A stretch of 48,766 nt of DNA, from the IMG/VR virus record IMGVR_UViG_3300018080_000035, positions 1-48,766 of that record; one strand, 5' to 3'. A model generated the notes under the pieces. The model did not search any database, was not told the origin of the DNA, and saw nothing but the letters and a program-made list of their open reading frames with translations. This document shows positions 1 through 48,766 of this stretch, piece after piece (within the stretch, counting starts at the first letter, position 1; every line of letters begins with the position of its first letter). The DNA is from a virus. Made by a program: the position numbers and the translations under genes.

Positions 1-63
1 TGGAGATATACTGCACAATCCACAGACCGGAGAGAATCTACTGGTTCAGTCTGTCAGCGATAA
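1..63. repeat. Terminal direct repeat, left copy
   Basis: Bases 1-63 are identical to 48704-48766. The repeat lies inside a gene (start 48558, stop 155-157) whose reading frame is continuous across the join. This fits assembly overlap of a circular or circularly permuted molecule. A true 63-bp packaged terminal repeat is possible but less likely, because it sits inside a gene. Confidence 0.95.
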
Positions 64-157
64 GGGCGTGTCCGTTATACGTGGGTATGGCGGATCCAGC
101 AGGGCCGGCTCGATAAAGATGCATGACCGGTTCGTAAACGTAGGGATAGGAGTGTAA
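1..157 (+). CDS. Stand-alone capsid-domain protein, C-terminal part (gene starts at 48558)
   Basis: This is the 3' part of the gene that starts at 48558. The frame begins at base 2 and stops with TAA at 155-157. The joined product is 100 residues. Residues about 35-97 align well with residues 79-142 of the major capsid protein at 6624: both have a G/S-E-T start, then D-[IV]-[LV]-H-N-x-x-T-G-E-N-x-L, a V-x-V-x-R strand pair, a Gly-Gly turn and an A-G-S-x-I segment. It is followed two bases later by the next gene. The role is not known; a capsid-associated (decoration, vertex or assembly) role is inferred only from the shared domain. Confidence 0.85.
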   Translation, partial: GDILHNPQTGENLLVQSVSDKGVSVIRGYGGSSRAGSIKMHDRFVNVGIGV

Positions 158-159
158 AC

Positions 160-516
160 ATGAAACTGCTCAAGGGGTTGGGAGATAAAAAAATCAAGGC
201 TAATGCGGAATACCGCCATCAATGCAGAGAAATTGGAAACAGATACCGGAGCAACATGCCGCTGCTCAAAGGAATCTTGGAACCCCACAAGGCCAACTCC
301 AGCAGGCAGACAACAGCCCGCTTGGAGAAATCGCAAGAATCTTTGGATTTAAGCGAGGAGGCCAAGCGATGGGCTGAGGAACAAGGTTCTCGATTGCGTC
401 AGCATATCGAAATCGAGAACAACATGGCGTATGTGATGACGCCGTTTATGCACCTGAAAATCAGACTCGACGACGAAGGCGAAATGAAATGGCTGAGAAC
501 CCTATTGACAAAGTAG
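160..516 (+). CDS. Unknown protein with MKLLK N-terminus
   Basis: 118 residues; not recognised. It is a highly charged, mainly helical-looking protein with many Arg, Lys and Glu and no cysteine cluster or membrane segment. The ATG has a GGAG seven bases upstream. The protein starts MKLLK, one of eleven in this genome with the MKLL beginning. It overlaps the terminase small subunit by 28 bp, so the two are probably translated together. Its position directly before the terminase genes suggests a late or packaging-related role, but the sequence does not show one. Confidence 0.8.
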   Translation: MKLLKGLGDKKIKANAEYRHQCREIGNRYRSNMPLLKGILEPHKANSSRQTTARLEKSQESLDLSEEAKRWAEEQGSRLRQHIEIENNMAYVMTPFMHLKIRLDDEGEMKWLRTLLTK

Positions 517-1307
517 CGAAGAAACATGGTGTGACCGCTAAGCACATTCACAAGGTTATCACAACAACCAAGTACATGAGTGAGGCCGAAATTGACAAAC
601 ATTACACCGAGGGAAAACTCAAGAAAAAAAAGTCTTCCCAGCGTAGGAATAACAGAGCCAAGAATATGTACAAGCATACGATCAATCAGCCGGTTCCCAA
701 GCCGGCCCATACGACCCACAAGCTGGATGTCGCACAGAAACGAATCCTGGTTGACATCTGTGCCCGGTTTGGCGTAACCCGGAATTCCCGGGATCGCATC
801 TTGACAGAACTCGCAAGGTGTGGTATTCTGATTGCAGACGCCACGCTCTGTTACTACCTGTACAAATCAAAAACGTGGCGGAATAAAATCCTCAAGAGGC
901 GTGAGGAAGTATTTTCCAAGCCCGGAGAGGTTCCCATCTCCATCAAGGGCTACCGCCTTGAGAAACTGCAGGAGATCGTTGAAAACGAGAAAGTGTCGAC
1001 CAGGGAGCGTATATCCGCACTGAAAGAAGCACGGATCGAAATAGAGGCATCGGGAAAGGGCGGTCCTTCCCAGGATACGATTGACGCCCTGCCTCCCGAA
1101 CTGCAGGCACGGCTTCTGGGTAAATGTCGGCAGATCATAGACGCAGAATACGAAGTTTTGCAGGATTCCAAAATTCCACAGGAACCCATCGCCATAGAGG
1201 CTCCACATGAAACTACTGGACAGGATGGAAGCGGCACAGGTGGTATCGGGCAAGAACATGCCGTCAAGGACGGACCTGTTACGTCGCTATTACGAAAAGA
1301 AGAGTAA
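489..1307 (+). CDS. terS: Probable terminase small subunit
   Basis: 272 residues. Terminase small subunits bind phage DNA at the packaging start and hand it to the large subunit. The call rests on the gene lying directly before, and overlapping by 101 bp, the terminase large subunit, and on helix-turn-helix-like stretches (residues about 10-40 and 80-115, around RFGVTRNSRDRILTEL). A Lys/Arg-rich linker lies between them near residues 43-60. The C-terminal half is charged and helical, as expected for oligomerisation. Homology to a named family was not recognised, so another DNA-binding role is possible. A long 3' overlap with terL is typical of phage packaging cassettes. Confidence 0.65.
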   Translation: MAENPIDKVAKKHGVTAKHIHKVITTTKYMSEAEIDKHYTEGKLKKKKSSQRRNNRAKNMYKHTINQPVPKPAHTTHKLDVAQKRILVDICARFGVTRNSRDRILTELARCGILIADATLCYYLYKSKTWRNKILKRREEVFSKPGEVPISIKGYRLEKLQEIVENEKVSTRERISALKEARIEIEASGKGGPSQDTIDALPPELQARLLGKCRQIIDAEYEVLQDSKIPQEPIAIEAPHETTGQDGSGTGGIGQEHAVKDGPVTSLLRKEE

Positions 1308-2655
1308 TCTCTGGCATTTCTGCCGGGATATCCTGGATTACCCGGATATCGACAATAACCTGCATCGCTGGCTCTGTGACGAGCACGCAAAGCCGGGTAG
1401 AGCCAAGGCGTACTTCCTTCCGCGTGGCCATCTCAAATCCTCCATCATCACGATTGGTGCTGTTATACAAACAGTCCTGAGAAACCCCAATGTCCGAATC
1501 CTCCTGGCCAATGCAACCGAAGGAAATGCCTGCAAGTTCCTCCAGGCTATCGAACAGCATATCAGGACCAATCCGATCATCACGGCCCTGTGGGGACACC
1601 TCATTCCCCAGAACCTGAACAACGTCCGGTGGTCGGCACACGAGATGGAGCTGAACCGGACCAAGATTTTCCCTGAGCCGACTATCCAGGCCATAGGCGT
1701 AGGCGGCAACCTTGTATCCCGACATTACGACCTGATTATCTACGACGACATCGTGAACAACAAGAATTCGGCTACGGATACCCTGAGAACCAAGTGCCAT
1801 GACTGGTATCAGATGACGACGCCGCTTCTGGAACCGGGCGGCTCCCGCTGGATGCTGGGAACCCGATATCACTTTGAGGATATGTACGACAAGGTGATTC
1901 CAGACGATAGCTGGGAAGTCAAAATACGGAAGGTTATCGAACGTGGGAAATTCATATTCCCACAGAAATTCAACCAGCAGGTCTTGGATGAAATCAAGCG
2001 GGAGATGAAAAATGACTACCTCTTTCAATCCCAGTATTACAACGACCCTATCGACTTCGAGAACGCCACGTTCCGGCAGTCGCAGATTAAATACTATGAG
2101 CGATTGCCCCAATCCCATCTCTGCTTCACCACGGTTGACTTGGCTCTGCCGGGCAAGGGACACGACGATGCTGTGGTCCTCACATGTCTTACCGATTCGG
2201 ATAATAAACTCTACACCTACGAATGCCTCCATGGACAGATGACGCCATCCCAGATAGTCGATGGCATATTCGACCACTGGCGTCGATTCAAGCCCCAGAT
2301 CATAGGGGTGGAAATCGGAGGTTATCAGGGCAGCCTGATCTACGCTATCCGGGAGCGAGAGGAACGGGAACGGGTGGTTCTGCCCATTCAGGAGTTGAAA
2401 CCCAAGGGCCGGAAGAAAGAACACCGGATACGGGCTCTTGAGCCCCGCATGAACCCTACCAGGCCGATGCTGTTTTTCAAGAGAGATCACGAAGCTATTA
2501 TTCAGCAATTACTGCGATTTCCCAAGGGAAAGGACGATATCATAGACGCCCTTGCCTATATGCTGGATATCATTTTCCCGGCCGATATCGGTGTTACCGA
2601 AGACGAAATATTCGAGACAGATTACGAACCCATGTTTGGAGCAACGGGATATTGA
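1207..2655 (+). CDS. terL: Terminase large subunit
   Basis: 482 residues, normal size for the family. It is the ATP-driven motor that pumps DNA into the prohead, with a nuclease that cuts the DNA. Visible parts: Walker A-like PRGHLKSS at 72-79; Walker B LIIYDD at about 176-181; an RNase H-like nuclease half with acidic residues in TTVDLA (near residue 304), GVEIGGYQGSL, and a C-terminal KDDIIDALAYML. The ATG at 1207 has an AGAGG seven bases upstream and begins MKLLD, which supports this start although it lies 101 bp inside the small-subunit gene. Its stop overlaps the TTG start of the next small gene. Confidence 0.96.
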   Translation: MKLLDRMEAAQVVSGKNMPSRTDLLRRYYEKKSNLWHFCRDILDYPDIDNNLHRWLCDEHAKPGRAKAYFLPRGHLKSSIITIGAVIQTVLRNPNVRILLANATEGNACKFLQAIEQHIRTNPIITALWGHLIPQNLNNVRWSAHEMELNRTKIFPEPTIQAIGVGGNLVSRHYDLIIYDDIVNNKNSATDTLRTKCHDWYQMTTPLLEPGGSRWMLGTRYHFEDMYDKVIPDDSWEVKIRKVIERGKFIFPQKFNQQVLDEIKREMKNDYLFQSQYYNDPIDFENATFRQSQIKYYERLPQSHLCFTTVDLALPGKGHDDAVVLTCLTDSDNKLYTYECLHGQMTPSQIVDGIFDHWRRFKPQIIGVEIGGYQGSLIYAIREREERERVVLPIQELKPKGRKKEHRIRALEPRMNPTRPMLFFKRDHEAIIQQLLRFPKGKDDIIDALAYMLDIIFPADIGVTEDEIFETDYEPMFGATGY

Positions 2656-2801
2656 AACTGCTCGACTTTATCAACCAGGAAGAGATTGACAAATTTGCTG
2701 ATCTCGTTGCAGAGCGAGTCATCGAGAAGCTAAGGGGTAAATCATGGATGCAGTCATCTTCTGCAACGGAGTCCGGCTCGAAGAAGAAGCCGAACCCGTA
2801 A
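2652..2801 (+). CDS. Small MKLLD protein, TTG start
   Basis: 49 residues, unrecognised. The TTG start overlaps the terL stop in a TTGA junction, so it is probably read by terminating ribosomes. The product begins MKLLDFINQEEI and is an amphipathic, acidic helix followed by a Ser/Lys-rich tail. The MKLLD beginning is shared with unrelated neighbours and is the main reason to accept the TTG start. The same TTGA junction is used at 47771. The last 58 bp overlap the next gene. Confidence 0.65.
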   Translation: MKLLDFINQEEIDKFADLVAERVIEKLRGKSWMQSSSATESGSKKKPNP

Positions 2802-3265
2802 AAGATAAGTACCGCCAGGTTTGCATAAATACTGTGCCGTTTCGGTTGCGATTTGAAAAAATTTGCTATTATTTTCACGAAGCCTGGGATCCCCTTTTCA
2901 GGCTGGAACGGGAGCGTGACGATCTCCATACCGTCCAGTGGACACCCTATCCCATCAAAGAGCTGGACCCGAATGTCTTCCCCATGCTGGTCTTCCTGCC
3001 GGGCATGGTATGGACAGCCCTCCACTACCTCATCTGTCATGGCTATAAGAATATCTACTGTGCTGGCATGAACTTAGAGAATTGGCCGAACGGTATGTAT
3101 AACCAAAATGGCAAGCTCCCTGGGGATCATGTCTATGATGATATCCGCCATACATTCCGACAATTCATCATCCCTTCTCTCGAAAAGTACGGCGTCAGCT
3201 TCAGCTCATCCACGCTGAACTGGAAACCCGGCGACCCGGTACCCCCTAAATGCTATGTGGTGTAA
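2744..3265 (+). CDS. Rossmann-like DUF115/sialyltransferase-type protein
   Basis: 173 residues. It has the outline of a small nucleotide-sugar-transferase-like Rossmann protein: an N-terminal VIFCNG strand-turn, a following VCINTV strand, then a central helix-strand unit (VWTALHYLICHGYKNIYCAG) that matches the 'A-L-x-x-A-x-x-x-G-[FY]-x-x-I-Y-x-x-G' pattern of DUF115-type proteins. The gene at 47968 has the same outline, so the phage carries two members flanking the terminase genes. A glycosyltransferase activity is an inference from fold only. The ATG follows AAGGGG eleven bases upstream. Confidence 0.5.
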   Translation: MDAVIFCNGVRLEEEAEPVKDKYRQVCINTVPFRLRFEKICYYFHEAWDPLFRLERERDDLHTVQWTPYPIKELDPNVFPMLVFLPGMVWTALHYLICHGYKNIYCAGMNLENWPNGMYNQNGKLPGDHVYDDIRHTFRQFIIPSLEKYGVSFSSSTLNWKPGDPVPPKCYVV

Positions 3266-3289
3266 ATCCTTAGAAAATAATTTTTATTA

Positions 3290-3318
3290 TTGACAATTTA
3301 CATCATAAGCGGTATATT
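3290..3318 (+). promoter_or_regulatory. Sigma70-type promoter before the portal operon
   Basis: TTGACA at 3290-3295 and TATATT at 3313-3318 with a 17-bp spacer, in an AT-rich 98-bp gap just before the portal gene. This is the best consensus match in the structural region and indicates that portal onwards has its own promoter, separate from terminase. Confidence 0.8.
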
Positions 3319-3363
3319 TTCCATAGATGAGCGAGCCAACCACAAGATACAGGGGTCCGTAAT

Positions 3364-5511
3364 ATGACAGATTTTCGGGAAACTGAAGAAACGCCGTACG
3401 TCATAGATGCGAACGAAGGCAACCAATTAGCGAATCAAAAGCTCTTAAAGCAGAACGAAGATACGGATGATGAACTTGAAGCGGATTCGAGAGAAGAACT
3501 TGATAAGGACACTATGGAAAAATTCGATAATCTCTGGCAGCATGCCAGGGCGTATCGAGCCGGATACTACGACAGTTTGTGGGAAGTGGTTGAACGATCT
3601 TATCTCGGTTATAAGGACTATCGTGCAGGTGCATACAATCCAGAAAAAGCGACCAATAAAGAAAAATTCCGTTCCAATCTGCGAGTATGGAACACATATA
3701 TTCAGGTTGAGTCGAGTGTTGCCGACCTGGTTCCGTCTATCCTCAACGACCCGGATTCGCTCATCTATGTCGAGCCGTCAACTTACACGCAGAATGGCAA
3801 CGACAAAGCCAACGCAGTAAAACAGCTCCTCAAGTATCAATTTCTGCAACAGATGGACGCAACTTCTCTCCTTATCGCACTGCTGAAGACAGGGGAGACG
3901 AAAGGTCTCTCCTGTCTGAAGCTATCCTACAAATACGAAACCGCCAGCAAGCTGAAACGCCGGCCGATCATGGACCCGATCACCGGTAACTGCAGAGGCT
4001 TTGTTCGTATGCGTAGAAATGAGATTCTGCACGATCGTCCCGATGTCTCCGTACCACAGATGGAAAATATCTGGTGGAACATGGACGCCACCGATCAGGA
4101 CGACTCCGTCCGGTGGGTAATCGAGAGGCAGTATTATACCAGGGACGAGATCAAGAAGCTTGGTGAAGCTGGTATCTTCCGTAACACCGAAGAATTGCTT
4201 GACAAGGTATCCCATTCGGTCATGGACTCAACAACGAAACTTCTTCGGTTGGGCCAGATGGATTTCTCGTCAAGCGAAGACCCGCTTATCGAAATCTACG
4301 AAATGTGGACCCCCACGAGACTGATCACTGGCTCGCTCGAAACCATGATCTGTCTCCGGGATACGGATAATCCGTTCGACGATCAGATTATCCCGTATTT
4401 CTTTTATCGGGCAACCCCGGTCGCCGGTGAAATGGTCGGGATAGGCCAAGTCGAGCCTATCCTCGACCTCGACGACGAATCAAACGCAAAGCGTAATCAG
4501 CGTATCGACAATATCAACAGGCAGCTCAACCAGCAGTTTCTCTCTGGTTCAGCATCCGGCATCAGAGTCAAATCCCTCCAGTTTGTCCCCTTCAACGTCA
4601 TCCAAGGAAACGACATCTCCCAATTCAAAGCACTTGAGTTCCCGGATGTCACCCAGAACGCCATGATTGAGGACGAGCGTGCCAAAGTTGATATGGATAA
4701 AACCAACGGGAATTTCGATATCGGTCGTGGCGAGCAGCCCCAGAAGACTGCCTCTGCGACTGAGATCGCAACCCGAGTTTCGCAGATGTCAGCCAGGAAA
4801 GAATTGAAGGTCAAACTTCTCCACCGTACCCTGGGCAAGGTCTGGAAAGCGATGTGGGGGCTGAATCAGCAGTTCGCCTGCACGTCAGCCATCGTGCGTG
4901 TTTCTGGGCCTGACGGTTCAAAGCTCAAGGTAGATCCAATGGCTATCTACGCTGGAGAGTATGACTTTGAATTCGGATCCGGGGGCTATATAGGCAACAA
5001 GCTGTATGACCTCCAGCAGCTCACACAGTTTCTCCAGCAGATTCTTCCTACGCCTATGGGCCAGGTGCTCGATATGCGTAAGCTGTGGGGACTGGTTTCT
5101 AAGAGATGGAATATTCCTGGGATTGAGGATTGCGTCAATCACCAGGTTATTCCGCCGCATATCGAGAAAGATCCGACTGAGGAAAATATCCAGATGTTGC
5201 TCGGTCAACAGGTCGAAGTCCTGGACGGCGAATTGCATGAAGAACACATACCGATTCATATACGCGACCTGCTGGGACCGGGCGTGTCTGACGAAACACG
5301 ACGGATAGGCACTCAGCACATCAACAACCACTACGGGAAGATGCAGGCTGTAGCACAGGCTCAGGCCGCCGCACAGCCTCAGATTCCAGCTGGGCAGCCA
5401 GGCATGCCGCCTCGCCTCGGAGGGAATGGTCCCGGAATCAATGGTGCTGTGCAAGACCTATCCAATTCAGTAACGGTAGGAGGAGCGAATGCCCCCAACA
5501 TCATGGCATGA
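3364..5511 (+). CDS. Portal protein
   Basis: 715 residues, close to the ~725 of the P22 portal. The portal is the dodecameric ring at one capsid vertex through which DNA enters and leaves. It follows terminase and precedes scaffold and capsid, the usual order. Sequence signs: an acidic N-terminus (1-60); an alpha/beta body with WNTYIQVESSVADLVPSIL near 117-135, typical of the portal stem/wing region; a long helical section with SATEIATRVSQMSARKELKVKLL near 462-484; and a Gln/Ala/Pro/Gly-rich C-terminal tail (from about 655), the sort of barrel/tail extension seen in P22-like portals. First gene after the promoter at 3290. Confidence 0.85.
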   Translation: MTDFRETEETPYVIDANEGNQLANQKLLKQNEDTDDELEADSREELDKDTMEKFDNLWQHARAYRAGYYDSLWEVVERSYLGYKDYRAGAYNPEKATNKEKFRSNLRVWNTYIQVESSVADLVPSILNDPDSLIYVEPSTYTQNGNDKANAVKQLLKYQFLQQMDATSLLIALLKTGETKGLSCLKLSYKYETASKLKRRPIMDPITGNCRGFVRMRRNEILHDRPDVSVPQMENIWWNMDATDQDDSVRWVIERQYYTRDEIKKLGEAGIFRNTEELLDKVSHSVMDSTTKLLRLGQMDFSSSEDPLIEIYEMWTPTRLITGSLETMICLRDTDNPFDDQIIPYFFYRATPVAGEMVGIGQVEPILDLDDESNAKRNQRIDNINRQLNQQFLSGSASGIRVKSLQFVPFNVIQGNDISQFKALEFPDVTQNAMIEDERAKVDMDKTNGNFDIGRGEQPQKTASATEIATRVSQMSARKELKVKLLHRTLGKVWKAMWGLNQQFACTSAIVRVSGPDGSKLKVDPMAIYAGEYDFEFGSGGYIGNKLYDLQQLTQFLQQILPTPMGQVLDMRKLWGLVSKRWNIPGIEDCVNHQVIPPHIEKDPTEENIQMLLGQQVEVLDGELHEEHIPIHIRDLLGPGVSDETRRIGTQHINNHYGKMQAVAQAQAAAQPQIPAGQPGMPPRLGGNGPGINGAVQDLSNSVTVGGANAPNIMA

Positions 5512-5782
5512 CGGCGTTGATGTTCCAGCGGATGAGCAGGATCTCCTGACACCTGACGAGCGTATGGCCCTCGCCAATCTTTGGGAAGAGGGCCTTGACA
5601 AAATATCGGAGAAGGTGAAGGCGAAACTTTCGGACTCGATTATGCAGACTGGATTCGGCGGTAAGGCTATAACACACGAGCAATACCTCGAATACAACGG
5701 GATAATCAAGGGGCTGAATATATTTCACCTGGCACTCTCCGGTCAAGTAGAAACCTTTATACAGGAGTTAGGCGATGGGTAA
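5489..5782 (+). CDS. Unknown small protein between portal and scaffold
   Basis: 97 residues, unrecognised. It has a strong GGAGGAG seven bases before the ATG and overlaps portal by 23 bp and scaffold by 8 bp. Predicted mostly helical and acidic. Its place suggests a head-assembly or head-completion accessory protein. Confidence 0.75.
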   Translation: MPPTSWHDGVDVPADEQDLLTPDERMALANLWEEGLDKISEKVKAKLSDSIMQTGFGGKAITHEQYLEYNGIIKGLNIFHLALSGQVETFIQELGDG

Positions 5783-6611
5783 AAAGAAGGACGACGACTT
5801 ATCGGCTGCGTTCGGGTTTGGAGATACATCTGACCTGGAAGATGAAAACCAGGACGATGTAGAGCCTGACGATAACGCGGACGACAAGACCGGCGATTCT
5901 GACGATGATGGTGACGACCAGAATACGGACGACACCAATGACGACGATGCTGGTGATGACGATACCGACGATGGCGATGACCTGATTGCCGGGAAGTACA
6001 AGACGGTTCAGGACATGGCTGTTGACGTTGGGAAACTTGAGCAGGAGAATATCCAGCTCAAGACCCAGATGCAGAACCAGAATCCTCAGAATCCCAATCA
6101 GGCGGATTCTCGCACGCAAGCCTACCAGCAGGTTCAGCAGCAGTTGCAGGACACGCTGAAGGCTCTGGGTGAAGATTTATCGCCTGAAGCCTCCCAGAAG
6201 ATTGCACAACTCGTTGAGCTGTCTAATCAGCTGGCTGTCGCTCCCATAGCGGAGCAGTATTACCAAGACAGAAATGCTCGGGAGTACGAGCAGATCAAAA
6301 AAACCTATGACAACCATGCAGAGCTGGAGCCGCAAGTAAACCGCATTATTGCGGAAGGCCGTGCGGCGAATCTCACCGATGCGTTCAAGCTGGCGAACTA
6401 CGAGAATCTTGAGGCCATCGCCAAAGGCGATAAGCCACAGGAGACTCAGGACGACGTGGATGCAGACAAAAAGAAAATGCACACGAAGACCAACAGCCCG
6501 AAATCCAAGAGCAAACCAATCAAGGATCCCGGAGCTGCGTTGTTCGCTAAGCTGAAAGCAGGAAAGAAGCCCGCAGGCCTCGAAAAAGAGGCTTCAGTTC
6601 TCGGATTCTAA
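5775..6611 (+). CDS. Scaffolding protein
   Basis: 278 residues. Scaffold proteins guide capsid assembly and are then removed. The layout fits: a very acidic, Asp-rich N-terminal 75 residues, a Gln/Asn-rich coiled-coil middle (about 85-150), a helical section, and a Lys-rich C-terminal end (about 220-270) that would bind the capsid protein. It lies between portal and major capsid protein. No protease motif (Ser-His) was seen, so capsid maturation by proteolysis is not indicated here. Confidence 0.8.
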   Translation: MGKKKDDDLSAAFGFGDTSDLEDENQDDVEPDDNADDKTGDSDDDGDDQNTDDTNDDDAGDDDTDDGDDLIAGKYKTVQDMAVDVGKLEQENIQLKTQMQNQNPQNPNQADSRTQAYQQVQQQLQDTLKALGEDLSPEASQKIAQLVELSNQLAVAPIAEQYYQDRNAREYEQIKKTYDNHAELEPQVNRIIAEGRAANLTDAFKLANYENLEAIAKGDKPQETQDDVDADKKKMHTKTNSPKSKSKPIKDPGAALFAKLKAGKKPAGLEKEASVLGF

Positions 6612-6623
6612 GAGGAGATACCG

Positions 6624-7787
6624 ATGGGTGTCCAGATTACAGGCATGAGGGATACTGCCAATATCCTTCAAGACCGCCGAGAAATGGATTTCACAGGTAT
6701 ACATGACCTGTGGGCAAACCAGACGCCTCTCGCTGCAATCCTGGCCAAGATGAACAAAAAGAGTTCATTCAACTCTGAGTTCACCTGGTTCGAGAGGCAG
6801 CAGATGGCTCGCATCACCCGCATCAACAATGGTGGCGGTTATCCGCTGGGTTCGGAAACGAGTCTGGTTGTGGACGACTCCACCATCTTCGTCGTGAACG
6901 ACGTTGTGCATAACACTCGCACGGGCGAGAACATGCTCATCACGGCAATCAACTATACAACCCATACCCTGACTGTTACCCGTAACCTGGGTGGTGCGGG
7001 TGCTGGATCCGCCATTAACGATAACGACGAAATGCTCGCTATCCACAGCACCTATGCCGAAGGTACGGCATCAGGGACGGCCATCAGCACCAAGGCAGTC
7101 AAGAAATACAACTACACCCAGATTTTCAAGACTGCCATCAAGCTGACCGGGACTGTGAACGCACAGAAACTCCGTGGCGGCGAAGACCTTGAGGATAACC
7201 TCAGGGAAGCAGCCCTGCGGTATTCCACCGACGTTGAGAGAGCACTCCTCTTCGGAAAGCGGAATGAAGACACATCCGGCAGCACCCCGATCCGCCAGAC
7301 CGGTGGCATCACCGATTCAGGCAGTATCGGGATCAGCACCAACGTGACCGACAACTCAGGTGCGTCGATCACGGAAGCACAGTTTCTCGCTCACCTGCGG
7401 CCCCTGTATGAGAATGGCGACAGCGATGTCCGTACATCGTTCTGTCCTCATTTCTTCCTCCAGAAGGTCGGTGGATGGGCTGACTCGAAGGTTCGCATCA
7501 CGCAGTCCGTTACATCTCTGGGTATCGTGATTACGGAGTATGTGTCTCCGTATGGTCGGACCAACCTGATTCCTCACCGGCTCCTGAAGGGTGACATCTA
7601 TGGCTACTATGTCATCTCTCTGGATCTTCCGAGGGTCATGTATCGGTTCCTCCAGGGTCGTGACACCAAGCTGCAGACCAACATCCAGAACAACGACGAG
7701 GACCTGGTCAAGCACCAGTTCATCGGCGAGGTCGGAGGTCAGCTGGTTCACGAAACTCTTCACGGTATTCTGCATAACTGGATTTAA
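6624..7787 (+). CDS. Major capsid protein, SU10/DUF5309 type
   Basis: 387 residues. It forms the HK97-fold icosahedral shell. Order after scaffold, length and general pattern (R-x-x-D-F/T start, R-I-x-x-x-x-G beta section, E-R-A-L-L-x-G-K-R-N at 223-232 followed by a T/S-x-P-x-R-x-x-G-G-I segment, then PYG/H-R and a V-H-E-x-L-H end) fit the DUF5309/SU10 capsid family. Residues about 79-142 form a beta-rich module repeated as a separate protein (gene joining 48558 and 157). The start has GAGG eight bases upstream. A strong hairpin follows the stop. Confidence 0.88.
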   Translation: MGVQITGMRDTANILQDRREMDFTGIHDLWANQTPLAAILAKMNKKSSFNSEFTWFERQQMARITRINNGGGYPLGSETSLVVDDSTIFVVNDVVHNTRTGENMLITAINYTTHTLTVTRNLGGAGAGSAINDNDEMLAIHSTYAEGTASGTAISTKAVKKYNYTQIFKTAIKLTGTVNAQKLRGGEDLEDNLREAALRYSTDVERALLFGKRNEDTSGSTPIRQTGGITDSGSIGISTNVTDNSGASITEAQFLAHLRPLYENGDSDVRTSFCPHFFLQKVGGWADSKVRITQSVTSLGIVITEYVSPYGRTNLIPHRLLKGDIYGYYVISLDLPRVMYRFLQGRDTKLQTNIQNNDEDLVKHQFIGEVGGQLVHETLHGILHNWI

Positions 7788-7800
7788 GCAGAATTATATC

Positions 7801-7824
7801 GGGGGCGTCCTTCGGGGCGTCCCT
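7801..7824 (+). terminator. UUCG-capped hairpin after the capsid gene
   Basis: GGGGGCGTCC-TTCG-GGGCGTCCCT can form a stem of about ten pairs (three G-U) with a UUCG tetraloop, 14 bases after the capsid stop. There is no U-run behind it, so it is better read as a partial terminator or mRNA-stabilising/processing hairpin that would keep capsid mRNA more abundant than downstream mRNA. Confidence 0.6.
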
Positions 7825-7853
7825 GGTATATCTAACCGAAAGGAGCGATTGCA

Positions 7854-8333
7854 ATGCCTTTATTTCTCTGTCCCAAATATGCCAAGTATAAAATGCTTGT
7901 TCGTCAGGATCCCCCCTATCAAGAGGGTCTCCAGATGATTACCCCTCCTCCGGTATATGCCGAGTTCGAGAACCGGCAGTATTACACGGAAGATGAAAAA
8001 ATCGCTGCGTTTATCCGCAAGACAAATACCTTCAAAAACGGTATTGTTATCGAAGTGGATGACACGGCCTTCAAGGCGAATAAGGATATTCCGCCTGAGA
8101 AAGTTCCGTCCGTTATCGAGGAGGAGAAGAAGCAGGCTGATGCAGAGAAAGCTGCCATAGTGGCCAATACTTGCCGTTATTGTGGTCAGGTTTGCAAGAG
8201 TCCCGCTGGGCTTTCAGCCCATATGAAGAGGTGTAAGAGGAGACCTATTGATGAACCTTCTGCAAATAACGACAAGGATGCTTCAGACAGCGTCGGTGAG
8301 TCTGGATCAGTACGAGCAGAGGATTCTGGCTAG
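7854..8333 (+). CDS. Zinc-finger structural-region protein
   Basis: 159 residues. The middle-to-C-terminal part holds a C2HC-type finger: Cys107, Cys110, His123, Cys127 (CRYCGQVCKSPAGLSAHMKRC). It is preceded by an alpha/beta section and a Lys/Glu helix, and followed by an acidic Ser/Asp tail. The ATG follows AAAGGAGCGA, a ribosome-site form reused in this genome. A finger of similar spacing is found in the genes at 47320 and 47514. Its role after the capsid gene may be head decoration or DNA contact; this is not shown. It overlaps the next gene by 83 bp. Confidence 0.75.
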   Translation: MPLFLCPKYAKYKMLVRQDPPYQEGLQMITPPPVYAEFENRQYYTEDEKIAAFIRKTNTFKNGIVIEVDDTAFKANKDIPPEKVPSVIEEEKKQADAEKAAIVANTCRYCGQVCKSPAGLSAHMKRCKRRPIDEPSANNDKDASDSVGESGSVRAEDSG

Positions 8334-9351
8334 GTCGATAGTTAATTCCATTATCGACGAGTTCTGCGGCTTGAGCCCCGAGTGGGCTTTCCTGGTTCGC
8401 CCTGGTGAGATTCTCACCGAAGCTGATGAAACCGAGTATGCCTGTCCCAAAGATTTTGCCCGTGTAGTCCCTGGGTCCATCAAGATAGGGAGCACCCCTA
8501 TCACGTTGGTATATCCTTCGGATGAGAACCGGTGGAATCAGAGCGACAACCTGACGAGCGATACCTACACTCAATCGTCTTACAATCGGGTTGTTGCTAC
8601 CATCGCTACGCTTACCCAAACACCGTATGGCAGGCAGGGAACTGTATTCCCTATCGACGGCTCATCGGCCATCGCCGGTTACGGCACGGCTTTCGAGTCC
8701 GAGATGGTTGGTCGTTTCTTTGCCACCGCACGGGACGGTGAACTCTACCGTATCCGCAGCGTCCAGAACCAGAAGGAATTGACGCTTGACCAACCCTTCC
8801 GTGGTGGGACGCAGCGTGGGAAGGTGAAGGTCTACAGCAGCAACGCCAAAATGGTTCACGGTGCTCCTTTTCTTACCCGGTTTGACCTGGAAATGATCGG
8901 CCGCTACATTACCATCTCAGGCGATGCAGACGCCCGTATCATTGACTCGGTTGATCCCATCGAGCAGACGCTCACGGTTACAACGGATATTACCGTTACA
9001 GGAACCGACCTTCAGTATTCGATCGAGGATGATTACCAGATAGATCCCAAGGGATCCTGGATCATATCCTTCAAGAATTACGACTGTGAAGACGATGAAG
9101 TGATCGCCTTCAAATACTACTCGAATCCTGAAGTAGCGATGGACTGGTACGAGCAGTTACCGCTGCCTGTCCAATATCATAACATTATTGAGGCTGGCTC
9201 TATTGCTGAATTCCTTTCATCCACAGGAAGGAATGTACGGGCCATCTCACGCTACGACAAGCGTTATGAGATTGGCAAGCTGCGGGCAGTGAACACGGAA
9301 GACCCGCTTAACAATGCGGGCAGGACAATACCTCTCGGAGACATAACATGA
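8251..9351 (+). CDS. Head-to-tail adaptor / neck protein
   Basis: 366 residues from the ATG at 8251 (a TTG one codon earlier is possible; GAGGAGA lies eight bases upstream of the ATG). The N-terminal ~60 residues are helical with the 'Y-E-x-R-I-L-A-R-x-x-V-N-x-I-I-D-E' pattern of phage head-completion adaptors, then comes a long beta-rich region with Ig-like strands (about 100-290), and a helical end. Position after capsid and before tail genes supports the adaptor call. It begins MNLLQI, close to the MKLL signature. Confidence 0.6.
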   Translation: MNLLQITTRMLQTASVSLDQYEQRILARSIVNSIIDEFCGLSPEWAFLVRPGEILTEADETEYACPKDFARVVPGSIKIGSTPITLVYPSDENRWNQSDNLTSDTYTQSSYNRVVATIATLTQTPYGRQGTVFPIDGSSAIAGYGTAFESEMVGRFFATARDGELYRIRSVQNQKELTLDQPFRGGTQRGKVKVYSSNAKMVHGAPFLTRFDLEMIGRYITISGDADARIIDSVDPIEQTLTVTTDITVTGTDLQYSIEDDYQIDPKGSWIISFKNYDCEDDEVIAFKYYSNPEVAMDWYEQLPLPVQYHNIIEAGSIAEFLSSTGRNVRAISRYDKRYEIGKLRAVNTEDPLNNAGRTIPLGDIT

Positions 9352-10352
9352 GTGCGATACGCCAACTTCTCAATGCTATCCGAGTGGCCAAGGATAGTGG
9401 TTTTTCCGTAGTAGCAGACCTTGGCTCTACCGGACTCACCTCCGGGAGCTGTACGGTCTATATGAGCAAGAACGGGGGTGCCATGGCCAGCGTCCCTTTC
9501 TCGTTCGTAGAGCTGGGTAGAAATCTCTACCAGATAACCGTATCGGCCGGTACGAATGATACCTCCGGAGTAGCGGTTGTCGAAGTATCCGGTTCTTCCA
9601 ACCAGACGTATGTGTCTCTGCAAATCGAGACAGACGCCAAAACAACCGGAGAGCTGTATTCCGACCTGGACGACGGAACCCTTGAGGTGCAGGATGTCGG
9701 CAATATCGCCACTGGCGGTATTACCTCCGGCTCCTTTGCCGGTGGTGCTGTCGATACCAATGCTCTGGCTGCCAATGCTGCGACAGAGATTGCGACCGCT
9801 ACGTGGGCTTACGGCACACGGACACTCTCATCCTTCGGTACGCTCATCGCGGATATCTGGAGCTACTCCACCAGAACGCTTACTTCCCTGGGATCGGGAG
9901 CTATCCAGGCAGTCTGGGATGCGTTGACCTCCGGCTTGACAACTGCAGGATCTATTGGCAAGCTGCTTGTCGATAATATCGACACCCAGCTTTCGGCTAT
10001 CCAGACGGATACATCCGGTATTCAGGCACAGACAGATAAGATCACGTTCGATTCCGTGGAGACATCGGCTGTCAAAGCGACGATCTCCGGTGGTGTGTCC
10101 CTGTCTGCTTCGGATATCACTGCTATCGGTGATGAGGTAGCGGATCATGCTACCACAACCGGAGGTGGAGACTTCAAGACATGTCTCCGTGATGCCCAGG
10201 GCTTTGCGATGGGTAAAACTGAAATGGTCAATGTTGACTTGGTGGCTGGCACAGGCCAGATGAAACTGTATGCCGCAGACAACGTGACCCTTATCGCTAC
10301 GTTCGATGTGACGTTCGATACGAATAATCGTCCTATTTCAAGGAGCACATGA
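9348..10352 (+). CDS. Tail-fibre/neck-appendage-like structural protein
   Basis: 334 residues; exact family not recognised. The N-terminal ~95 residues are beta-rich (carbohydrate-binding or Ig-like look), the middle (about 120-270) is low-complexity Thr/Ser/Ala/Ile with repeated 'S-x-G-x-x-x-x-I-x-x-x-I-W' units like fibre-shaft repeats, and a compact C-terminal beta section follows. Overlaps the previous stop in ATGA. It may be a head fibre, neck whisker or tail needle component. Confidence 0.55.
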   Translation: MSAIRQLLNAIRVAKDSGFSVVADLGSTGLTSGSCTVYMSKNGGAMASVPFSFVELGRNLYQITVSAGTNDTSGVAVVEVSGSSNQTYVSLQIETDAKTTGELYSDLDDGTLEVQDVGNIATGGITSGSFAGGAVDTNALAANAATEIATATWAYGTRTLSSFGTLIADIWSYSTRTLTSLGSGAIQAVWDALTSGLTTAGSIGKLLVDNIDTQLSAIQTDTSGIQAQTDKITFDSVETSAVKATISGGVSLSASDITAIGDEVADHATTTGGGDFKTCLRDAQGFAMGKTEMVNVDLVAGTGQMKLYAADNVTLIATFDVTFDTNNRPISRST

Positions 10353-10609
10353 TGGGCATGAATAACAAGATGGCTGGCCTGAACCCCGCAGGTAGCGTTC
10401 CGAAGCGTTCCGGTAATCCCGGCAAGGGCGGCGACCTGAACGATGCGTTCGGCGGACAGGGCCCTAACGACATGCCTGCTGGTATTCCCTATACCCCTAC
10501 ACCCAGGGGCGGAATGCCTGCAACGGTCAATACGCCTAGCTCCGGTGCAGCTCCCTTCACCACTGGTGAGAAGTCTGCTTCCGGGGTTCCCTCAACCCCA
10601 AAGGAGTGA
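10349..10609 (+). CDS. Gly/Pro-rich small protein
   Basis: 86 residues, low complexity: Gly, Pro, Ser, Asn and Ala make up most of it; no predicted fold or membrane segment. Overlaps the previous gene in ATGATGA. Unrecognised; an extended linker-like structural accessory is one guess. Confidence 0.65.
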   Translation: MMGMNNKMAGLNPAGSVPKRSGNPGKGGDLNDAFGGQGPNDMPAGIPYTPTPRGGMPATVNTPSSGAAPFTTGEKSASGVPSTPKE

Positions 10610-10612
10610 ATT

Positions 10613-10981
10613 ATGAATTGGGAACTTGTTGGAAAAATCCTTACCTTCGTCGTGGTAATCTTGATACCGCTTGTCATCAAGCTGTTCAAGGCGAGGAAGG
10701 ACGGACAGAGCTGGCTGAAGGTGGCACAGATCGCCGTAGCCGGCCTGTCTCATTCAATGGCCAAACAGCCGGCTGAGGAACAGGAGAAGCTGAAAGATGA
10801 ACTCAAGCGTGTCCAAAAAGAAGCTGGTGTGCACGACCTTTCTCATACTCTTATTAAAAGCCATGAGGAAGCCCGCCGCAATTCTCCAGAGTTTGAGCTG
10901 GGTGTCGATGTGGATGACAAGGGTAAGGTACTCGGTGGTGCAAAGCTACGGATACCTTTGCCGTTCGGGCGGGGACGTTAA
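10613..10981 (+). CDS. Membrane-anchored helical protein
   Basis: 122 residues. One hydrophobic segment at about 6-23 (VGKILTFVVVILIPLVIKLF) is followed by basic residues, then a Gln/Glu/Lys helical stretch (about 52-75). Positive charges after the segment suggest the C-terminal part faces the cytoplasm, which argues against a classical i-spanin. A good AAGGAG lies before the ATG. It may be a holin-like or virion membrane protein; the function is unknown. Confidence 0.7.
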   Translation: MNWELVGKILTFVVVILIPLVIKLFKARKDGQSWLKVAQIAVAGLSHSMAKQPAEEQEKLKDELKRVQKEAGVHDLSHTLIKSHEEARRNSPEFELGVDVDDKGKVLGGAKLRIPLPFGRGR

Positions 10982-11099
10982 GCTTGCCCGCCTCCAAGCG
11001 GAGATCGACCGAAGTATTGCTCAAGTTAATGCAATCGCAAGGAGTGGTCGATGGGCGAATATGCCGGAGCCGAAGCTCTATAAGAAAGGAAAATCGTGA
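10935..11099 (+). CDS. Small basic protein (start uncertain)
   Basis: 54 residues from GTG at 10935 (10938 is equally possible), with a weak AAGG upstream. The stop is shared with the GTG start of the next gene (GTGA), the junction type used throughout this operon, which is the main support. The product is an amphipathic helix (KLARLQAEIDRSIAQVNAIA) with a Lys-rich end. The first 47 bp overlap the previous gene. Confidence 0.45.
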   Translation: MVQSYGYLCRSGGDVKLARLQAEIDRSIAQVNAIARSGRWANMPEPKLYKKGKS

Positions 11100-11416
11100 G
11101 CTTTTTAATTCTGGATGGCATGTACGACAGCGACATTACTCTGCCGCTGCACGGATTTGGCGGGCAGCAAAAAGATGCTTTCGTAAAAGATAATGCCTAC
11201 AAGAGCTTCTATCATTATCTACCTGCCCGTGTCGTCGCCCCTGAAACCGTCCGTGTTCAGGAAACGATGGAGGCTGGAGATTCAAAGCTCATCATGGTTC
11301 GCGGTGCTGGCCAGTTCGGTGTCTTCTGGGGAGCGACATCCGACCAGGAGGACTGGAAGGTAACTGTCTACTCAGACCCGGACAGAACACTTAAAATGGC
11401 GGAGTTTACAGGATGA
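11096..11416 (+). CDS. Unknown structural-region protein
   Basis: 106 residues, GTG start overlapping the previous stop. Beta-rich with no motif I recognise. Belongs to a set of three small genes (11096, 11413, 11808) joined by 4-bp overlaps between the neck genes and the tailspike; they may be particle surface or neck components. Confidence 0.7.
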   Translation: MSFLILDGMYDSDITLPLHGFGGQQKDAFVKDNAYKSFYHYLPARVVAPETVRVQETMEAGDSKLIMVRGAGQFGVFWGATSDQEDWKVTVYSDPDRTLKMAEFTG

Positions 11417-11811
11417 CATTACCGATACCCGAATGGCCAAGACGAGATCCCCAGTGGCGAGGGGCATACGACTATACGATTCCGCAGGAATCCGTAACTA
11501 TCGGTGCTGGTGGATACACCGATGTCGAGATTGATGCCGGCGTGATAAACTTCATCTATCGGTTGAGGCTTACGCCGACAAATCCAGTGGGTTATTCCGC
11601 TGCTATTTACAGCAGGAACGCCCGTGAAGATGACGACTTGATGTGGCGGCTTGCTTCACGGATAACCGCATATAACAGCCTGGATGAAGGCAGTGGGCTT
11701 ATCCTGGCTCTAAACAAGGACCAGGTAGCCGACTCGGCTATGCATTTCAGAATCTTCGGCACTCCTGCTGAAGTGGTTGCTGTTGATGCTGACTTAGTGA
11801 GGCTGATATGA
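11413..11811 (+). CDS. Unknown beta-rich structural-region protein
   Basis: 132 residues, ATGA overlap with the previous stop. Predicted beta sandwich-like; starts MTLPIPEWPRRDPQWRGAYD. No family recognised. Confidence 0.7.
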   Translation: MTLPIPEWPRRDPQWRGAYDYTIPQESVTIGAGGYTDVEIDAGVINFIYRLRLTPTNPVGYSAAIYSRNAREDDDLMWRLASRITAYNSLDEGSGLILALNKDQVADSAMHFRIFGTPAEVVAVDADLVRLI

Positions 11812-12053
11812 TCAAACTCATCCAATATGTCAAACAAAACGATCACCGGCCGGGGATGGTCGGCAAGGTGATCAATGCCAAGAACCCGAATTTCCAGTTC
11901 TCGGAACGCGAGCTGGCAAATGCGGGATGGCCGGTTATCTTCGGATACTTCACGCTGGATATCAGCGGAGATGAAGTCGTTCTATGTGATGCTGGCAGGC
12001 GGGCTGTCAACGACATAGAGAATCCAACGGAACTTGTTGCGATAGGAGATTGA
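11808..12053 (+). CDS. Unknown small protein
   Basis: 81 residues, ATGA overlap with the previous gene. Mixed alpha/beta, no known motif. Begins MIKLIQYVKQN. Confidence 0.65.
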   Translation: MIKLIQYVKQNDHRPGMVGKVINAKNPNFQFSERELANAGWPVIFGYFTLDISGDEVVLCDAGRRAVNDIENPTELVAIGD

Positions 12054-12054
12054 A

Positions 12055-12183
12055 ATGGGAAGAAATGCAAGAGGCGTGAGAACTGGTGACGGGCCGTATA
12101 AGGGTTCATTTCAGCGGAAAAAGACCGGGAGTCGCGGCAGACGGAAGCTGGCCGGTCAGAAGTGTCCGAAAGGAAGTAAGTGA
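12055..12183 (+). CDS. Very basic 42-residue protein
   Basis: The ATG at 12055 follows TAGGAGA by six bases. The 42-residue product is about one third Arg+Lys with many Gly and one Cys (ends QKCPKGSK). It starts one base after the previous stop. Small basic proteins of this kind may bind nucleic acid or pack into virions; the family is not recognised. Confidence 0.65.
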   Translation: MGRNARGVRTGDGPYKGSFQRKKTGSRGRRKLAGQKCPKGSK

Positions 12184-12220
12184 CGGAACATCGAGACAGC
12201 CGAAACGTAGGAGATAATCC

Positions 12221-15200
12221 TTGGCATCAGAAGTCATAAAAATTGTAGACCCGGACAATGGGCCGGGAACCGACTATTTAAGCCTGCTGGCTTTTGAAGC
12301 CGGTGAACGGCGTGACCTTGTGGCGGCTGATGAGATTGCCGTGGCCGAAGTCCGTTCTTCCGGTACGCCCGACAAGACGAATGAAGTGGATTTCGATTCG
12401 GCCAACTGGACGACCGATTCCACGCGGTACATTCATGTCAGACCGTATGCCGGTCAGGAACATGCCGGTGTATGGGATGCCACCAAGTATGTCAAGCAGC
12501 CCAACAACAACCAGAAGAATATCATATCAGATGTTGATATCAAGATTGAAGGTATTCAGTTTGAAACAGTCACCACGGATACCAAGATACAGGAATCGAT
12601 TGTTCTCGGTGGAAACGTGGCAAATAAGCGTCAGTATCTTAACCGGTGTTTGATACGGTTAAACGAAAGTGGCACGATTGATTCATCACAACAAGCTGTT
12701 TCGCTGGTTGGAACAAACACCACTATTAGAACATATATCACGAACAATATTATTTACGATTGGAAAGACCAGACAGGTACGCATGAACTTCCTGCTTTTG
12801 GACCGACCCATATCTTCAATTACATGTATAACAATACGGTTGTCAACTGCGGAAGCGGCATTGGCAGTCTCAGTAGTCGCAGATACGCTTATAATAATAT
12901 CGTACAGAATACGACAGGCGATAATTATTATGGTGATTTCAATGCAACCTCCTATAACAATCTGTCCGATGATGGTACGGCTCCTGGCAACGACCCGATT
13001 ACCGGAAGCGTACTATTCGTCAATGCGGCGGCGAAAGACTTTCACCTTTCGTTGACGGACACGGTTGCCAAGGGAGCAGGGAGAAGGTCATTCTCACCGG
13101 ACTATGAGAACTTCTATGACGTTGACGGATACCCACGATTCTTTCCGATGGACTGCGGAGCAGACCAGGCCCTTGACAATACGAAGTGGAAGGTGTGGGG
13201 CGGCGGTTCGAGCATGGACGGCAACTTTAATACGGCGACATGCTGGACAGGCGACAGCGTACCGACATCTACGGATTACATCCTGTTCAACGGAACCGAT
13301 GTAACCGACTGCACGATTGACGCTGATGTTGACGTGGGTGGAATGGCTGCTGATTGGAATTATACCGGTACGGTGGACAATTCCGTCAACAACAAGGACA
13401 TCACAATCAGAGGACCGATATCCGTCAAAGGCGACGATGCCGCACCCCATTTTGATTGGGGAGCTAACTGCGATTTCAACTGGACGGGAACATACTGGTT
13501 TGTTGAAAATGCCGACACATGGGTCATGCCGTCTACGGTCAGTCTTGTCATAACCGGTGACGGCTCTACACAACATTTAATGCGGCACACCTATATGACA
13601 TGGAATGAACGGCTTGGACATATCAAGGCTACTGATGCTCCATTGTATCTTGAATACATGAACTCCTGTAACGGTTTGACGCTAAGAAATTCTCCGATAA
13701 CAAGCCCTAATGTTTCGTTGAGTAATTGGGGAGTGCTTGACCAGGATGCGGATAGTCCTATTGATATCGGTACGGCGATTATGAGTCCGGTTTGTGGTGG
13801 CAATCCGACACAGAAAGCCGCTGCGATAAATGCGTCCTATATCAAAGCGTCTGCCGGTAAAGATAACTGGCCTGCTCTGACATGGGAATCTCCATTCGAG
13901 TTTACATGGGGGTGGAGTGAAGAACTGTATCTCGGAGCCGGTGAACATTGGTTCCAGCAGGGTATTCATTACCTGCATAATACGACGACTGCGGGTGAAC
14001 TGGATAATTCCAAATACAATCCGAGTTTTCGCATAGGTGGAACCGGAACCGGCCTTGAGGTGTCGGACGACAATGTAGGCGGCCTTACCGTCACAAAGGG
14101 AACAGGCTCTATCACGATGGACGGTGAGGATCAGTTTATCAAGCTGGACGGCAAGAGCGTTGAGCCGATTGACAACTCAAGCGGCACAGGCACATTCGAG
14201 ATCATGGAGGACGGCACAGCGGATCTCGACCTTGGAGAGAGGACAGATGACATCATCGGAACCGCAGGGATTACCTTCAACTCACCGAACATTGTTGCCA
14301 AAGGACTCGCTCTCGATAACCTCAGAGGATTCAAGAGCGATACGCCTGCTTCGGATTGGACTCTGGTTATTGCCACTTCTTACGACTTTCTGTACCTTGA
14401 TGTTATTGATAACGATGTTACCGGATCATTCGAGATTATTGACGGTGGAAGTTCCTATTGCCGTGACCTGGGGAATAACACTAACTGGACTTTCGATTAC
14501 CTTATCAAGAAGGATGGAACGGCGTTCTACACAACTCTCGCCGCCGCTATTGCCGCTCTGCCAGCTACGCTTATTGCAGATACATCAATCCTCTTCCTTG
14601 ACAGGGAGCGATACGAAGAAGTGAATACGCTGTCCGGTGTGGATACCAACGGATTCACATTGACTATAGACGGCCTTGGAGACGAAGGTGTTCCTGGAAC
14701 CGGCAAGACGACTCTTTATCATGCGACAACAGCCGGATATCTGCTGACTATTACCAGCATGAAGAACGTCACGATAACCGATATCGAGTTTGAGCGAGAG
14801 GAAGCATTGGACGATTCGCGTCATGGCATTGACATTGACGGAAACAACATTGATGAGATTGTGATTGACCGGTGTGACTTCAGGGGTAACGGTTATTATC
14901 CGCAACAGGGTATCTACTGGAACACGAATCAATCTGGTTATGCCGGACATCTGTTTGTTCGTAACTGTCTGTTCCGGCGTTGGGGTAAAGCAGGTATCCA
15001 GTTTGTAAACGGCGGTTCTACATACAACGAAAACTTCACCAGCTACTACAACACCTTTGTCAAGAATCAGGAAGCGATACAGTATGATGGTTCATCTTCC
15101 AACAAGGGATGGGTAAAAGGCAAGAATAATATCTTCGACATGGACGGTGATGAACTCATCGAATGTACCTACTTTGCCGCATGGTATTTTTCGACGAACG

Positions 15201-15661
15201 ATTGGACACCGGATGACTTGGACGAGATGGAGAATAATCTGTATCACTTCAGAACGTCTACTCAGATGTATCTGTTTGTGTCCGGTAGTATCGCTTCGCC
15301 TACGCTCAGTTATACAAACCTCGCCGCCATGCAGGCGGCGTATCCGGCAGAGGAAGTGAATGGACTTGAAGCGGACCCGCTGTTCGAGGAATACTGCGTT
15401 GATTACCATATCGGCACGGACAGTCCCGCCTACCAGTCGGCGGACGGAACCGCCAATACCTACGACAACGAGCAGTGCGTCAGGCTTTATCCCTACAACC
15501 GTGGCTGCTACGAGAGCGACCTGGTAAGCCTGGACCAGGTGCAGAAGCCTCAGATTGACAAGGAGCAGAACGCTACGTTTTGGATTGATATTGAGGACAC
15601 AAGGACATCGGGGAGCAGTCGCAGCTTACGAGTAGACCTTGAATATGCGAGGATGGAATAA
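12221..15661 (+). CDS. Tailspike / beta-helix fibre protein
   Basis: 1146 residues, TTG start with AGGAG nine bases upstream. Two right-handed parallel beta-helix regions are visible from short repeating N/V/I turns: about 100-300 and about 770-1090. Each ends with a similar motif: DFHLSLTDTVAKGAG then DVDGYPRFFPMDCGA (about 284-317), and DYHIGTDSPAYQS then VRLYPYNRGCYE (about 1063-1098). A beta-sandwich-like stretch (about 320-760) lies between. Beta-helix spikes bind, and often cut, surface polysaccharide; catalytic residues cannot be assigned. No obvious signal or coiled-coil trimerisation domain was seen. Confidence 0.8.
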   Translation: MASEVIKIVDPDNGPGTDYLSLLAFEAGERRDLVAADEIAVAEVRSSGTPDKTNEVDFDSANWTTDSTRYIHVRPYAGQEHAGVWDATKYVKQPNNNQKNIISDVDIKIEGIQFETVTTDTKIQESIVLGGNVANKRQYLNRCLIRLNESGTIDSSQQAVSLVGTNTTIRTYITNNIIYDWKDQTGTHELPAFGPTHIFNYMYNNTVVNCGSGIGSLSSRRYAYNNIVQNTTGDNYYGDFNATSYNNLSDDGTAPGNDPITGSVLFVNAAAKDFHLSLTDTVAKGAGRRSFSPDYENFYDVDGYPRFFPMDCGADQALDNTKWKVWGGGSSMDGNFNTATCWTGDSVPTSTDYILFNGTDVTDCTIDADVDVGGMAADWNYTGTVDNSVNNKDITIRGPISVKGDDAAPHFDWGANCDFNWTGTYWFVENADTWVMPSTVSLVITGDGSTQHLMRHTYMTWNERLGHIKATDAPLYLEYMNSCNGLTLRNSPITSPNVSLSNWGVLDQDADSPIDIGTAIMSPVCGGNPTQKAAAINASYIKASAGKDNWPALTWESPFEFTWGWSEELYLGAGEHWFQQGIHYLHNTTTAGELDNSKYNPSFRIGGTGTGLEVSDDNVGGLTVTKGTGSITMDGEDQFIKLDGKSVEPIDNSSGTGTFEIMEDGTADLDLGERTDDIIGTAGITFNSPNIVAKGLALDNLRGFKSDTPASDWTLVIATSYDFLYLDVIDNDVTGSFEIIDGGSSYCRDLGNNTNWTFDYLIKKDGTAFYTTLAAAIAALPATLIADTSILFLDRERYEEVNTLSGVDTNGFTLTIDGLGDEGVPGTGKTTLYHATTAGYLLTITSMKNVTITDIEFEREEALDDSRHGIDIDGNNIDEIVIDRCDFRGNGYYPQQGIYWNTNQSGYAGHLFVRNCLFRRWGKAGIQFVNGGSTYNENFTSYYNTFVKNQEAIQYDGSSSNKGWVKGKNNIFDMDGDELIECTYFAAWYFSTNDWTPDDLDEMENNLYHFRTSTQMYLFVSGSIASPTLSYTNLAAMQAAYPAEEVNGLEADPLFEEYCVDYHIGTDSPAYQSADGTANTYDNEQCVRLYPYNRGCYESDLVSLDQVQKPQIDKEQNATFWIDIEDTRTSGSSRSLRVDLEYARME

Positions 15662-15960
15662 TGGCTAAGACTGATGAAACAGGACGGTTTGTTCTTCTTG
15701 ATGCTTGCAGCGAAAAAAGAAAGGCAGTGTACGCCATGATATATAAAATGGGAGCTGGATTATTGTCCGTGCTCGGTGTCGTGCTGTCGTTCTTTTGGCT
15801 AACCACATCCAGCATGAGCAACGAGATGGTTGAAATAAAGATGAAACAGGGTAAGGCTGAAGTTCATCTTCAGAATACCAAAGAGAAGGTAGACGACATC
15901 TACAAGGAACAAAAATCCATGAAGGAAGAAATCCTTCAAGAGATAAGGATGGCCAAGTGA
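15661..15960 (+). CDS. Membrane protein with C-terminal coiled coil (spanin/holin candidate)
   Basis: 99 residues. Basic residues (EKRKAVY) precede one hydrophobic segment at about 28-48, followed by a coiled-coil-like Lys/Glu helix (52-99). This N-in/C-out plan is that of an inner-membrane spanin or a pinholin-type protein. No partner outer-membrane lipoprotein with a lipobox was found nearby, so the lysis role is only a candidate. Overlaps the spike stop by one base and the next start by four. Confidence 0.6.
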   Translation: MAKTDETGRFVLLDACSEKRKAVYAMIYKMGAGLLSVLGVVLSFFWLTTSSMSNEMVEIKMKQGKAEVHLQNTKEKVDDIYKEQKSMKEEILQEIRMAK

Positions 15961-17546
15961 ATATTGATATCTTCAGAGGAATAGACAACAGGCAGATATT
16001 CGCTACCCCGCAGGGGTTTCTGAAGAAGGCGGAGAATGTGCTTATTGACACGACTGGCATGTTGCATAAAATGCCTGGTTGTAAACTGATAAGCACACCT
16101 GATCCAACAGAAGGCAAGCTGAAATACAGTGCTACTGAATTTTTCTATGGCATCGACATGCTCCAGAACCACGACGATTACCAGGATGTGCTTATTGCAT
16201 ACGCTGGACGAAAGAATGCGTCTTTCGATACAGACGAGGTGTTGTTTCCTCATATCTATAACCCTGCATGGACAACTGATGTTGACTGGAAAGGACTCCC
16301 TTGGCCGTCCACAATTCCAGTCTCCTTGAACGCAGGGGTACACGAAGTTCAGTCTCCGCTGTCCTATCTGAAGCGGGCGTACATACTGGCCAATGGATTT
16401 CCGGTCTATTACGACGCACCGAATGAAACATTTGTTGACGGAACCCTTGTCAGTAAGGACTACTTTGATACAGAGCTGGCTGAGGCCATCTCGAACGGAA
16501 CCATTACGGCAGAAGACGCACCGACATATGTGATTCCGAAGGGGGTCTACCTTGAAGAACATCAATCGAGAATGTTCCTGTGCGGAACGGGTAACAGGGC
16601 GAATATGCTCCTCTATACCCAGCCGTTTTCGGATAATTTCTACACCCTCCAAGGTGGTGTTCCGGTGCTCCTTGAGGTATCGGTGGGTCAGGAGGGGAGT
16701 GCGGTCGGCACGGTCAATGACCGCTTGACGGTTTGCAAAGAATGGAGCGAGATCCTCTATATTTTCAAAGAACGCAGTATTCACCGTCTTATAGGCGACC
16801 AACTCGTAAACTACTACACGACGGTTGTAAATAAGACAGTGGGTTGCGACAAGCCCAGAACCCTTATCCGCACCCAGGCTGGGCTCATATTCACCTACAA
16901 GCAGGAGGTATACCTGCTCAACAATACAACCACGAGGATTTCGGATCCTGTGCGGAAGGAACTTACTACGCTTCCGTCCACAGCCGGAGCCTCACTAATG
17001 GATGAACGCTATTACGTCCTGGAGTGGGACGAGAAAACCTTGATCTATGATATACAAACCGGAGCCTGGACAACTTGTACTCATCGCATTACTGGCGATG
17101 ACAATTATATTACAGATGGCACTGATATTATGCGATGGGGTGTCGGACACAAGTGGAAAATCGGTGTGGATAATACAGGCGGCGATAGCATACCTATCTA
17201 TATTGATACTGGCAATTATCGTTATTCGGATGAGATAGTTCCCATGGATATCGTCCTGACGCTGCAGTCAGCGGCCAGGAGCCAGCCTCTCAAGATACGG
17301 ATGGACAACCGTGAACACCGTGTCATGCAAGCTGCGATCAACAGCAGGCCAAGGATCGACCAGGCCTTGCTGGACAGAGATATGATTTATGATTTACCCT
17401 ACGATGTTGTCTATACAGCTCCCCTGGTAAGCGGGAGGAGTATGCGGCTTATCATAGAGCATGATGATGAATATGCCTATCTGCTCAGGGCAATCAACTG
17501 CAGGCTTGAGCCTGTGGACAGGCAAGTTCCAGGAGAAAAAGCATGA
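15957..17546 (+). CDS. Tail nozzle / DNA-stabilisation-type protein
   Basis: 529 residues, GTG start overlapping the previous stop. The N-terminus has the marked pattern 'F-x-G-x-D-N-R-x-x-x-x-P-x-G-F-x-x-x-A-E-N-V-x-x-D-x-x-G-x-x-x-x-x-P-G', as in P22 gp10-like and podovirus nozzle proteins; the rest is beta-rich with propeller-like repeats (EWSEILYIFKERSIHRL near 262-276, then the ALLDRDMIYD region). It would sit under the portal/adaptor and hold the DNA in. Confidence 0.65.
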   Translation: MNIDIFRGIDNRQIFATPQGFLKKAENVLIDTTGMLHKMPGCKLISTPDPTEGKLKYSATEFFYGIDMLQNHDDYQDVLIAYAGRKNASFDTDEVLFPHIYNPAWTTDVDWKGLPWPSTIPVSLNAGVHEVQSPLSYLKRAYILANGFPVYYDAPNETFVDGTLVSKDYFDTELAEAISNGTITAEDAPTYVIPKGVYLEEHQSRMFLCGTGNRANMLLYTQPFSDNFYTLQGGVPVLLEVSVGQEGSAVGTVNDRLTVCKEWSEILYIFKERSIHRLIGDQLVNYYTTVVNKTVGCDKPRTLIRTQAGLIFTYKQEVYLLNNTTTRISDPVRKELTTLPSTAGASLMDERYYVLEWDEKTLIYDIQTGAWTTCTHRITGDDNYITDGTDIMRWGVGHKWKIGVDNTGGDSIPIYIDTGNYRYSDEIVPMDIVLTLQSAARSQPLKIRMDNREHRVMQAAINSRPRIDQALLDRDMIYDLPYDVVYTAPLVSGRSMRLIIEHDDEYAYLLRAINCRLEPVDRQVPGEKA

Positions 17547-18601
17547 AAGCATTGAACCTGAATACATTCTCATTCGAGCAGCGGTTTCCTGCCGACGAGA
17601 TCAACGAGAACTTCCAAGAACTACAGGATTCGGTGAATAACGTCGAGTCTGAGCAGCTGAAGAATATCGGTGGGGTATTCGACTGCGGTTCCCTGCAGTT
17701 TGACAACGCACAACCTCCAATATCCGCATGGGATACCACGGATGACCCGAACATGCTTATAACCAAGGGTTATCTTCGTACCGCTGGTCTTGATATCGAG
17801 TCAGGTATCCATACCCACGATAACAAGGCTCTATTGGATACCATCACCGAAGACAAGACGGAGATTGTATCCGCCTTCACGACCGGTGCGACGGCGATGA
17901 AACTGGTTGATACCAACCAGCAGTTCGTTACAGACGATGACGTTCGAGCCGGTATGATCGTCCATAACACCACGGACGATACCTACGCTATCGTCACAGC
18001 TGTTGATAGCGAGAGCACCCTGAGTCTTGATACGAATATTATGGCATCGGCGGAAAACTACAAGATATATCCAGCTCCGTCCGTCAATGCCGGAGGAGGC
18101 ACATCATGGAACAGCTACATGGTCGCTACCAAGATAAAGGAAGCTCTGGATGAGACTCTCGGGCAGAAGTATTCGACTATCGGGAAGGGAGACCGTGTGG
18201 CTCTCCTATCCGATACGGGCGTAGGCAGCGGCATTTCTCAGGCCCATGTCGGATACGGGATAGCCGGCATTGGTGTGCCGGTTCTGTTCCCGTCCGGAAC
18301 TAAGATAATGAAGCTGGACTTCTCCGTGCTGCATTCGAGCACGTCTAACTGCGGTTCCGGCAGTATGTTGATTGACATTACATCAGTCAACCAGTACTGG
18401 TGGCAGATCATGTGGAACAACGACGGCAGTGCAAAGGCGGTCAACCAGGCATCTGCTACTTTCACGCCAGGCGTACCGGTCGACGCTGTGTTTACGACAG
18501 GCGTGCTTCTGTCGGCGTTGGTTGACGCAGCCAAAACGCAGGTCACTTTTTCCCTGACCGGGTTGGTCAGTGGAGTTATCGGTTATCAGATGTTTCAATA
18601 A
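17543..18601 (+). CDS. Tail appendage protein with capsid-like beta module
   Basis: 352 residues, ATGA overlap with the previous gene; begins MKALN, near the MKLL signature and the same as the gene at 47771 for the first four residues. The N-terminus (1-40) is a helix like a fibre attachment segment. Residues about 119-177 contain a beta module (AGMIVHNTTDDTYAIVTAV, then S-T-L-S-L) similar in outline to the module in the capsid protein and in the 48558 protein. The C-terminal half is beta-rich with a Gly-rich start near 182. Likely tail or fibre component. Confidence 0.6.
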   Translation: MKALNLNTFSFEQRFPADEINENFQELQDSVNNVESEQLKNIGGVFDCGSLQFDNAQPPISAWDTTDDPNMLITKGYLRTAGLDIESGIHTHDNKALLDTITEDKTEIVSAFTTGATAMKLVDTNQQFVTDDDVRAGMIVHNTTDDTYAIVTAVDSESTLSLDTNIMASAENYKIYPAPSVNAGGGTSWNSYMVATKIKEALDETLGQKYSTIGKGDRVALLSDTGVGSGISQAHVGYGIAGIGVPVLFPSGTKIMKLDFSVLHSSTSNCGSGSMLIDITSVNQYWWQIMWNNDGSAKAVNQASATFTPGVPVDAVFTTGVLLSALVDAAKTQVTFSLTGLVSGVIGYQMFQ

Positions 18602-18624
18602 TTTTTTTTTCAAAGGAGCGAGTT

Positions 18625-19203
18625 ATGACGTTGAAGGGCAAAGTGGCAATCCTGAAAGGGATCGAGAATGAGAATCCAAGATATGATAATCAGGGTGCTT
18701 TTGTCCCAAGCGATTGGGATATCCTGGCTGGGTGGCATGAAGAAGAAGATATTATCCGCAATATTACAGATGATGTGGGCCGCTTCCGCAGCGTGGACGA
18801 GCTTAAACTCTTTCTTGCTGAGAATTACCGGTATCCTATTGGTCGGCTATTCATGGTTAAAGCACTCCCCGCTGGGAAGAAGTCAGAAAAGGACACGGTT
18901 CCTGTGGGCTATGTTGCTGCGAATACCTTCGATTATAAGAATCGCAAGTGTTCGCTGGTTGTCCTTATTGCTGAGAAGGATGACAAGGGAAAATTCGGAT
19001 GCGATGCGTTGAAAACAATGTGTGGTTATCTCAACCAGGAGCTTGGAATACACCGGGTTGAGATGGTTGTACCGCAATCAGACGATTATACCGTGAATAT
19101 CGCTCGGGATGCTGGCTTTAAGCAGGAAGGAATACTCAAGGACTACCTCTTCTACGGAGGCAAGTACCACAACTCTGTAATACTATGTTGGATGGGAGCA
19201 TAA
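18625..19203 (+). CDS. GNAT-family acetyltransferase
   Basis: 192 residues. GNAT enzymes transfer an acetyl group from acetyl-CoA to amines. Features: VGYVAANTFDYKNRKCSLVVLI (strands beta2-beta4, about 92-113), a Gly-containing turn before helix alpha3, GIHRVEMVVPQSDDYTVNIA (about 147-166) and DAGFKQEGILKDYLFYGGKYHN, the usual 'G-F-x-x-E-G' end of RimJ/RimL-like members. It lies within the virion operon with AAAGGAGCGAGTT before the ATG. The substrate is unknown: it could modify a virion or host protein. Confidence 0.8.
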   Translation: MTLKGKVAILKGIENENPRYDNQGAFVPSDWDILAGWHEEEDIIRNITDDVGRFRSVDELKLFLAENYRYPIGRLFMVKALPAGKKSEKDTVPVGYVAANTFDYKNRKCSLVVLIAEKDDKGKFGCDALKTMCGYLNQELGIHRVEMVVPQSDDYTVNIARDAGFKQEGILKDYLFYGGKYHNSVILCWMGA

Positions 19204-19204
19204 C

Positions 19205-19975
19205 ATGGGTAATGGCGTTAATCAACCTGCATCTCTTGGAAATAAAGGAGGTCTGGGTGCTCTCGGCATCGCCAGTCTCGCTACCGGAGGAATAAGCGGT
19301 CTCGCCAGTCTCTTCGGTGGCGATGATACGCCGAGACAGCGTACCGCTTCCGAGACTTCGTTCTATCCTCAGTTTGTCTCTTCCGCAAATACAGCCGTTG
19401 GCAGACTGAATGACCTGTATGGACAGCTTGGGCGGATAGGGACTCAGCTTCCATCGGTTCCATCTGCTCCAACACTGTCTTTACAGCCCTATACTCAGGC
19501 ATTCAATGCACAGGAACGTGCGTTGAGAGCCGACCTTGACAGGCTTGGATCAGCCCGTCAGGCCGGAAGGGGATTCGGAACAGGTGAATTCACAACCGCT
19601 GCCGGTCTTGGAAACTTCGGTCTCAACCGTGCCATGCAGCTTGGACAGCTTCAATATCAGATGCCCATACAGCAATTCAATCTTCAGAACCAGGCATTCC
19701 AGAATCAGCTCGGATTGGGACAGCAACAGGCTTCTCTAATTGGCCAGCAGGCAAATCTGGCACAGGCTCCTACCAATATCTACGGACAGATGGTGTCGTC
19801 TGAGCTTGGCACTCCGTATACTCCGAACCTTACACCCTTTGAAAGGGCTATGAATATATTCGGCGGTCTTTCCAGTGGTGCATCCCAGGCTATCGGTGGG
19901 TACGAAAGAGGCAGACGTATCGACGACTTCATCGCCAACATGAGTCCGTACATGTTTAATGTGCAGGGGAGATAA
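19205..19975 (+). CDS. Internal virion/ejection-like protein
   Basis: 256 residues. The Gly/Ala/Leu/Ser-rich N-terminal section (about 12-40, GGLGALGIASLATGGISGLASLF) could insert into membrane; then comes a Gln/Asn/Leu-rich helical body and a Gly-Ser C-terminal part. This plan and the place before other helical proteins and the giant protein fit podovirus ejection proteins. No sequence family recognised. Confidence 0.6.
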   Translation: MGNGVNQPASLGNKGGLGALGIASLATGGISGLASLFGGDDTPRQRTASETSFYPQFVSSANTAVGRLNDLYGQLGRIGTQLPSVPSAPTLSLQPYTQAFNAQERALRADLDRLGSARQAGRGFGTGEFTTAAGLGNFGLNRAMQLGQLQYQMPIQQFNLQNQAFQNQLGLGQQQASLIGQQANLAQAPTNIYGQMVSSELGTPYTPNLTPFERAMNIFGGLSSGASQAIGGYERGRRIDDFIANMSPYMFNVQGR

Positions 19976-19977
19976 TT

Positions 19978-20649
19978 ATGGCATTATTCTCACAACCATT
20001 CAGCTTTACAAGATTCGGTAGAGAACTCCGTGGTCTTGGTCAAGGGATCGGAGAGCAGTTTGCGGCTGAACCAGCCAGGAGATTCTCGAACCTCATCCTG
20101 GCCAACCAGCTCAAACAGCAGCAGGAGCAGTTCAACTTCATGCAGAAGTTCTACGATGCCCAGACCAAGGCTCTTGAGGCCCAGGCCAAACTGCTTGGTC
20201 GTCAAACCCAACAGAAGGACCAGGTTTCTCCTGCGAGAGAACGTGTCCGTGAAGAGGGTAGGGCTGGGCGTACACCCAGGGCTGAAGTTGGTGAGCGTCA
20301 GCCTGTTCTTGCACAGCCTACGCCTGCTGCACCCGCATATGGTGCTCCTGTTGTGAGCGAAGATGTGTTCGGACTTCCAGAGATTGAAGATCCTTATGCG
20401 AGCAGAGGATTGTTCAGCGAAGAGGCAGGGCCTCCCATCTTACAGTTTCTCAGACCGGTGCAGGCTGAACAACAGCGACTAGAGCAGCTCAAGCGTAACC
20501 AAATGCTCGACTTGCTGCGTAGAGCGAAGCCGTTTCAACGATATCCACAACAGGCAGTACCGACAGAAAGACGAATGCCGTTCTATCCCGGTGTAATGGG
20601 GGGAACCATGGGGCAACTGTACGATCCAACCACTTATCCGTTTGCGTAG
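19978..20649 (+). CDS. Helical internal virion protein
   Basis: 223 residues. The N-terminal half is a Gln/Glu/Lys coiled-coil-like helix (about 28-95), followed by a Pro/Ala/Glu-rich disordered-looking section and a Pro/Tyr-rich end. Three bases after the previous stop. Likely part of the ejection complex; the family was not recognised. Confidence 0.6.
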   Translation: MALFSQPFSFTRFGRELRGLGQGIGEQFAAEPARRFSNLILANQLKQQQEQFNFMQKFYDAQTKALEAQAKLLGRQTQQKDQVSPARERVREEGRAGRTPRAEVGERQPVLAQPTPAAPAYGAPVVSEDVFGLPEIEDPYASRGLFSEEAGPPILQFLRPVQAEQQRLEQLKRNQMLDLLRRAKPFQRYPQQAVPTERRMPFYPGVMGGTMGQLYDPTTYPFA

Positions 20650-20658
20650 GAGACAACG

Positions 20659-22299
20659 ATGGGACTGAATATTTTAGAGGGTATCCGATCAGCGAGCAGA
20701 GCCCAGAATCCTACCCAGGATATCGTGGCCATCGCCAGTGCGGTCAGTAAACTGAACCGTGATCGTCTGGCCATGCTGACCACCCAGGCCAAGATGCTGG
20801 CAGATGCCGAGAACAGGAAGCGTATCCACAGGATGCAGGATTTGCAGTATTCCATGGCTCAGTATGGCTTTGAAATGCAGCAGTTCAATGCCTTCAAGAA
20901 ACAGGCCAAAGACCTGATGAAGACAGCGATGGTCGAGCTGTATGCCAATGGCGGGGATATGGGTCAGATTGCCCAGTTGATGCGTGGCTTCAACCTTGAG
21001 ATGGCAGCGATGATGCCGCAAATGCAGTACGGTAATACCGGAGGGGAATTCACTACCTATCTGAACAATCTCCGATCCCAGATCGAGAGTGGAAAGATGA
21101 AGGTCGCTCCCGGGAAGCAGGTTAAGCCTACGATGAGTGCTGCCTCATGGACAGCTGCCCAAACTGCCAACCAGAAGCTCGTGAATGTTCTGAAGAAACT
21201 GAAGAACGCGAAGAATCCGTTTCGATTCACCAATACTCTTTATACGAATACCGTGCTTGGCGGACAGACGGGTCTTCCAGCGGAAGTCCATAACGTGGTA
21301 ACCAAAGAATTGGCTCCAGTAGCATCAGAGATCCGGGCTGTGAGGCAGAAGCTCGTAGATGAAGCCTCTGCCACACGCAACAAAGCCCAGCGTGATGCTA
21401 TTATGACTACGGTTCGACAGTTCGACAGGACACTCACCGGTCTTCAGAGTGTGATAAACGCTCAGTCCAAGGCATCCGTGGGCGGCGGCCTTATCAGCGA
21501 TGTGGTCGGCCTGGTCGGCCCCGCTTCCAGGCAGGGGAACCTTCAGTTCTTCAACGCACTGGAACAGCTGACAGGCGGTCTTACTCAGTATTCAGAGAAT
21601 ACAGCCCGGTTCGAGGCTGCTCTCTCTGCCCTGAGTCTGGCTCCGATGATAGGACACCTGGGCGGAAGGGCCATATCGGCAGCTCCTTCTGCCCTAAGAT
21701 ATGGTGCAAACCTGGCCAGATCCGGTCTGGCTAAACTGACAACGCCTCTTGGTAAGCAGGCTCTCAGGTATCCTGCTCAGTATCTCGGCAGGGGTGCTGC
21801 ACAGCAGGCTGCGAAAGCCGGACACGGTCTTCTCAAACGCGGAATTACCGGTGCTCGCAGAGTGGGAGCCAGGGCCAAAGGTGCCATATTTGGTCCTGAG
21901 TATGGCGTAGGAGCCAGAACTCCCCTCATAACGCAATTTACTCCCAGAGGCGGGACTCGTCTTACGCCTTTCCAGATATCCCTTCCCGGGGCGGCTCCAG
22001 CACCTCCGCTGCCACAGGTAGGTATGTTGGGAGCCGCGTTCTCGCCAGGTACGGCAGCGTTGGGATATCCCGCTGCACTGGCCGGGCAGGGCCTTATCCG
22101 TGCCGGTGCTGTAGGCGGAGCCGGGGCACAACCGACAATGCCGCTGGGGCCTGAGCTTCAGAGAACTGGACTTCAGCTTCAGGATTTCAGCAGCATGACA
22201 CCGTTTCAGCAACGGGCTGCCATGTACCCGGAAATGATGGCGAGACAGGCTGAAGATGCTGTACTTCAACAGCTGTTTATGAATCCGTTCACGGAGTAA
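20659..22299 (+). CDS. Large internal virion/ejection protein
   Basis: 546 residues. Long helices (about 1-110 and 160-290) are followed by an Ala/Gly/Arg-rich section (about 320-430) with hydrophobic stretches, then a Pro/Gly/Leu-rich segment and a Gln/Met-rich end. The composition and location resemble DNA-ejection proteins that are carried in the head and pass through the tail. No enzymatic motif was seen. Confidence 0.6.
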   Translation: MGLNILEGIRSASRAQNPTQDIVAIASAVSKLNRDRLAMLTTQAKMLADAENRKRIHRMQDLQYSMAQYGFEMQQFNAFKKQAKDLMKTAMVELYANGGDMGQIAQLMRGFNLEMAAMMPQMQYGNTGGEFTTYLNNLRSQIESGKMKVAPGKQVKPTMSAASWTAAQTANQKLVNVLKKLKNAKNPFRFTNTLYTNTVLGGQTGLPAEVHNVVTKELAPVASEIRAVRQKLVDEASATRNKAQRDAIMTTVRQFDRTLTGLQSVINAQSKASVGGGLISDVVGLVGPASRQGNLQFFNALEQLTGGLTQYSENTARFEAALSALSLAPMIGHLGGRAISAAPSALRYGANLARSGLAKLTTPLGKQALRYPAQYLGRGAAQQAAKAGHGLLKRGITGARRVGARAKGAIFGPEYGVGARTPLITQFTPRGGTRLTPFQISLPGAAPAPPLPQVGMLGAAFSPGTAALGYPAALAGQGLIRAGAVGGAGAQPTMPLGPELQRTGLQLQDFSSMTPFQQRAAMYPEMMARQAEDAVLQQLFMNPFTE

Positions 22300-22302
22300 A
22301 AT

Positions 22303-22491
22303 ATGGCTATTGAAGACGATGTAGCCGCCCTTCAGGCGGATGTGACAGCCATGCAGGCTGAAATCGACGAGATCAAGCAGCTTTGTCAGGCCATCTATAC
22401 AAAGCTAATCGAAAATCCGGGAGCCCCCATTGGCAGTGCAGACATTTCTCAGCAAATCGGGCCAGGAATCGGTCAAGGTATTCGCACCTGA
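22303..22491 (+). CDS. Short coiled-coil protein
   Basis: 62 residues. Residues 1-38 form a heptad-like acidic helix (DDVAALQADVTAMQAEIDEI) followed by a Gly/Ile-rich end. Starts three bases after the previous stop, AGTAAAAT before the ATG gives only a weak ribosome site. The last 62 bp overlap the giant gene. Confidence 0.6.
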   Translation: MAIEDDVAALQADVTAMQAEIDEIKQLCQAIYTKLIENPGAPIGSADISQQIGPGIGQGIRT

Positions 22492-25400
22492 TGTAATCCG
22501 CAGGAGAATATCCCAGGAGGTCCAGCAGCAGGCAGCAGCCCAACAGGGGCCTGGATTCTTGGGGACCATCCTGTCTCCACTTCTCATCCCATACAGAGCA
22601 GCGACTGGAGCAACCGCCTCCGTGGTAGAAGATACCTACTTCCCGCGTCTGGCTGCTCTCGTTCCACCCGCCTTCTGGCTGACCAATCCCCTGGACGCTG
22701 TTAGAGGAGCATACAGGGGTGTTATGGGCGATGTACCGCCTCCGACGTTCTATGAGACCTTGAGGCGTCAAGGCATCGAATCGGGCCTCAGATTGCCCGA
22801 GGAGGGCATTGTACCCACAGGTCTGGGTGCGGCTGGGGGTGCTGCTCTCGGAGCTGCTCTGGGAAGCACCATTCTACCCGGTCCCGGTACAATTCTAGGT
22901 GGTATAGGTGGTGGTTTGCTGGGAGGATCCTATGGTAAAGAATTCATCGGTGGATCCGACATTCTGACCGGGCCTATCGCCCTTGGGCAGGAGGTCCTGT
23001 TCGATCCATTGACATATATGGGTATTCCTGCTGGCATTACAGCCAAGGGTGAGGCTGGGCTGGCTGTCCGGAAGGCTATATCAGGCGTTAAGCTGGCTGA
23101 GAAGGCGTCTACCAGGCAGGGATTGAAGGGATTATTCAAGTCCTCCATGGAGAAATCATTCGGTAATCTCAAAAAAGCCATCTCCATGCATCCGGATAAG
23201 GCCCGTCTGGCAGCATTGAAGACTGCTGCAGACGCAGAGGATGTCGGTAAAATACTCTCTGAATTCAAAAAAGTAGAAGACATATCTCCGAAGCTACTTG
23301 GGATCAGTGGCTTAAAAAAAGCCAAGCAGGAGATCCAACGCGGGCTTCGTAGACAGCCATGGGAGATCGTTCGTAATCCCATCACCGGTAACGCTATCCA
23401 TCCGATAGAGGCCATCACAAAGGCTGCCAATTATGTGGCTCATATCGACAGAGCCTCCGTGGGGAAGACCCTCTCGGCCCTTGCCCGTGTCTACAAGACA
23501 GCCGGGTTTGATGCTGATGAGGCTGCCAGAATAGCGAAGCAGAAGGTAAAGGAACCGATATCAACGCCTTCCGATGCCGTAGCCAAATCATACGATGTGG
23601 TTCCTCCAAAGAAGGAACTGGAGACTATCGTTGAGGTGGCTCCAGAGGAAGCTCTCAAGACGCTTGAAACGGTAAAGAAAAAAACCAAGCAGTTAACCGG
23701 GGGTATTGCAGACGATGAACTGAAGAAGGCTTCAGAGACAGCTCTGAATGCCTATACAATAGAGGAGAGCCTGGAAGGTCTCCAGAAATACTACTACTTA
23801 AAGAGGTTCGGCAGAAAGCTGCCTGATAAACTCAACACCAAAGCCTGGGAGGATGCCGGCAAACAGGCCAGGAAGCACCTGACAAGGGGTGCTATCAAAC
23901 GTGCCCCCTATTTCAAGGATATCATGAAGCTGAGCGATGATACGGCATCGTACTTCGAGAGATACTTTGGTGACTTCCAGTCCGACATCTCTGACTTCGT
24001 AGCTATAGTCAGGACAGGTACATACAAGGGTAAGAAGCTTGGTCCGAAGCAGATGAACGAGCTTATCGACGACTTCGCCAACACCAGGTTCTTCCCGGAA
24101 GCTCCATCCAAGGCAGACCTTATTCTGACCAAGGATATGATTGCCACAAAGCCTTATAATGCAATCCCATGGGAATACAAAGAACCAATTTATATGTATC
24201 TTATCAAGCAGGATCCTGCGGCGTCCGGTGCATTGGATGCTCTGCTGGCTTCAAAGAAGCGGTTTGCCGTACCCACGGAGGACGAGATCACCAGAATATT
24301 GGTTGATTATATTGTGGGAGACAGGGCTGGGTGGAAGAAGTGGCAGAACAGAATAGACTCCCAGGTTCGCCTCTGGATGCGGGCAAAGTATGCCGCTGCA
24401 CACCCGGAGGATATCGCTTTCAGGACCGGGCTTGGTATCCCGGAGGGGTTGTCCAAGGATCAGCGGGTCAAGTTCATCAAGGCTCTGGTCAAGGTGGCCA
24501 AGTCTGACGCGGTATCGGATGTCAATGACATCTCAGGACTAGCCCTGTCCCTGGGCGTCAAGACCGGCCGGAACGATCAGTTCTCCACGCTCATGGCATT
24601 GGGTGGTTACTCATTCAACGCACCGAAGGCCGGCCCGGAGGTCATAGCTGCGAAGCAGGCATTGAAACCCATCACGGCAGGGTCGTTTGCCGAGAAGAAT
24701 ATCGTACCGAGCATCGCTACGGATACTGGATTCAAGCCAATTAGGGACGTTTCTAGAGGTACTTTTAACAAAAAGATATCTGACGCCACGGTAAAGCTCA
24801 TAGCCGGTGCTAAAACAGAGCTGGATCTGGATGAACGGATGACTACCCTGGCGGAGCTGTTCAAGGTATATTGGATCAAGAGAGGTATTGTCAAGGATCT
24901 GGATAACATGTCCGTGGCAACCCAGAGCCTTGCCAGAATGCTTGTGGATGCCGGCATTGTAGGCGGCCGAACAGCCAATGTTCAGAAGCTAAGCAACCGT
25001 GAGGCCCTGGAGTATATGACCAATCTCCTCCAGAACCTCCAGAAACAGACCGGTATCAGCATGGCGAAGCCCATGGCACAAGCCAGGAAGCTGATGAAAC
25101 TTACAAAGGATATCAAGCCATCTGATTTCAAAGTCAAGGGAAAGGTCCAGTGGAAGAAATACCACAAGGCTGTGGCCACTGACTTTATGAGTAATGTCAA
25201 GGGCGGGAATGAATTCCTTGACAGTGTTAAGCTGTCCATCCAGGCTGCCCTGGAACAGAACTCAGCATTCGGAGCCAGGTTCTCCGGTAAGGAGCCGCTT
25301 ACTGCCATCATACAGATGGGAGGTCTGTCCCCGAAGCACAAGCTCCTTCAGCTGGCCGTAGGCCCTGATGCCAGAAACTTCTCAAAGAACATCTGGTCGT

Positions 25401-28400
25401 ATGTAGACCGTGTACGCAAGGATCTCCTTACGATTGCAGAGTCGTTCAAAAAGACGATGAAACCTCTGTCCCCTGAGCATAAACAGCTCATGGATGACCA
25501 GCTTGCACGCTGGAAACAGCTGAATCCCGGGGTCTCCACGAAGGCCATCGGTCAGCAGAAGAGGGTTATCTATGACAGGACAGTCAAGGAGGAAATAGCT
25601 CGGATGGTCGGGGACCATGAACTGTCAATCATCGAGTCTTCCATGGGTAATCTGGAACTCAGCATGTTTGATCCAAAGGTGGTAGCTCATATACCGGTCG
25701 ATACGCCGGAGGCCAGAGCGATCGCCATGGCCAGGCAGGCATATCTCCGTGAGCATGACAGCCTCTATTCCGGTATGTCGAAAGCTGTAGAACAAATATC
25801 TGCAGACCTGCAGTATGTGCGTAATGAGATCAAAGAGATGACCAATCTGGCTGCCCAGTTGAAGAAGAAGGGCAATACCAAGGCTGCAAAGCAGGCTGTG
25901 ACCCGTTCCAACGCATTACGCAAACGGATGGTTCAGATGCACGAAGCTGACGCCAAGCTAAAGAAGGGAATGTCCCTGTTTGAAGCGGAGGCTGACCTCA
26001 CCACAGAGAAGGCACTCGCCGGATTCTCGATATCCAATGAATCAGAATTGGATACACTCGTAAGGCAGGCGACCTATGAGAACGAGAAACACGGTATCAC
26101 TCCGTTCCTGCACGGGCTGCCGAAGAGTCCCAGGTTTACAACCAAGCGTCCTGTGGCTGCTAAACCTGTGCCTACCACATCTCATCCAATGAGGTATACG
26201 ATGCCCAAGGGTTCTAATATATGGGATCGTGAAACAACTACATTCGACGAGATTGTTGCTGGAAACAGAGTATCTACAACTCGTGGATGGGGAAAGCAGC
26301 TTCCTAAAAAGGGACAAATTATTTCTTTCGAGAAGGGTGGCGATAAAGTTGTTGTCCGGGTAACAAATGTTGTCCCAATCACAGACGAGTTGTTACGAGA
26401 CAAAGCATTCCAGAAACAGTGGGTTGCCAAAGAAGGCTGGAAATGGGATTATGCTAAAAACAAAGGTTGGATTCATGGCCATCAGGTGGAGTTTGAACTC
26501 TTACCAGCAGATATTGCACAGAAAACTGTGCAGTCTGCTGTTGATATGACAGATGCAGAGCTGGATAAGCTGGCTGCTCAGGCGGAAGAAGCGGCCGAAG
26601 GTGTCCCGGATCTGGCTGGGTTAAAGGGTATGGAGTCGGTAGAGGGGGTTCCTGACCTGGAGGGTCTGGGTGTTACTCCTGTTACCGATCTCAAATCCAA
26701 GACAGGACGGCCTATTGCGGCCGGTGTTACGGCTGAGGGAGAGATCCTCTATGACAAGAAGAAAGCCATTCAGGATCTCAAAAACAAGGCGTGGACGAAG
26801 CCAAAGGTGGAAGGTGTCCAGGCACTTCCTGCTGATACATTTACAAAGCTCAGTGAGTATGAGAAATGGCTGATTGAGCACGAGAAGGCTCATCTCCATC
26901 CTTCCATCAAGGCCATTGAAGACGAAGCTGCCAGGGAGAATGCAGCCAATTACATGGCTCTTGAAAAGGTATTCGGGAAGGAGAAGGCTGATGACCTGAT
27001 ACGGACACAGACAACCGCACTGTCGTCACAACTCGACGAATCTGCTGACGCTATCAATGATGTCATCACGGTCAGCGATGTCGAGAAGAGACAGATGGCG
27101 GATGAATTTGTTGAAGCTACTACCGAGAACCCAAGGGATTACGATGGCGGATTCTTCAACAGGATAGGCCGGTGGCTGAACTACGCCAGTCCCCTGCGTA
27201 TCCATGAGACCGGTGATATTACGCCGCTGGGTTTCTTCAGGGATGTCCGTAGGATTGTCTCAGATGATATCATCACCCCCTTCAGGCGTGGGCCTATGAA
27301 GAAGACCAATAGGCTGCGGGAAAAGCTGCAGAAAATCGTAGATGCTGCACACATGGATTTCAAGACGGGTAGCCGTGAAGCGGCTGCTGTCTTTGACGCC
27401 TTGAAAGACGAGCGTAAGATAGCTCAGCTCCCAAAGAAGACCCAGAAACACGCCAGAAAATTCAGGGAGTGGTATGACCTGGCCATCGGAGAGGCTCAGA
27501 AAGAATACGACGAAGCCCTTGAATTCTTTATGGTAGGCAAGTCCCCGAACACTCTGGGAGTCGATCTCTTCAAGTCCTTGCGTGGCAGGAAGCCCAAGAG
27601 CCTGACCGAGTACAAGAAGTGGTTTGAGGGATTTGATATGCTTGGTCCCCGGCCGGAGCGTCGGGCCAACTATGTAACCTACTACCAGGAAAACAAGTTC
27701 GGTGGATTACCGGGTATCAATCAGCTGCTCGAACGTGCCAGGATGAGAGGCAACTATCCGGGCTTCTTCAAGAAGCGTCGTGGGGACAAGGTGGCGGGCG
27801 ATATCTTCAGAGCTGTTGAGGCATATGCCTCTCCTACCTTGAGATATATCGAGAACATGAAAATTGTACCAGCCCTGCAGCAGGAAGCCTTTGACCTGTC
27901 CGGCAGAGGCCAGGTATTACGCTCCAAGTATTACCATATGCTTATCAATACATTACGGGGAGACATGGGGCTTGAGGATCAGATAGCCCTCAAGATCCTC
28001 AGCGGATTCCCGAGACTGGCCAAAAACAAATGGGTCATGGATTTCTTCGGAGCCAAGCCGGCCACGGCACTGTCCCAGAGTGCCACCCGTCTGATGTACA
28101 TGAACATTCTGGGCTTTCAGCTCGGAACGCCTTTGAGGAACCTTACGCAAGTGCTCAATCAGGTCGCTCTAAGCGGTCCTATTCAGGTGAGCCGAGCCAT
28201 GAAAGCCCTCATGGATCCGGAAGCCATCAAGCATTTCAAGCAAGTAACCAACACAGAGAATCTGAGAGGTGTTTTGGAGAGGGCCAATCCAGAGAAATTT
28301 GCCTGGAGATGGAATGTTCTCAACAAGTTTGAGGATCTGGCTTTTGCTCCGTTTAATTTCTCAGAGAATATGACTCGTGGAGTGGCGTTCTATTCCGGTG

Positions 28401-29203
28401 CGTTCGATGAGATGGTGAAAATGGGGAAGAAACCCACATTTGAGGCATTCAGGAATCTGACTGATAAAGAAATGGGGAGAGCGTTGACTTCGGCACTCGA
28501 TGCTATCGACGCCTCCATGTTTATATATGATGTGACCGGGCGGAGTCCCCTGTTCAGGACGCCTCTCGGTAGAGCCATCGGTCAGTTTATGAATTACACC
28601 ATCAAGCAAGGTGAGTTTATAATCAATGACCTGCTTGGAGCCGAAGAGATCCTCCAGAATGCGGGGCTCCTGAAAGCGGGTGTCAAGACCAAGATGCTCA
28701 AAAAGGAGATCAGCACACGGGCTCCCTTCCTATACCTGCTGGTTATGGGCGGAGCATTCGTTGGCCTGATGGAACAGCTCGGCCTCTCATTCGAGAACCC
28801 GGCTACGGAATGGACACGTTTCCCGGTGTCTCCATCATCCAGGCTTATGAAAAACCTGGCTACCGGAGATACTACGAGATTCTGGAAGGAATTCAACTCC
28901 TCCATCTTCCCGGGTGTGGCCATTACCAAGGCCAAGCGTCACCTGATTGACTACCCGGCCAAGAAAGACAGGCCGATTACGAAGAACGATTTCATCCTAT
29001 CGTTGAATTTATTTCCAGCAAGGAGGAGGAAAAGTGGCAAAACTAAGCAAGCGAGTAAGGGAAGCAAGAAAGAAACCAGGCGGTTCAAACGTAGGCAAGT
29101 ACAAGGCAGGACCGTTCTGCGGACCCAGCGGCGGAGCCCCGGCCGGAAGCTATCCCGTCAACAGCAGGGCAAGGGCCAAATCCGCACTAAAGCTGGCTCA
29201 TAA
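22430..29203 (+). CDS. Giant polyvalent-type virion protein
   Basis: 2257 residues; TTG start with GGGAG six bases upstream (GTG at 22436 also possible; no early ATG in frame). Parts seen: Gly/Ala-rich membrane-like section (about 122-180); a long helical region; a small beta domain at about 1260-1365 (GNRVSTTRGWG, KKGQIISFEKGG, EGWKWDYAKNKG, QVEFELL) like PUA/ASCH-type domains; an HExxH metallopeptidase-like motif HEKAH at 1484-1488 with a downstream E-x-x-A-R-E-N-A-A-N helix; and a long C-terminal helical region with membrane-like segments. Such multi-domain 'polyvalent' proteins enter the host with the DNA. Whether it is cut into pieces is unknown. Confidence 0.8.
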   Translation: MAVQTFLSKSGQESVKVFAPDVIRRRISQEVQQQAAAQQGPGFLGTILSPLLIPYRAATGATASVVEDTYFPRLAALVPPAFWLTNPLDAVRGAYRGVMGDVPPPTFYETLRRQGIESGLRLPEEGIVPTGLGAAGGAALGAALGSTILPGPGTILGGIGGGLLGGSYGKEFIGGSDILTGPIALGQEVLFDPLTYMGIPAGITAKGEAGLAVRKAISGVKLAEKASTRQGLKGLFKSSMEKSFGNLKKAISMHPDKARLAALKTAADAEDVGKILSEFKKVEDISPKLLGISGLKKAKQEIQRGLRRQPWEIVRNPITGNAIHPIEAITKAANYVAHIDRASVGKTLSALARVYKTAGFDADEAARIAKQKVKEPISTPSDAVAKSYDVVPPKKELETIVEVAPEEALKTLETVKKKTKQLTGGIADDELKKASETALNAYTIEESLEGLQKYYYLKRFGRKLPDKLNTKAWEDAGKQARKHLTRGAIKRAPYFKDIMKLSDDTASYFERYFGDFQSDISDFVAIVRTGTYKGKKLGPKQMNELIDDFANTRFFPEAPSKADLILTKDMIATKPYNAIPWEYKEPIYMYLIKQDPAASGALDALLASKKRFAVPTEDEITRILVDYIVGDRAGWKKWQNRIDSQVRLWMRAKYAAAHPEDIAFRTGLGIPEGLSKDQRVKFIKALVKVAKSDAVSDVNDISGLALSLGVKTGRNDQFSTLMALGGYSFNAPKAGPEVIAAKQALKPITAGSFAEKNIVPSIATDTGFKPIRDVSRGTFNKKISDATVKLIAGAKTELDLDERMTTLAELFKVYWIKRGIVKDLDNMSVATQSLARMLVDAGIVGGRTANVQKLSNREALEYMTNLLQNLQKQTGISMAKPMAQARKLMKLTKDIKPSDFKVKGKVQWKKYHKAVATDFMSNVKGGNEFLDSVKLSIQAALEQNSAFGARFSGKEPLTAIIQMGGLSPKHKLLQLAVGPDARNFSKNIWSYVDRVRKDLLTIAESFKKTMKPLSPEHKQLMDDQLARWKQLNPGVSTKAIGQQKRVIYDRTVKEEIARMVGDHELSIIESSMGNLELSMFDPKVVAHIPVDTPEARAIAMARQAYLREHDSLYSGMSKAVEQISADLQYVRNEIKEMTNLAAQLKKKGNTKAAKQAVTRSNALRKRMVQMHEADAKLKKGMSLFEAEADLTTEKALAGFSISNESELDTLVRQATYENEKHGITPFLHGLPKSPRFTTKRPVAAKPVPTTSHPMRYTMPKGSNIWDRETTTFDEIVAGNRVSTTRGWGKQLPKKGQIISFEKGGDKVVVRVTNVVPITDELLRDKAFQKQWVAKEGWKWDYAKNKGWIHGHQVEFELLPADIAQKTVQSAVDMTDAELDKLAAQAEEAAEGVPDLAGLKGMESVEGVPDLEGLGVTPVTDLKSKTGRPIAAGVTAEGEILYDKKKAIQDLKNKAWTKPKVEGVQALPADTFTKLSEYEKWLIEHEKAHLHPSIKAIEDEAARENAANYMALEKVFGKEKADDLIRTQTTALSSQLDESADAINDVITVSDVEKRQMADEFVEATTENPRDYDGGFFNRIGRWLNYASPLRIHETGDITPLGFFRDVRRIVSDDIITPFRRGPMKKTNRLREKLQKIVDAAHMDFKTGSREAAAVFDALKDERKIAQLPKKTQKHARKFREWYDLAIGEAQKEYDEALEFFMVGKSPNTLGVDLFKSLRGRKPKSLTEYKKWFEGFDMLGPRPERRANYVTYYQENKFGGLPGINQLLERARMRGNYPGFFKKRRGDKVAGDIFRAVEAYASPTLRYIENMKIVPALQQEAFDLSGRGQVLRSKYYHMLINTLRGDMGLEDQIALKILSGFPRLAKNKWVMDFFGAKPATALSQSATRLMYMNILGFQLGTPLRNLTQVLNQVALSGPIQVSRAMKALMDPEAIKHFKQVTNTENLRGVLERANPEKFAWRWNVLNKFEDLAFAPFNFSENMTRGVAFYSGAFDEMVKMGKKPTFEAFRNLTDKEMGRALTSALDAIDASMFIYDVTGRSPLFRTPLGRAIGQFMNYTIKQGEFIINDLLGAEEILQNAGLLKAGVKTKMLKKEISTRAPFLYLLVMGGAFVGLMEQLGLSFENPATEWTRFPVSPSSRLMKNLATGDTTRFWKEFNSSIFPGVAITKAKRHLIDYPAKKDRPITKNDFILSLNLFPARRRKSGKTKQASKGSKKETRRFKRRQVQGRTVLRTQRRSPGRKLSRQQQGKGQIRTKAGS

Positions 29204-29279
29204 TGCTCCGAATCCATCGGGTATCAAGAGCTGCGTCTACAGGCATTACCCGGACCTAAAGCCTAAAAAGGGTAAATAA
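29034..29279 (+). CDS. Small FCGP-type basic protein
   Basis: 81 residues, GTG start with AAGGAGGAGG nine bases upstream. It has the recurring phage pattern F-C-G-P-x-G-G-A-P-x-G-S-Y-P-V-N (about 28-43), then R-A-x-x-A-L-x-x-A-x-x-A-P-N-P-x-G-I-K-x-C-V-Y-R-x-Y-P. Similar short sequences occur widely in phage proteins (DUF6582-like), function unknown to me. It overlaps the 3' end of the giant gene by 170 bp; codon-level signal in this frame (conserved motif) is clear. Confidence 0.75.
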   Translation: MAKLSKRVREARKKPGGSNVGKYKAGPFCGPSGGAPAGSYPVNSRARAKSALKLAHNAPNPSGIKSCVYRHYPDLKPKKGK

Positions 29280-29455
29280 TGGGTTGGAAGGTTGGCAAAT
29301 TCAAGTGCAGGATTTGCGGTTACAGTCACATCTCTGTGTATCCTGTAGATATCTTCGATGAGACTAGAACTGAGTGTCCTGATTGTGAGCACATGACCTC
29401 AGAACTCATCGCTAATCTGCTCGTTGACGGGAGCTGGAGTACCGGAAATCGTTAA
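29279..29455 (+). CDS. Small zinc-ribbon protein
   Basis: 58 residues. Two CxxC pairs, C-R-I-C at 10-13 and C-P-D-C at 33-36, form a zinc ribbon. The ATG overlaps the previous TAA (TAATG), so translation is coupled. Last gene of the rightward operon. A perfect 12-bp inverted repeat starts at its stop codon. Confidence 0.75.
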   Translation: MGWKVGKFKCRICGYSHISVYPVDIFDETRTECPDCEHMTSELIANLLVDGSWSTGNR

Positions 29456-29500
29456 GCAAATTCCCTAAGTTGTTATATATTCTTATTAAATTTGCTTAAC
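29451..29500. repeat. Perfect 12-bp inverted repeat at operon end
   Basis: GTTAAGCAAATT at 29451-29462 and its exact complement at 29489-29500, separated by 26 bases (AT-rich). It includes the stop codon of the last rightward gene. It could be an mRNA 3' end structure or a protein-binding dyad. Confidence 0.7.
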
Positions 29501-29565
29501 AAATGGGCTTGGCACTTTGAAAAATATTTAGCCGTCTACTAATATATACGAAAAGCCTTAACTGG

Positions 29566-29622
29566 AAATAAAAAAAAGGCCCGATAGGGGGAGCCTAACT
29601 CGCTCGCCTCCTACCGGGCCAC
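29566..29622 (-). terminator. Terminator for the leftward operon
   Basis: GGCCCG (29578-29583) to CGGGCC (29615-29620) with inner pairs AGGGGGAGC/GCTCGCCTCCT. On the minus strand the stem is followed by U-rich sequence (complement of AAATAAAAAAAA). It faces the rightward operon's end, so the two operons terminate back to back. Confidence 0.75.
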
Positions 29623-29623
29623 A

Positions 29624-29660
29624 GCCCTGGTCAGCTTCGGTTGACCGGGGTTTATTTTTC
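29624..29660 (+). terminator. Terminator for the rightward operon
   Basis: Hairpin CCCTGGTCA...TTGACCGGGG (29625-29650) followed by TTTATTTTT (29651-29659). The T-run also contains the stop codon of a leftward gene remnant at 29652. Confidence 0.75.
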
Positions 29661-29705
29661 GTAGATCGCTTGGCTTTCTTCACAAGCTACTAATACTTTT
29701 CCCAT
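29652..29705 (-). pseudogene. Remnant start of a KVLVACEESQ-type methyltransferase-like gene
   Basis: The 17-codon frame reads MGKVLVACEESQAIYEK then stop. VLVACEESQ/VLVACEFSG is the well-known N-terminus of a phage protein family annotated as (cytosine) methyltransferase-like, normally over 150 residues. It has a good AAGGAG seven bases before its ATG. Here the frame ends inside the T-run of the rightward terminator, so the rest of the gene is missing. It overlaps the end of the gene before it by 26 bp. It may be a deletion scar; a functional 17-residue peptide is less likely. Confidence 0.5.
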
Positions 29706-29850
29706 CTTTCATCTCCTTAACTAATTTCTCGTTTGCGTCCACAATCTTCTGCATATCCTCAATGGATATTTCTTTTTCCAAAGGTTCAAAGAAATAAACC
29801 TTCTCGTCTTCAGTCTCGAAATACTCTTTCGTTACTTTGATTACTTCCAT
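29680..29850 (-). CDS. Small acidic unknown protein
   Basis: 56 residues: MEVIKVTKEYFETEDEKVYF, then a Lys/Glu amphipathic helix. AAAGGAGTGAAAG precedes the ATG. No family recognised. Lies three bases after the HTH gene and is the last intact leftward gene. Confidence 0.65.
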   Translation of the reverse strand: MEVIKVTKEYFETEDEKVYFFEPLEKEISIEDMQKIVDANEKLVKEMKDGKSISSL

Positions 29851-29853
29851 CTT

Positions 29854-30141
29854 TCACTCCTTTCTATGTAAAATGTAACTAAGCATTTCTTTTACTTCCT
29901 TGTTTGACCAGAATCTTGGCGATCTTCTGGCTTTCCAGTACATTTTCCTGGCTCTATCGAGAACTTTTCTTTGTTCTGTATCATGGAGCATTTCTTGTAT
30001 GAATATCTTTGGATCTACATTCCATTCTCCACCAAGTTTATATGCACCAGGCAGTGCATTACGCCTAGCCAGACATCGAAGCGTTTCGGGATGGCGTCCC
30101 ACCTTCTTTGCCAGTTCATCTATGGTTAGTTGTTTTTCCAT
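29854..30141 (-). CDS. Excisionase/AlpA-like HTH DNA-binding protein
   Basis: 95 residues. The N-terminal ~50 are a winged MerR-like/HTH_17 domain: LTIDELAKKVGRHPETLRCLARRNALPGAYKLGGEWNV-type pattern (residues 5-42), as in excisionases and AlpA regulators. The C-terminal half is basic and helical. No integrase was found, so a transcriptional role is more likely than excision. Start with CAGGAGTGGATA upstream. Confidence 0.75.
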   Translation of the reverse strand: MEKQLTIDELAKKVGRHPETLRCLARRNALPGAYKLGGEWNVDPKIFIQEMLHDTEQRKVLDRARKMYWKARRSPRFWSNKEVKEMLSYILHRKE

Positions 30142-30280
30142 TATCCACTCCTGTTACATTAAAAGGTGGAAATGTAGTTTCGCCTTTAGATCCATGACTA
30201 TCTCTGGGATCTGAACAGTGAAGAGAGTAGAGTTGCTCGAAGGCTTCAGTTATAATCTTCAAATTATCTTCAAGGCTCAC
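30116..30280 (-). CDS. Small unknown protein, GTG start
   Basis: 54 residues (begins MSLEDNLKIITEAFEQLYSL). The GTG overlaps the stop of the previous gene (GTGA) and has a perfect GAGGAGG six bases upstream. An N-terminal helix is followed by a Ser/Gly/Thr-rich tail; the last 26 bp overlap the HTH gene. Confidence 0.6.
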   Translation of the reverse strand: MSLEDNLKIITEAFEQLYSLHCSDPRDSHGSKGETTFPPFNVTGVDNGKTTNHR

Positions 30281-30567
30281 GGATTCCTCCTCTCGACAAT
30301 CTGCATTCTTGCTATTGGAACATCATACACGATGACGGCTGGCGATCTGGGTATACGCATGAGGGGATACCCAATCACTTCGTTCCGGTGTATACCGTAC
30401 ACATGGGGATACGGCTTCGTGCCGTCCTTCTTCGTGAAATTAATCTTGACTAGATTGTACTGACCGATCTTGTCCTTGGCCAGTCCTACGCTCTTTGTCT
30501 TCCAGATAGGCTCACCTATCTCAAACCTGGCTGTGTTTGGATCAGCCAGCAACGCTTTCAAATCCAT
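30277..30567 (-). CDS. Unknown small protein
   Basis: 96 residues, AAAGGAGAGCATA before the ATG. Beta-rich with a conserved-looking KPYPHVYGIHRNEVIGYPL stretch (about 51-69). No family recognised. Confidence 0.7.
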   Translation of the reverse strand: MDLKALLADPNTARFEIGEPIWKTKSVGLAKDKIGQYNLVKINFTKKDGTKPYPHVYGIHRNEVIGYPLMRIPRSPAVIVYDVPIARMQIVERRNP

Positions 30568-30779
30568 TATGCTCTCCTTTCATAAGGATTATCCGAGACT
30601 GCATTGTCCCTCTTTTGGAATTGAGTTGTTTCACGTTCTCTTTTCCGAATGCCATGATTAAAATTATGAGCACTCTGAACGTAGAGCATAAACTTCTTCT
30701 TGCACTTGGTGCATTCAATATTGGAATTATAAATAATCCATTCTTGATTGCCGCAGTAGCAGGTGTATACCTCCGGCAT
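30567..30779 (-). CDS. Zinc-ribbon protein
   Basis: 70 residues from the ATG at 30779 (AAGGAGAACGAATA upstream; the frame is open further but without a better start). C-Y-C-G at 7-10 and C-T-K-C at 24-27 form a ribbon; the rest is basic. The ATG overlaps the previous gene's stop. Confidence 0.65.
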   Translation of the reverse strand: MPEVYTCYCGNQEWIIYNSNIECTKCKKKFMLYVQSAHNFNHGIRKRERETTQFQKRDNAVSDNPYERRA

Positions 30780-30991
30780 TATTCGTTCTCCTTGTAAGTT
30801 CTTATAACGAGCTTGTCCCCTTGGACAATGAAGCTCACCGTAAACTCGTGATGACAACCTACGCAGCAGAATGTAACACTGTCTTTCTTCCAATTCAGAA
30901 TAGTGGGTTCTCCTTGGATTACCCCATTGAAACCATGCTTCATCTCGTTTCTTCTGAAGATTCTTCGCAGCAGATTCTTAACTCTTTCCAT
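30779..30991 (-). CDS. Small Cys-rich protein
   Basis: 70 residues; GAGGAGGAGAT before the ATG. The basic N-terminal helix (MERVKNLLRRIFRR) is followed by a beta-rich section with FCCVGCHHEF (about 41-50), a likely metal-binding knuckle. An internal ATG at MKHGFN is possible. Confidence 0.65.
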   Translation of the reverse strand: MERVKNLLRRIFRRNEMKHGFNGVIQGEPTILNWKKDSVTFCCVGCHHEFTVSFIVQGDKLVIRTYKENE

Positions 30992-31200
30992 ATCTCCTCC
31001 TCGAAGTCCAACGGTTTCGGTTCTATCATCTCATGCGTGCGATGAAACTTCTCCGCCGTCAGGCAAGACTCGTCACAGTTTTTGCTTCTTGTAATGACCC
31101 AATCTCCGAGTCTTGCCCACATGACGAGTCTTCCAGGTCCTTCTGGAGTTGAACAGTAGGCCCAGCCTGTGTGTCTTTTCGGCGGCGTTGCGTACGGCAT
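30940..31200 (-). CDS. Unknown small protein
   Basis: 86 residues; AAAGGAGAGATGAA precedes the ATG. Trp-rich N-terminus (GWAYC, MWARLGDW) and acidic C-terminus with CC. No family recognised. Overlaps the next gene by 52 bp. Confidence 0.65.
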   Translation of the reverse strand: MPYATPPKRHTGWAYCSTPEGPGRLVMWARLGDWVITRSKNCDESCLTAEKFHRTHEMIEPKPLDFEEEIWKELRICCEESSEETR

Positions 31201-31541
31201 TTCATCTCTCCTTTCAGTGCGAGAATTCCATTATTGGCAAGCATCCGCTTGACCTTGTTGTATTCGTGCGACTTGAATTCCTTCGTTGCGAATTTTCGCA
31301 GCGACTCCACCGACGGCTCGACCGGGACGTAAGTGATATTCTTCATCAGGTCTAGCCTGCCGTCTACGGCAAGGCGTCCTATCTTCTTGCTGTAGTTGTC
31401 CTTCGTAGAACACCTGGCAACCAGGATATGGAACCCGGTGTTGTCCTGTTCCACACCGATGGTGACGCCTCCCTTGGTTTCCAGATTGCGAATCTTCGCC
31501 GATTTCTCTCTTGAGTAAACTCGGAAATGATAATATTTCAT
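31059..31541 (-). CDS. Unknown protein
   Basis: 160 residues, ATGA overlap with the previous gene. The first ~110 residues have a mixed alpha/beta pattern (MKYYHFRVYSREKSAKIRNL; GVTIGVEQ; FHILVARCS), the tail is polar and Gln/Lys/Ser-rich and overlaps the following gene by 142 bp. The real end may be functional only up to the structured part. No family recognised. Confidence 0.65.
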   Translation of the reverse strand: MKYYHFRVYSREKSAKIRNLETKGGVTIGVEQDNTGFHILVARCSTKDNYSKKIGRLAVDGRLDLMKNITYVPVEPSVESLRKFATKEFKSHEYNKVKRMLANNGILALKGEMKCRTQRRRKDTQAGPTVQLQKDLEDSSCGQDSEIGSLQEAKTVTSLA

Positions 31542-31810
31542 AGCTCATCTAGCTCCTCTTGAATTTTATCTATTATACGTTTTGGTAATCTGTCCTGGAT
31601 GACACGGTAATACTTACCGTCGTCGCCTACTATTCTTATGCTTTTTATCTCTCTTTCGTTTGGTTCTGGGGCTCGGCATATAACCGGAGAGCCGTTCACG
31701 AAGCCAACGTCTCCGATCCTCTCTGTGTAGATAACGTGAAACTGCATTGTTATCTCCACTTCCGTTCCCATCATCGTTACCTGATTTCTTGGAAATCTTC
31801 GCTTTGCCAT
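31538..31810 (-). CDS. Unknown small beta-rich protein
   Basis: 90 residues from the ATG at 31810 (AGGAGTG upstream; a longer open frame exists but lacks a good start). Begins MAKRRFPRNQVT. Contains FHVIYTERIGDVGFVNGSPV and a C-terminal helix. No family recognised. Confidence 0.65.
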   Translation of the reverse strand: MAKRRFPRNQVTMMGTEVEITMQFHVIYTERIGDVGFVNGSPVICRAPEPNEREIKSIRIVGDDGKYYRVIQDRLPKRIIDKIQEELDEL

Positions 31811-31871
31811 GCACACTCCTGAATCTGGGACATTTCTGGGAATTCTCCCTTGGCATATCGACCGTTTCCTC

Positions 31872-31997
31872 CTACAACCATGTCTTGAAATACGTGCATA
31901 CGGCTTTCTTGGTTCCGTCAAACGTATCAAACGAGAGCCGTTCACAGTGACGACATGTCGGAGGACCTGTAAACGCTATATTCTTGAGTAGTTTCAT
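31872..31997 (-). CDS. 41-residue MKLLK protein with Cys knuckle
   Basis: Frame ATG at 31997 to TAG at 31872. The product starts MKLLKNIAFTGPP and contains C-R-H-C at 15-18 and another Cys at 34. It has no Shine-Dalgarno; a hairpin with a U-rich tail lies just upstream and its tail reaches the start codon. Its support is the MKLLK start, same as the gene at 42908 (MKLLKN in both). Confidence 0.55.
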   Translation of the reverse strand: MKLLKNIAFTGPPTCRHCERLSFDTFDGTKKAVCTYFKTWL

Positions 31998-31999
31998 AA

Positions 32000-32046
32000 T
32001 AAATAAACCCAGAGAGGGGACATGCGGTTGAGGGCTACTCTCTGGG
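32000..32046 (-). terminator. Hairpin with U-rich tail before the MKLLK gene
   Basis: On the minus strand CCCAGAGAG (32038-32046) pairs exactly with CTCTCTGGG (32008-32016), loop 21 bases, then TTTATTTATT. It overlaps the end of the membrane-protein gene and ends one codon before the next start. Confidence 0.65.
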
Positions 32047-32181
32047 CTTTGCCCTCAGTTCTTTCTTCCTGGGCCTCTGTACCTCTTTGAATATGAGGTA
32101 GCCGTACTTGAGTACCATGCCCACAGCAAAGAGCCCGTTGATCCCTATTTTGACCAAGCGATACGCTACTCGCTTCTTCAT
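32035..32181 (-). CDS. Small basic membrane protein
   Basis: 48 residues, ATGA overlap with the previous gene. Basic N-terminus (MKKRVAYRLVK), one membrane-like segment (about 11-31) and a very basic C-terminus. Unrecognised; possibly a small membrane-active early protein. Confidence 0.6.
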   Translation of the reverse strand: MKKRVAYRLVKIGINGLFAVGMVLKYGYLIFKEVQRPRKKELRAKPRE

Positions 32182-32453
32182 TTCTTTTTCTTTCTCGGAG
32201 CCTGGAGTCCGTATTCATCCCAGAAATCTTCCGGGTCTGTCGATTCCTTGTATTCCTTGACAACCTCAGCTTCCTTTGGAAACCCTGCTTCGAGCTTTTT
32301 GAAGTTGGAACTGTCCGCCTTGAAGAACAGGCGGTACAGCAGAGCATGGAAGTTCGTCGCATCACTGTGTTTAATTGCGTGATACAGTTTCTCCACCGCT
32401 GTCTGCTTCTCCATCTCCTCCTTGCTCGGTTTCAGGTCTTTCATCAGCTTCAT
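32178..32453 (-). CDS. Unknown charged helical protein (MKLM start)
   Basis: 91 residues beginning MKLMKDLKPSKEEM, one change from the MKLL signature. Helical with Lys/Glu pairs and a terminal KKKK. Overlaps the nuclease gene by 83 bp. Confidence 0.65.
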   Translation of the reverse strand: MKLMKDLKPSKEEMEKQTAVEKLYHAIKHSDATNFHALLYRLFFKADSSNFKKLEAGFPKEAEVVKEYKESTDPEDFWDEYGLQAPRKKKK

Positions 32454-32949
32454 TCATTTCTCTCCTTGTAATGGGTTCCACGATATCGTCACAGAACGTA
32501 TCGAGTGTCGTTATGAGAATACTCTGGATGTCATCTTCCGGGATGCACATGTAAACGGACAGTTTTTTCTGGAGCGTGTCGGCCTTGTCTGGAACCATCA
32601 CATACGTATCCTCGTAAGGCTTTGTGAATACCAGAACAGGAGACTTGCTTACCGTACACGCCTTGGAAAGCGTTTCCTCGTACCAGTCGAACACGGGTCC
32701 TTCTGCATTGAATATCTGTTTCCAGGACCAGTTCTTGCGGTTACGGCACTCGACATAGAACGGAAACTTCTTGTATTCCGCCATGTCATCCGGTATGACA
32801 TCGCCTATTTCTTTCTCTGCCCATCCACCTGAGAGTGGAGTGCGTCTGAGCTTCATTTCCAGTGCTTCGCCCAGCATGGTTGCGACCTTACGCTCGAATA
32901 CCATTCCCTTGGTTCTGTTCGCTCTGCCCTGCTTCTTGAAATCAGCCAT
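32371..32949 (-). CDS. PD-(D/E)XK-like nuclease (Holliday-junction-resolvase type)
   Basis: 192 residues from the ATG at 32949 (GGAGGGTAAGATT upstream). The N-terminus KGMVFERKVATMLG (14-27) resembles the conserved Glu helix of resolvase/Mrr-type folds; then RRTPLSGG and GDVIPDD (about 47-53) and FYVECRNRKNW (about 61-71), which read as G-D-x-n-V-E-C-[KR]. The usual Lys is Arg here. A negative, Glu/Gly-rich tail follows. It would cut branched DNA in replication/recombination next to the helicase. The role is inferred from motif and context. Confidence 0.65.
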   Translation of the reverse strand: MADFKKQGRANRTKGMVFERKVATMLGEALEMKLRRTPLSGGWAEKEIGDVIPDDMAEYKKFPFYVECRNRKNWSWKQIFNAEGPVFDWYEETLSKACTVSKSPVLVFTKPYEDTYVMVPDKADTLQKKLSVYMCIPEDDIQSILITTLDTFCDDIVEPITRREMNEADERPETEQGGDGEADSGGETVSRN

Positions 32950-32992
32950 AATCTTACCCTCCGTGAGGTTAAAGCACGTTCTGACCTGCGGC

Positions 32993-34237
32993 TCATGTGA
33001 AGGTCTGTTTCGGACCATCCCAAGAAAAACGAATGGCGACATTGTTCTCTCCTTCCTTTGCCTTCAGTATACGAACTGTCCGATGCTTCTTATCATAGTC
33101 ATTGTGAAAAGCCAGGACGATATCGGCATCCTGCTCGATATCTCCGCAATCACGTAGGTCAGACAGCCTTGGAACGCTTCTGCCCTCAGATTCAATCTGC
33201 CTGTTCAGCTGAACGAGTGGGAACACAACGACTCCCAATTCTCTGCCCAACACCTTGAGTTCACGGCTGACAGCCCCAAGCTCCTCGTGCCTGGAACGCT
33301 TCCTGTCTCCAGAGACAAGCCCTATGTGATCTATGACCACAAAAGACAGGTTATTCGCGTAGTGGGATATCTGTTTTACCTGATCCGCGATAGCGGCTAC
33401 GTCCATCTTGAATGTATCGCACACATAGAAGTCTTCGCCGGCCATTTCCTCGGCACATTTCTCCAGCCTTTGCTCCTCGGCTGAGGTGACATCTCCCTTC
33501 AGGATATTAGCCAGGTCTACCTGGGCTTTGCACGCCAGCATCCTGTAGATGATGGTATTCGCATCAGTCTCCAGGGATACATACGCACATCCCAGATTCT
33601 TCTTGGACATGGCATTCATCATCATGTTCAGGCAGAACGCAGTCTTGCCCGTACTGGGCCTGCCGGCGATGACGACATACTGGCCTTTCCTGAACCCGAA
33701 GAATTTCTTATCGAAGTTTGGAAAGCCAGACGGGATCAGAAGCCTGCGTTTATTGGCCTTGATATTATTGACGACATCCGGCTGTGGCGTCACCACGTTT
33801 ATCTCGTCCTGGATTGTCTTGACCTTCAGCATCTCCTTGGTAAGAAACGACATCACTCCGTCGCAGGAGATATCCTTGATGAGGGTCTGTGCCTTGATGA
33901 TGGCCGGCTCGAACATCCGTTTCTTGGCGTCGTCCATCAGTATGGCGATGTAATAATCGGTCTGTGTCGTGGGATAATGGAGGTTTCCGCCTGGAGCTAT
34001 CCCCTCCAGGACATCCGATATATTCCATTCCACCTGCCGAGCCTTCGCCTCCGTTCGGAGCATCACCAGATCAACCTTCTTGTTGTGCAGATACAACTCC
34101 TTGGTCAGAGCATAAACCTCGCTCGCAACCTTGTCGCTGAAGTGTTCCTTCCGTACCTTCCGCAGTATCTTTCGTGCAGATTTATCGTCGCACATGACAC
34201 CGGCGATGATACTCCACTCAACTTCCTGGATATGCAT
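32993..34237 (-). CDS. dnaB: Replicative DNA helicase, DnaB type
   Basis: 414 residues from the ATG at 34237 (GAGGAGAATCAC upstream). It unwinds DNA at the fork. N-terminal helical domain (1-120), linker, then RecA-like core: Walker A GRPSTGKT at 192-199, SLE at 221-223 (catalytic Glu), Walker B VVIDHIGLV at 300-308, H3-like VFPLVQLNRQI with Gln sensor, and R-x-S-D-L-R-D-x-G-x-I-E-Q-D-A-D near the C-terminus. Shorter N-terminal domain than in bacterial DnaB. No separate primase or loader was recognised. Confidence 0.93.
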   Translation of the reverse strand: MHIQEVEWSIIAGVMCDDKSARKILRKVRKEHFSDKVASEVYALTKELYLHNKKVDLVMLRTEAKARQVEWNISDVLEGIAPGGNLHYPTTQTDYYIAILMDDAKKRMFEPAIIKAQTLIKDISCDGVMSFLTKEMLKVKTIQDEINVVTPQPDVVNNIKANKRRLLIPSGFPNFDKKFFGFRKGQYVVIAGRPSTGKTAFCLNMMMNAMSKKNLGCAYVSLETDANTIIYRMLACKAQVDLANILKGDVTSAEEQRLEKCAEEMAGEDFYVCDTFKMDVAAIADQVKQISHYANNLSFVVIDHIGLVSGDRKRSRHEELGAVSRELKVLGRELGVVVFPLVQLNRQIESEGRSVPRLSDLRDCGDIEQDADIVLAFHNDYDKKHRTVRILKAKEGENNVAIRFSWDGPKQTFT

Positions 34238-34247
34238 GTGATTCTCC

Positions 34248-34649
34248 TCATGTGAATAGCTCCAGTTGTATGTTCCGACGCTTCTTGCTGTTTGCCCTGG
34301 CCTTGGCTGCGTCAATCTTGTCCTGTGGAGCGTACTGTCTGGCCAGCTCCTTCCAATTCACTCGGCCAATGATCTCTTCCTTGACATCATGCTTGGCCTT
34401 GATGCGACCGTCTTCGACGGTGGCACCCTGGTTCAGCCTGACGATGATCTCCCTCTCCATTTTCTTGAGATCCAATTTGTTCGATGCCAGCAATTTTTCA
34501 CCGCTGTTTATACGTTTCTGTTTATTCTCGACCAATTCCAGCTCCGACTGCGTGATGAGCAGGGGGCTGACTGGGCTAATGGTCTTCAGCTCTTTGTCTA
34601 TGATCTTCTTGACTCTGTCCTCAGCTATCGCTGCCTCTAACAGCTTCAT
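34248..34649 (-). CDS. Unknown MKLLE helical protein
   Basis: 133 residues beginning MKLLEAA; ribosome site AAAAGGAGCGAGTA. Highly helical, Lys/Glu/Arg-rich with an internal R-V-N-W-K-E-L-A-R-Q-Y section (about 99-109). Lies just before the helicase gene, so a loader or replication accessory role is possible; no motif proves it. Confidence 0.7.
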   Translation of the reverse strand: MKLLEAAIAEDRVKKIIDKELKTISPVSPLLITQSELELVENKQKRINSGEKLLASNKLDLKKMEREIIVRLNQGATVEDGRIKAKHDVKEEIIGRVNWKELARQYAPQDKIDAAKARANSKKRRNIQLELFT

Positions 34650-34682
34650 TACTCGCTCCTTTTCGATAAAAAATTCGCAATA

Positions 34683-34735
34683 TTAAAAAAACCCAGGGGC
34701 AGGGGCGTTGGCGGTCCCCCACCCCCGGGCCGCTG
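34683..34735 (-). terminator. Leftward terminator after the ssDNA-binding gene
   Basis: On the minus strand CCCGGGGGTGGGGG can pair with CCCCTGCCCCTGGG (34692-34729), followed by a run of seven U. The helicase genes beyond would need read-through or another promoter. Confidence 0.75.
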
Positions 34736-34741
34736 CAGCAT

Positions 34742-35191
34742 TTAGAAGGGGGTGCCGGAGTTATTTTCTACTTCACCGCCTTCTCGGTAGCCATTCACCA
34801 CATTCCGGGGCTTGAAGCCATCCTTCTCTTCAATGCCCACATCGGCATCCACAATCTTGCCGATAAAATCTGAGGGTTTTACGGGGATATCATCCTTTGT
34901 CATAATCCCATCGTCCTCATGGAGCATGTAACCGTCCAGAGACCCCTCACACGCCTGTATAAACCGGCCTACGAAGCCCACACAGGACTCCTTGAGCACC
35001 AACTGGTCGAACACCAGCCTGCCTGACTCCTCGTTGGACACGACACGGAGCGTGATCTTCCACATGATGTTTCCAGCTTTCGACTGGGCACGCTCACATT
35101 TGTCCACTTCGCACGTATAGACGCCCTTTGGAACGGGGTCATACGTCTTTTTGCCGTTGCTCTTACCGCCTGTCGTCAACGGAATACCCAT
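34742..35191 (-). CDS. ssDNA-binding-like protein (DUF669 type)
   Basis: 149 residues. The sequence pattern G-x-Y-x-x-x-V-x-x-x-E-x-x-x-S-K-A-G-N-x-M-W-K-x-T-L-x-V (about 22-51), a later G-x-V-V-D-A-D-V-G-I-E and the K-x-R-N-V-V-N-G-Y end are those of DUF669-like OB-fold proteins usually found beside Sak4-type recombinases. Acidic C-terminal end as in SSBs. Directly follows the Sak4-like gene (12-bp gap). Confidence 0.7.
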   Translation of the reverse strand: MGIPLTTGGKSNGKKTYDPVPKGVYTCEVDKCERAQSKAGNIMWKITLRVVSNEESGRLVFDQLVLKESCVGFVGRFIQACEGSLDGYMLHEDDGIMTKDDIPVKPSDFIGKIVDADVGIEEKDGFKPRNVVNGYREGGEVENNSGTPF

Positions 35192-35203
35192 TTTTGCTCC
35201 TCC

Positions 35204-35932
35204 TTATCCAATACGGTTAAATACTTCGGACCAATCCTGGTCCATATTCGGCTTCGGCAACTTGCCGTACCTGTCTTTGGCTGGATACCGGATACTCTTT
35301 TCGGTTCTCCAGCGGTAGATTGTCTTTTTATCCTTTGTCCCGGTCTCGGAATACAGGATAATATCGAACTCTCTCTCTACCGTTGTTCTGAGCTGGCCAG
35401 TGATGGACGGCCTGCGGATAACAACACCGTCATCCTCATCCTTCTCGTCCCTAGTATGGCAAGTGATAATCACCCGCTTCTCCATATTCTTGATGAACAT
35501 GATGAACGACACCATTCTGTTCATGGCCGCCGTCCATTCATACTGGGACATCTCATCCTCGTGCTTGTTCATCTTTTTCAGGATATCCTTCTTCGCCCAC
35601 CGATTGGCCTCGGTCAGGCTGTCTATGAAGATGGTCTTAACCTCGTCTTTCTTGGCCAGCCTGCCCAGGATGTTACTCAAATCCTGCCAGTCGTATGCCC
35701 TCACGATATTCAGTTTACTGATATCGCTTGCCTGCGACAGGGTTGCGATGCCTCTTTCGCAGTCAATGAAGACCGAGCTGTCCAGGTCCGGCAGGCTCAG
35801 GAACGACATGGTTTTGCCAGTCCCTGATTCTCCGATGAGGAACGCGGATATCCAGTCGGAATTCGACAGCTTGTTCGGGTCCACGTATCCTGGACCAAAC
35901 TCGGCTTTCAGCATATCTTTAATGATGCTCAT
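35204..35932 (-). CDS. Sak4-like RecA-family ATPase
   Basis: 242 residues. Walker A GESGTGKT at 34-41, Walker B KTIFIDSLTE (about 99-108), TCHTRDEKDED and later R-P-S-I-T-G-Q-L and YRWRTEK-type end; pattern of AAA_24/Sak4 single-strand annealing or RecA-like proteins of phages. It would promote annealing with the SSB-like neighbour. Overlaps the CobT-like gene by 4 bp. Confidence 0.8.
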   Translation of the reverse strand: MSIIKDMLKAEFGPGYVDPNKLSNSDWISAFLIGESGTGKTMSFLSLPDLDSSVFIDCERGIATLSQASDISKLNIVRAYDWQDLSNILGRLAKKDEVKTIFIDSLTEANRWAKKDILKKMNKHEDEMSQYEWTAAMNRMVSFIMFIKNMEKRVIITCHTRDEKDEDDGVVIRRPSITGQLRTTVEREFDIILYSETGTKDKKTIYRWRTEKSIRYPAKDRYGKLPKPNMDQDWSEVFNRIG

Positions 35933-37626
35933 GCAGTCTCCTTTCGCAACATCAATTCTTCCAGCTTTGTGATGAAAATACCTGCTAACCTACCATTTAC
36001 AGCATCACCCCTTCCTAAGTTAACGGTTTTTGTTCTGTGTATCCATTCCGCACGGAGCATCTCGATGAGGAACGCATACACCTCAATGCCCATCTGATTG
36101 GCAATATCCACTGCGACGCTGCTGCCGGATCCGTCTATTCCGCCATGGTTGCCCATGCATTGCATTGAACGTTGGCCGCCTGCTACAGTCGGTTCACCAT
36201 CAGTCAGCAGGAATATGATTTTCCGCTTCTGCTGCAGATTCACCATCTTTCCTGCCGCGTACATTATCGCATAGGCGATCGGCGTACCACCGACGGACTG
36301 GATCTGGATACCGGACAGATACTGCTCGTCGAAATCCTTATAATCGACCATTTGACTCTCACCATAGGTGTAGAAGCTCGATATGGCGAACGGTATGCCA
36401 AGGCTGGTCATGGCCCCAGCCAACTCCACGCCTCCATAGGTCGCTCCTACAGCCTTGTCTCCCATCATGGAGGCTGACGCATCCACGAGCAGATACACGG
36501 CTAGATTGAGCCTCTGATGGATTGTGGGAGCCAACAACACCTTGTCTGTGGTTCCCGCTATCCAACCAGCCAGGTTTCGCTTATCCACCTTCCGTCCTCT
36601 CTTATCCGGCATCTTGGATTCCAGAGAACTTACTTCCAGCAGACGTTTGATCCTGTGGGCTCTCTTTCTGCCGATATCATAATGGAGCTTCAGCTCCGGC
36701 TCAGTCTTGACATTTTGTGCAGACCCTTTCTTGACAGAGGTTCTGTCCACTTTGGCCATGGATTTCTTGGCGGATTCTATTTCACGTGATACTCTCAGAT
36801 CCACGTTCTTACCCTGTCCATTCAGGGCATCACGCACCCGGCCGGACGCCGTGTTGGTCCCTTGGTGATTCCCAAGGACGCTGTTAGCTCCTCCATGGAG
36901 TTCCTGCTGTTCCACTTCCAGTTTCTCACGGCCTTCCTGTATCTTCTTCCTGTTCTCACGCCTGAGTTTCGGGCTGTCTACGATGGTCCTGGCTGCATTC
37001 GGGTCTTCACCCATCTTGACCAGGGCTGCGACATCAATGGTCTTATTCAGTATCTCCTTTCGTTTCACGGTGTTGACCGTATCGGTTTTCCTGAATTCCT
37101 CCATGTAATCCTCGACCGCGTTTCCGATGTCCTTCTTACCGATAGTGACATCCAGGCTGGAATTGGCATAGAGACCTTCCAGCATATCCATGATGACCGA
37201 ATCCTTGAACTTCTGCGAAGCCTGGGAATTCGGATCATTCCGGGTATCATAGATACCCTGGATATTCTTCTCGATATTGATTTTCGAGCCCTCGAACCGA
37301 TCGGTCATCAGCTCATCACACCGGACATCTTCCATGACGTTATTGAACTCTCGTTCCAGGTTGTCAAAGGTCTTGTCAATGGCAGGCGTATGGAGGATAT
37401 GACTGACTTCATGGTCAATCATTCCACGAACTTCGACCATGCCCTCTTCATTTACCGGGAGGGGCACGAACAGAACGTGCTCACCGCTGCCATCAATGGA
37501 TACTTTCGGGGAACCAATTTCCAGCTTGAGATTGGCAGTCTGTCCCAGAACTGCCGCTGTGTCTCTTATTATAGCCTTTATTATATGCGTGTCAATTTCA
37601 ATCTTCTTTGTCTTCTTCATCGACAT
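35929..37626 (-). CDS. CobT-like VWA-domain protein
   Basis: 565 residues from the ATG at 37626 (GGAAAGGCGG upstream; ATG at 37620 also possible). N-terminal: HEVSH at about 72-76 then F-N-N-V-M-E-D-V-R-C-D-E, an HExxH-like pattern found in CobT-type proteins. A charged central linker (about 200-360) follows. The C-terminal VWA domain has MIDAS motifs D-A-S-A-S at 382-386, GGTP at 446-449 and TDGEP at 475-479. In bacteria CobT works with the AAA+ CobS in cobalt insertion; in phages the role is not established. It overlaps the CobS-like gene by 29 bp. Confidence 0.8.
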   Translation of the reverse strand: MSMKKTKKIEIDTHIIKAIIRDTAAVLGQTANLKLEIGSPKVSIDGSGEHVLFVPLPVNEEGMVEVRGMIDHEVSHILHTPAIDKTFDNLEREFNNVMEDVRCDELMTDRFEGSKINIEKNIQGIYDTRNDPNSQASQKFKDSVIMDMLEGLYANSSLDVTIGKKDIGNAVEDYMEEFRKTDTVNTVKRKEILNKTIDVAALVKMGEDPNAARTIVDSPKLRRENRKKIQEGREKLEVEQQELHGGANSVLGNHQGTNTASGRVRDALNGQGKNVDLRVSREIESAKKSMAKVDRTSVKKGSAQNVKTEPELKLHYDIGRKRAHRIKRLLEVSSLESKMPDKRGRKVDKRNLAGWIAGTTDKVLLAPTIHQRLNLAVYLLVDASASMMGDKAVGATYGGVELAGAMTSLGIPFAISSFYTYGESQMVDYKDFDEQYLSGIQIQSVGGTPIAYAIMYAAGKMVNLQQKRKIIFLLTDGEPTVAGGQRSMQCMGNHGGIDGSGSSVAVDIANQMGIEVYAFLIEMLRAEWIHRTKTVNLGRGDAVNGRLAGIFITKLEELMLRKETA

Positions 37627-38485
37627 CCGCCTTTCCTTTGGCCTTACCGGTACGCAGGTCGATACCCATAACTCTCTGGATAATTTCAACTACTGTACCC
37701 TTGTCGGCCTCTTCAATTTTGTTGAGGATCGAGACATCCAGAGCCGTTTTGAATGCACTCTTGCCCTGCATTCCCAGCTTCTCGAACGCCATCATATTTT
37801 CTACAAGAGATACCAACCTCCTGGTGGAAAACAGGATAGCAGTCTCGCCCTTTGCATTGGACTTACGAATCATATTGGCGATCTCTACGAGCGTTTTCGC
37901 ATCCTCATCATCCAGCTCTTTACCGAATCTGCCCTGCAACGCTGCCTGCTCTGCCTTGGGCTTGAGATACGTCAGCTTGACGGTCGCAGCGAATCTGTCC
38001 AGGAATGCCTGATTCATCACCTGGGTGCCTGCATACATGCCTTCGCTGTCGCCAATGCCTGCGGTATTGTCAGTGCAGCAGAGGCAGAAACCGGGCTGGG
38101 GTGCTACCTCCTCACGCTCATTCTCAGTCAGCACGATCCTGCCATCCTCTTCAAGGACAAAGTGCAGGGCGAACAGGATCCCTGGATTGACCGCTGATAT
38201 CTCATTCACAACCAGGATACTTCCCTCCCTGGCTGCATGAGGAAGCAGTCCATCAACCCATTCGATCTCTCCTTTCTCGGCTGTCTTATAGCCAAGGAAG
38301 TCGTCCGGCCTGATCTCAGTATGCCCTGAGATTTCGTAGTGCTTGCGGCCCAGGTCGTTTGCGATCTGCCTGAACAGCTCAGACTTACCGCAACCGGTGT
38401 CCCCGTAACAATACACGGGACGACCTCTCTCAACAAGGTCTTTGACATAATCATATTCTGTAGGTTTCTCATAATTACCGATCAT
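37598..38485 (-). CDS. CobS/MoxR-like AAA+ ATPase
   Basis: 295 residues. Walker A GDTGCGKS at 28-35; E-I-S-G-H-T-E-I-R-P-D-D-F-L-G (about 51-65), the CobS/MoxR 'substrate loop'; Walker B LVVNEI at 91-96, with Asn in place of the usual Asp; sensor-1-like C-C-T-D-N-T-A-G (about 135-142); S-T-R-R-L-V (sensor 2 region) near 220. Ribosome site AAAGGAGCGAGTAA. With the adjoining VWA protein it forms the usual AAA+/VWA pair. Confidence 0.85.
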   Translation of the reverse strand: MIGNYEKPTEYDYVKDLVERGRPVYCYGDTGCGKSELFRQIANDLGRKHYEISGHTEIRPDDFLGYKTAEKGEIEWVDGLLPHAAREGSILVVNEISAVNPGILFALHFVLEEDGRIVLTENEREEVAPQPGFCLCCTDNTAGIGDSEGMYAGTQVMNQAFLDRFAATVKLTYLKPKAEQAALQGRFGKELDDEDAKTLVEIANMIRKSNAKGETAILFSTRRLVSLVENMMAFEKLGMQGKSAFKTALDVSILNKIEEADKGTVVEIIQRVMGIDLRTGKAKGKADVDEEDKED

Positions 38486-38498
38486 TTACTCGCTCCTT

Positions 38499-39140
38499 TC
38501 ACCATTTAACAAGTTTTACACCTTTTCCAGCTGGGTTGCTCTTGAGCACACGCTCGTCATTCCAGAGCCATATAATGTGTTTGCACTTCCCTCGGGTGCT
38601 GTGGCCCGTGCAGCTGCACTTGGCCCTGGGCATTGAGGCGTCACATTCCACGACACTTTCGTTGGGTATTGACAGCTTGACCTTCTCTACCTGGGGAAAT
38701 ACAGGTTTAATAATATATCTGTTGGGCGGGCTGCTTATGATCACATCTGGCCTAATATCCATCGGTATTGTTCCATGTGAAACACCCGTGTTTACAACTC
38801 GGGTTATATGCATCACGTAGCCACGCCACACTGCGTCCCAGTTGTGCACTTCTCCTTTATCAATGCTGTGCTGAACCAGTCCTACAATAGCTGTATGGCT
38901 GCACCTTCCGAAGTATTTGAACTCGCCGCAATCGCATATCAGTCCATTATTCAGGATATTATATACGATACAGCTCGCGGTGTAACGCTTCTTGAATGTC
39001 TTATAGCCGCATGTGACATCGACTGCCCATGTCTGGAGTGTAGCGTCAACTTTCTTGATACCGCCTGTCTTCAGGGTTATCTCTTCCAGCTTTTGGTCAC
39101 GCAGTTTCTCTTTCTCGCTTCTGAGATCAAGCAACTTCAT
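38499..39140 (-). CDS. Double-SWIM zinc protein (MKLLD start)
   Basis: 213 residues, begins MKLLDLRSEK, AAGGAGAAACGCC before ATG. Two SWIM-type zinc motifs CxC-x(n)-CxH: C69-x-C71, C80-x-H82 and C175-x-C177, C186-x-H188, each preceded by strands. SWIM domains bind DNA or proteins in recombination and helicase-linked proteins. It lies 13 bp before the CobS-like gene, as if functionally linked. Confidence 0.8.
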   Translation of the reverse strand: MKLLDLRSEKEKLRDQKLEEITLKTGGIKKVDATLQTWAVDVTCGYKTFKKRYTASCIVYNILNNGLICDCGEFKYFGRCSHTAIVGLVQHSIDKGEVHNWDAVWRGYVMHITRVVNTGVSHGTIPMDIRPDVIISSPPNRYIIKPVFPQVEKVKLSIPNESVVECDASMPRAKCSCTGHSTRGKCKHIIWLWNDERVLKSNPAGKGVKLVKW

Positions 39141-39384
39141 GGCGTTTCTCCTTCACCATGTCCTCTTTGATTCGTCCGTCGAAGAGTTTGGACTCCATCC
39201 AAGCACGTTCCTCTTCGGATATCAGGTGTCGCTCCGTCAGTCTGCGGATAGCGAAGGCCATATCGGCGAACGCATCATCCGCTTCCATCTTTGCATAGTC
39301 CTCCTTTATTTCCTGCATCAGTTCTTGATTCAGATGTACGGGCAGCTGCTTCTCGTCGCAGCTCTCGAACTCCGCTGGATTCAT
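39127..39384 (-). CDS. Unknown acidic protein
   Basis: 85 residues, AAGGAGATGTATA before the ATG. Acidic helices (QELMQEIKEDYAKMEADDAF), no family recognised. Overlaps the SWIM gene by 14 bp and the previous gene's tail by 110 bp. Confidence 0.7.
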   Translation of the reverse strand: MNPAEFESCDEKQLPVHLNQELMQEIKEDYAKMEADDAFADMAFAIRRLTERHLISEEERAWMESKLFDGRIKEDMVKEKRHEVA

Positions 39385-39568
39385 TATACATCTCCTTCAT
39401 GATATCGTTCACCATATTCTCGAATTTATACAGGATTCTGTCAAAGCTGCCATACATCATGCCAATCTGATATGACAGCCTTGCCACATCGTCCCTCTGG
39501 TTCGGGAACGCTTTCTCCGCTTCTCTCTCGCATTTCTTGTATATCTCTCTGGCGACTTTACTCACCAT
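39275..39568 (-). CDS. Unknown helical protein
   Basis: 97 residues from ATG at 39568 (GGAGAAGCAGTG upstream; start overlaps the previous stop TGA). Begins MVSKVAREIYKKCEREAEKAF. The structured helical part ends near residue 65; the remaining tail lies in the part shared with the next gene and is low-complexity. Confidence 0.6.
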   Translation of the reverse strand: MVSKVAREIYKKCEREAEKAFPNQRDDVARLSYQIGMMYGSFDRILYKFENMVNDIMKEMYNESSGVRELRREAAARTSESRTDAGNKGGLCKDGSG

Positions 39569-40356
39569 CACTGCTTCTCCCTTATGTGAAGGTCGAACGT
39601 AATGGCCGGCGTAATGGCAAGCGAATGCAGAATACGCCACAGCTCGGTTATCTTGACATCCGACAGCGAGAAGGACTTTTCCTTCTTGGGCATCGGAACC
39701 TCGACATCCATGGGATATTGCCATGTGTCTACCCCATCAGGGAAATGTCTGATTGTACCACAGCTTGGACACCATGCCATCTCACCAAACAGAGACATCA
39801 ATGTATTGCAGTGTCTACATGGAGCCTTGATTTGCTGGAGCTGTTTCGCTGGCCTACCCTCGTATTCCAGTTCCGGGTGTCTCTCCAGTTTGTCGATACA
39901 GGTGGGACACTCAACATCATTTTCATTGTTGGTTGTGGCCAGGTCAGCATTGTGACATATGTTTGACCCAAATTTCATCTGTATCTGACACGGAGTTTCA
40001 AAGCTGAAACCATTCCAGAAATGTTTCTTAGTTTTCAAATTGGCCTGCTGTTTGCCTTCGTATTCCAGCTCCGGATTCTTCTCCAGCTTGTCAGTGCAGA
40101 CCGGGCAGGTCACATCCTTCCTGTTGCTTGTTGTGCAATAGCAATCTTTCTCAGCGTAAGCTACCTTACCGCATGGTGTTTTCTTGCTGAATAAGTTCCA
40201 GAAGTGACGAATAGGCTTGCTGTCCGGCTGGTCAGTCTTCTTCTTCGTCTGGCTCTGCGAATGGGTCGCACGTTGAGCAGTTGTCTTTTTCCTCTTTGTC
40301 GTCGTCTTCGACGTCTTTGAGGTCTTCTCTGCCTTCTTCTTTTTCTTCTTCGTCAT
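39568..40356 (-). CDS. Zinc-binding protein with tandem repeated domain
   Basis: 262 residues from the ATG at 40356 (GAGGAGGAAGACAAAG upstream; an earlier ATG six codons before is possible). Lys-rich N-terminal ~45 residues; then the same ~55-residue Cys unit twice (51-102 and 112-167: K/RHFWN-x-F-S, T-P-C, C, V-x-C-P-x-C, D-K-L-E-x-N/H-P-E-L-E-Y-E-G); then a third ribbon C180-x2-C183/C196-x2-C199. Unrecognised family. Confidence 0.75.
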   Translation of the reverse strand: MTKKKKKKAEKTSKTSKTTTKRKKTTAQRATHSQSQTKKKTDQPDSKPIRHFWNLFSKKTPCGKVAYAEKDCYCTTSNRKDVTCPVCTDKLEKNPELEYEGKQQANLKTKKHFWNGFSFETPCQIQMKFGSNICHNADLATTNNENDVECPTCIDKLERHPELEYEGRPAKQLQQIKAPCRHCNTLMSLFGEMAWCPSCGTIRHFPDGVDTWQYPMDVEVPMPKKEKSFSLSDVKITELWRILHSLAITPAITFDLHIREKQ

Positions 40357-40738
40357 CTTTGTCTTCCTCCTCATTGGTTATGCCAAACGTAGTGCGGGCC
40401 AGCCCCACGACTGCCGCTACATCGTTCAGCCCTTTCTCGAATATGGCTTCCTCTATACTATGACCGGATCCTGTCTGCTTGAGCCGTGTCTTCAAGAACG
40501 GCGTGATACGTTCCAATTTCACCAGCTGATCCTTGGTCAGCGTGATCTCCATGTATTCCCTGTAGTCATCACGCATGGAGTCAGCCAGCCTGTCGGCCCG
40601 TCGATCGCCTCTCTTGATGGCCTTCTCGATCTCTTCGCAGCGTTGAATTTCCTGCTTGGATGGCGGCTCTTCAGTCACCATATTCTTTCCCGGCTGTACC
40701 TTGTCCGGGATATCCTTCTTGATATCAGACAGCTTCAT
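40232..40738 (-). CDS. Charged protein with acidic tail (MKLSD start)
   Basis: 168 residues from the ATG at 40738 (GAGGAGAAA upstream), begins MKLSDIKKD, near the MKLL signature. Helical middle (about 30-120), then a very acidic tail (E/D-rich from about 122) that overlaps the Lys-rich start of the next gene by 125 bp. No family recognised. Confidence 0.65.
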   Translation of the reverse strand: MKLSDIKKDIPDKVQPGKNMVTEEPPSKQEIQRCEEIEKAIKRGDRRADRLADSMRDDYREYMEITLTKDQLVKLERITPFLKTRLKQTGSGHSIEEAIFEKGLNDVAAVVGLARTTFGITNEEEDKDDEEEKEEGREDLKDVEDDDKEEKDNCSTCDPFAEPDEEED

Positions 40739-41151
40739 TTTCTCCTCTCCTCGCAATACGGACAGTATTTGTCCTGGTTTACACGGCCGAATGTTCTGCA
40801 TTTAATGCAGTACCCTTTCTGCCATCTGCCTCCTTTCTCTGGATTAACCAATTTGTACCAGCAGTTCTTGCACATGACTACGCCGGCTTCCTGTTCTTCA
40901 TTGGGCAGCTCTTTGCCGCATTCCTTGCAGCGTATCTGTTTTTTTTCAAGGCCACGCCTGTGCCTCCTCGCCACTTCTCTCGGCTTCGCGTCTGGATGGA
41001 GCTTACGCCAGTATATCGCTGCATAGATTCGATTGCATTCCTTTTTCGCTTCTCCCTTGCAATACCAGCCTACAGTGCCGTCAAGGGCTTTCTTCCGTCC
41101 CTTGACCAGCTGGTCCGGCTCCATTTCCCTTTCGCATCTCTTGCATATCAT
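40735..41151 (-). CDS. Multi-zinc-ribbon protein
   Basis: 138 residues from the ATG at 41151 (GAAAGG upstream; ATG at 41172 is also possible). C3-x2-C6, C31...C39, C75-x2-C78, C94-x2-C97, C115-x2-C118, C130-x2-C133 indicate three zinc sites. The section between has a D-G-T-V-G-W-Y-C motif. Function unknown; may bind nucleic acid. Confidence 0.7.
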   Translation of the reverse strand: MICKRCEREMEPDQLVKGRKKALDGTVGWYCKGEAKKECNRIYAAIYWRKLHPDAKPREVARRHRRGLEKKQIRCKECGKELPNEEQEAGVVMCKNCWYKLVNPEKGGRWQKGYCIKCRTFGRVNQDKYCPYCEERRK

Positions 41152-41464
41152 TTTCCAACGCCTTTCCGACATCTCTTGGGTCCATTGTATGTTTCTCATA
41201 CAGTTCCTTGAATGCCATCCAACGCTCCTGCCACCGGTCTGCCGTCGTGCAGTGCCTTGGGCTGTCCGGATGCTTCTCTGCAGCAATCCGGTACGCATTA
41301 GCCCTCTTCTCCAGGTAGAACCGAAGGTCTTCCAGTGGTGTAGCGTGCTGCTTCATCCCGCAATACGGACAGTACCGGAAAGTGGGGATGACCATGAGGC
41401 TACACTTGGGGCAGTTGGTGGCAGCGTTGGCAGCGTCAGAGGGGAAAAATGGTTTCTCACTCAT
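41081..41464 (-). CDS. Zinc-ribbon and helical protein
   Basis: 127 residues. Ribbon C18-x2-C21 / C32-x2-C35 (N-C-P-K-C and Y-C-P-Y-C), then helices. The ATG overlaps the previous stop and uses the AAGGAGTCCA junction described for this cluster. Confidence 0.7.
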   Translation of the reverse strand: MSEKPFFPSDAANAATNCPKCSLMVIPTFRYCPYCGMKQHATPLEDLRFYLEKRANAYRIAAEKHPDSPRHCTTADRWQERWMAFKELYEKHTMDPRDVGKALENDMQEMRKGNGAGPAGQGTEESP

Positions 41465-41604
41465 GGCTTGGACTCCTTATTTTTTCTTTCCTTATACTGT
41501 CTTTTGCACTCTTGACAAGACGGGTCTAAATTTCCGGCAAAGCAAACTCCACCTTCTATAATTGCAGGACATTCTTCTTTTTTCTTTTTGTATTTTCTTT
41601 TCAT
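41461..41604 (-). CDS. 47-residue Lys/Cys-rich protein
   Basis: Frame ATG 41604 to TGA 41461-41463. Starts with a Lys run (MKRKYKKKKEE), then four cysteines and C-Q-E-C. AAGGAGGCCACGGA before the ATG; its own end supplies K-E-S-K-P-stop and the next ribosome site. Confidence 0.65.
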   Translation of the reverse strand: MKRKYKKKKEECPAIIEGGVCFAGNLDPSCQECKRQYKERKNKESKP

Positions 41605-41843
41605 TCCGTGGCCTCCTTGTTAATCTGCTGTTCAATTTCTTTGTCAGGACATCGTCCACACCAGTCAATATCACCGTTCCAGTTGTATTTCAAAAAGTAC
41701 AATAAATCGCGGGTATCTATCGTAATCGTCCCGCAGTTGGCTCTGGTCGGCGTCTCCCAGATTACGCCAGGCGTCCCCCTATCAAATAGGGTAAAACAGG
41801 TATGCCGTTCGTTGCTCTCTATACACGTTAGTTTATAGTTCAT
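41601..41843 (-). CDS. Small protein with Cys knuckle
   Basis: 80 residues: beta-rich (TCIESNERHTCFTLFD), then LLYFLKYNWNGDIDWCGRCPD. Start uses AAGGAGTCCACGCC; ends K-E-A-T-E. No family recognised. Confidence 0.7.
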   Translation of the reverse strand: MNYKLTCIESNERHTCFTLFDRGTPGVIWETPTRANCGTITIDTRDLLYFLKYNWNGDIDWCGRCPDKEIEQQINKEATE

Positions 41844-42160
41844 GGCGTGGACTCCTTTCTGATAGCGTCTACTGATTGAGGATTATCCCATCCAAATAAG
41901 TTAAAGGCATCCTCTATATCACGCATACCACCCGTCATATATGCAACAACCTTGCCTTTGTCTACTTTTTTATGGCAATACTGGAGTGTAAAATCCATTA
42001 GCAACTCCCTCAACTCCACGTTGTCCTGCATGGCCTTGTCAAGGTGCTGTTGGAGTTGCTTGTTCTCCGCTTCAAGCTCCTTTCGCTTTTCAAGTTCATC
42101 GTGATATGATTTTGCATATGTTGCTGCTGCCTGTCCTGCATCTGTTCCCTTCTCTTTCAT
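41840..42160 (-). CDS. Coiled-coil protein
   Basis: 106 residues. Coiled-coil (about 18-60) then a folded end. Start uses AAGGAGTCCACGGA; ends K-E-S-T-P. No family recognised. Confidence 0.65.
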   Translation of the reverse strand: MKEKGTDAGQAAATYAKSYHDELEKRKELEAENKQLQQHLDKAMQDNVELRELLMDFTLQYCHKKVDKGKVVAYMTGGMRDIEDAFNLFGWDNPQSVDAIRKESTP

Positions 42161-42360
42161 TCCGTGGACTCCTTAACGATTGACTCTACCCATTTGATAC
42201 CCTTGGTATCTTCATGTTTTCTCCATAAAAAATTGTCACCGAATTGTGACTTCCTATCTTGATATTCTTCCCAGAGTAACTCCAATGCACCGAACAGAAT
42301 CTTTTTTTTCAGTGCATTCTGTACCGATGTTTCAGGGGTGACTTTGCTTTCTTCATTCAT
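42157..42360 (-). CDS. Small helical protein
   Basis: 67 residues. Contains A-L-E-L-L-W-E-E-Y-Q-D-R and a W-R-K-H-E-D end. Start uses AAGGAGTCCACGGA; ends K-E-S-T-E. No family recognised. Confidence 0.65.
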   Translation of the reverse strand: MNEESKVTPETSVQNALKKKILFGALELLWEEYQDRKSQFGDNFLWRKHEDTKGIKWVESIVKESTE

Positions 42361-42395
42361 TCCGTGGACTCCTTATCTAAGTAGATATCACACAT
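42357..42395 (-). CDS. 12-codon peptide gene ending KESTE
   Basis: MCDIYLDKESTE then stop. The ATG overlaps the previous gene's TAA (TAATG), with GGAGAAG upstream; the end carries the ribosome site and start of the next gene. It may be a translation-coupling leader or a shortened gene. Confidence 0.4.
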   Translation of the reverse strand: MCDIYLDKESTE

Positions 42396-42643
42396 TATAG
42401 TTCTTCTCCACAATTTTTACATACTGTCGGGTTGGACACATGCCTCAATTGCTCCAGAGAAGCCCGTAGAGCCTCTATGCGGCCTTTTGAGCATGAGATG
42501 GCCTCGATGGCACCATCACCGGCCTCGGCATCTTTATAGGCCTCTGAGAGGCTTATTTCGGCTAATTCGAGCTGGCTTGCCATCCAATCATGGTACTCCT
42601 GGAGCGTCATTGTCTTTCTTGTATCACTGATTCCTTTGTACAT
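42395..42643 (-). CDS. Helical protein with C-terminal Cys pair
   Basis: 82 residues. Amphipathic helices (EYHDWMASQLELAEISLSEA) and C-K-N-C-G at 76-80. No clear Shine-Dalgarno: the ATG lies within the 3' end of the previous gene. Confidence 0.65.
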   Translation of the reverse strand: MYKGISDTRKTMTLQEYHDWMASQLELAEISLSEAYKDAEAGDGAIEAISCSKGRIEALRASLEQLRHVSNPTVCKNCGEEL

Positions 42644-42908
42644 TTTTCTCTTCCTCTAATATGGTTTTTTCAAGAACCTCTTCAGGCGAGGCTCCCTTGA
42701 AGTGCATTTTCAGGCTTTTGTACAGTTCATACATATCGCGGTCCATTTCTGAGCCTATGAACGTCTTTGTTGTGTCCGTGGAGCGATATCCCATACCCAC
42801 ATACAGCAATACAAGCCGATATTTTTCAAGCACCGGTGTTGATCCTGTTACTCTTCTTGTTCCATCGTGCAGCTGGCACAATTTAAGTACGTTCTTCAGG
42901 AGCTTCAT
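42624..42908 (-). CDS. Unknown MKLLK protein
   Basis: 94 residues beginning MKLLKNVLKLCQLH; AGGAAG upstream. Helical; has TTKTFIGSEMDRDMYELYKSL. Shares MKLLKN with the gene at 31872. Confidence 0.7.
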   Translation of the reverse strand: MKLLKNVLKLCQLHDGTRRVTGSTPVLEKYRLVLLYVGMGYRSTDTTKTFIGSEMDRDMYELYKSLKMHFKGASPEEVLEKTILEEEKNVQRNQ

Positions 42909-43236
42909 TTTTGTCTTCCTGGTCTTCTGGGTCAGGTGAGGGCTTTGACACGCCTTGTACGCCTCCTAATTGGCTCAGATCGCATAATTTGGTTATGGTT
43001 CCCTGGGCCTCTTTTACCGATTTCATCAGTTCTGCCAGTGTCGTGATCTCTCCGGCACTGACCTTATCCCTCAACATCCTGTTCATTATGTCCTGCATGG
43101 CATAGACGAGCTGTGAATAGAAGAACACTGCTTCTCTGTTCTTTCCTGTCTTCTTGTTTATCTTGTCAGCCTTTATGACAACTATCCATTGTGAGCTGTC
43201 TGCTTTTATGGCATATTTGTCGGTTATGTCAATCAT
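42883..43236 (-). CDS. Unknown helical protein
   Basis: 117 residues, ATGA overlap with the previous gene. Helical core (about 25-90) with an acidic Pro/Asp/Glu tail. Begins MIDITDKYAIKAD. No family recognised. Confidence 0.7.
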   Translation of the reverse strand: MIDITDKYAIKADSSQWIVVIKADKINKKTGKNREAVFFYSQLVYAMQDIMNRMLRDKVSAGEITTLAELMKSVKEAQGTITKLCDLSQLGGVQGVSKPSPDPEDQEDKNEAPEERT

Positions 43237-43865
43237 CGGTCTATCTCCTTACACAGCAGCTTTATCTGTTGAAACGCCTTCTCTGAGGCGACGAATGCGG
43301 CTTTATACTGCCTGCTCTTGCTCGCCTGACGCATGAGCTGCTGCGTCTGCTTTGCGATCCGTGCTATTTTCTCGGACGGTTTGCTGACGAATTCGTGACC
43401 GCATTCAGGACAGAACGGTGTAATCCTCTGCATCTTTACCCCGCAGTGAAGGCAGGATAGCTCGAAGCCGTTCTCCTCCCAGTGGATAGGAGGTTCTGTC
43501 TTCCTGGGCTCTGTCTTGCTTCTGCCCACGATGACTGTTCTCTTTTTCCTCTTGTTGTAGGAGACTGTATACAATCCAAGGGTTACCAGACACCGTTTGC
43601 ACGTAACCAGGCCGGTATCAGTGGTTCCAAGGATGATACCCACATTCTTCTTGAGCATGCAGCCCTTGCATGTCAATCCTATCTTGTCCTGAAACTGGTT
43701 ACGGACATGATGGATGGATCTCGGGCTGCTGACCACCGGCTGCCCATGGAACAACCGGTACATGTACTTGTCGGGAATATGGGTTTCATTCTCTTTTGTA
43801 ACCATAATGAAATCAACTATGTTCCCTTCAACTTCAGCTATTTTTGTGGTTGTTGGCTGTACCAT
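43233..43865 (-). CDS. Multi-zinc-ribbon protein
   Basis: 210 residues from the ATG at 43865 (AAAGGAGCGAGTG upstream; an ATG 11 codons earlier would start MKLK but lacks this site). C66-x2-C69/C89-x2-C92 and C138-x2-C141/C152-x2-C155 form two ribbons. Basic C-terminal helix. Function unknown. Confidence 0.7.
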   Translation of the reverse strand: MVQPTTTKIAEVEGNIVDFIMVTKENETHIPDKYMYRLFHGQPVVSSPRSIHHVRNQFQDKIGLTCKGCMLKKNVGIILGTTDTGLVTCKRCLVTLGLYTVSYNKRKKRTVIVGRSKTEPRKTEPPIHWEENGFELSCLHCGVKMQRITPFCPECGHEFVSKPSEKIARIAKQTQQLMRQASKSRQYKAAFVASEKAFQQIKLLCKEIDR

Positions 43866-44016
43866 CACTCGCTCCTTTGTTAGAATTTTCAATTTCAATC
43901 AGGTCAGTTCCACCGCAGCACGGACATCCCGGTTCGGAGTCCGACCGCGGTGCTTCCAGCTCATCTTCCGGGAATATGTCTCCACAGCACATGCACTGCA
44001 GGTATTGGATTACCAT
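43834..44016 (-). CDS. Small zinc-ribbon protein
   Basis: 60 residues with C-M-C-C-G (8-12) and C-P-C-C-G-G-T-D-L (about 31-39). CAGGAGAAAAGT before the ATG. First gene after the extended -10 promoter at 44055. Confidence 0.75.
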   Translation of the reverse strand: MVIQYLQCMCCGDIFPEDELEAPRSDSEPGCPCCGGTDLIEIENSNKGASDGTANNHKNS

Positions 44017-44045
44017 ACTTTTCTCCTGAAAAAGCTCTATATTAT

Positions 44046-44060
44046 ATCACATTCTATGGA
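44046..44060 (-). promoter_or_regulatory. Extended -10 promoter, leftward
   Basis: On the minus strand TGATATAAT (TG-N-TATAAT, perfect extended -10) lies about 28-35 bases before the ATG at 44016. No TTGACA-like -35 at 17 bases, as is usual for extended -10 promoters. Confidence 0.6.
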
Positions 44061-44130
44061 AAAATCACGGTTTTATTTGGATATTGAAAGGAAAAAACAT
44101 CTCTCAGCACCTCTCTCAACCCAACTCTTT

Positions 44131-44172
44131 ATTAAATAAAAAAATAGACAGACAGGGCTCTTTCGAGCCCCA
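44131..44172 (-). terminator. Leftward terminator-like hairpin
   Basis: GGGCTC-TTTC-GAGCCC (44155-44170) with a U-run on the minus strand (complement of AAATAAAAAAA) beginning about 10 bases after the stem. It ends the transcript of the gene at 44189; a new promoter follows. Confidence 0.6.
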
Positions 44173-44188
44173 TCCATCCGGTAGTGAT

Positions 44189-44413
44189 TCAAGCGATATC
44201 GTCGATACCGTTATAACGATTTCGGATGATCTTGGCAATGTCAAGCAACTGCTGCAGAGATTTGATGCACCGGCCGTTTGTCTCATGCACCTCAATCTCA
44301 TGCTGGATGTGTTTCACCAGCTTGTCTGCAGCCCTGTCCTTTGTCCTGATCCTTTCCTGGGTAGCCAGGTTCATTATGCTTCTGTGACACATATTCTCAT
44401 AGATATCACTCAT
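44189..44413 (-). CDS. Small helical protein
   Basis: 74 residues from the ATG at 44413 (AGGAGAATAGAG upstream; seven codons earlier another ATG exists). Helical, with repeated basic/acidic residues. No family recognised. Confidence 0.65.
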   Translation of the reverse strand: MSDIYENMCHRSIMNLATQERIRTKDRAADKLVKHIQHEIEVHETNGRCIKSLQQLLDIAKIIRNRYNGIDDIA

Positions 44414-44438
44414 CTCTATTCTCCTAACAGCCATATGA

Positions 44439-44624
44439 TTACATATAGGAGAGCCATTTCAGATCCGCTATGAGTTCTTTCTTCTCGGCGTCTGAAACAG
44501 CACCTCTGTAAGGACAGTCATAATCGAGGCTGTCCGTTTCCCAGCCATTGATATTGCTCATGCAGCCTGAGCAGTCTTCGCAGTATGTTTTACCATATAC
44601 TTTAAGAGCTTTACACTCAAACAT
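44439..44624 (-). CDS. Small Cys-rich protein
   Basis: 61 residues: C-K-A, C-E-D-C-S-G-C and C-P-Y near 4-37, five to six Cys in the first 40 residues. CAGGAGAAGATAA before the ATG. Confidence 0.7.
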   Translation of the reverse strand: MFECKALKVYGKTYCEDCSGCMSNINGWETDSLDYDCPYRGAVSDAEKKELIADLKWLSYM

Positions 44625-44729
44625 TTATCTTCTCCTGACATAATGACATCTGGGACAATAGTATCGTCCCGGAAGTCCTATTCTCGGTCTCATTCGTTGT
44701 CCACAGGTAGGACAGATTTTAAGCCGCAT
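44625..44729 (-). CDS. 34-residue zinc-ribbon peptide
   Basis: C6-P-T-C9 and C25-P-R-C28 with Arg-rich sequence. GGAGGAGAAG before the ATG; stop is directly followed by the next start. Overlaps the previous gene by 11 bp. Confidence 0.65.
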   Translation of the reverse strand: MRLKICPTCGQRMRPRIGLPGRYYCPRCHYVRRR

Positions 44730-44898
44730 CTTCTCCTCCTTCCACGGTGTCCCGAAGGTCGTTCAGTGCAGCCTGGTATCCCAGCCAGTACATGTACGGA
44801 AGATCCGCTTCTTTGTCTCTCCGGACCCGATAGCGGTCGAGTTTCGCTTCCGCCTCCCAGTAGAGGCCAATCAGTTTACTAATCCATTTTGGGTCCAT
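44719..44898 (-). CDS. Small helical protein
   Basis: 59 residues; begins MDPKWISKLIGLYWEAEAKL, ends acidic. GGAGAGAAAAG before the ATG. No family recognised. Confidence 0.65.
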   Translation of the reverse strand: MDPKWISKLIGLYWEAEAKLDRYRVRRDKEADLPYMYWLGYQAALNDLRDTVEGGEDAA

Positions 44899-44927
44899 TC
44901 TTTTCTCTCCTTATCCTGGGATCACAT

Positions 44928-44964
44928 TAAAAAGTAAACCCAGGCCGGCCGAAGCCAGCCCGGG
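44928..44964 (-). terminator. Leftward terminator
   Basis: CCCAGGCCGGCC...GCCAGCCCGGG (44939-44964); on the minus strand followed by TTTACTTTTT. It lies after the gene at 44975. Confidence 0.7.
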
Positions 44965-44974
44965 TCTTACCAAG

Positions 44975-45136
44975 CTACGCCTTTTCAGTCTCCTTAACTT
45001 CAGCGTATTCCTTGACTGCGTCACTGGCTTTGCCAGCCATGGTGACAGCAGCCTTTGCTACCTTGGAACCATTATCAGCGAGGATGATCCCAATTCCAGC
45101 ACCAACAGCTATTTCACAAATATCCCAGAAGTCCAT
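44975..45136 (-). CDS. Small protein with hydrophobic helix
   Basis: 53 residues. A Gly/Ile/Ala-rich segment (about 8-20) then an amphipathic Ala/Lys helix. GAGGAGTGAGTAA before the ATG. Possibly membrane-associated; unrecognised. Confidence 0.6.
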   Translation of the reverse strand: MDFWDICEIAVGAGIGIILADNGSKVAKAAVTMAGKASDAVKEYAEVKETEKA

Positions 45137-45194
45137 TTACTCACTCCTCAAACAACGGTTAATGCTAATTCTCTCTCTCCCAGTGAGATAGAGT

Positions 45195-45217
45195 AAAAAG
45201 GGGGCTTTCGCCCCCTG
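45195..45217 (-). terminator. Leftward terminator after the first early gene
   Basis: GGGGGC-TTTC-GCCCCC (45200-45215), with TTTTTAC on the minus strand after the stem. Lies six bases past the stop at 45222. Confidence 0.8.
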
Positions 45218-45221
45218 GGTG

Positions 45222-45464
45222 TTAGCTGCCCAGCCCAGCCAGGTCGGGCTTGCGGTCGTCATCAGCGGGGACGGCGATGAAGTTGCGGTTGAACGCCAGC
45301 ACTTCACTGTCGGGAAGCACCCGGAACTGACGCTCCATGAGTTGCGTCTTGGTGCCAGTCACCGCTTTATTCTTGCCGCACGGCTTCCCGGCAGCGTTCG
45401 CACGAGCCCAACCCGTGCTTGTCCTGACCAGAACTACGTATTCACTTTTGGCCTTGTTAGCCAT
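45222..45464 (-). CDS. First leftward gene, small unknown protein
   Basis: 80 residues, AAGGAGGTAGTGAA before the ATG. Basic first half, compact beta-like pattern (YVVLVRTSTGWARA; FNRNFIAVPADDD). Followed by its own terminator, so it may be expressed most strongly. No family recognised. Confidence 0.7.
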   Translation of the reverse strand: MANKAKSEYVVLVRTSTGWARANAAGKPCGKNKAVTGTKTQLMERQFRVLPDSEVLAFNRNFIAVPADDDRKPDLAGLGS

Positions 45465-45663
45465 TTCACTACCTCCTTGGGCGAGTGCCCGTGTTGTGGT
45501 ATATGCTCCGGTGGCCCTAGCGGGCCGATAACCGGATGGTGAGACATGGTGGGAATTTGGTGGAAGAGGTAATAGCGAGTAGATATAGGGATAAGGGAGG
45601 ATATATAAGCTAATATATAACCCCCCTACCCTTAGAAGGTTAAGCTAGCTAACTATATATTAC

Positions 45664-45773
45664 CCTAGATAAATTTGTGATACTTTATATATCCTAGTTT
45701 ACTCTAGATAATCCTAGATAATCCTAGATAAACTAGATAATCTAGTGGGTTTATTTCATAACCCAAGATAATC
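45664..45773. repeat. CTAGATAA iteron array
   Basis: CTAGATAATC-type 10-mers at 45665 (8-mer), 45704, 45714, 45724, 45733 (with 10-bp spacing for the first three) and a degenerate copy at 45764; further copies at 45859 and (TAGATAA) near 45878. Helical phasing suggests protein binding along one DNA face. Confidence 0.75.
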
Positions 45774-45815
45774 TAATATAATTTTTATTATTTTATTATT
45801 ATTTTATTATTATTC
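45774..45815. other. A+T-only tract, possible DNA-unwinding element
   Basis: A long (TTATTATT)-type run of A and T only, between the iterons and the dyad. Such tracts often mark where origin DNA opens. Confidence 0.4.
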
Positions 45816-45820
45816 ATAAC

Positions 45821-45853
45821 CCAATATATCCCTGGTTAACCAGGTTATATTGG
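45821..45853. repeat. 33-bp dyad with 14-bp palindrome
   Basis: CCTGGTTAACCAGG is a perfect palindrome (45831-45844), flanked by CCAATATA and TATATTGG arms. It may bind a dimeric protein or form a hairpin. Confidence 0.75.
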
Positions 45854-45931
45854 ATATACTAGATAAACTAGGTTATATAGATAAGGAAATATTGTTCCAA
45901 TACGGGGAAAGAAATTTATTTTTTTCTCGTA

Positions 45932-45959
45932 TTGACATTCCAGTGTATAGGAGTATACT
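45932..45959 (+). promoter_or_regulatory. Rightward promoter 1 with operator
   Basis: TTGACA (45932-45937), 16-bp spacer, TATACT (45954-45959). The -10 lies in the dyad GTATA-GGAG-TATAC (45945-45958), same as the dyad in promoter 2. It would drive the ribbon-helix-helix gene. Confidence 0.75.
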
Positions 45960-45993
45960 TAGTGAGTAAGTTAATTAGTTAAGGAGTTACAGT

Positions 45994-46206
45994 ATGGCTG
46001 TAAGTCTTCAGGAGCGACGCTCCAATCTGGCTGTTTATATCAAATACCGGATAATCGAGCGTGTCGTCAACACGGCCGACAGGCTTGGCGTGAAACGCCA
46101 CGAGATTCTCGAACCGGCCATCGAAGAATTTCTCGACAAGGTCGATTCGGGTGAAATCACTCTCCCGGTTGACAACATTGACAACAAAAAAGTTAATTTG
46201 TGTTGA
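45994..46206 (+). CDS. Ribbon-helix-helix (Arc/MetJ-type) regulator
   Basis: 70 residues. After ~10 basic residues, NLAVYIKYRI (about 11-20) is a ribbon strand, followed by two helices with E-R-V-V-N-T-A-D-R-L-G-V-K-R-H-E-I-L-E-P-A-I-E-E-F-L (about 22-47): a typical RHH dimer. TTAAGGAGTTACAGT before the ATG. Identical dyads lie in the promoters just before and just after the gene, so autoregulation is likely. Confidence 0.7.
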   Translation: MAVSLQERRSNLAVYIKYRIIERVVNTADRLGVKRHEILEPAIEEFLDKVDSGEITLPVDNIDNKKVNLC

Positions 46207-46236
46207 CAAGATTCGTATGTGGTATATGCTTATACC
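46203..46236 (+). promoter_or_regulatory. Rightward promoter 2 with operator
   Basis: TTGACA (46203-46208) overlaps the regulator's stop; 16-bp spacer; TATGCT (46225-46230). GGTATA-TGCT-TATACC (46221-46236) covers the -10 and matches the promoter-1 dyad GTATA-N4-TATAC. It would transcribe the leader RNA and the terminase-side operon. Confidence 0.7.
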
Positions 46237-46515
46237 AATGTCCTCCCAGGCTTGGGAAGACAGTCCTTAAACTGCGGCCTGGGGAGAGCCGTAATCTCCC
46301 CATATTTTAGCTCATCCGGCTTGAGACCGGAAGGAGTAAAGACATCGGGATTTGTCCCGGTGTTTTACGGATCCTAACCACACAGGACCTGTTGATGGGG
46401 CTCTCGACGATGTCGAGACCCGGAGGGGCAGAACACTCCCGAAGACATCGGGATTGGTGTTTAGGAATGGTGAAGGGGATGTAGGGCAGGGATATCGCCG
46501 GGGTCCGCTTTTATT
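46237..46515 (+). ncRNA. Structured leader RNA candidate
   Basis: About 280 bases with no credible gene. Possible hairpins: TCCCAGGCTTGGGA; GGGGAG/CTCCCC (46281-46301 area); CCGG...CCGG (46316-46330); CATCGGGA-TTTG-TCCCGGTG (46343-46362); GGGGCTCTCGAC-GAT-GTCGAGACCC (about 46397-46421); CCCGA-AGACA-TCGGG. The GACATCGGGATT segment occurs twice (46341 and 46444). Leader or processed small RNA; no known family was identified. Confidence 0.5.
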
Positions 46516-46770
46516 ATGAAATTACTCAAAGAGATAATCGAGTCGTTTGACACAATCACCCTGGACAATGTGGGGCAGGATGCAGGTCGTATCCTTGGCC
46601 ACTTGATTCGCATAATCGGGTCTGCCCAGGACCCTGACGGACACTGGGATTATAATGGTCTTGTGCGAGATGTGCTTGGTTCCAATGACCGCCAGTGGCA
46701 GAAATATAGCCCTTCCGAGCACAGGAAGTTCCTGAATATGCTGCTCTATATTCTTAGGGAGCCATCGTGA
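46516..46770 (+). CDS. Unknown MKLLK protein
   Basis: 84 residues beginning MKLLKEIIESFD, mostly helical, with W-D-Y-N-G-L-V-R-D-V and H-R-K-F-L-N-M-L-L-Y-I-L. The only weak ribosome site is GCCGGGG about 13 bases upstream. First gene after the leader RNA; overlaps the next by four bases. Confidence 0.7.
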   Translation: MKLLKEIIESFDTITLDNVGQDAGRILGHLIRIIGSAQDPDGHWDYNGLVRDVLGSNDRQWQKYSPSEHRKFLNMLLYILREPS

Positions 46771-47318
46771 AATTACTCGATATAGGCCAGAATACTCTTC
46801 CGAACCCCATACCGGAAGGGTCTTCGGAGAACAACAACGATACACACAGGTTCTACGGAGACCAACGCCGGTTCATCATGGATAATTTCGACTGGGTCTC
46901 TTCCTGGCTCTCAGAAAGGCTTCGGCCCTGCCTCAATCCGGAGGTGACCTGGCGTTACAAAATCGGTGAGAAGAACGGCACGGATATCATACGGCAGGAA
47001 CACAACTACTGCCAGATATTCAAACGGACTTTCAACGGGCCTGCCGTGGACGAGGATTTCGAGTATGAGCATTGGCTTGATATTCTCCAGTGTTCCGTAT
47101 TCGGGAGACGGGAGAAGAAGCTGGTGAGTGGGGTGCCATGCAGAACCATGGGCGGTTTCCTGGAATTCACCGGGCGTCTCCCGACGGAAAAGGACGAGAT
47201 TGAGATGTACTGCTTCACAGGCCGGTATCTCAGAATGACGCATCCGCGTTTTGGAAGGTTTCAGGCCGGTCCCAGTTTTATCCTATCCGAGTGTTGCGTA
47301 AAACCACTGGTGTACTGA
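46767..47318 (+). CDS. Unknown MKLLD protein, GTG start
   Basis: 183 residues, GTG start (AGGGAG upstream) overlapping the previous stop in GTGA. MKLLDIGQNT, then an acidic loop and an alpha/beta body with W-V-S-S-W-L-S-E-R-L-R-P and a Cys-rich end (S-E-C-C-V-K). No family recognised. Confidence 0.7.
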   Translation: MKLLDIGQNTLPNPIPEGSSENNNDTHRFYGDQRRFIMDNFDWVSSWLSERLRPCLNPEVTWRYKIGEKNGTDIIRQEHNYCQIFKRTFNGPAVDEDFEYEHWLDILQCSVFGRREKKLVSGVPCRTMGGFLEFTGRLPTEKDEIEMYCFTGRYLRMTHPRFGRFQAGPSFILSECCVKPLVY

Positions 47319-47319
47319 C

Positions 47320-47514
47320 ATGAAACTGCTTGACGAAGTTTTTATTCCAATCAGCGAACGCCGCTCCAGAGAACCGGGCTCCGCCAGCAGATTTAAGTGT
47401 GAAATCTGCAAAGAGGGTTTCGCTTCCAGGGCCGGCCTGAAAATGCACATGCGGCACAAACACAGCGGCCAGTGGCTTTCAGCGTCCATCATAAAGCTCT
47501 TAGGGAGAAAATAA
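47320..47514 (+). CDS. C2H2 zinc-finger protein (MKLLD start)
   Basis: 64 residues. MKLLDEVFIPISERR at the start is similar to MKLLDKIFIPYNDR at 48558. Then one C2H2 finger: C27-x2-C30-x12-H43-x4-H48 (CEICKEGFASRAGLKMHMRHKH). A very small DNA- or protein-binding factor. Confidence 0.75.
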   Translation: MKLLDEVFIPISERRSREPGSASRFKCEICKEGFASRAGLKMHMRHKHSGQWLSASIIKLLGRK

Positions 47515-47774
47515 TGGTGTTCATTCACAAAGACAAGAAGCGGGGCCGCATCATGGGACAGAAAATAGCCCGTACCCCGGAGGAAGCGGTGGAAATCCTG
47601 ATGAAGGATGTCACAAACCCCATCATGGAGAAATATCGCTGTCCGATTTGCAAGACGGATTGGGTCGGAACCAGGACATTCCTGACCCATTTCACGACAG
47701 AGCACCCGAAGAATGCCGAAGGCATCTTTTCGATCAATCCCAACGCCTATCAGGAGTGGGTGGTGTACGATTGA
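47514..47774 (+). CDS. C2H2-type zinc-finger protein
   Basis: 86 residues from the ATG at 47514 (AGGGAG upstream; TAATG overlap with the previous stop). Finger C43-x2-C46-x12-H59-x4-H64 (CPICKTDWVGTRTFLTHF-x4-H pattern). Basic N-terminus. Its spacing equals that of the finger before it, suggesting duplication. Confidence 0.7.
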   Translation: MVFIHKDKKRGRIMGQKIARTPEEAVEILMKDVTNPIMEKYRCPICKTDWVGTRTFLTHFTTEHPKNAEGIFSINPNAYQEWVVYD

Positions 47775-47971
47775 AGGCTCTCCGGTGGGTAGAAAAGATC
47801 AAATATGAACAGGATAAAGCGAAAATAGGCAAGCAGTTTGGATTCAAGGGCGTTGATCACTCTGCCTTGGTAGAGCCGACTATCGAAGTCGAAGAGAAAT
47901 GGACCCCGGGTGGCATTATCAAGGTGGCGAAGCCCTCTGATATCACCCTGCTGGACATTACAAACACATGA
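47771..47971 (+). CDS. Small MKAL protein, TTG start
   Basis: 66 residues. TTG overlaps the previous stop (TTGA), like the TTG gene at 2652. Begins MKALRWVEKIKYEQDKAKIG, then a beta-like acidic half. Unrecognised. Confidence 0.6.
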   Translation: MKALRWVEKIKYEQDKAKIGKQFGFKGVDHSALVEPTIEVEEKWTPGGIIKVAKPSDITLLDITNT

Positions 47972-48561
47972 AATGGCCTACAGCAGAAATAATTTACGTT
48001 CTCGGGACCAGCGATGACATCAATTCGCTGGACACCGGCTTTTTCAAAGACAATCTGACTATCGGTATCAACCAGACCATGCCCGTCGTGGAAAAAACCG
48101 GTGAGCAGTTGACATATTGGGTCTGCGTGGACGCATTCAAGCAGTTTTATGAGTTTCTCGTCCGGGATACGTCCCCTGACACCATCAAACTGGTGGTGGA
48201 CGAGTACGCCGATACGACCCTGCTGGCGAATCTGGCCGGATTGGTGCGGAATAAGGATTCCGTCCGTACCTACATGCATGTTTACGACATCGGAGTCTCC
48301 TGTTGCCTGGAACCGGTCATTCTGGGCTGCCAGAGGTTCTCTATCCTCTGTGCGATCGCATTGGCTGCCGGTCTCAGGCCGAGAGAGATCCGGCTCAGGG
48401 GCGTTTCCCTGGGTGGTGGTTACTGCAACACCGAGAGAGGGCCAAATGCGAACGAGTATTACGACGAAATTGCGAATCACCTGCGTGGTCTTCAGCCTTT
48501 TCTGGCCGAAGACGGGATCAAACTGATTAACGATACCGAGAACACGGATTTCTTGAAATGA
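47968..48561 (+). CDS. Rossmann-like DUF115/sialyltransferase-type protein
   Basis: 197 residues, ATGA overlap. IIYVLGTSDDINSLD (about 8-22), TIGINQT (31-37), Y-W-V-C-V-D (50-55) and a middle helix-strand S-I-L-C-A-I-A-L-A-A-G-L-R-P-R-E-I-R-L-R-G (about 125-145) match the DUF115/glycosyltransferase-29-like layout 'G-x-x-x-S/D-I-N, x-I-G-I-N'. Pairs with the protein at 2744. Substrate unknown. Confidence 0.55.
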   Translation: MKWPTAEIIYVLGTSDDINSLDTGFFKDNLTIGINQTMPVVEKTGEQLTYWVCVDAFKQFYEFLVRDTSPDTIKLVVDEYADTTLLANLAGLVRNKDSVRTYMHVYDIGVSCCLEPVILGCQRFSILCAIALAAGLRPREIRLRGVSLGGGYCNTERGPNANEYYDEIANHLRGLQPFLAEDGIKLINDTENTDFLK

Positions 48562-48766
48562 AGCTGCTGGATAAAATCTTTATCCCGTACAATGACAGGG
48601 TGGATGCCTTCAAGTTTGAAGAGGATGCTCTGGTTCCGGCCGATTGCGTCTGTTCCGGTGTCGCCGGCGAGACAGAAATCAGGCTCAGTGGCGATTACGA
48701 TGTTGGAGATATACTGCACAATCCACAGACCGGAGAGAATCTACTGGTTCAGTCTGTCAGCGATAA
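48558..48766 (+). CDS. Stand-alone capsid-domain protein, N-terminal part (continues at base 1)
   Basis: Starts MKLLDKIFIPYNDR, overlapping the previous stop (ATGA); runs off the window and continues at base 64 after the repeat, ending at 157. Full product 100 residues: a leader like that of the zinc-finger protein at 47320, a short Cys-containing linker (C30, C32), then the capsid-like beta domain (35-97). See the entry at 1-157 for the domain comparison. Confidence 0.85.
   Translation, partial: MKLLDKIFIPYNDRVDAFKFEEDALVPADCVCSGVAGETEIRLSGDYDVGDILHNPQTGENLLVQSVSD
48704..48766. repeat. Terminal direct repeat, right copy
   Basis: Exact copy of bases 1-63. Joining the ends restores one uninterrupted 100-codon reading frame. 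Confidence 0.95.

Follow-up and report, generated by a model that had tools for sequence, protein, structure and literature searches.

Five consecutive small genes in the leftward early operon of an uncultivated phage probably start from one initiation element, a private start-associated repeat. The repeated word, AAGGAGTCCACGGAATGA, occurs in five copies in the window (the whole viral contig that was analyzed, 48,766 bases), all of them on the minus strand, and joins five successive genes as the original prediction had proposed (Table 1). Its reading as K-E-[SA]-[TK]-[EP]-stop in the upstream frame and the predicted start positions were also found to be correct when sequence and translation were checked. 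The array is located near the upstream part of the operon, which encodes a DnaB-like helicase, a RusA-like resolvase, a Sak4-like annealing protein, and a MoxR-type ATPase; the plus strand carries podovirus-like late genes (terminase, portal, and major head protein). The best reading of the array is a private, translationally coupled start element of the early operon that resembles the Start Associated Sequences (SAS) of mycobacteriophages.

Table 1. Copies of the start word and genes of the array in the window.
Feature	Position	Strand	Description
Upstream small gene	42395..42643	-	82 aa, no family; ends before the minigene
Minigene MCDIYLDKESTE	42357..42395	-	12 codons; sequence and translation; presumably translated in vivo
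Repeat copy 1	42357..42374	-	AAGGAGTCCACGGAATGA, 0 mismatches; start of gene 42360
Array gene	42157..42360	-	67 aa, no accepted family, no phage homologue
Repeat copy 2	42157..42174	-	AAGGAGTCCACGGAATGA, 0 mismatches; KESTE end / ATGA / start of gene 42160
Array gene	41840..42160	-	106 aa, coiled-coil-like, no accepted family, no phage homologue
Repeat copy 3	41840..41857	-	AAGGAGTCCACGCCATGA, 2 mismatches; KESTP end / ATGA / start of gene 41843
Array gene	41601..41843	-	80 aa, no family; no homologue in phages or viral contigs
Repeat copy 4	41601..41618	-	AAGGAGGCCACGGAATGA, 1 mismatch; KEATE end / ATGA / start of gene 41604
Array gene	41461..41604	-	47 aa, lysine- and cysteine-rich, no family
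Repeat copy 5	41461..41478	-	AAGGAGTCCAAGCCATGA, 3 mismatches; KESKP end / ATGA / start of gene 41464
Last array gene	41081..41464	-	127 aa; weak N-terminal zinc-ribbon match, below Pfam cut-off

The edges of the repeat are sharp. When the copies were aligned on their start codons, about five of five letters agreed over exactly 18 bases, and agreement was near background (2.5 of 5) on both flanks. Dinucleotide-shuffled versions of the window contained 0.11 matches to the 18-mer on average and never reached five. All five copies share the pattern AAGGAG.CCA.G..ATGA, in which the Shine-Dalgarno sequence lies within the upstream gene at a constant distance of 8 bases from the ATG. Four of these 8 spacer letters (CCA and one G) do not vary among the copies, and the others mostly agree, so that the likeness extends beyond the AAGGAG core. 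With the Shine-Dalgarno sequence and ATG held fixed, an equally tight family of spacers arose in 221 of 200,000 simulations (~1 in 900), a figure that assumes a generous 60 starts and leaves the adjacency of the five copies out of the count. The substitutions among copies exchange TCC for GCC (S/A), ACG for AAG (T/K), and GAA for CCA (E/P). Every one of them alters the KESTE peptide; selection on the peptide was therefore rejected, and what appears to have been conserved is a DNA or RNA word. Comparison of the proteins encoded between the copies with one another revealed no significant likeness beyond the common tail, in agreement with their earlier description as unrelated.

The junctions have the anatomy of coupled gene pairs. 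Four of the five are ATGA stop/start overlaps of 4 bases, and here the preceding gene carries the KESTE-type end expected from the original prediction. This does not hold at copy 1, where the sizeable gene 42643-42395 has already terminated at a TAA (42397-42395) and it is the minigene that ends in KESTE. The ATG of the minigene (42395-42393) shares one base with this TAA, forming TAATG, and its TGA overlaps the ATG of the following gene in a further ATGA, so the chain of overlaps along the run is unbroken. Predicted folding at all five starts was not stronger than in shuffled sequences (z +0.5 to +1.9), which suggests that the start sites are open; an RNA hairpin as the shared element was rejected, as folding prediction gave none common to the five starts.

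In bacteria and archaea, ribosomes that terminate at ATGA overlaps with a Shine-Dalgarno sequence in the upstream gene are known to restart on the downstream gene (PMC6728339), and a minigene placed directly upstream of a gene can act in cis to raise its translation (PMC8708949). Together with the unstructured starts, these precedents make a standard joint for initiation and coupling the best reading of the 18-mer. Stop/start overlaps, Shine-Dalgarno sequences within genes, and a chain of small genes are features that the array has in common with ATGA-coupled pairs and with the nin genes of phage lambda. The lambda nin junctions were not borne out as a precedent for a shared word, their spacers differing from one another.

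The proposed element would consist of the Shine-Dalgarno sequence AAGGAG, a fixed 8-base spacer, the ATG, and the A that completes the ATGA overlap. A ribosome ending one gene would halt at the TGA with its 16S rRNA already above AAGGAG and could then restart at the overlapping ATG, while the minigene would carry the reinitiation chain over the one gap. Reinitiation at the junctions is what we infer from the sequence, and a Shine-Dalgarno sequence of this strength could also initiate without coupling. Translational coupling, as claimed in the original prediction, is nevertheless likely, as it fits the four ATGA overlaps, the minigene bridge, the in-gene Shine-Dalgarno sequence at 8 bases, and the unstructured starts. 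The simplest source of the common spacer would be copying of a junction within the lineage as small genes accreted, the copied junction afterwards being retained at a working spacing. In-lineage copying is suggested by copies 3 and 5, which both carry the same CC variant, and the five short copies may well descend from one junction. Selection by a bound factor would look the same as junction copying, and the common spacer may derive from copying within the lineage, from such a factor, or from both.

The word is private to the window virus as far as the searched collections show. Among viral contigs the exact 18-mer was found in one contig, and the word with two free letters matched 26 stretches with a single match in each; at three mismatches, one re-searched contig contained a second, looser match. 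A search of viral contigs with AAGGAGTCCACGNNATGA likewise returned single matches only. In genome contigs (257 Gb) the 18-mer was observed 7 times vs. 7.5 expected, the latter being arithmetic for 257 Gb with equal base use. The database search for the 18-mer that had been suggested originally thus yielded single, scattered matches at chance level. No relatives of the cassette and early proteins that were searched were found in phage records or viral contigs. The terminase as a lone query returned one relative (25% identity), and an alignment of terminases returned 80 with up to 40% identity on partial matches; none of 22 contigs that encode such terminases (22-37% identity over the best segments) contained the word. 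That phages do not appear to have the word in common leaves two options, copying within the lineage or regulators private to each virus.

Start-associated repeats have so far been described from two actinobacterial phage groups, without an assigned function. Cluster K mycobacteriophages (TM4, Anaya, Pixie) contain 11-19 copies of a 13-bp SAS, GGGATAGGAGCCC, where small non-structural genes belonging to unrelated families start, mostly after gaps of >50 bp. The distance from the SAS to the start varies between 3 and 7 bp, and about half of the copies have upstream 17-bp inverted repeats, termed ESAS (PMC3203893). Cluster EF Microbacterium phages (AnnaSerena) have a sequence, GGGAAAGGACCCC, that is unusually well conserved and occupies the ribosome-binding position in ten copies (PMC7302621). 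Function was left open in both papers (PMC3203893, PMC7302621).

Like the cluster K SAS, the window word is an asymmetric repeat that includes the Shine-Dalgarno sequence and stands directly at the start codon, occurs in a single orientation (5/5 minus) at small non-structural genes, is absent from other phages and genomes apart from chance-level single matches, and has conserved letters that play no part in 16S rRNA pairing (the spacer CCA and G). A well-conserved word at the ribosome-binding position is also the point of resemblance to the cluster EF motif, although that word is a different one, with a linked upstream ESAS in intergenic gaps. Unlike the cluster K SAS, the window word is 18 bp long with the ATG and stop included, and its five copies form one contiguous run. 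Gaps wider than 50 bp are missing, since the junctions consist of four 4-base overlaps and a minigene, and the copies do not agree upstream of the 18-mer, i.e., there is no upstream inverted repeat. The word itself differs from both SAS consensuses. Because it lacks these three SAS features, the array is considered SAS-like and was not filed as SAS. What is new here is a compact, overlap-coupled form of start-associated repeat in an unrelated, uncultivated phage.

A survey of private start words covered 73 contigs (1.9 million bases) consisting of terminase relatives and chance hits to the word, a non-random sample from which no frequency is claimed. The survey counted starts having in common a 13-mer with no more than one mismatch and at least six letters outside the Shine-Dalgarno sequence; one column-permuted version of each contig provided the null, and TM4, with its published SAS, the positive control. 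This strict test, validated on TM4, replaced a first scoring that added up weak similarities and was dropped. The score was nine starts for TM4, four each for the window and contigs G003 and G028, and three for five contigs, and the column-permuted null was never above two. Clustered runs of private words were found in G003 (IMGVR_UViG_3300032401_001427), which is the clearest case, and in G002 and G035. The G003 word, AAGGACAT..TATCATG, is present in five copies at 11.8-14.7 kb, and among viral contigs it has multiple copies in G003 alone. At positions 11775-14736 of this contig, where small genes follow one another, five of the starts carry the private word as AAGGACATTTTATCATG / AAGGACATCATATCATG. 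The clustered words GGAGAGGTGACA and AAGAGGAGACTC were seen in G002 (3885-4480) and G035 (~3700-4910), at three or four neighboring small genes. Words in G028, G022, G016, and G026 are dispersed and may reflect either chance or a style of ribosome site used throughout the phage.

The principal alternative to a copied coupling joint is that the 18 bases act as a recombination seam, a short homology at which cassettes of small genes are gained, lost, or exchanged with reading and coupling intact. We regard this as improbable, though it is the rival that survives best. Unrelated genes between near-identical, sharp-edged junctions are what a seam would leave, and the phage encodes both a Sak4-like annealing protein and a RusA-like resolvase. 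A precedent is offered by the cluster O mycobacteriophages (Corndog), which contain 17-bp repeats, many of them between genes and about a third inside genes; gain or loss of genes between these repeats has been documented in single cases, e.g., Corndog gene 14 (PMC4351075). These repeats are short, as is the window word, and a few border gained or lost genes; unlike the window word, they are built of two 7-bp inverted motifs and are not bound to start codons, and their authors concluded that few if any rearrangements overall involve them (PMC4351075).

Five cluster K genomes were compared as a proxy, with homology breakpoints scored at SAS starts and at control starts. Breakpoints were found in 92/280 SAS start comparisons (33%), 177/680 tight non-SAS starts (26%), and 18/176 wide-gap non-SAS starts (10%), counts that are not independent. 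SAS sites coincided with breakpoints far more often than random positions did, but this excess shrank against the gene-start controls and is small relative to ordinary tight junctions. A weak excess is the fair reading, and the repeated start word of cluster K is thus only weakly a preferred seam. In the window virus, cassette exchange is unproven: neither the word nor the genes searched were found elsewhere beyond chance matches, and no relative displays a swap.

Somewhat less probable than a seam is a regulon, in which the word in mRNA (or DNA) is bound by a protein or RNA, of either phage or host origin, that controls the five genes jointly. The conservation of spacer letters that have no 16S pairing role is the argument that was used for SAS (PMC3203893), and words that differ between viruses are what private regulators would yield. 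A bound factor must be reconciled, however, with up to three changes tolerated among the 8 spacer letters. Also against a regulon, antisense matches of at least 8 bases over the Shine-Dalgarno/spacer joint in the rest of the genome were limited to chance-level 8- and 9-mers, the five starts have no hairpin in common, and a search of Rfam gave no match.

The array and the private words in a few further contigs suggest that the phenomenon recurs and that the word itself is not common to phages. In a broader conjecture, to which we give slightly less weight than to the regulon, many phages would have arrived independently at a start word of their own and spread it by copying among junctions. Small genes entering an early operon would then be inserted at this standard cassette joint, which the annealing recombination of the phage itself would build and which would supply the stop, the ribosome site, and the start all at once.

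Tandem gene duplication, with gene bodies that diverged until only the junctions were still alike, is very unlikely. Start signals repeated head to tail are to be expected from it, but the proteins range from 47 to 127 aa with no likeness beyond the common tail, and agreement stops at the edge of the 18-mer. Least credible of all is ordinary convergence, in which chance, together with selection for good initiation, would have made five strong ribosome-binding sites resemble one another. Starts with AAGGAG and a 6-8 base spacer are frequent across the window genome, but the other AAGGAG starts with 8-base spacers have unrelated, mostly A-rich ones, the array spacer was not seen at non-array starts of the genome or in many unrelated phages, and both the rarity of so tight a family in simulation and the survey null argue against it.

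Several further features of the early region were observed. The MoxR/CobS-like ATPase gene is followed directly by a gene with a partial CobT-like match (35929-38485), with Sak4 adjoining; the two may constitute a chaperone-like ATPase pair of the replication operon. Early proteins encoded at 40735-41187, 41081-41464, and 43233-43898 have weak zinc-ribbon matches under the Pfam cut-offs. The head of the leftward operon, which lies on the upstream side of the array, has three strong, terminator-like minus-strand hairpins with T tails (44936-44967, 44146-44179, and 45199-45216). Near the turn between the opposing gene groups, an AT-rich non-coding stretch (45637-45880) contains repeated CTAGATAA units; it is iteron- or operator-like and is possibly an origin or early control region.

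Follow-up and report, generated by a model that had tools for sequence, protein, structure and literature searches.

The DNA analyzed here, termed the window, is 48,766 nt in length and displays an identical 63-bp direct repeat at its two ends, i.e. positions 48704–48766 are the same as positions 1–63. Because the end repeat is exact, the contig is circular and an open reading frame reads through the join. The window is a single circular phage genome of 48,703 bp that is cut within a small gene, here termed SA (stand-alone ORF). SA and the genes around it are as follows.

48558–48703 joined to 1–157, plus strand: SA, 100 aa, with a frame that is open through the join
48558–48766, plus strand: first part of SA, residues 1–69, which reaches the contig end
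1–157, plus strand: second part of SA, with residues 50–100 at 2–154 and the stop codon at 155–157
47968–48561, plus strand: 197 aa protein directly upstream of SA; a homologue adjoins terL in locus L018 (32% identity, E-value = 1e-25)
160–516, plus strand: 118 aa protein that starts with MKLLK, directly downstream of SA
489–1307, plus strand: probable small terminase subunit (terS), judged by its position just upstream of terL and by a homologue before terL in L018
1207–2655, plus strand: large terminase subunit (terL), which starts with MKLLD (phrog_38, E-value = 3e-74)

SA is an intact open reading frame directly ahead of terS and terL and is on the same strand as the head genes. The plus-strand row runs from SA through the 118 aa gene, the probable terS and terL to the portal, scaffold-like and major capsid protein (MCP) genes. 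The start of SA overlaps the stop codon of the upstream gene (ATGA). SA uses codons in the manner of the structural genes, with a value of 0.21 per codon, and the other frames give negative values with the exception of one antisense frame (0.22).

The MCP gene and the part of it that is related to SA are located at:

6624–7787, plus strand: MCP, 387 aa, HK97 fold, SU10_MCP family (PF17236, Pfam E-value = 1.7e-36)
6849–7049, plus strand: MCP residues 76–142, a beta-domain inserted in the E-loop; this is the SA-related part

The AlphaFold (AF2) model of the MCP, built from 62 relatives, has a mean pLDDT of 84.6. Over residues 71–142 the pLDDT is about 90–95 for the most part and 83 in the block at 121–130, and the strands of the insert are modeled at positions 80–83, 93–97, 103–110, 115–119 and 136–142. 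The closest PDB match is 9in6, the MCP of Vibrio cholerae phage VP1 (E-value = 3e-32, and 1.1e-97 by profile). The profile aligns with SU10 itself (7z45) only in the part downstream of the insert segment, which is consistent with an E-loop insertion found in a subset of the SU10-type family. The MCP inserts also match tail-fiber and virion-protein PHROGs, e.g. phrog_8469, which is matched by 13 of the 62 MCPs (best E-value = 3e-6), and similar generic modules are present in tail-type proteins at L033:940–3045 and L036:19823–21055. On account of these homologous modules the insert domain is taken to be part of a wider virion beta-module.

Homology of SA to the E-loop insert beta-domain of its own phage's SU10-type MCP is well supported. 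Amino acid positions 37–98 of SA match positions 79–142 of the MCP, and the similarity crosses the join (SA residues 46–93). Blast aligns SA 49–96 with MCP 91–140 (E-value = 7e-7); the score of SA against its own MCP is 79, and the best of 2000 shuffled sequences reaches 58. A family HMM made without SA matches SA at positions 33–97 (1e-8). The similarity spans all five core strands. Two insert residues, E102 and R120 (MCP numbering), are conserved at 95% or more across the family, and SA retains both. The sequence-only reading had aligned SA to MCP 79–142, and Blast, HMM, HHalign and shuffles all bear this out. That reading had also named profile comparison as the check on which the relation could fail. 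The similarity found by profile is significant: HHalign gives a probability of 96.5% (E-value = 1e-9, SA 18–97), and an HMM of the insert only (MCP segment 76–145) scores 36.8 bits with none of 2000 shuffles equal to it (best 6.8). A further module, which was thought to be present in the protein encoded at 17543, is not established: the insert HMM gives it 9.2 bits (3 of 2000 shuffles), but the HHalign probability is just 7.8%. Its score against SA is reached by 144 of 2000 shuffles and is borderline.

When the insert HMM was run over 23,156 ORFs from 153 loci, the matches were the MCPs, SA (3.8e-9) and, weakly, a single generic module of tail type (0.002), and these E-values, as others from small searches, apply to the searches in which they were obtained. 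In the same search the insert profile scores SA at 36.5 bits, whereas generic modules reach 18.2 bits against it. SA shows no match to profiles of other MCP segments. Residues 1–36 look promising by eye when placed against the E-loop strand of the MCP, however 258 of 2000 shuffles do as well and the similarity is not significant. SA matches no Pfam family and no PHROG at E-values up to 1. By profile similarity it belongs with the MCP E-loop insert domains; it is not a full SU10_MCP protein, since it has 100 aa, the insert segment only and no match to PF17236, and with neither a Pfam nor a PHROG match it does not fall in a known decoration family.

A second gene with an MCP segment, p183, came to notice as a match of the L018 MCP when L018 was compared with the window.

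46767–47318, plus strand: p183, 183 aa, which starts with VKLLD and carries about MCP positions 157–233; found with the MCP HMM, the P-segment HMM and HHalign
46995–47171, plus strand: residues 77–135 of p183, homologous to about MCP positions 160–233 (HNYCQIFK ... FGRR ... RTMGG)

The MCP HMM scores p183 at 22.8 bits, where the best of 3000 shuffles is 3.8, and the P-segment HMM scores it at 30.1 bits with none of 2000 shuffles equal to it. The HHalign probability is 95.3%. Over the 23,156 ORFs the P-segment profile finds solely the MCPs and p183 (5.8e-7). About 15–24 residues in the middle of the MCP segment are absent from p183. Four columns of the alignment are invariant (N, Q, I and G), and p183 retains each of them. 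The flanks of p183 on both the N-terminal and C-terminal sides look promising by eye against the MCP, however they do not beat shuffles. The AF2 model of p183 is poor (pLDDT 55) and has no match in the PDB. SA and p183 represent neighboring, non-overlapping segments of the MCP in genes that are 1.2 kb apart, with the order of the segments reversed.

Nine open reading frames of the window, SA among them, begin with [M/V]KLL[D/K/E]: those at 160, 1207 (terL), 46516, 46767, 47320 and 48558 on the plus strand and those at 42908, 39140 and 34649 on the minus strand. Related loci have 18 [M/V]KLL starts in 2.09 Mb, and the rate in this genome is about 20 times as high. As the leucine and lysine codons of the nine starts vary synonymously, conservation seems to be of the peptide and not of the DNA. 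An MKLLD leader had earlier been ascribed to SA; it is present, but is not specific to the SA module as it is common to the nine genes. An N-terminus that resembles that of SA is found in a zinc-finger gene:

47320–47514, plus strand: C2H2 zinc-finger protein of 64 aa; its first ten residues, MKLLDEVFIP, resemble MKLLDKIFIP of SA

C2H2-like zinc fingers are found in three small proteins, encoded at 47320–47514, 47514–47774 and 7854–8333. The last of these adjoins the MCP gene directly downstream.

With regard to origin, the proposal that SA was duplicated from the capsid gene stands as far as homology is concerned, while recent copying from the MCP as it is now is unlikely and duplication is one option among others. 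SA has the family-consensus G where its own MCP has H141, and RG where the MCP has R120-N121; p183 has the family H where its own MCP and the nearest relatives have Y. Since both keep consensus residues no longer found in the MCP of this phage, they are unlikely to be recent copies of it. At the DNA level SA shows no meaningful similarity to its own MCP gene, and a recent copy was rejected as its source. SA scores slightly higher against the MCPs of L017, L020 and L084 than against its own, and in the scores of p183 its own MCP ranks 40th of 140. In the tree SA is placed beside its own MCP, weakly (85/42) and on a long branch; branch lengths are 2.5–2.8 for SA and p183, and the pieces are too short for trees to decide on origin. 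Either an old duplication or a capture from a related phage would fit.

A different case is present in L030, where a 104 aa open reading frame (14014–14328, plus strand) has 36 residues that are 53% identical to positions 224–259 of its own phage's MCP. Forty-five nt are 95.6% identical to the DNA of that MCP gene, and this is therefore a short recent MCP copy.

Relatives of SA and p183 were sought in several collections. A pattern scan of IMG/VR shows no close relatives of either, and tblastn in phages gives weak non-significant matches, the best for SA being an MCP. SA was not found in plasmids. In 47 whole contigs the two queries match MCP ORFs and no stand-alone copies; the profile over 50 contigs finds MCPs, a short ORF in G057 and, in G068, a piece of an MCP that wraps around, again with no stand-alone SA or p183, and a scan of genome contigs finds one distant MCP. 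The collections searched may omit records very near the window, thus restriction to this lineage is not proven by these results. The short ORF in G057 (L156, G057:C1:18344–18460, minus strand) is an 83 aa frame close to a contig end. It contains a stretch like the N-terminus of the MCP, PLTKLIYKTRMKIDDPKFTWWNK, and the match is weak, with an E-value of 2e-4 for one genome.

The most likely reading, which is put forward tentatively, is that SA and p183 are small late capsid-accessory proteins made of MCP pieces. SA would be a free-standing E-loop insert beta-domain behind the N-terminus MKLL[D/K/E] that is common in this genome. It most likely folds alone in the manner of the MCP insert and would be expressed with the late genes. 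It may bind MCP subunits or capsomers, taking the surface on which the E-loop insert of a neighboring subunit would otherwise sit, and may act as a minor decoration protein or as an assembly modulator; p183 is probably one of the same group of accessory proteins derived from the MCP. This reading is favored because SA is an E-loop domain, and the E-loop of HK97-fold capsids spans neighboring subunits (PMC10276861), and because its gene is among the head genes. Chance retention of one module is less likely, since p183 nearby carries the adjoining non-overlapping MCP segment. Pieces that lack the rest of the HK97 fold may however fail to bind the capsid. Also, SA may not need to act on the head, because the insert belongs to a beta-module that is found in tail fibers and other virion proteins as well.

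Compared with the insert of SU10-type MCPs (PF17236; solved in VP1, 9in6), SA is alike in sequence over the whole domain and keeps the E and the R, but it is a free-standing protein of 100 aa without the HK97 P and A domains and has a different N-terminus. Small size and a late head-gene neighborhood are shared with decoration and cement proteins, e.g. Soc, Hoc, lambda gpD and the N4 Ig-like decoration protein. Unlike these, SA, a candidate virion protein, matches no family and is related to the MCP E-loop itself. Ig-like domains are precedents for a fold that is found both fused to the MCP and apart from it. Paralogy of the MCP within one genome, to which SA and p183 can be likened, is present in T4, where gp24 (the vertex-type protein) and gp23 are MCP paralogues. 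However gp24 is a full HK97-fold protein, and SA and p183 are single segments.

An explanation of a different kind, which is unlikely, is that SA and/or p183 are decoys or poisons in conflicts. They would either engage a host defence that senses the MCP and leave it inactive, or be built into the capsids of a competing phage with a related MCP and block them. The family-consensus residues that the own MCP has lost point in this direction, and the scores of both proteins against other MCPs equal or exceed those against the MCP of their phage, as expected if foreign MCPs are mimicked. There are precedents. Tab of phage JBD26 is a small late-operon protein (83 residues), encoded between Pseudomonas prophage terminase genes, which acts on virion assembly by blocking tail assembly of invading phages (PMC10884400). 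SA is likewise small and beside terminase genes. Tab has, according to its authors, no sequence similarity to proteins of known function (PMC10884400), whereas SA is MCP-related. As to MCP-sensing defences, freshly synthesized MCP sets off CapRel-SJ46, and Lit is activated by the Gol peptide, a part of T4 gp23 (PMC9712102). However, binding of a mimic to a sensor may itself set the sensor off, and if the mimic were made late together with the MCP, the phage's own assembly would be at risk.

It is improbable that SA and p183 are fading, non-functional remnants left by the breakup of an MCP gene that had been duplicated or captured. The splitting of adjacent MCP segments over two genes would be accounted for, as would the high divergence, the absence from the relatives searched and the poor p183 model, and the reversed segment order suggests rearrangement. 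Both frames are however intact at about 25%–30% identity to MCPs, where neutral frames so diverged should hold stop codons. The most conserved residues are kept, and the two genes overlap or abut their neighbors tightly and carry the recurrent MKLL start. The least probable explanation is that SA is an instance of the general mobile virion beta-module, as in tail fibers, and is functionally unrelated to the capsid; the PHROG matches of the MCP inserts and the modules in L033 and L036 agree with this, but SA itself has no PHROG match and is a much closer fit to the MCP inserts than the generic modules are, and p183 is left unexplained.

A bolder reading, which is doubtful, is that an MCP has been dismembered into separate small proteins, i.e. 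the SA insert and the p183 P-domain segment, each with an MKLL tag. These would act in trans, either regulating capsid assembly or serving as decoys toward competing phages or defences that sense the MCP. If true, phages reuse parts of the shell protein as separate proteins. SA and p183 would then offer a simple system for how the E-loop holds the capsid and for MCP pieces as assembly regulators or decoys. To our knowledge a class of MCP-fragment proteins has not been described so far, and the MCP domains we know of are otherwise fused in capsids or seen as unrelated decoration folds.

Two other features of the window may be mentioned. The open reading frames at 39568–39978 and 40001–40374 (minus strand) are neighbors and have a common segment of about 35 residues (5e-11). 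The 45600–45900 region is AT-rich, with CTAGATAA-type repeats between divergent gene blocks, and adjoins promoter-like sites; it is possibly a regulatory or origin region.
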